Shown here: piece by piece, positions 1 through 64,000 of the stretch
How the letters are laid out: the number at the start of each line of letters is the position of its first letter
Position numbering within the stretch: position 1 is the first letter of the stretch
Assembly (NCBI GenBank): GCA_903813345.2
Contig: CAIIXF020000002.1
Span: forward strand, 30,436,926-30,500,925
DNA: 64,000 bases
DNA from: Owenia fusiformis
Lineage: Eukaryota; Annelida; Polychaeta; Sabellida; Oweniidae
Reading direction: 5' to 3'
Program-made: the position numbers and the translations under genes
The notes under the pieces: generated by a model
The model's database searches: none
Told to the model about the DNA's origin: nothing
The model's input: only the letters and a program-made list of their open reading frames with translations

Positions 1-1488
1 CAAAGCCTAATGCCAGAGCCGTTGTGTTCATGGGGTCCCTCTCAAATATGGCCCCTTCAGATATGGCCCAGTGTGAGGAAATACAGACTTTCTAATAAAT
101 AATCTCTAGATTTTCCTTGTTTGAGGAACTTAGAACAAAGCCTAATGCCAGAGCTGTTGTGTTCATGGGGTCCGTCTCACATATGGCCCCTTCAGATATG
201 GCCCATTGTGAAGCAATACAGACTTTCTCATAAATAATCTCTAGATTTTCCTTGTTTGAGGAACTTAGAACAAAGCCTAATGCCAGAGCCGTTGTGTTCA
301 TGGGGTCCCTCTCACATATGGCCCCTTCAGATATGGCCCATTGTGAAGCAATACAGACTTTCTCATAAATAATCTCTAGATTTTCCTTGTTTGAGGAACT
401 TAGAACAAAGCCTAATGCCAGAGCTGTTGTGTTCATGGGGTCCCTCTCACATATGGCCCCTTCAGATATGGCCCATTGTGAAGCAATACAGACTTTCTCA
501 TAAATAATCTCTAGATTTTCCTTGTTTGAGGAACTTAGAACAAAGCCTAATGCCAGAGCCGTTGTGTTCATGGGGTCCCTCTCACATATGGCCCCTTCAG
601 ATATGGCCCATTGTGAAGCAATACAGACTTTCTCATAAATAATCTCTAGATTTTCCTTGTTTGAGGAACTTAGAACAAAGCCTAATGCCAGAGCCGTTGT
701 GTTCATGGGGTCCCTCTCACATATGGCCCCTTCAGATATGGCCCATTGTGAAGCAATACAGACTTTCTCATAAATAATCTCTAGATTTTCCTTGTTTGAG
801 GAACTTAGAACAAAGCCTAATGCCAGAGCCGTTGTGTTCATGGGGTCCCTCTCACATATGGCCCCTTCAGATATGGCCCATTGTGAAGAAATACAGACTT
901 TCTCATAAATAATCACCAGATTTTCCTTGGTTGAGGAACTTAGAACAAAGCCTAATGCCAGAGCTGTTGTGTTCATGGGGTCCCTCTCACATATGGCCCC
1001 TTCAGATATGGCCCATTGTGAAGCAATACAGACTTTCTCATAAATAATCACTAGATTTTCCTTGTTTGAGGAACTTAGAACAAAGCCTAATGCCAGAGCT
1101 GTTGTGTTCATGGGGTCCCTCTCACATATGGCCCCTTCAGATATGGCCCATTGTGAAGCAATACAGACTTTCTCATAAATAATCTCTAGATTTTCCTTGT
1201 TTGAGGAACTTAGAACAAAGCCTAATGCCAGAGCCGTTGTGTTCATGGGGTCCCTCTCACATATGGCCCCTTCAGATATGGCCCATTGTGAAGCAATACA
1301 GACTTTCTAATAAATAATCACCAGATTTTCCTTGTTTTAGGAACTGAGAATAAAGCCTAATGCTAGAGCTGTTGTTTTCATGGTGGGGTCCCTCTCACAT
1401 ATGGCCCCTTCAGATATGGCCCATTGTGAAGAAATACAGACTTTCTAATAAATAATCACCAGATTTTCCTTGTTTTAGGAACTGAGAA
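1..1488 (+). repeat. 135-bp satellite array derived from a PAICS exon
   Basis: Eleven head-to-tail units begin at 1, 136, 271, 406, 541, 676, 811, 946, 1081, 1216 and 1351. The period is 135 bp, except the last unit, which carries a 3-bp insertion. The array runs off the left edge. On the + strand each unit holds a pyrimidine-rich tract, an AG acceptor and the first ~75 bases of the PAICS exon that starts at 1479; residues such as [12 protein letters not shown] and SDMAHCE are readable. Relative to the true exon the units carry a 15-base insertion after the GS codons and then run into TCA-TAA, with no GT donor. They therefore look like dead exon fragments plus intron. The unit at 1351 is intermediate in sequence (TTTTAG acceptor, ataaagcctaatgctag) between the array and the real exon. 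Because 135 is divisible by three, one minus-strand frame stays open; that frame is a by-product, not a gene. Confidence 0.93.
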
Positions 1489-2737
1489 TAAAGCCTAATG
1501 CTAGAGCAGTTGTATTCATGGGGTCTCCATCAGATATGGCCCATTGTGAGAAAATACAAACCTACTGCGGAGAATATGGTGTACCATGTGAACTGAGAAT
1601 CTCATCTGCACATAAGGGAACTGATGAAACAATGAGCATATTAGCTGATTATGAAGGTATGCACAGATGAAGCCTTAGTAAAGTATGACACATCTGCCGA
1701 ATATGTTTAAGGATTTAAGCCCTCGACTCAGTGCATTGTTTACTGAATCATATCATGAAGGTGTTGTTTCCAAATCTGCATTACAGCGCAGCTGGAAAAC
1801 AGTATTGTTTTAGCCAGAATTTTTTGTGACTGCTAGTAGTTAACTTTGATGACAGTAACAATACTTTTATAATTGCAAACAGGTGGTGACATTTATCATA
1901 AAATATGTGGTGTCTAGCTACTGATAAATAGTTCACTAGTGTTGGATGTATAAAATTGTATGACTAACGTAAAGCCATTTACTATCCTAGGTGAAGGTAT
2001 CCCTACAGTGTTCATAGCAGTAGCTGGACGTAGTAATGGATTGGGACCTGTTCTCTCAGGGAATGCAACCTGGCCAGTGATTAACTGCCCCCCTGTGAAG
2101 GCTGACTGGGGCCCTGAGGACATCTGGTCATCTCTTAGACTACCCTCAGGTATAAATATGTTGTAGATATTTTTTAAATTGTGTTTATTGATATATGCTG
2201 TATATTTTTTTTGAAAAAGTGAGTGAAATGGAAGAGTATAGCCAAGATAAAATTAAATCTGATTTGTCCTTTAACAGGGTCAAATATTTATTTCACTGGG
2301 AAACTTGATGTAGCGCTGTGATAGCACGGCAGAGACAGCTGCCTATCATTACAGTGCACCCATCTGAAAATCCATTTACACCCACTTGAAAATGAGAAAA
2401 ATTGTGAAAATTTGCATATTTTGACCTATATTGGTCTGAATTGTGATTATGAGAATTTTGCACCCACCTGAGAAAAAATCCTGGGGAGATCACTGCATTG
2501 TAGTAAAGGGGATCCACTGCTTATAACATTCTATTATGATGGATGTTTGACAAAGTGTACATTCATATACTTTCAGGCCTGGGTTGTACTACAGTGATTG
2601 CTCCAGAGACAGCCGCACTACAATCTGCTCAGATCCTTGCGCTGAACGACTACATGGTCTGGAGCAAACTGAGAGCGAAGAAACTGAACACATGGATTGG
2701 CTTGAAACGCGCCGATCAGAAAATCAGGCTCGATTGA
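1479..2737 (+). CDS. PAICS: PAICS C-terminal exons (AIR carboxylase domain), 5' end outside window
   Basis: Phosphoribosylaminoimidazole carboxylase / SAICAR synthetase makes CAIR and then SAICAR in cytosolic de novo purine synthesis. Three exons are visible: 1479-1656, 1991-2149 and 2577-2737, ending in TGA. Acceptors are TTTTAG, CCTAG and TTTCAG; donors are G|GTATGC and G|GTATAA. Phases match across both introns, giving 165 residues of the AIRC (PurE class II) domain. Family motifs are clear: GSPSD near the start, [36 protein letters not shown] and the C-terminal [10 protein letters not shown]. The SAICAR synthetase half must lie left of the window, beyond the satellite. The phase of the first visible exon relative to the missing upstream exon cannot be checked. 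No convincing polyadenylation signal was picked out. The satellite sits directly against the acceptor of the first exon, so it is intronic. Confidence 0.95.
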
Positions 2738-3974
2738 CAATAGATGGCACTGTTAAAAGAGAAGCAAAAAATAATTACACATTCATTTAGTTTTCTTCAC
2801 TAATATAACATTATGTTTCGTTTTTTAACCAAAGTTATATAAGAAGCCTGTATCATCATCAATCATCATTATCTTTGAATGTGTATATGCATATTTGTAT
2901 GCTGACCCATACAAATCTCTCATTAAGTTTCCCTACCAGGCACACCTTGAATTGTGAAGAAAGACTACATGAAAATGTAACTATTTTTACTTCATTAGGA
3001 TAGGGACCACACAACTCTCACACAAAGAATGCTTATTTTATAATTGAATGTAAATTTTAACATTTCCATTCCAGTTTCACTGTTGTGTACATGATTACAT
3101 GTATATGATCATGGAAATCTTGAACAATGTCTCAGATATTTGCATAATACACCAGGCATTTACTGTTAAGCATTTTTGTTTCACTAACAAGTTTAATTAG
3201 CTATATGCTGGCTCTTAAATACATTGATTGTGCATGTGACAAATCAGGTTTTACGCTTAAGATAAACAAATTTTCAAATATTATTGAAGTAATTGCTACG
3301 GAATATCTGCCATATGTTCAGTTTTGTTGAACAGCAATGCGTTGAAGAAAAATGTGCCATTTTAACTTTGTTATGAGTCATATGATATCTTTAATTATGA
3401 TAAATGGCCCTATCACAGATAAGGTTACTAGGTATATGCATCCTCCCTGTCAATTGATACGCAGTATGGCAACTGGTTATATTAAATGCAAATATTTGTG
3501 TTTTGTCCAGTCAGTAACCAGGGCATCATGCATACAAGCAATTCAGCCAGCAAATTGGTCATTTGAATTATATTCCTAGCCTTATTTGAATGTATTTAAA
3601 CACAAATCACATCCATGAAAAATGAATGTACAATGTATCCATAAGATGTCAATAATCTTGATGCTATGTTTTTCATATCATGGATATGATCTTGGATCCT
3701 TTAAGCAATACTGCTCCATATACCATAACTTTGGACATTTATTTCAGAGTAGCAATATGTCCTTCAATCATTATCATGTATCAAATTGCACTTTAAGTCA
3801 TATTCTATCCAAAGAACTCACAAATGTGGATTTTTGACCAAGAATTTCTTTTTTACTTACCAAAAGTGTTCTGTAACTATTTACAATAACTCGCCAGTAT
3901 ACAGGTGATGATTTGTCATGTTAATTTTTCTGTTTTTGTACTGAATTTTTTAATGTTAACAGTGTTGTCATCAC
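2738..3974. other. intergenic / PAICS 3' flank, no gene seen
   Basis: AT-rich sequence with only short open frames lacking family signatures. It may include the PAICS 3' UTR. A ~120-bp dispersed repeat (readable as gcatattttgacc and gagaattttgcaccca) lies just upstream, in the PAICS intron at about 2380-2500; related copies occur at 36480-36560, 38400-38545 and 49485-49690. Confidence 0.6.
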
Positions 3975-5900
3975 AAAGTCATCTCCAGTTCACAAGGGGA
4001 TCTTAATGGACTTATCTTGTGCTGGAGTTCTGTGTTTTGCTGGCATCATGGGTACATCCCTGCTCTCCCCCCTTGCTTTCTAGTATAAGGTTCATCTCCA
4101 GTTCACAAGAGGTTCTTAATGAACTTATCTTGTGCTGGAGTTCTGTGTTTTGCTGGCATCATGGGTACATCCCCGCTCTCCCTCCCCCTTTGATTTCTAG
4201 TATAAGATTCATCTCGAGTTCACAAGAGGTTATTAATGAACTTATCTTGTGCTGGAGTTCTTTGTTTTGCTGGCATCATGGGTACATCCCTACTCTCCCT
4301 CCCCACGCTTTCTAGTATAAGATTCATCTCCAGTTCACAAGAGGTTCTTAATTAACTTATCTTGTGCTGGAGTTCTTTGTTTTGCTGGCATCATGGGTAC
4401 ATCCCTACTCTCCTTCCCCCTTGCTTTCTAGTATAAGATTCATCTCCAGTTCACAAGAGGTTCTTAATGAACTTATCTTGTTCTGGAGTTCTGTGTTTTG
4501 CTGGTACCATGAGTACATCCCCGCTCTCCTCCCTTGCTTTCTAGTAAAAGATTCATCTCCAGTTCACAAGAGGTTCTTAATGAACTTATCTTGTGCTGGA
4601 GTTCTGTGTTTTGCTGGCATCATGGGTATATCCCCGCTCTCCCCCCCCCCCCCTTGCTTTCTAGTATTAGATTCATCTTGAGTTCACAAGAGGTTCTTAA
4701 TTAACTTATCTTGTGCTGGAGTTCTGTGTTTTGCTGGCATCATGATTACATCCCTGCTCTCCCTCCCCCTTGCTTTCAAGTATAAGATTCGTCTCCAGTT
4801 CACAAGAGGTTCTTAATGAACTTATCTTGTGCTGGAGTTCTGTGTTTTGCTGGCATCATGAGTACATCCCTGCTCTCCCTCCCCCTTGCTTTCTAGTATT
4901 AGATTCATCTCCAGTTCACAAGAGGTTCTTAATTAACTTATCTTGTGCTGGAGTTCTGTGTTTTGCTGGCATCATGGGTACATCCCTGCTCTCCCTCCCC
5001 CTTGCTTTCTAGTATAAGATTCATCTCCAGTTCACAAGAGGTTCTTAATGAACTTATCTTGTGCTGGAGTTCTGTGTTTTGCTGGTATCATGGGTACATC
5101 CCTGCTCTCCCTCCCCAGTGCTTTCTAGTATAAGATTCATCCCCAGTTCACAAGAGGTTCTTAGTGGACTTATCTTGTGCTGGAGTTCTGTGTTTTGCTG
5201 GTATCATGAGTATATCCCCGCTCTCCCTCCCCCTTGCTTTCTAGTATAAGATTCATCTCCAGTTCACAAGAGGTTCTTATTGAACTTATCTTGTGCTGGA
5301 GTTCTGTGTTTTGCTGGTATCATGAGTATATCCCCGCTCTCCCTCCCCCTTGCTTTATAGTATAAGATTCACCTCCAGTTCACAAGAGGTTCTTAATGAA
5401 CTTATCTTGTGCTGGAGTTCTGTGTTTTGCTGGTATCATGGGTACATCCCTGCTCTCCCTCCCCAATGCTTTCTAGTATAAGATTCATCTCCAGTGTTCA
5501 CAAGATGTTCTTTATGAACTTATCTTGTGCTGGAGTTCTGTGTTTTGCTGGCATCATGGGTACATCCCCGCTCTCCCTCCCCCTTGCTTTCTAGTATAAG
5601 ATTCATCTCCAGTTCACAAGAGGTTCTTAATGGACTTATCTTGTGCTGGAGTTCTGTGTTTTGCTGGCATCATGGGTACATCATTGCTCTCCCTCCCCCA
5701 CACTTTCTAGTATAAGATTCGTCTCCAGTTCACAAGAGGTTCTAAATGAACTTATCTTGTGCTGGAGTTTCGTGTTTAGCTGGCATCATGCGTACATCCC
5801 CCGCCCCTTCACTTTCTACTGTGAGATTCATCTTCAGTTCACAAGAGGTTGATCATGGACTTAAGCTGGAGTTCTACATTTTGCTGGCATCATGTGTATT
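3975..5900 (+). repeat. 116-bp minisatellite array
   Basis: About 16 to 17 imperfect head-to-tail copies of a 116-bp unit. Landmarks in each unit are ctccagttcacaagaggttc, ttaatgaacttatcttgtgc, tggagttctgtgttttgctg and a C-rich tract ending in ctttctagtata. Copies decay at the right end (5800-5930), where the repeat shortens. The period is not a multiple of three and the short open frames switch frame between copies, so it is not coding. A 12-base C run occurs near 4642. Confidence 0.95.
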
Positions 5901-5934
5901 TTTCACCCTTTCTGGAGTACTGTGTTTTGCTTGA

Positions 5935-6593
5935 TTTATTTGAACAAAACCGCCCCCCCCCCCTACCCCTGCTTTGTTGTTGACAACGCCCAGAAGTATT
6001 CACTTAGTAACCACTCGCAAAAACGTATCAGTATGATCATTAGGTGTCATTTTGTCATGTTAATTTTCAGGTTTCTGTACAGAACTTATTCATGTTTATA
6101 CTCAGAAGTATTAGTATTCTCTTTTGTAACCATTCACAACAATTTACCATTAGGTATCATTTTGTGAACCTAATGCCATGTTAATTAACCCGTGTCATTA
6201 TATATCAAACATTGCCAAATATGGAATAAATAGTTTATGTACTGTATGTTTTGCTTTCCTGTATGTTTGTACGATCATAGTAAAATTATTTATGTGATAA
6301 AAAAACTGTATAATTGTAGTTTTACTAAACAATGTAGCTATGAGGTAGATTCGGATTTGTACTATACATAGTTCTGTTAGTTGTATCTCTGAGAAACCCA
6401 GAAAATTAAATGTAGATCTGAAATTGTTGAATACTATAGTACATCTGGTTTGTTAATGTATCAAAATGAAGTTTAAACATGTGGTGTAGAGTGTAGCACG
6501 GGGCCATGACCATATATTTTGTCCTGACATGATTTGGCTTTGCTTGAAATGCCCGGTTGAAATGGAAGTCTTCGGCGACCTGGACCTAGAATT
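5935..6593. other. intergenic, no gene seen
   Basis: AT-rich sequence with a C homopolymer near 5950 and no recognisable coding or RNA feature. It separates the 116-bp array from the transposon remnant. Confidence 0.55.
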
Positions 6594-7136
6594 ACAGGGT
6601 GGTTTAAAAAGATGTATACATTTTCGACTATGTAGCATTTTCTATTCAATGGAAAACTTTACAATATTTTTGCATAGACCTGTCTTACAGCCATGTTAGT
6701 TTTATGTTTTGTAAGTTTTTTCCTTGTAAACCACCATTTTGCGAGGACAGCTTGATTGGTGCTGAAAGTCTGGCTACTCACACTTTGAAGTTTGTTATGA
6801 CCCTGTCAAGCATGTCATGGGAAATTTTCCTAATATTCGGTCAAATGTTATACTTGAATGCATCAGTAGTTTGGGGATTGTTAGCATAGACCCTGTCTTT
6901 TAGGTATTCCCAAAGAATATAAGCCATAGGGGATAGGTCTGGAGAATATGAAGTCCAAATAGGTATCCATTTTATAGTCACTATAATTTCTGAGAAAATC
7001 ATCCTAGCGTGACATCTATACTTACCTGTGATTTTTAAAATTGCACAACGCGCATGACGGAAACATTTACAGTACATGTGCACAGGTAAGTAAGTACATT
7101 GAATTTCACAGGAAAGTATAGATGTCATGCTAGGAT
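6594..7136 (-). mobile_element. degenerate Tc1/mariner-like transposon end with transposase pseudogene
   Basis: Reading the minus strand at about 6841-6960 gives SYSPDLSPMAYILWEYLKDR followed by VYANNPQTTDAFKYNI. This is the typical C-terminal part of an IS630/Tc1/mariner-type transposase, where the family has W-x-x-x-SPDL-x-P and a YLKDRVY-like motif. Further 3' the frame is broken by stops. The left boundary carries an acagggtggtttaaa end at 6594, like the CAGGGTG termini seen elsewhere in this window. No matching right TIR was found, so the element is truncated. A 136-bp inverted-repeat element interrupts the transposase at 7001-7136. Confidence 0.75.
7001..7136. mobile_element. small inverted-repeat MITE nested in the transposase remnant
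   Basis: The ends are imperfect inverted repeats of about 30 bp: atcctagcgtgacatctata on the left, against gatgtcatgctaggat on the right. It interrupts the transposase pseudogene just N-terminal of the SPDL motif, so it inserted after the older element. No coding capacity. Confidence 0.7.
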
Positions 7137-8441
7137 GAAATCACTACAATCGTCGATCAAAATAAACTTCAATTTATGAATATAAATACACATTTTTAAC
7201 CCATGGAAAATGGGATGGAATATCATGTTAAATCTGAATATCAAGCATAATCACAATACTAGACTGGCAGGGCCAGCAGAGTCAGCAAAGTGTGCTCGTT
7301 TTCATCTTGACGACATATGCTCCCATCACATACGCTGATACATACATTAATGTACAGTATATGTAAAGGTTCGAACATCAATCAAACCCCATAGTTAAAA
7401 AACGTTTTGGTATCAACCTGACTGTATAACATCGACGAATATCAATTACCATATCTATTTGGTTTTAGAAACAATCAGCTTAATATTTAGCTGGATTCTA
7501 GATAATCCAATATATAAGCGCAAATGCCAAAGGGAAGGTTGACTAAAAACTTTAAAGAAACCCAACAAGAAAAGCAAACTGTAAGTGTAAATCTGTCATA
7601 AGAAAAATAGACCCTATGTATCCCCAAACCACGATCTAACGTGAAACGAAACAATGTCTAACATCCCCCCCCCTCCAATCGAGAACCAATATCACAATCC
7701 GGGACCAGAACACCAAGGGACATTTCATTCATACTGAAGTCATTACAATACATGTTGAAGAAAAATTGAAAAATTGATAGCCAATACTCATAACATCAAA
7801 AATAGTTGTAGATACTAGATACTAGTACTCATAAAAGATAGAGTATTCAGTCTCAAATGATGTGGGATAGATAAAATCCAATTTCGAAGTCCATAGGCAT
7901 TTCAAAGGGTCAGCATCCGTTCGCAGATAGAATTCTAGGAATCTTTTGTGTTTACATCAAATACTTGAATTGTTTTCATCTACCCGTACATAAATCATCT
8001 AGTTTTGTTATCGTTTGACCTTATGGTCATAGGAGATCACGATGACGTACCTATTGACGCATAAAAAGATGGTTCAATGAAGTTAAACCGGTATGTTGAC
8101 ATTGGCAAATTATTTTCACTTATGTTTACAGAGTGTAAAGCGGTTAGAATAATAACCATGTAAGAGAATGATCAATGTTAAATAAAGGATATCATTTTTG
8201 ATACCTTTGCCAACTACATTATATCAGATAATCTTGAATTTGTAAAGGGCATCTGAACTATTTTATAAATTATTGTTTATAAATTATTTTTATCAATATT
8301 GTAAATTTTGTTAAGATTACCTGCACCCAATGATACTACTAAAGTGGAAGTCCACGGGTAGATAATACTAATACGTATTTACATCTCATAAATTAAATAA
8401 ACATTGAACCCGTTACCTTAAATAAAACCTCAGTAGGTAAT
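7137..8441. other. intergenic region upstream of the MMP gene
   Basis: No gene seen. The last 60 bases before the MMP start are AT-rich (aaattaaataaac and aaataaaacc) and could hold a core promoter or 5' UTR, but no motif is strong enough to call. Confidence 0.5.
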
Positions 8442-11400
8442 ATGAGGAAAATAGTGTTAACAGTGTTAGTGATTCTTGCGGTGATTGTCCTTGTCACCGC
8501 TCCTCCCCCAAGACGTGGAAAGGGGAAGGGAAAGGGACACAATCATCGACATAGCAGGGAAAGTGAAGAACGACATTCAAGGCATGGGGGACGATCGAAG
8601 GGAGGGAAATCCGCAAAAGGTGGACATTCGAGAGGACATTCCCATGACCACAGCAGTGGAGGGGATTCCCATGATCACAGCGGAGGAAGCCATCATAACC
8701 ATGATCACAGCGGACATAGACCAGACACTGGTGATTGGGATACTCAAACTCAACGTCCATGGTGGAACCGAGGTACGCGCTCTTGGTGGAACCGACGAAC
8801 AGTGGACAGACGTCCATGGTGGGAGACTACTACGCCAACACCAACCACTCAAAGTCCAAAATGCGACTGTTCTAAATGTTTTCAAGGGGACAGAAGGCCT
8901 GATGGCCCACAGTCACCTCGGAGACCAAAAGCAGCTGATGGCATGGTAGGAAATCAGTTTCAAATAAGTCTGTATTCTATAGAACTTTTTTTCAATAACC
9001 ATACGTCAAAGTGTTTACAATGACATGGAACATGGAAGAGGCACTCTCATCGGGTATACAAGTTCCAATCGATTTTCTTCACATTTTTGTAGACTAATTA
9101 GATTGATTAATAAAGAATTAAACAATTGAGTATTACGTATTGAAAATCATTATATGAAATATTACGTTTACAAATGTTAATGCGCTTTCTGTTAATACTT
9201 TTGAGAAACTTTTCAACGTTTATCTTGCTGACAAAATATCTATTTTTATTATTTTAAGTTGTGGTTTTATTTGTAGAAATATCTTCAACAGTTTGGGTAT
9301 ATGCGACATACTCGGTCGGCTCAAGCGTTTCAAGTATCTTACGATGAGTCGGGAAGACCAGTTACCCCAGGAAATATAATGTCTGACGCCATCAAAAAGT
9401 TCCAAAGGGTGGCCCATATTGAACAAACAGGTAACCGTAGTATATAAAAACCAATAAAAGGGCTGCCTAATAATGTATCTGAACATCATCCTACATAGCT
9501 AACATATTTTCGCCGACATTCTGTTTCTTTTCTAGATATCGACAGCCTAACCATTGAATGATAAAATTCGAGTTTCGAGTCATTTGACTTTTTTTTAAAA
9601 GCTCATAATTTTTGCAGTGGCCAAAAAAGTAACGCTCAAATTTAAATCATGACCACGATATCAGTTGCATGTTAAACACTATGTGATACGTTATTCCACA
9701 GATCTTTGATTAACTGATTAAATCTCCATTTTGGTTACAGGTATCTTAGACCAGGCTACATTAGACATGATGGAAAAACCGAGATGTGGGTTGCCCGATG
9801 ATAACATCATCGACAATGATACACGAGAGAAAAGATATATTACCTCCCGTAAGTAATATGATTTGATTGTAAATGAGATAAAATTGTAATTCGATGGCAA
9901 TGTGAAACTGATAATGGTGTAAAATACTGTAGTGTGAAATGTCTACAATTCATTCCAATTAAATTTCGGGTGCTCAAATTGGGAAGTCGAAGTTGTCAAA
10001 TTTTTGAACTATGCAAACTAGCATGTGACTAGCGCCATGGTTTTAAATAATATACGGAATCATGAAACATTATGTTTAATTCAGCCAGCAAATGGGAGAA
10101 AACAAGTCTAACCTATCACATATCACGCTTTACAAACGATCTCGACCAGGCTACCGTGGAAAGAGACATTGCAGAAGCCTTTACCGTGAGCATTTTTATG
10201 ATATTATAAACTACATTAATTTCATATACATATTTTCTATATTTTACTATAATTGAAGAATTTGCAGTATCTTTCATAGTAAATACCATTTATACGTACA
10301 ATCCTCAAAATGAAGTTTCCAGATTCGATAGATATGGCAATGGTAGTTTGATAATGTTGAAAAATATTTCAAAGACAACACAAAGAAGTGGTGACATATT
10401 GGTATGACCTTCATTATTGTGACTGTCGGTCGGCGTTAGAGCCCGCCTGTTAGCATTTGTAACAAATTGTTACACTATAGTAACCATTTGCAGGTAGTGA
10501 CAGGCTGCATTGTTCAATTAATAGTCTTCAAACTTATTCTTATGTCACCACCAGAAGTAGTGACATATTGTTATAGTCTCCGAATTTTCTGTTGGCGGTG
10601 ATCGGCGTCTGTGAAATGGCATCTATAACAAATAACGGTGTCTGTAACAAATGGCAGGTGGTTACATTTAGTATGTTACACCTTGTTTTCTATTGTTATA
10701 GTTCTGGGCGAATGTTTCGACCCTTGCCTTTACTAAAGTAGACAGGGGGAAAGCAGACATCGACATATACTTTACCCACGCTGACCATGGCGATGGCAGT
10801 CCATTTGATATGCAAGGGGGGACGCTTGCTCATGCTTTCTTCCCATCAGGGGCTGTAGAGTTTGACATCGCTGGGGATACTCATTTTGATGAAGGGGAAG
10901 AGTGGACTCACAAAGAACGAAGAGGTATTCAACCATAAATTATGCCATTATTACATCCACTAATTGTACCCGAAATGCAACACAATAAGTATCATTACAA
11001 TTACATACGAGAGATAAATATCTCTTCAGTCATGTGTAAAGTTTGGAACAAAATAAATGACAGGTGGAATTTCTATCACCATATCCAAACCATGGTGTTT
11101 TGAAAGCCCTAAAGTCTCAAATATTGTCTAGATACATTTTGTGTACTGTCATCCACTGATGTATGACCTCTTGAAAATTCTCTTATTTTTAAGATGGGAA
11201 ATCCTCACTTCAGCAACTCCATGTGTCATTATTTTGTTCCAAACTATATGGCTGGTTGATTCCATCCGTTTGTTAGTTACATTTGCGTATTGAATTGAAC
11301 GATTCGGTTTTACCTGCTGTGTAAGCTAGCTCCTTTTATTCATCTCATTTACAGTCTCACGTTTACACCAAAAATGGTTTCATCCAATGATCATATAGCT

Positions 11401-14400
11401 ACATGTATATGGCAATAAACACGTTTCTTGGGCACTGTGGCATAGCTAGCCTTGCCTAAGTCGCTATTTTCTTTTACTTATCTTGATCTTAAATTATCAA
11501 CTAAAAAAGACGCTGATTTAGGTTATGACATGACCTGCTTGTTTAATTGCAGGCGCAAATCTGCTGTACGTAGCAGTGCATGAATTTGGTCATGCACTGG
11601 GTCTTGAACACTCCGATCAGTTCAACTCTGTGATGTTCCCATTTTCGCGCGTATACGATCCAAATTTCAAGCTATATCAAGATGATATTGATGGAATTCA
11701 ATTTTTATATGGTAAGTGTATCAATGTATCATGACACTTATTGCATATTGATCAATATGAATTTATCAGTGCCACCTGTGGCAAAATCAAAACCATGATG
11801 AGATTCCTTTGAGAAACAATATAAAGGTGTCTGAAAAGGAGTCTTTCTTTTAAAACCAAACAAGTGCAACATAATCAATCGGCTGTACTCTTAAAAACCT
11901 GTACTCAAATAACATACTGTAGTTTGTCATCTTTTACAAAGACTGTTGTTAATTGTAGGTGCAAAAACAACACCTACAACACCAAGTATGACAAATGCAC
12001 CAAAACCGGAACGAACCAGACCTGAACCACCAAGGCCTACTCACCCACCGAGGCCTACTCACCCGCCAAGGCCTACTCACCCGCCAAGGCCTACTCATGG
12101 GCCAAGGCCTACTCACCCGCCAAGGCCAACTCACCCGCCAAGGCCTACTCATCCACCACAGACCAATCCACCAAGACCAGAGCCAAATACAAATGAACCA
12201 ACTGCAACAACAGCTTTGCCAGAGACCGAGACTTGTGACAAGACAATGGATGCAATAACCGTCACTGTACTGGGTGACACTGTGGCATTCCGAGGTGACA
12301 GGAACCACAATCTTTTTAAATTGATATTGCATAAGCCCATTGACTCAAAATTTCGCTAGTTGTCACACATTTTGGGTTTCAACATGACTTTGCATATATA
12401 AATAAAACTATTGAAGCCTGTCATTTTGAAAGAAGATTCTATTATCATGTGTTTAACCGTTTCTATGGATTTGTAGATTCACAGGTTTACCTATTATCTG
12501 TGAGTAATTATGGTGTCCAGGAAGGCTATCCTAAACCCATTTCTGCCATGTTTCCTGACGGTCCAGAGGAGGTAGATGCGGCTTTAACATTCCCTCATTA
12601 CTCACCAGGAAGGGAATACAAGACAGGGGAAGAGAGTTACACTTGGTTGTTTAAGGTAATACTTGCCAAATAATTTCAAAATATACCATAAGAAAGAGTT
12701 GACCAATCCAAATAAGCACTACCCCTTATTCCACCATCCATTTTCATTAAACTATTTTTTCATCTAAACATTTTTCGAAGAGTAATGTGATCATAAATAG
12801 CTGGTATGATTGGATAGATAACGTCACGTGAATCCCAGACTGGCCATTCATGTTGCCAAACGGTTTGAAACCCCATTTTATTTTCATAGACCAACATTCT
12901 ATGATATTGAGCGTGATATTTGACTTGATACTTTATCTTGTATCTACAGGGTGGTCCAAAAAAATTGGAACATTTGTTAATTGAACACAAGACCTTTATT
13001 TTTTGTCTAAAATGCACCAAAATTTTACTGAGTATTGTTCAGTCACTTATTTATATGATGTAAAGTTTATAGGTGAAAACAACAAAGTTTATACATTAAA
13101 CTAGACAATGTTTGATATTATGACCCCTCTTTTCCTGAATTACAAGTTCAAGCCTGAGACTCTGTTTTGAAATGATTAATTCAGTTTGCTATTTGTTTGT
13201 TTTTGTCCAAGCAATCTTGATTAAAAAATTCAGCTTGACCAAACTTCTTATATATTTGCCTTGGAAGATCAAATGTAGTTACATATTCAACATTTGTTTA
13301 CCTAAATGTATGGGTATCAAACATATTTCGATGGCTATTGTTGGGTGTATTACTGATTGAATATTCTCAACAACGAGGCCAGGGCAGTCCGTTTTGACTG
13401 GTAAATGAAGCCCCATCCCCTTTCTTGTTCTAATATTAATAATATTCATTGAATATATCAAATAATGTATATCAATATCATAAAGGAGTCTCCCAGAACA
13501 CAAATGATATATTATACGTGCTTAGAGTTGGTCTCTAATAAAGCCTTGTAAATAACTGGTCAGTTTCCCTTTTACTGAAAAATGGAAACAATGATTCTGT
13601 CAGTTTAGTGGCTGTATGGGTTATGCAATCGCTCACCTCTGACATGTTCTTTCTTTCCTACTCCTAAATAAAAATAATGATTTGGGGTATTCTTAAGTTG
13701 ACAATAACACAATAGTTTTCTAGTAAACCAGAGATGTAAATACCTCTTGTCAACTGAATATGATTTTATAAAATGTGTATAGCAATCATCATGTTCATTA
13801 AAGCTTTGAAATAAAGAATACTTGAAAAAGTAGCGGCAAAATTGACAAGTGTATATTTAAGAAAAGGGGGTCCTATGAAACATTGACTAGTTTAATGCAT
13901 TAACTTTGTGGTTTTCACCTGTAAACTTTACATCAGATAAATAAGTGACTGAACTATGCTCAGTAAAATTTTGGTGCATTTTAGAGAAAAAATAAAGGTT
14001 TTGCGTTCAATTAACAAATGTTCCAATTTTTTTGGACCACCCTGTAATATTTGTTTTTACCCTTGAGAAAAATAGGATTAAGAGTTGACCAAAATTATGG
14101 AAGCGCTGATTTGAGTGTGTCTGTTTTGAAATCCACTTTCATGTTAGATTGGTCTGAATATAATGTTTAAAAGTTCATTAAATCCTCCTATATATTCCAT
14201 CTGCTACAACCTAGACCTAGTCCTCCAGACAAACCAGTAAACCCATCTCCATAGTGTCTTCGTTATTACAGGGTGACAAGAGCTGGAAATATAAAAATGA
14301 GGGTGGAGCACTGAAATTGGTGACCGGGTATCCAAGATATACCTACGTAGACTGGGGATTACTGGGTATAAGAGACAGGAGGTCATCGGAGGGCATAGAT

Positions 14401-16343
14401 TCTGCCTTTATGTGGGGGAATTCTGGCAATGTTTATTTCACAAGAGGTATTGTATCTTACCAAATCTATGGCAAAAGCCTTAATTATTGTATTTTGAACT
14501 GGAATAATCTTTTACATGATAAATATATTTAGTGTTTTCCTTCAGAAACAAATTCCAAAATAGACTAATGCCTCAGTCACACTTGATCTACGGCAACTTT
14601 TTTACATCGATTTTGTGAAACTACGGCCGCCGCAGAGCAAACGTGACCGTGGCTTTAAATACAATGTAGGTAACCAGTATTGGAAGTATAGCGGTGTAAT
14701 GAGAAGGATGCTCAATGGTTACCCAAAGTCAACCAGTAGGATCAGCATACTTAGACGAGCTGGAATCACTGAGATTGATGCCGCCTTCCGATGGGTCAAC
14801 AATAAAATGTATTTCTTCAAGGATGGGCAGTACCACAGGTAATGTAATATAAGCAAAGATTTGTGGAGTAGATTGAATCGTGTCATTTTAAGTTTGAATT
14901 TCATGTTTGGTATTTGACTTTAAAATGAATTGTGTGAAGACATTTTAATTCCGTACGTCTCATCACGGACCTGAAGAAAATGATCACGTTTCAGAGTTTT
15001 CTTCGACATTCTTAAAGTCTGTGGTCTCATCAAGGACATCTGCTGAAGTACTTAACACTAAATTATAACCAGAGCGTCATTAACGTACACTTTTATATTT
15101 CAATTTAATAATTATCATGACATCGGTGTGTTACATAACTAAGTAAAAAAACTGAGAAAATTTGATTCCACATGATGGGAAACAGATTAGAGGATGCATT
15201 TCCAGTAATAGCTGAGAAGTTAATTCTAGGATGATAAATGTCACAGTTCACATCAAAAATGTCATTTTCAATGACGTGTCGCAAAAAGCTCGCGCACGCA
15301 TTGTTACACATTTTGTGGCGTAATCCAGAGGATCCTCGCTTTTAACATGATAGAATGTGACGTTTTTGAGAAAAATGTACACACATGAAAATCCTTTCGT
15401 CCTCCACATTTACCTCTATATCTCAAAACATTTTAGACGAATAACTCTGATATCATATATATATTGTTAATGGGCTAGGAGCATCATAAAACACGAATCA
15501 ATTGATATTTTAGGTGAAATAAATATACGTGTTGCTGTGCTTGAAAATAGGCGAATGGCGTAAATTAGCCCTATTTTAATGAATTTTGAAAACCTTTCGT
15601 CCTCCACTTTTCCACATACAACAGGAAACACATACTTTTGTGAACAAAATCAACTATTTATTAATAAACTAGAGTTTAGGAGCAAAATAATCACGTATGA
15701 TTTATTAAAAATCGATCTCGTATTTTTTGTTTAATGTGCACCTGAAAAGTTAAAGGTACCAAAAAATGAACAAAAAAGGTCGCTGTCAACAGATTCTATT
15801 TTTCAGACTCTGTGACGTCACAATATGGGACGCTTACTAAAATTCATCCTTTGAAATAAAACTTCCATCTACCTTTATCAAGACGAAAAATAAGTATAAT
15901 AGTCAAATATTGTTTGAGTTATGAGCGTTTAAAGACGAAAAATAATTCAAAATGTAACGTGTCAACATGGGATATTTGCCAGATGTTTTGGTAAAAAACT
16001 CTTTTTTAAAAACGAACGCGCAAAAAATGTGAACGGGATGTAGTTGATCTAAAATCTTCATCGAAACAGCTTTAAAATGATATATAACTTTAATTAGAAT
16101 ATTATCTTATAATCCGGGGAATCAAAGTTACATTCACGCGATACCCTTAAAAAAGAAATGCGCCACCTTTTTGCGACACGTCAATGCTTTCGTCTAATTA
16201 TGTTCTTAAAATAACTCAATTTTTGCCAGTATACATATATTGAATATTCCTTAATTGAATATTCCAGGTACGAACGAGGAAATAGGAATCTGGTTGGACC
16301 CAAGGACACTGGGAAATTTTGGTTTGGATGTCCTGATGAGTAA
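8442..16343 (+). CDS. secreted matrix metalloproteinase with His/Trp-rich N-terminal extension
   Basis: A zinc endopeptidase of the extracellular matrix. Exons: 8442-8945, 9277-9430, 9741-9848, 10085-10185, 10702-10924, 11553-11711, 11959-12294, 12477-12655, 14272-14446, 14670-14838, 16268-16343. All junctions are GT-AG and phases close to 727 residues. Order: signal peptide (1-20, [20 protein letters not shown]); Lys/Gly, then His/Gly/Ser-rich, then Trp/Arg-rich extension (about 21-168); propeptide with cysteine switch PRCGLPD; REKR furin-type site; catalytic domain with structural-zinc/calcium segment [15 protein letters not shown], zinc site [11 protein letters not shown] and Met-turn SVMFPF; Pro-rich hinge of repeated PRPTHPP; four-bladed hemopexin domain opened by CDKT and closed by FGCPDE, whose cysteines normally pair. 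No membrane segment or GPI signal follows, so it is probably secreted and activated by furin. The extension is not typical of MMPs. The last hemopexin exons are supported by hemopexin motifs such as EIDAAFRW and [12 protein letters not shown]. Confidence 0.95.
10385..10680. repeat. copies of a dispersed repeat family in an MMP intron
   Basis: Two adjacent segments, the second containing ctgtaacaaatggcaggtgg, are the reverse complement of a sequence family found in this window at 33715-33795, 35640-35860, 39985-40110, 43430-43535, 46235-46345, 54530-54665 and 63495-63570. Shared words are gtcaccacctgccatttgtt, acaccaaccac and gtaacaatatgtcacca. No coding potential; probably a short non-autonomous element. 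Confidence 0.7.
12947..14044. mobile_element. non-autonomous Tc1/mariner-type element with ~180-bp TIRs
   Basis: TA-flanked element in the MMP intron between 12655 and 14272. The ends read cagggtggtccaaaaaaatt and its complement. Similarity of the two arms continues for about 180 bp (12947-13125 against 13870-14044), sharing words such as gtgcattttaga and gtgactgaac. The interior has no intact transposase. Confidence 0.85.
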
Positions 16344-16934
16344 ATGGTGAAATCCAACTGCAAGGACAAAATTTACGTTTGAAAAGTTGAAGCATAATCA
16401 GTGACATTCATGAGCTAGCTATGACAAACAATACAGTATATGACAATATTCAGTATTCACAAAATGGTCATATATTGAACAACTCAAAACACACAAATTA
16501 GTTCGCTCTTGCTATTTCAGTTTGCGTGATTGTACACCAAGGAACAATTCAATGACTTATTACATGGTGAGACACCTTGCTAACAGCTATATCAGTGGAC
16601 TATTACATTATATGAACATGTGTGCATCCAGTATTTGAATAAATTGTTTAGGACTATTTCACTTAAGATAAGGGAGTTGCTTTACAGCTGAACGAATAGA
16701 TGGCACAACTTGTTTTGATTTGTTTTGGTTGGGCCATAGGCTTCAATGTTAAAAACGTGTATAGTCACTTAATCTTTTAATTTATCAAAAAATATTGTTT
16801 GAATCTGTCTAAAAGTCGAATAGCATACTATGGGATGACCCTGTTGATGTACATTGTAATAATCATGAAATATTTGGTTGTCTAACGAATAAACCAACGT
16901 TTAAAATAATTTTAACATGGCATCAATGGATATA
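16344..16934. other. MMP 3' flank, no further gene
   Basis: Contains gaataaattg near 16638 and gaataaacc near 16887 as possible polyadenylation signals for the MMP transcript. Nothing else recognised. Confidence 0.45.
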
Positions 16935-17573
16935 CAGGGTGTCCCGAAAGTATGCCCCCCCCCCTAGGCAGACATATACCAGTGTTGTCATAGTAAGTGT
17001 CATATATCATTTTAAAGCATATCCAAAGTTACATTGATTCACCAAGTATCATGGTTCAAGTTTCAAATGTGAAAAAGTTACAGGCATTTCAAAATTTAGT
17101 GTTTGGTCAAAATTAAGTTCAATTTTACGCCAAATCACTAGTAAATGGGTCCTCCCAGGCCATCTTAACAGCAGCAATTCTTTTCGGGTCGGATGGATAT
17201 TGAGTTGGAAAAAGAGAACAGTGAGGGTAGACACTCTAAGAAAACTCTTCTAAAGTCCCCTAACAGGTTTTAAGAGGGTTATAAAATTCCACACTCCTAT
17301 TTGAAGGGCTTTTGAGGTCATATCTGAAAATAATTGCCACTGTTAACATGGCCAAGGGGGACACATTGACTAGTAATATGGTGTGAAATCGAACTTTATT
17401 TTGACAAAACACTAACTTTTAAAATGACTGTAACTTTTTCCCATTTGGGAGTTAAACCATGATACTTGGCAAATCAATGTAACTTTGGACAAGCTTTAAA
17501 ATGATATATGACAAATACTATGAGGACACTGGAATATGTCTGCCTAGGGGGGCCATACTTTCGGGACACCCTG
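16935..17573. mobile_element. non-autonomous Tc1/mariner-type element with ~190-bp TIRs
   Basis: TA-flanked. The left end cagggtgtcccgaaagtatg matches the complement of the right end. The arms stay similar for about 190 bp (shared: taggcagacatat, catatatcattttaaagc, aagttacattgatt), so most of this 639-bp element is inverted repeat around a short centre. No transposase. Confidence 0.88.
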
Positions 17574-18287
17574 TATGGCCCACGTTTTCTTTAAAAAGTT
17601 GGAAAGCTCATTGGAATTTCATAACTGAATAAATCAAAGGTATTTTTGTTGAAACATTTTCATTGAACTCAAATATGCTATTAAAAAGAAGTAAAGGTAG
17701 AATTAGCGAGATTTCAAAGCATATCAAAACTCCTCTATTCTATGTGTGTTTATTCAGTTATTATACACGTTGAATCCCTACTGATTCATGACAAATACAG
17801 CATCAGTTTGACTAAAATAGACGAACTGCAATAATTTTATTCTGCCATTTTTTGACAGTGTCACCTACTATCAGTTGAGCATACGTTTTAGTAAGCAAGT
17901 ATCAACCCAATCTACGTTTTTGTTTCTTCGCCCGAAACCCCAAAACAAATATCCTAATACCAGCTAAACTATATTCTTTAAAAATTTTGCTTGTAATGTC
18001 TTGCCTGCTCATATTTCATTGGTCAATAATATATTGAGACAGAATGTGCTATTTTGGTCAATAGAATTGACTAGGCGTCTGTTTGTCGGTCAGTCTATTC
18101 CTCAACATAGGTAGTACAAATTAAAACTACTTTTCATATTGGGTCGAATCTCCATCATTTCATTCCCATCCATAATACTACCTATGTCACCGCCATTTTC
18201 CAAAACCGACTTTTGCTATTGAAACCAGGAGCTACTAATCCTATCGATGCGGCAGTCCTTTACTTGTACTCATGTCACATATTAGGC
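17574..18287. other. intergenic between MMP and the convergent NB-ARC gene
   Basis: The two genes converge here. No coding, RNA or clear repeat feature seen. Confidence 0.5.
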
Positions 18288-21200
18288 CTACGTGTGTTTA
18301 AACTGTTTTAACTGATCGCGTTCCTCTTTAACTGTGGTCACCATTTCCTTGGCAGCACGTTCGAAACCTTCCACCGCCCGATCGTACTCTTTCCATCGTT
18401 TGTTTGAATCCTTTCTACTCAGACTACCCTGAAATAAATGAAAAGGAAGTGCTAGTATATCAAATTATAACTTAAACTGAAAAGACCCATTAGGATCAAA
18501 AAAGTGATTTATATCGTCAACGCAGCATGACGCATCTCAGTGTCTGATTTTTTAAGAGAACGGATTTTGTCAGTGAAGAATTTATACATAGTAGACTTTT
18601 TTAATCATTTGACAACGACACATTTGCGATTGAATCATATTGCCTATTACCTGAAATCGGTCAATAGCATGCTTATATTCATTCAAAGCTGCCATCCAAT
18701 TTTTGACTTCTGCATAAAAGTCGGCGATCACAATATGATAATCTGGGATGCTAGAAAGGTCGCCTTTGAGGGACATTTCACTTTTAAGCGCTTTTATATC
18801 CTCTTCTACCTCAGCTGCCATTTTACACCGCTTTGTTACATCTTTTTCCTGTCTCAATATATTTGTACCGAATGTTATTCCCCTTTCGAGACAAACACAG
18901 CGGTGTATACTTCCTACGTCCTTTGCATATGTTTCTTTAAGAATACCACGCTGGTACCAGTTCTCGCTAGTATTACGCTTCAGAAGGGTTTTGTAGGCAG
19001 TCTTACCATTATACAAGTCTCCAAGTTTTACCTCTGGTGTTTTCAGCTGCCCTACTTCATCAACATCTTCTAAGTAAAGGTATAGAAGTGCATTACGTTT
19101 GCATAATATGCTATGAAGAACAATATAACCTGTTTCTTCTTCAATAACACGACACAGGGCAGACGCAAGTCTTATTGCAGTTATGAAGGTATTTTTATTG
19201 GGTTTTGTCTTGTCGTGCTTTTGTTTGTTGTAGAAATACATTCGGCCAAATGTGTATAAAACGGATGCGTACAACTCTGGAAGATACATTTTCTCCATTG
19301 TTTCCTCGGGTATTGCCAGTTTTGACTCAACCAAAGTTTTGTAAATGGCCTTGTCGATTTTGTTCCCTGATAAAAAACTGGGAAGCTTTTTACCTGATTT
19401 GATTTTCATTTGCTTAATATCAGCCTCGTTTAGGCTAATACTGAGCAAAAGTTGCTCTATCACTTTGCTGCCCAATTCATCTTTCAATGTCACAAGTTTG
19501 CCGTATATATCTCGAGCAAGTGTTGACTGGTCAAAATCTGTTTGGCCAATATCAATGTCATTCAAATTTTCACTTCGTCGTCGCTTACTAGGATGTTCTT
19601 CCGATAGTATATTTTCAAGATGAAGCACTTCACCAAGCAGACTTATGTTTGCTTGTAATTTCTTTTCTGCTTCCTCTCTCAGTCCAAAGTCCTTCTGTGT
19701 GTAAAAATACCCAAGTGCATCATTTATGGCAACTACCATCACCTTAATATCGGAGGTCATGGCTTTGTTTTGAGCGTGTTTTAACACTGTCTCTATATGG
19801 GGCATTAGCATAAGGTTTCTGTTGTAAGATTTCGTATGCTTAGTGTCTTTGTCAAAGTAACAGAAAAGTACCCGCATTAGTATCTGCAATGCCTCGTTGT
19901 CCTTTGGCGTTTTTTGCATCACAATACGTATAGCCAACTGGACTAGGTCGTGCGTATCAACACAACGAACTTTTTCTCCCATCTCCGTATCATCACGTAT
20001 TGTGGCGTAGGATCGATCCGTCAGTTTGCCCATGAAAATAGTGTCAACCACAGTATCCTTATCTTCCAAGGACATATTATTATCTGTGTATGCCTGATGC
20101 AAAATGTCACTCAAGATAAATAATGGAATTGCTTTCGAGTCCAAATATGCCATTGCTTTGAGTAACACCACTCCCATTTTTAATTCTTCTTGAACTAGGT
20201 CTTTTAACAAGGCTGTAACAATTTCCACATGTGCCTGGATGGGAGGTTGCGGGTAATTTGGGCCTAAAATCCCAAGAGCATCGTTTTCTATCATTTTATA
20301 AAGATTTGGTTTCTTGATTCGACGGAGGAACTCATCAATATTTATTTTGTATTTGTTAATGTAGAACTTGGCGCCACGTATCGCACTGGGAAGTTTACTC
20401 ATCTCTTTCCAAAGCTTTACTTTTTTTCCCTTCTTGTCATCAACATCACTTAGACACTCAAGTGCCTCATCAAGGTTAAAACCGTCGATATGGATGACGA
20501 TCGAGTCGTTACCCTGCTCGGCGGGATGGCATGAGGACTGAGTTGTTACCATAATAGATATATTCTCCGTTGGTTGGAAGTATTGGTATATTTCGCGGCA
20601 GGTTTCTTTACCGACATTGTCAAAGATTAACAAGTATTTCCTTTTTACTTCACTGATTAGCGTTTTATAAACATAGTTGAGAAATTGAGATTCCTGAGAA
20701 TCTGTCGTCTCGGTTTCGATTTGAATTGATATCTTAAGATTCTCGAGCAGTTTCTTTAGCGAAATTGTCAAGTTTTGTTTAGAATCACTCGGTATATACC
20801 AGCCAATATCATAGTCATTCTGCTTCACATCCCAACAGCGCTTCACAATCTCTGTTTTACCAACGCCGCTTAGTCCTTAAGGAAGAAGCAAAATATCGAG
20901 TTTAAACAATCTAACATAATGGATAGTGCGACTTTTCCCTGAATTTCTTAGGAAATATTTATCTTTATCCCATGGTTGCAAGGATATAGGTCGTACATTA
21001 TATCATGTGAAGATATATTTGATATGTGGATAAAGATATCATATTTTAGCAAAAAATTCTCAAACCATCGAATCACTTCTTAAAAAGTGATACTCGATAG
21101 TGTGAAAAGTGATATCCGCTGGTTTCGAATTTTTCAAAAAAAAATTATTACATTTTATAATTACTTTAAAAAGTATACTTTTTTTAAAAAATTCAAAATT

Positions 21201-23194
21201 TCAAAAAAGATTTTCAACATTTTTTCACAATTTCTTTCAAATATTTTTCCATGGGATAAATGGACAATCCTATGGTTCTTCAAAAAATATCAATTATATC
21301 AACTCATAAATAACAATATCTTACTCATTCGATGCGCTCACTCGTGAAGATATCAATATCCACTCATGGATATAAATGATATTTTCAAAACCATATGATA
21401 TTCCTTTATTATCATGACCTATAAGAGATACGAGCTTTGTGTTTTAAGACTTTCCCAAACATATATCGTGATATATGAATAATTTCAAAGTCCATGACCC
21501 CTTAAAACGCACAGTCCTGAATTTGGAAATAAATTACCACTTTATGAAAGATGCGAGATATAGCTGCATTAGGCCATAAATAGTAGATTCTTTGTTTTGC
21601 GTCCTGGTTAAATCAAAATCATGCAAGGGTACAAGGAAACAAACACAAACTCAAGAAAAACGCGAACTTGTTTGCTGAGGAAATGTATACATTTTATGAG
21701 CATAAAAAGGGATGACAAACCAATTTGCAGCGATTACAAACACATATCTATACATCATATACAATATATTTAAACATAGCTATTATTCAAAGGTAACCAA
21801 AACAAGAAAGTACACAATGTATGCCAAAGTAATCAATAACACTGTCAATTTTGACGCGCATCAAATTGTATGTCATTTCTGATTCCGATTGAACAAAATG
21901 CGATGGTACTTTCAGACCCTTGTGATTGCTTTTTGGATGTGTTTGCTTTTTCTGATTTACTCAAAATAGTGCAAGCAAGGGGACGCAAAAAGAAGCATCT
22001 ACTTCTTATGGCCTTATTCGTACTTATATAGCATTTCGCAGAACTTACAGTGTGTTTGCTATTACTATCAATTCAATTTCATGTGGTTTCTAGATAAATC
22101 GGAAATATATGTTGCGTACCTGACAATACTACACATTTTTTTGTTTTCTTCATGTGATCGAAACATTTTGAATATTCTTCAGTTTCAGTGAAGCCATTCA
22201 CATTAGGTGGTATGTTAGACTTCATGGTAGGCTTTTCAATGTATCCAATTTCTGTTAATAAAACATAGCCATAAATAATAACATATTAGTAATAGTCTTA
22301 CATTACTATCAATTAAGATGAACGGAGATGAAAATGTTTCTGTTCAGTATAGTCATTAACATTTGAAAGATCTAAGATAAAGACGTTTGGTCACCCTGTG
22401 AAATAAATAACGTGGGCAATTTATTGCGAGTCACCTTTCTCCCAGTTTTCAACTGTTTCAGCTAGTTCATTTCTTCCCACATTCCGCAGTGCCTTTGCCA
22501 GAATCTGTTGCGCATTACCATCACTCAATCTGTTTTGCCAACTAACCAATAAATCGAATCTCGAATTCATTAGATTAGTTTTGTTATTAGCTTCAAATGT
22601 CTGAATTTGCCCTTGTGAAAAACCAAGTTCTCCTGCAATAGCTTTGAAAGCATCTCCCATCTCACCAGCTAATTCCATTAACCTCCTTTGGTCAATCCTA
22701 GCTGTTAAATAAAATGTGTTCACCACTTATTCATCCTCCGATCACAGGGCTTCAAAATCCAGAATATATTCTTTCTTTTTACCCCCTGCGATAAGCAGTT
22801 AGCATTTCCTCGATTAAGAACTCGCAATCTGATTGGCTGTCGCAACACTGCGACAGAAATTATGTATAGGTCATAGCGCATGATTAGATCACGTGATTCA
22901 GTTTAATCGGGCGCTTATAAAAATTGGTTATAGCAGGGGATAGAAGGAGGTACGGATTCTGGATACCTGCTTAGGAGGATGCACTTATTAGGCCATAAAC
23001 AAATCGTGGTAAGCCACGCCCACTCCATCTCTATCCTTCTGGGAGAGCATGCAAAATGAAACAAGTGCGATAATCCAATCAGATTTATCAACAAAAGTGC
23101 AATGGCGGCCGGCGTCTCACTTCATATCTTATAAAATTTAATGCTAAATAACCTGCAATTCATTTAAAATGTACTTACCTACTACTTTCGCCAT
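18288..23194 (-). CDS. Death - NB-ARC - TPR protein (APAF1-like STAND ATPase)
   Basis: Five exons in transcript order: 23179-23194, 22435-22701, 22120-22251, 18651-20875, 18288-18428. They sum to 2781 bases (926 residues) with consistent GT-AG junctions. The first exon encodes MAKVV. Residues about 6-94 form a Death domain (ELAGEMGDAFKAIAGELGFS; ETVENWEK). A linker ends at CVVLS. The P-loop GLSGVGKT (about 139-146) is created across the last-but-one large splice. Walker B is YLLIFDNV (about 219-226), followed by IMVTTQS where NB-ARC proteins usually have an arginine (TTR), then a winged-helix-like region and helical repeats ending in TPR-like NWMAALNEYKHAIDRF and YDRAVEGFERAAKEM. A basic KRRR patch lies in the middle. 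Proteins of this build are expected to be cytosolic signal-dependent ATP switches that recruit other Death-domain proteins in innate immunity or cell death; that role is inferred. A partial paralogue lies upstream at 29074-30184. Confidence 0.9.
20876..22119. other. intron of the NB-ARC gene, AT-rich with palindromic repeats
   Basis: Lies between the linker exon and the P-loop exon. It holds AT-rich, partly palindromic blocks (for example tttatcccatgg near 20965 against ccatgggataaa near 21250, and aagtgatactcg near 21086). The two + strand open frames here are low-complexity Phe/Lys/Ile and not credible genes. Confidence 0.5.
22733..22983. mobile_element. MITE with tcatcctccgat-type inverted ends
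   Basis: Left end catcctccgatcacaggg with following aaaatccagaat; right end ggattctggatacctg and taggaggatg, an imperfect inverted match. A shorter relative lies at 39437-39511. Located in intron 1 of the NB-ARC gene, just upstream of the Death exon. No coding capacity. Confidence 0.65.
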
Positions 23195-25212
23195 CTTTTC
23201 GTTACTACAACATCGAGTTTCAAAACATGAAGTTGAAATATGTATCCCAGTATGTATCCAATATGACGATGAATCAGCGAGCTAGTCTGGAGTCTTGTAG
23301 ATAGAGGTGTTGTGTTTCACAAATACATTCTGAATGTTCATTGATATAGTTATAACACTTGGTGTGACTTTAATATGTTTGTTTTAATGTAAACCGTTCA
23401 CATATGTTTTTATCTTGACCCTCATCAAACTTTATACTTTATTTACACCATTCGTATACTACTTTCGTTTTGAATTTACATGAATCATCCAATATACGAA
23501 GTCATTGGTTAATCATTGGCCTGGTTTGACATCATAAAATAGAGTTACATACTACAATACCCCTCACTCGAGTCTCTAGCCAACAAAACAAGTAGTACAA
23601 AGAGACCGAGACGGCCTAAATGAAGTCTCTAGATATATGACATGTTTTGTTTGATCCGACACATCAGACATCTGATTCCAGTGTCACCAAACTAAAAAAA
23701 TTAATGAAGTTATATAAGGTCAAAGGTCAGAGTTCACCTCAATGTCACAGTTGGAATTGAAGGTCAGTGATAATGTTCCAATGCTACTGAACAAGAGGAG
23801 GGAACCCCCAGGGCTTTAGCGATGACAGACATATTACGTCTCTTGCGTACCACATTTGTTTGCGCAAATTCTCACCAGTTAGTTTTCGAATATGTTTTAA
23901 TCGATGTAATCATATTCCTTACATCTTTGTTTATCTTGATGTGAAATACATGTAACAAGCTATGGTTAACACACCAGAAATGAACATAATATTATTCGAA
24001 GCGTTAATTTTGAATCCGCCAGTTTTAATTTTGTTTGTCTATTTGGACCAATCAAGGCGGTGTGTAATCTCGATACAGATTTACATTATAGACGTTAATG
24101 TACGTCATCTTTGAACCCTTCAGGTATTTCCCCTCTTCTACTGAACTATAGGAGCCATCAGAGTCAAAAGATGGAGCAAATGTAAATATATTAGTATTTC
24201 ATGTTTTCATAATTTTTTGTATATCACTAGGTTCTAAATCCAAGGTCACTGCAAGGTCATATGCTGATGAAATATCAAAATTAGGGTGAAAAGTACAAAG
24301 TGGGTTGACACTTTTTAGGTAACAGGACATTTCATCAATACACATACTTTCATAATTGTTTGAAAAAGTATCAGCCCCCAGATCTTTCGTAGAAGAACAC
24401 AACTACATGTCATGTAGATGTTCATTATAAAATTGCACATATCATTGCGCTATTGTACACAAGCATCAAATATCTAATGAAACTATTCAATTGTCTATTT
24501 GGGTACCCTTATTTGTACAATTCTATCGAAGTTACATATTGGTGGTTGACATTCTATAAAATTCTTTCTAGAATTATGTTACAGTGTATAAAAGTATGAA
24601 AATGTTAAATAATGACTTGTCATTTTAGTATACGTTACATATACCTAGTATATAGAATACAATAATGGAGGTGGAAATAGGCATTGTACACACTACAAAT
24701 TCTGAATATCTCATTTGACATTGACAACGATTTCTTCCAAGTCTATTAACAGATTCACAATTTTCAAATATATTGTCCTGACAGCATATTTTTTCATTCC
24801 TTTTTTAAAAAAATGTTTAAATATTAATTCGACAATGATCCTGAAAAAGTACACGTTTTGGGTTCTTTTAAATTAGGACATTCCAGGATTCATTCCTGTA
24901 TCTTGAATCTTCACTTTCATATCGGACACGTACGGTAGTGTATGAAATGAGTCAATCACATCCTTCTTAGATTAAAGGACGTAAGCGACACACCAACATG
25001 TTTATTGAACATATTGCTTGTGACATACAGCATCTTCAAGTGAGTGTTACAACCCGCTCTTTAGATTAACTAGTAATTATAATTAATGGATTAATATTCC
25101 AAGTGTCTACATGTATGAGTAATGCATTAATCTCGATGTAAGATCATCTGTCTAGAACTTAACATAACTCAAATGATTAATGACAATAGAATGTACTGTT
25201 TCACCTGCAACA
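23195..25212. other. 5' flank of the NB-ARC gene and intergenic sequence
   Basis: Mostly unassigned AT-rich sequence. It contains the DR1 site at 23717-23729. A 67-codon minus-strand frame at 24199-24402 ends DLAVTLDLEPSDIQKIMKT, vaguely Death-fold-like, but has no confident splice partners. Confidence 0.5.
23717..23729 (+). promoter_or_regulatory. possible DR1 nuclear-receptor half-site pair
   Basis: AGGTCA-A-AGGTCA is a perfect direct repeat with one-base spacing, the consensus for RXR/HNF4/COUP-TF-type receptors. It lies about 520 bp upstream of the start codon of the minus-strand Death/NB-ARC gene. Function is inferred; a 13-base match can occur by chance. Confidence 0.35.
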
Positions 25213-25500
25213 GGTTGGAAATGGTTACGCTATGGCTCAGTGGCAGAGAGAGTCAAGGTTACCAATATCGCTTGGCCCAGGGTTCGATTCCCGGTTCAGA
25301 CAAGTTTGTTTGTGCGTTATGTAATTCTGGGTGTTTGACTGAGTAAAAGGCTGTGGTGTGTACCTGTATGTCTGTGTACCTTTGCACATAAAAGAAAACG
25401 GCTCCCCCAAGGAGGGGTTTCTGGCTCTCTCTTCGAGTGTAAAATTCGTAAAATACGGACTATACCAATGAGGTATTGCACGCCAAATATGGCGGTAACC
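25213..25500 (+). mobile_element. tRNA-derived SINE
   Basis: The head contains an A-box-like TGGCTCAGTGG (25233-25243) and a perfect B-box GGTTCGATTCC (25281-25291), the two internal RNA polymerase III promoter elements, in tRNA-like spacing. The sequence does not fold as a full tRNA gene and continues into a tail (cggctcccccaaggagggg hairpin near 25400). The exact 3' end is uncertain. Confidence 0.7.
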
Positions 25501-26089
25501 GAGATATAATAATAATATAGTAACAAAGCGCCATTTCCTGTCAAAAATATCAAAATGACGTTTATTATTATCCAATCATAATCTCAATACAATTTCAAAT
25601 ATCTGCAATCTAAGCGTAATATAAGCCCAAATTATAGCAAATATAAGCAATATTTTGACAAAATGATCAATGTAGCTCTACCTGTATATATAAACAAGGG
25701 CTGAATTGCAGTAAAAACATTCGGAAATTGGAATCAATCAAATGCTAACAAAACTACGGATGGAAATTAAAACAAAATGGACTTAGAAAATATTCGCTAC
25801 TTTTGGACTTAGGAAATTTTGACATCGTTTTGGACGTATGAAATATTGGCTGCATTTCGGACTTGGGCATTTGGAACCTGGAATCAGGGACGGAAAATAA
25901 TAGGGATTGGAATGAAAGAGTATCAAACAACGTTAGTTATTCGATAGCAACGACCTGTGAGTACCAGAGACCCACAAGATCCTGGAAACAGCCCTTAATA
26001 AATATCGGTCACGCCTAGCCGGCGACAAAAGGTTTTTAGACTGAACACACTTTTTTGGCTGCCACTCAAAATATTGTTGAAAACAGATC
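25501..26089. other. unassigned intergenic sequence
   Basis: No open frame or repeat recognised apart from loosely repeated ggactta-type words near 25790-25870. It may be part of the degenerate LINE that follows. Confidence 0.4.
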
Positions 26090-26461
26090 TTAAAACGATA
26101 CTCTAAAGTATAAAAACGACGCCAATGGAAACATGTGTGACAATGAATTTGTCATATATAGAAAGGTGCTTTTGAAACACGTTTGAACATGGAAAGGCGT
26201 GTTTCCATAAAAGACACGAGAGCCTAGATTAGCGATTATCGATTGAGTAAAGACAATAATCTGACCTCTCCTGTCGTTGGCATGAATAGAACACTTCTTG
26301 GGCATGACATTTATATATAAGATAAAAAATATATAGGGGTCCGAGAGGAGAGCCTTGTGGGACGCCGTACATATTGTTTTCAGGTGATAAGTCAGAAAAT
26401 GGCCATTGATACCATCACGTGCTCTCCGATTTTCAGAATAATGAAAATTATCTATAAACAT
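26090..26461 (-). pseudogene. LINE reverse-transcriptase fragment
   Basis: On the minus strand the segment near 26300-26380 reads YGVPQGSPLGPL followed by a hydrophobic stretch and YINVMP, the conserved RT block of non-LTR retrotransposons (family pattern GVPQGSxLGPxLFLIYINDL). The frame changes just upstream and the following catalytic YADD-type block is missing or degraded. It is a dead fragment, not an active element. Confidence 0.75.
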
Positions 26462-27197
26462 GCAGCAATACTGTTTATAGATAGATTGATAGTTTCAAAG
26501 ATTTATCAATAGTTTCTGTGCCTGAAAATAGCTGATTGCATACACTGCATATTAAGAGCAGATTGCATACTGAAGAGATTATCATAAATTGGGCGGATGT
26601 GTATTTAGGGGTCACTCAGAATTTCATTGTTGACTTCCTCTTTTTGTTACTGATATAGACGCCAATATCCTAGATTACGGTACGCCGATCGAGTGCCAGA
26701 CTAAGAAGCATCTGTCGTTTTAAAATATTTTCCAGTATCCCAAGTATCGCGTCAGATATGGAAATTCTAATGATGAGGATCCGGAAGTAGAATTTGTTCG
26801 CCAATTAATTTTGTCGCCACGACATAAGCCATTGGTCCATCACACGTCCTAAAAAGATACAAATAATTCATGAACGGGCTACTTAGATGGCAGCCTACCC
26901 TGCGTGCAGAGTCTAGTTATAAACTATGAAGACGAAGCTCTCTTTTAAGAAGTGAAGTCGCACGAATGCAAAGTGTAATGGCAGCCATTGGTAAAAGAGT
27001 ATTTGTTTCATCAAATACACGTCGGGTTTTAAATCATCTTTCATATTAACATGTTTTTATAATAACACTAGGACTTATCTAAGGTCATTGAGAACTTACA
27101 CATCGTAAGTCACTGTGACCTCATACTCGCTTACTAGTTTGATCAGTTTTCAATCATACCTTGGTAATCCAAGATGAGTCACCTGTAACTACCAGTT
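26462..27197. other. unassigned intergenic sequence with a small duplicated segment
   Basis: A segment at about 26895-26985 (cagagtctagttata, gacgaagctctcttt, aagaagtgaagtcg) recurs at about 28664-28735. No gene seen. Confidence 0.5.
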
Positions 27198-27475
27198 TTA
27201 GGAGTTAACGGGAATTTCTGAACATTCGTAGGCCCAATGCCCTTTCCCTTTGCATCTGTAACAGATTTCTGACGACGTTGCTAAACTTCTCCCTACAGGG
27301 AATTTCCTGTATTTTAAATAAATCTGTCGACGAACATTAGCTAATTTTCGTTTCCTCCATTTAAGCGAATAGCATGTAGAACTGTAATGCCCTTCTTTGC
27401 CACAATAGTAACAGGTCACGTCAAACATGTCAAACTTGTTGGGATATTTATAACCGCTCCTTGCTGCTCCATCAC
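27198..27475 (-). CDS. 3'-terminal exon with two CCHC zinc knuckles
   Basis: A minus-strand open exon with a good acceptor (tttgcag at its 5' edge) and a TAA stop. It encodes two CX2CX4HX4C zinc knuckles, CYYCGKEGHYSSTC and CYRCKGKGHWAYEC, separated by about 36 basic residues (WRKRKLANVRR). Zinc knuckles bind single-stranded nucleic acid and occur in retroelement Gag proteins and cellular ZCCHC/CNBP-type proteins. The exon opens in phase 1 and so needs an upstream exon. The best candidate is the Death-domain paralogue just upstream, through a weak T|GTAAAG donor in its third exon, but this is unproven. It could also be a retroelement relic. Confidence 0.5.
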
Positions 27476-27503
27476 CTGCAAATTATATTACTGTACATGC
27501 ATA

Positions 27504-28567
27504 CAGGGTGTTCCAAAAGTAACAGGACTGGCGCTGGTATTTTATTGAATATTCCCCAATTGTCTTTAAAATTTTACATAATGTACTTTCAAGTATTGTG
27601 AATTAAATTGTAAAGTTTCAAATAAAATTACGAAACTATGTTAGAGTTATGGTTGCTATGGTGACATGACATCACAATACCCGGGGCAACATTCCACGCA
27701 CAAAATTACAGAGACTTTAAGCATTTTGTACATCCCATATATCCAAGTTAAAATGCAACAACTGGTGGGAATAACGTTCTGTTTTACATCATTTGATATC
27801 TCCATGTATCCTCTATATTGAGAAATATTCTCCTCTTTGGTCATCAGTTCAAGTGTAGTGACGCTGGATCCATGACTCAAACACATGAGTGAACCCAAGT
27901 GAGGACATGCAACACATGGTCAATTGGAAAATGTGGAGAAGGCCATTCTTATCTACAAATGTCCTACTACGCGGATTAGGATTCCATTCTCCATAGAAGT
28001 AAAAATTAGATATTGCATGATCAGGAGAATATGGTGCATGGTCTTTAAAACCTAAAGACCTAAATGTAGCTCCTCTATAGCTACAGTGGTCTTAAATGCT
28101 GACTTGCAGTCAGGCACGTTATCAAGGTAGATGGTTGGCTTAATATTGGGTCTTTTTGAAGGCCCGGCTGAATAATGCAGACTGTTACAGAAAGTGATAT
28201 TCCAGGAAACAGAATAAATATTATCATGAGGAAATCACGAACTCTTAAATCTGAGTTGTAAAGCAACACAATAACAACAAAGTAACTAAAAAACAAACAA
28301 GAAATGTTGTATTGTAAAAAGCAAATTTGATACTTTCTTTAGTAATTTAAAAATGTTAAATATCACATTTTCATGGAAAAGTTGCCCCGGGTATTGTGAT
28401 GTCATGTTACTATAGTAACCATAGCTCTACCTACATTCCATAATTTCTTTTGAAACTTAAGGCTTTTAGTTGCAATACTTCAAATTACATTGTGTGAAAA
28501 TTTAAAGACAATTGGTGGAGAATTGACAAAATGCCAGCACCAGTCCTGTTACTTTTGGAACACCCTG
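27504..28567. mobile_element. Tc1/mariner-type element with CAGGGTGTTCC ends
   Basis: TA-flanked, with inverted ends cagggtgttccaaaagtaac and its complement near 28540-28567. Similarity reaches inward for at least 100 bp (shared: attgtctttaaa with its complement, cccggggcaac). The interior has short broken frames on the minus strand but no transposase motif I can name. It lies between the CCHC exon and the Death-domain paralogue, so it may sit within one of their introns. Confidence 0.82.
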
Positions 28568-29073
28568 TATACGAGGTTCATTTATGAGTGAGTCAACATG
28601 ACTTTGTTGATCGATTTCTCTTCACATAACCACTAGACATGGACTCTTCTACAGATGTACCCTGCGCACAGAGTCTAGTTATATAGACGAAGCTCTCTTT
28701 CAAGAAGTGAAGTCGAACGAATGCAAAGGGTACTACAGATGTTTAAATTGTCTTAATTGTGCGAAATGCAGAAGACCATCAAGACGTACAGTATAGTCTG
28801 ATTAATTCGCATTTTCAATGATTCAGTATGTTAGCAAGCCTAACTAAATACATCCCCATCACTTTTACATGTGTGCCGTTAATAACTATACTGGTTGTAG
28901 CATAAGACTCTATATACTTTTATCATTTTGCTGAAAAAACGTTCAAACAAGGTCCATGATCTAGATTCAAAAGTGTTTCAAGTCAAAGTGCGTCGATGAA
29001 CTCCGATGTAAGAATGGATTGCAAAACTTTTGGTGGTACGATATGAATCTGGAATGTATTGATCTGAAACAGA

Positions 29074-30184
29074 TTAATTTATATTGAAGTTCATTACTTT
29101 ACACCGATTACAAGAACTCTTAGAGAGGCTCTGAAAATGTATTTGACATTTTGAAGGTCCTTGCTGTCGATTTATTTCAAGATGCTTCCCCATTGGCTTC
29201 CCCATTACCTCAGTGAACCCATTTTCATTTAGTGGTGTGTTAGTAGCAGGCGGGGTGGTAGATGTTTCAATATATCCATTTTCTGTTTATAAAACAAATT
29301 ACAGAACACAAAATAATATTCGTACTATTAATACAAAACTATACTGACGTAAGAATGAATATGCAAAATGTTTCCATTTTCCCAATGTGCTCATTGAAAT
29401 GTGAAAGTTCTGGAATAAGGACGTTTTGGTCATATTAGGGACTTCACTTGCTTATGTGAACAATTTATTGCGTTTCACCTTTGTTATCAAAGTTTATCTC
29501 CCACTTCTCAACTGTTTCAGCGAGGTCACTTCTTCCTCCATTCCTCATCGCCTTTGCCAGGATCTGTTGCGCATCACCCTCAGACAATCCGTTCTGCCAG
29601 CTAACCAATGCTTTAAATCTGGATGACTTTGGATCACTTTTGCTAGCTTCAAATGTTTCAATTTCAGCTAATGTAAAGTAAAGTTCTCCTGCAATAGCTA
29701 TGAACTGATCTCCCATCTTGCCAGCTAATTGCAGTAATTTCCTTTCATCGATCCTATCTGTTAAATACAATGTGTTTATCACTTAACTAAAGCATATAAT
29801 GTCACTGAGGTAAAGCTCTTCAAACTGTTGGACCGTCACATAGCAAAAGTTATATCAATGATTTTGGTCTCTTGTGAACTATTCGTTCGCAAATCGTTCG
29901 CTTAGATTTTCTTAACATTCAATGCTGGTACTCATTTGTGACAGAAAGGTGAAGATTGATTCAGGCTACATCTCATGAAATCTTGGAAAAAGAAAACTCG
30001 TAACAAGTTTGAAGAGTTCCATCACAGAAAAAGTCAACTCGGGCATTGCCTCAACAATTTAATCAAAACACGTTTATGAAGCTCCAAGTGTTCTGGGACA
30101 CCAAAGTACATATTCCGACTCTTGCTGAAGTAGTCTGACTAACGTAATTGCATTTAGGCTATACTTACTAATTACTTTCGGCAT
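29074..30184 (-). CDS. Death-domain paralogue of the NB-ARC gene, truncated form
   Basis: Exons in transcript order: 30169-30184 (MPKVI), 29479-29757 (Death domain, LQLAGKMGDQFIAIAGEL, DLAETVEKWE) and 29074-29282 (linker, ending in TAA). They total 504 bases, 167 residues, in phase. Exon sizes (first exon exactly 16 bases), intron phases and flanking intron sequence match the Death/NB-ARC gene at 18288-23194: both introns after the Death exon begin next to caatttattgcg and contain gacgttttgg-like words. The linker keeps NGYIET and NGFTE but then diverges, and no P-loop, Walker B or TPR exon follows. It may be a Death-only adaptor, or may splice onward to the CCHC exon at 27198-27475, or be decaying. 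Confidence 0.7.
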
Positions 30185-32235
30185 CCTGTCGCCTTACACA
30201 CTGTGTTACAAACTTTTTAATTGTTGTGTTTTACAAATACAATCTAAACGGTCATAAATCAGTTGTTCTATTTTCCAGAAATGTTTTTTTTTATCTCGAT
30301 CCACTTCAAACATAAGTACCAGTTTCGTTTCGAAGAAGTTCAGTCGATCTGTTATGACATGCGCAAAGCTCTATTTAGATGATGGGACAGCATCTTTTCC
30401 ATGCAGCCGAAGGTAAGCCATACAACCGAAGGTAAGCCCTACAACCGAATTTTGCCGATTCATCTGCAAGAATGCCGAGCCTCTCTTTTTGACCAATTAG
30501 AGACGTCCTCTTCACATTCGTGGTATCTTCGGCCAACTTCGAGTTATATTTTCAGTTCAGATATGGCGGCCCATCCGATGTCTGACAACCCTTACAAAAA
30601 ATCTAGGCGGTGTGCATTTTTACTTCCTGTGAAATAACAAGTGGAATTTAGTAGTTGTTTTGTGTTTTATTATCATTCTGCATCGTAATTCTATAATGTG
30701 GTGTTAAAAAGTCAGCAGAAATACACATCCATACGATAATCGAGTAAATTAGATAACAGATTTTTCAAAAACCCGTCTCCTGCTAAGGATGTAAAAACTT
30801 GTATTAACATGGTCAAAAGTGCGAATGTGCACCTCAATGTCAAGCTAAATCAATGTTGTGGTTAAAACAAGTACCTGATCTACTCAAAACAGCTTGTCAT
30901 TCACGTATACACGCTTAGCAAACATAGCAAAATGATCTGAATCTTGGGATTTCGTTCGAGAGCTAGTAATGCTCTACATGTCTTCATCATAAGTGTTCAT
31001 CATACTTCGCGCATGCTCAGGAGAAAATCACCACCCAATCACGTTTATGAATCAATTTTGCACATGTGTCTTACAAGGGTAAAGAATTTCGTATTTATAA
31101 ACGAACCAATTTGAGATAACCCGATATCAGTTGGAGAAATCTAACGATCTACGAAACTCACTTCAAAAAATCAAAAGCGGACTAACGACGCATTCTATGA
31201 TAGCTAAATCTTTTGGGACATCAGAGGTCCTACACCCATGACATAATAATCCTATAAAATTTGAAGTGCTGTCCGTACTATTCTTCTAAGATATGAGACC
31301 AACAACGTGCATAAATCAATGTTTTTGCTATAAATCAAGCAACAATGGTCTATATGACCTGTAATAAATATTTGTAATTGATATTATCCTATCAAAATTA
31401 ATGCCATTGCTGACTTAATCTGTTAATAAGTTTCCAAGTCTTTGCAAAATAAGTTTCCATATGTTATATAAAAATAATTAAAATACCTACTCCCCCTCCG
31501 TCCCATTTTTCAAATCATAGGGCTCGTCTCTATATCCCTACGAGTACGAATTGCATGAGGTGATATAATCAAATATCAACGTTGGTGTGAACTGATTAGT
31601 ATGAAGAGGCTTGACTAAGGTAATGTCGGCACCTTTTCAACTATATACAGATGAAATCTTCAGTTACGACCCTATCTACTGACAACAACTTGTAGATATT
31701 CATGATAAAATTGCACATTTATTCAGACTATTATATACAAAATCAAATGTCAAATACAAGTAGAGAGGATGAATCGGAGCAAATGTGACCTAGGCATTAG
31801 AGGCGTAACACTTACGTTTCTTTTACATAGAAAACAGGTAACTTCATTTGGTTTTCAATTTCTAGAGGTGTTCTACAGGTTTTACCTTGATTGTCCGAAA
31901 TACGGGGAAACCAAATACAATGGACAGGCAAAATAATCATGTAATGTGAAATATAAATTCTGTCATACAGTCTATCTCATACATCTATCGACGTCCTTGC
32001 ATACAGGTACCTGCATCAATATATAGTTTTGTACATGAAAAATCTTACAGAACACAAAATGATGCTTTCGGGTAGCAAAACGCACTGGATATACATTTTT
32101 AAATCGTTTGTGATTATATTAAATTAAATAAATAAATTATAAATGTAATCAGTATTACAATGCTTATTTCACAACATAGATCTACATGGACATTATGTTA
32201 TGTTTTTATATACACCTTTATAACACATAGAGGTT
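30185..32235. other. intergenic between the Death paralogue and DCLK
   Basis: Includes the likely promoter region of the Death paralogue. Three near-copies of a 14-base word (aaccgaaggtaagcc type) lie at about 30400-30450. No gene recognised. Confidence 0.5.
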
Positions 32236-32372
32236 CTCATATGAGTACCTGTGCAAGATCGTCCATTCTTGATGAGCTTCGATAATTTTTCTTTATCGAG
32301 TCGCAGACGAGATAAAGGAACATTATCAAAGCGAGTCAAGAATGGACGATGTTGCACAGGTACGAGTATGAG
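32236..32372. repeat. 137-bp imperfect inverted repeat (hairpin)
   Basis: Two 62-base arms (32236-32297 and 32311-32372) match in inverted orientation with roughly eleven mismatches around a 13-base loop. Shared core words are tacctgtgcaa and atcgtccattcttga. It could be a palindromic MITE or a long transcribed hairpin. It is intergenic, about 1.5 kb beyond the DCLK stop codon. Confidence 0.85.
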
Positions 32373-33850
32373 AAAGTTTTTCTCATATGACTCTTCATTA
32401 TGCCATATTTTCATCTTTTTATGATAAAACTAAGTGAAAAATAGCTTGAAATTAATGGAGCTTCATTTTTCAATTGCTATGACGTCATACCAATATTGTA
32501 GAAAATACATGGAAACGCGTGGCAACAAAGCTACATTGTTATGACGTCACAGCTTAGTTTTGTAGAATGAGCATGGATACGCATAGCAACGGTGTACCCG
32601 TTGCCATGTCGTTGATGTTTATAAAGCAGTGATGTCACAAGTAAATCTCATCTTGCACATGTGACTTTTTAGGATGAAAGATGGCAATATCTTGCATGGG
32701 GTAAAGATGGCTGTATCTTAGTTAGTCATATGAGAAAATATGTATCTCATATATTCATAAATGCATTCCATATTTCATAAATAAAGCAACTGAAGCATTA
32801 ATTACAGCTTTATGCTAATTGATTCATTCAATGAATGTACAGTAAAACTAGTGTCATTAAAATCCCTTTGATAACTTAAATTGAGGAGGTATTCCACCTA
32901 CATACATTAATTTCACATTTCTACAATGGGACTATGAAAAGTGTTCTTCTACTGATGGAAGTATTCCACTTACAGCCAGACAGGTGTTCCACTTAACTAG
33001 TTTCACTATCTCATGCAAGTTTTAAACCTCAACTTTTGGCAATCACATTCTAAGTGAAATAAAACTATTTAGTGTTCTATTTGTCCGATTCTATTTTCAA
33101 CATTGATGGCTGACATTCTACAAAAATCAATTTTTTCTAAAATTATGATATAAAAGTACGAAAATGTTAATGTAAAAATATCATTGTCTTTAGCAAACAT
33201 TGTATATTTGATTTACAATGTATATGTGGTGGAAGTTACATATACTTTCATTGTCAGAATAGGGCAAAAACTAAAAGGTGGTACACAGTAAACAAAGTGA
33301 TCAATGTAAAGTACCAATCACAATCACCCAAATGTTTTTTCTCTGCAATTCTCCCTGTGCTTATATTTCTGATTTTCTTTAATCATTATGTCCCTCCATT
33401 TTGAAGAGCATACTGTGTAAATAGCTTTTAAATAACTTTTATTCCTGAAGCTGTCCATTATAGATAATCGTCATTCAACTTCAAGACTGTCATTGGTTTC
33501 CTGGTTCTGTGCATTTGACTCACTTGGATAACAGAGCATTGTTTATTCCAAGGTTACATCATCATTACAAAATTAGTATTAATAGACTATGGAGAAAATC
33601 TCCAGATTTATGATAAGCACAAAAGAAGTATCATGTCGTAATTCGTAAAGGGTATTTGAACGACAACAGAACGCTGTTTATTCCAAGGTTACATAATCAG
33701 TACTAGATACAGACAAGACATTAACATGGAAAATGTCACCACTTGCCATTTGTTACAGATGACGAAATCTGAACGCCAACCACTGAATGCCACTTGTGGT
33801 TGCGAAATAATAGACTAATACAGACTATGGAGAAACACCAGATGATGATT
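32373..33850. other. DCLK 3' flank / intergenic
   Basis: Two consecutive ~55-bp copies at about 32475-32590 each start with a CRE-like palindrome (tatgacgtcata, tatgacgtcaca). The remainder is AT-rich and probably includes the DCLK 3' UTR. A dispersed-repeat copy lies at 33715-33795. Confidence 0.5.
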
Positions 33851-60473
<26,623 letters not shown>

Positions 60474-60484
60474 GCTGATAATTC

Positions 60485-61550
60485 CTGTAATAATGAAACA
60501 TAATTTTATTCAGGCAATTGTAATAGATTCCATGTCACTTATTAGTGTATTCAGGATATATACATGACACCAAAATGCTTGTTTTATGTGTATTTTACTT
60601 GTCATCTTTCGCTAGGCCTATAGATATTTCTTTAGTTCCTTTTATATGTCTGTATCTCTAAGGATTTATTCAGATTTCTACTTTGAGTACATAGCTTTTA
60701 TGCAGTTTTCTGATAATTATATACGTCAATCAAACAAACTAAGGTACACTAAATCTAGAGTTTCTATACTTACAAACTGAATAAATATTTATTGTACTCT
60801 TGATTTTAAATTGATCAAAATATTTACCCATGGTTTCACTTTGGATGTCATGTCAGCCAAGCTAGCCTTAATACAGACAAAATAATTCTGTCGACATAAT
60901 ACTGTAATAACCAAGACCTTTTCTTATCTCAGGCCATGTTAAGAATAAGTCTGCATTTTTGATTACTATTTCAGTGTCCTGTGTTAAGTTAATCCTATAA
61001 TCAGATAATACCAATACAACTGATTATTGTTAAATATTAAATATTTTGATAAGGCATTTTAATAAGCTCCAATAGAAAATTTGAAATATAATAGGGAATA
61101 CAAGTCTACAAAATAATTCGAATAAATCTGTGTTTTTCAATTGTTGCCTCTTGTGCTCTCTTTCTTTCTTTAACTGATTTCAGTATTTGACTTACTGATT
61201 GGGAAGTTCAAAAGTACAGTGTGAGGCTATTAACTTATAGTTTAACTAAGTTCGCTAGAGTATTGTCTCAGTTGCTATAAACTAAATCATACACGTACAG
61301 ACATATGTATTATGTTGCTTGACCACGAACTCATTTGCAAAGTCTAAAATTTAAAGTCATTTTAGTTTTTGTTATAGCTTTGCCTAAGTCAGTATTTTAT
61401 TTTGCTTATTTGCTGTATTTTCAATTATACCAGTGAAGTTAAGTAAAAAATAAACCAGAACAACGGCAACGCCAAAGCGTAGCGAATCCCATCGAACAGA
61501 AATGGCTGGCATTTTTACAAACGAAGCGCAAATATCATAAAACAACACAC
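60485..61550. other. upstream of DCLK coding exon 1, no feature
   Basis: AT-rich. Expected to be a 5' intron of DCLK, because the first coding exon has a splice acceptor at 60485-60490. No upstream exon was identified. Confidence 0.5.
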
Positions 61551-62660
61551 CAGAAAGGCCACCATTTTCAAAATGGTTGCTCACTAGCCAAGTTGTCATC
61601 AGAAGAAATAATATGCTTTTAAGTAGCCACCTCTAAAATCTTTTGAAAAATCGCACACGTACTTGTAAAATAACACATGTAAAATTGGTGGCCATTTTTC
61701 AAAATGGCCGACTACTCCCCAAAGTTTTATTAGACAATGTGCCATGCTTAAAGTATTCACATATCAAATATGAACAAAATCGCTCCACTATTTTTCGAGT
61801 TATAGCAAAATATGTTAAAATGGTGGCCATTTTTCAAAATGGCCACCTTCTACCAAAAGCATTATTAGAAATAGACGGTGTTCCATGCTTATAGTATTCA
61901 CATACCAAATATGAACAAAATCGCTCCACTACTTTTCGAGTATTAGTAAAATACGTTAAAATGGCGGCCATTTTTCAAAATTGTTTTCAAAATGGCCGCC
62001 TTCTACCAAAAGTGTCATAGGACAGTGTGCCATGCTTATAGTATTCACATACCAAATATGAACAAAATCGCTCCACTACTTTTCGAGTTATGGTAAAATA
62101 CATTAAAATGGCGGCCATTTTTCAAAATTGTTTTCAAAATGGCCGCCTTCTACCAAAAGTGTCATAGGACAGTGTGCCATGCTTATATTATTCACATACC
62201 AAATATGAACAAAATCGCTCCACTACTTTTCGAGTTATAGTAAAATACGTTAAAATGGCGGCCATTTTTCAAAATGGCCGCCTTCTACCAAAAGTGTCTT
62301 TAGACAGTGTGCAATGCTTATAGTATTCACACGCCAAATATGAACAAAATCGCTCCACTATTTTTTGAGTTACAGCAAAAATCGTAAAATGACGAGTAAA
62401 GGCCGCCATTTTTCAAGATGGCTGCCATGTGCTTTTATATATCTACATTTGTAGCATTATTAATGTCCTTTATAATTTTTTTACATTTAAAACATATTGC
62501 TATTACAGTTTTACATATTGCACCTAAATTACTGTAAAATCGTCACTAAAATGGCCGCCATTTTGAAATGAGCGGCCATTTTGAAAATCGGCTTTCGAGC
62601 AGAACTTCTACCCCCATAGGGTATATGTGTACGAAATATGAACAAAATCGGGCCAACGGT
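61550..62660. repeat. ~141-bp tandem array with repeated ATGGCGGCCAT palindromes
   Basis: Five clear copies and further degenerate ones. The marker gaacaaaatcgctccact occurs at 61772, 61913, 62060, 62207 and 62342 (spacings 141, 147, 147, 135). Each unit carries inverted blocks such as aaaatggcggccatttt...aaaatggccgcc. Short + strand frames here are repeat artefacts. Confidence 0.9.
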
Positions 62661-62674
62661 ATTTGAGTTATTGC

Positions 62675-62755
62675 CCGGACGGACGGACGGACGGACAGAC
62701 GGACGGACGGACGTACGTACGTACGGACGGACGGACGGACGGACGGACGGACGGA
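62675..62755 (+). repeat. (ACGG)n microsatellite with an (ACGT)n interruption
   Basis: Runs of ggac/acgg with a short gtacgtacgtac segment in the middle, directly after the last degenerate unit of the 141-bp array and before ttccctatatccctccgaac. It probably forms one composite repeat with the array. The Arg/Pro/Ser/Val-rich minus frame is not a gene. Confidence 0.95.
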
Positions 62756-63301
62756 GGCGTTCCCTATATCCCTCCGAACTTCGTTCGATGGGATAATGAA
62801 AAAGACACTGACTTAGGCAAGGCTTTTTTTGTAAGTAAATCATGCTTACCTAATATCTGAATATTGCCATATTGAATATTGTAAGGGATACTCAAAAAAT
62901 GTTTTAAAACAACATTTTGCAACCTAACAAAAAAATTTGTAGAATTTTATGTGGCACTTAATTTGCTTTCCAGAATGTTTGTCATATGAAATATCACTGT
63001 AGCCCGGACTGTAGCAAATCATATGTCAGATTCAAAGGTTAGGTTACCTATTTCAATCTCATAAAATTGTTCATGAAATAATTGCTTCAAATCAAGGATA
63101 ACTGGACAATTATTATTCTTTTGAAAAGAAAATGCAAATTTTACTTGACAATAACTAATCATTGTGATAAAATGTCTAAATCTAAAAAATGTTTGCATCA
63201 ACAGAGTTGAGATGACATTTACATTTACATTTAGATGATTTAAATGCAGCTCATTCAGATGAAAACATCAAAAACATTCTTTCACTATTGAACTGATTTC
63301 T
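62756..63301. other. unassigned sequence
   Basis: No gene, RNA or clear repeat seen. Confidence 0.5.
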
Positions 63302-63495
63302 AACAGTAAAACCTGTCTGATGGAATACCTTTCTATTACATGTACATGTGTTAAGACAAACTAATTTAACATGAAACAGTTTTCAAAAGTCCCATTGACT
63401 TACATGTAAACCAATCCTGTTTAATGGAAAATCTGTCTTAACATGATCAATGTTTGCCAGTGCATAGGGTGTTTCATATACAAAGGTTTTACTAT
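63302..63495. mobile_element. MITE with acagtaaaacctgt ends
   Basis: Left acagtaaaacctgtctg, right caaaggttttactat, an imperfect inverted pair, related to the element at 40972-41141. Directly followed by a copy of the gtcaccacctgcc dispersed repeat (63495-63570). Confidence 0.6.
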
Positions 63496-63570
63496 ATATA
63501 CAAGGCATTAACATGCAAATGGTCACCACCTGCCATTTTTTACAGACACCAAACCGCCAAATAATGTCCA

Positions 63571-64000
63571 AATTAAAGTTGATTTAGATTTTTATAATTA
63601 GATTAGATCATACAATATAGATTAAATGAACATACCGGGTGACATTAGTCTAAAAGGAACAAATTGGCCATGTATAGAGAGTGTTCTAAATAGATTTTTA
63701 CTGTTTTACTGTACATGACATGTTTTAACTCATTTGCTAATTTTTCTTTGTCAAAATCATTAATCAACAAATTCTACAAAATATGTTTGCGATAGCATAA
63801 TAGCCGATTTTAAGACCGTATTGGTCACATCAGACCTAGCACAAGAATTTCTGTGTTTTCATCAACTTTTTGATAGGTTCTTTAAGTTGCTTTCCGTGAC
63901 AAATGAGTTGAATGTCTTCACTTTACTTACTGACGGACTCAAAGCAAATGAAAATTACACAAAATATTATTTTTCCCAGTTTGATTTATTCTAAATAAAA
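63571..64000. other. right edge of window, no feature
   Basis: AT-rich sequence without a supported feature. Confidence 0.5.

Follow-up and report, generated by a model that had tools for sequence, protein, structure and literature searches.

In amphioxus, Adh3, the globins BflGb6 and BflGb9, PGBD5 and other genes contain mirages, arrays in which an intron/exon boundary has been copied in tandem, in the manner of a minisatellite, next to the authentic exon (PMC3087553, PMC3902484). As far as the accessible portions of these reports go, RT-PCR suggests that the lancelet genes concerned are regularly spliced, and the arrays combine a homogenised centre with excluded edges and retain splice signals in many of their copies (PMC3087553, PMC3902484). 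From earthworm metallothionein, minisatellites of the first intron have been reported, and the accessible text does not describe units derived from an exon (PMC12783039). In the open-licence literature on minisatellites and mirages we recognised no case of an exon-edge minisatellite in a protostome. Here we describe a mirage, a 135-bp array at the edge of a PAICS exon, that adds a new gene, and probably a new phylum, to those with such arrays. We consider it very likely that this array is a recurrent, tolerated minisatellite of the lancelet type, which was copied from the PAICS exon, grew by exchange and contains decoy splice sites that are skipped.

The window, by which we mean the whole stretch of 64,000 nucleotides that was analysed (C2:30436926-30500925, GC content 34.8%), contains the AIR-carboxylase half of PAICS, and the SAICAR-synthetase exons of the gene lie in the 10 kb upstream of it (L001). 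Joining eight exons gives a protein of 424 residues with an uninterrupted frame, of which residues 9-422 align with the PAICS structure 2h31 at 603 bits. The first coding exon (L001:6417-6441) has an apparent GC donor (exon end ATG, intron start GCAAGT) that keeps the frame. The array occupies most of the 1727-bp intron that separates the SAICAR-synthetase exons from the first exon for AIR carboxylase (Table 1).

Table 1. Features of the PAICS array and of the exons that follow it, in window positions.
Feature	Position	Strand	Remark
135-bp minisatellite array in PAICS intron, last unit 138 bp	1..1478	+	First full unit starts 10 bases before the window
Nine homogenised core units, starting at 126, 261, 396, 531, 666, 801, 936, 1071 and 1206	126..1340	+	Each behind a decoy acceptor ending in GAG
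Exon-proximal unit of intermediate sequence	1341..1478	+	TTTTAG acceptor before it; 78/87 exon bases match
75-nt block identical to the matching stretch of the last unit	1433..1507	+	Real acceptor and beginning of the exon lie within it
Functional PAICS exon that opens the AIR-carboxylase half	1479..1656	+	Source of the units' exon part
Next PAICS exon	1991..2149	+	
Last PAICS coding exon	2577..2737	+	TGA at its end

TRF reports a single array from 1 to 1542 with a period of 135, 11.4 copies and 96% matches. In each unit the intron's 3' end, with its pyrimidine tract and AG, leads into a copy of exon bases 1-87 that carries an in-frame insertion of 15 nt. With the insertion left out, 74-75 of the 87 exon bases match in ten units, and the last unit, for which a further 3-nt insertion is left out, is closer still, so that identity over the copied exon bases amounts to 85-90%. 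Local scores against the exon are 84 for a core unit and 93 for the last unit, and none of 500 dinucleotide shuffles reaches either value. The resemblance extends into the intron, where 42-46 of the 47 bases before the unit acceptor match those before the real exon in ten of the eleven units, while the unit at the decayed 5' edge of the array has 24 such matches. Translated in the frame set by the exon before the array, all eleven units give a peptide with SDMA.CE.IQTF at its end, closed by an in-frame TAA. These comparisons bear out the preliminary description, which had proposed an array of copies of the PAICS exon and its acceptor, each closed by a stop codon; the exon start was indeed copied, over about 87 bases and not the ~75 given there. 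The sequence thus supports the view that the units come from the PAICS exon with its acceptor.

The tandem units span the intron/exon boundary, the authentic exon adjoins them and its gene is intact. The inner units are homogenised and the edges excluded: mean identity is 97.6% over ten units, and the array edges are diverged. Ahead of the array, at L001:9898-9966 and hence outside the window, lies a decayed unit whose score is 44 with the last unit, 37 with the exon and 27 with a core unit (0/500 shuffles in each case), and the intron farther upstream bears no resemblance to the units. The array had been described as beginning at position 1; it does fill the window from there on, but its first full unit starts 10 bases earlier, and the decayed one precedes that. 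A 404-aa open frame on the minus strand runs through the array (window 92-1306) and was rejected as a by-product of the period, because 135 = 45 x 3 and 32% of shuffled units carry such a frame. Two further arrays flank the gene, one of 97 bp and 12.8 copies upstream (L001:577-1819) and one of 116 bp and 15.7 copies downstream (window 3979-5800), whose unit contains CTTTCTAG and was matched only there; no source exon was found for the downstream array.

The array, the exon and protein domains were searched in an assembly of 498 Mb, in which match counts are lower bounds. Neither the array nor the exon 1479-1656 had another match, the AIRC domain was matched at the PAICS gene alone, as two exons, and no second PAICS copy was found with this domain. 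That the array occupies a single locus is supported by these searches, though not proven by them. Copies at many loci, as in a dispersed or centromeric satellite, were not among the matches, themselves a lower bound, and we therefore prefer the term minisatellite for this single-locus 135-bp array over the satellite of the preliminary description. Arrays are hard to assemble, and the accessible text on the lancelet mirages mentions one that was misassembled in the draft genome (PMC3087553). An assembly artefact is nevertheless extremely improbable here: the units differ in the variants they carry, the array has unique edges, the flanks hold an intact gene and the same structure recurs in other genes, although the copy number could still be wrong.

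The unit next to the real exon had been called intermediate in sequence, and the 75 identical nucleotides that it shares with the exon edge agree with this. In a tree of units and exon it pairs with the exon (support 100/99), which is the sole starred branch, four of the six inner branches being drawn open. Between the core unit and the exon, nine of the 12 changed codons are synonymous, compared to an expected share of 0.24 (P 0.0002); set against a share of 0.38, a rough value that allows for synonymous changes added by the exon itself, the same count gives P 0.01. Of the variants within the ten units that start between -9 and 1206, four alter an amino acid, two are synonymous and one creates a stop. 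The newest variants inside the array thus look like drift, and we infer that the older differences go back to changes in the constrained exon that were then copied into the array. Together with a similar excess in the kinesin decoys described below, we read the synonymous excess as re-seeding from a live exon. Translated decoys would leave the same excess, and this counts against a tolerated minisatellite.

In the sequence of events that we propose, a local tandem duplication would have taken in the 3' end of the PAICS intron and ~87 bases from the start of the AIR-carboxylase exon, and the copy would then have multiplied, probably by unequal exchange, into the 135-bp minisatellite. The inner units would have been homogenised while the outer units drifted, and the unit adjacent to the exon may recently have exchanged sequence with it. 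The preliminary description had inferred outward amplification from the functional exon. The synonymous codons and the 75-nt block speak for such an origin, but both edges are the most diverged parts of the array; since ordinary unequal exchange gives diverged edges too, outward amplification is only partly supported.

Eleven decoy acceptors were counted, where the preliminary description gave at least eleven; ten of them lie inside the window, and AG is kept in every unit. Nine of them are GAG, in keeping with its remark that the units mostly have GAG instead of TAG, and two are TAG (at -9 and 1341), while the real PAICS acceptors are YAG throughout (four CAG and three TAG, 7/7). The Fisher P for this difference, 0.002, overstates independence because the decoys derive from each other by copying. 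The pyrimidine tracts of the units occupy 10-12 of 15 positions, the same as those of the real acceptors. Retained tracts are what one would see if the decoys acted as a splicing brake, binding splicing factors, slowing the true acceptor and lowering PAICS output by copy number; they are, however, expected from copying alone, and we regard a brake as very unlikely. Donor-like GTs in the array score 5/9 in most units and 6/9 at two places, and the six real GT donors of PAICS score 6-8 of 9, so that the best decoy donors equal the two weakest real ones. The earlier statement that the units have no donor is thus roughly right. Most likely the decoys are skipped in splicing, as without a good donor they would not be defined as exons, and in PAICS the change of 9/11 acceptors to GAG would also help skipping.

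The units might alternatively serve as last exons, in which case PAICS would be cut after its SAICAR-synthetase domain and end at the TAA and a poly(A) signal of a unit, tuning the balance of the enzyme. The array sits at the domain junction of PAICS, the stop is in frame in each of its units, AATAAA lies in or beside the TAA in three units and CATAAA in eight, and the synonymous excess would fit as well. Against this, nine of the eleven acceptors are GAG, and AATAAA was rejected as a sign of poly(A) use because it is too common, at 1.39 per kb on the same strand. Two kinds of evidence from other genes, the one favourable and the other not, bear on this possibility, which on balance we hold to be very unlikely.

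The first comes from a kinesin gene on the minus strand (C2:23266359-23269174; L091, L092, L093) in which 17 decoys lie upstream of the real exon. The repeated exon piece, with which the motor domain ends, has 18 matches at a spacing of 158-159 bp among the matches listed, the last of which is the real exon. This array was found in the domain-match listing, outside the screen described below, and 12 of the 18 copies were read as DNA: the real exon and 11 decoys, of which ten are complete. The decoy acceptors are CCATAG, like the real one, in all 11 read, and in each of the ten complete decoys an in-frame stop follows soon after the motor-domain match. Among these ten, six of eight codon variants are synonymous (P 0.004); in a post hoc split into shared and single variants, those common to several decoys are synonymous in 5/5 cases (P 0.0009), two of the five being linked in the same units. 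Intact acceptors and a stop soon after the motor domain are features that alternative last exons would share. The preliminary description had inferred that splicing discriminates between TTTGAG and TTTTAG, which as a general rule is contradicted by the kinesin decoys. Because these keep acceptors like the real one, the lack of a good donor suggests itself as a better common reason for silent decoys than the GAG change alone. What counts against skipping is that two PAICS decoys and the 11 kinesin decoys read have good acceptors and that the best decoy donors are as good as the two weakest real ones. It is also conceivable, though we give it a very low probability, that exon-edge minisatellites are continually re-seeded and that the units in kinesin and PAICS are redundant alternative last exons whose copy number tunes the isoform ratio; if so, shortened proteins would be made from the units of kinesin (17 decoys) and of PAICS (two good acceptors).

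The second kind of evidence is a screen for exon-edge repeats at 84 gene loci from domain searches, comprising 25 loci out of 25 listed matches for ABC transporters, 30 out of 92 for myosins and 29 out of 144 for kinesins. The edges used are those of the domain matches instead of mapped exon ends, so that cases can be missed; the PAICS exon, as the positive control, passes the screen. A direct repeat across the exon edge occurs in 3/84 loci, several of the 84 overlapping or sharing the same or paralogous genes, and all three repeats are on the acceptor side, with none on the donor side among the loci screened. A myosin locus (L053, 1365-1560) has two copies across the exon edge with 79% identity over 102 columns, an ABC-transporter locus (L010, near 1501-1750) has two copies at the exon edge with 74% over 132 columns, and its neighbouring paralogue (L009, near 1501-1750) has short exon-edge repeats. 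Since L009 and L010 are neighbouring paralogues, the three loci amount to two independent cases. Straddling of an exon edge in 3/84 loci compares with 189/1680 random flank intervals (Fisher P 0.03, with intervals within a locus non-independent), and direct repeats cover 9.0% of the flanks and 1.4% of the exon matches. These figures indicate that arrays arise widely in the genome and are rarer at exons. Alternative last exons fit this poorly, as exon-edge arrays are depleted rather than enriched and a cut product makes little sense at the myosin and ABC-transporter copies. Arrays with long units are frequent among the loci scanned. At C9:37986009-37994334, twelve myosin-head exon matches with model positions within 18-84 follow one another at irregular spacing, possibly a large cluster of mutually exclusive exons.

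Returning to the reading as a tolerated minisatellite, we infer its growth mechanism, the correct splicing of PAICS and the neutrality of the units. The genome of the host contains a bantam-like hairpin TGAGATCATTGTGAAAACTGATT, which scores 53.2 bits, below the Rfam gathering score of 61; to our knowledge, bantam is specific to protostomes. GFP genes are numerous in lancelets, and searches with Pfam PF01353 and with an approximate lancelet-derived fluorescent protein query, run with no positive control, gave no match in this genome. On these grounds amphioxus is an unlikely host. Echinoderm bindin had no match either, an equally weak negative. Mitochondrial COX1, sought for a test of the genetic code, had no match in the assembly. 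For the annelid Owenia fusiformis, the accessible part of the genome report gives 505.8 Mb and 12 chromosome-scale scaffolds (PMC9977687). Elsewhere in the window, two similar Death-domain exons lie on the minus strand (22421-22726 and 29465-29782), and protein-kinase and doublecortin-domain exons on the same strand (36377-58039) may form one gene, which we take to be possibly DCLK-like.

Should the host be a protostome, minisatellites at exon edges would arise in distant animals and not be a peculiarity of lancelets. The arrays constitute natural experiments on how the spliceosome ignores many near-perfect decoy acceptors, for which the kinesin array is the sharper test, its acceptors matching the real one in every copy read, and they are possible raw material for new introns, a model that the accessible text proposes for the lancelet globins (PMC3087553).

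Among described systems, clusters of mutually exclusive exons, with Dscam as the type case, likewise consist of local copies of one exon within an intron. In such clusters every copy has an acceptor, a donor and an open frame, a combination absent from the PAICS units, which cannot be internal exons because they lack a good donor and contain an in-frame stop. The duplicated, mutually exclusive G-alpha exons of lancelets are, by the accessible account, a different phenomenon (PMC5896119). The internal tandem repeats of human segmental duplications resemble the PAICS array in that minisatellite growth can reach exon-intron boundaries and change the structure of genes, and boundary repeats there have been linked to new introns; as far as the accessible text goes, they differ in belonging to recent primate duplicates, in units of ~30 bp on average and in lying half in coding sequence (PMC2812944). 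Compared with the lancelet mirages, the gene here is PAICS and the host probably a protostome. The closest counterpart is BflGb6, whose array, as far as its accessible description goes, is likewise on the acceptor side, joining the 3' end of an intron to the 5' part of an exon in units of 150-160 bp; the PAICS units end in an in-frame stop, a feature for which BflGb6 was not compared, and the 11 units of PAICS and 17 decoys of kinesin stand against three and six in the two BflGb6 haplotypes.
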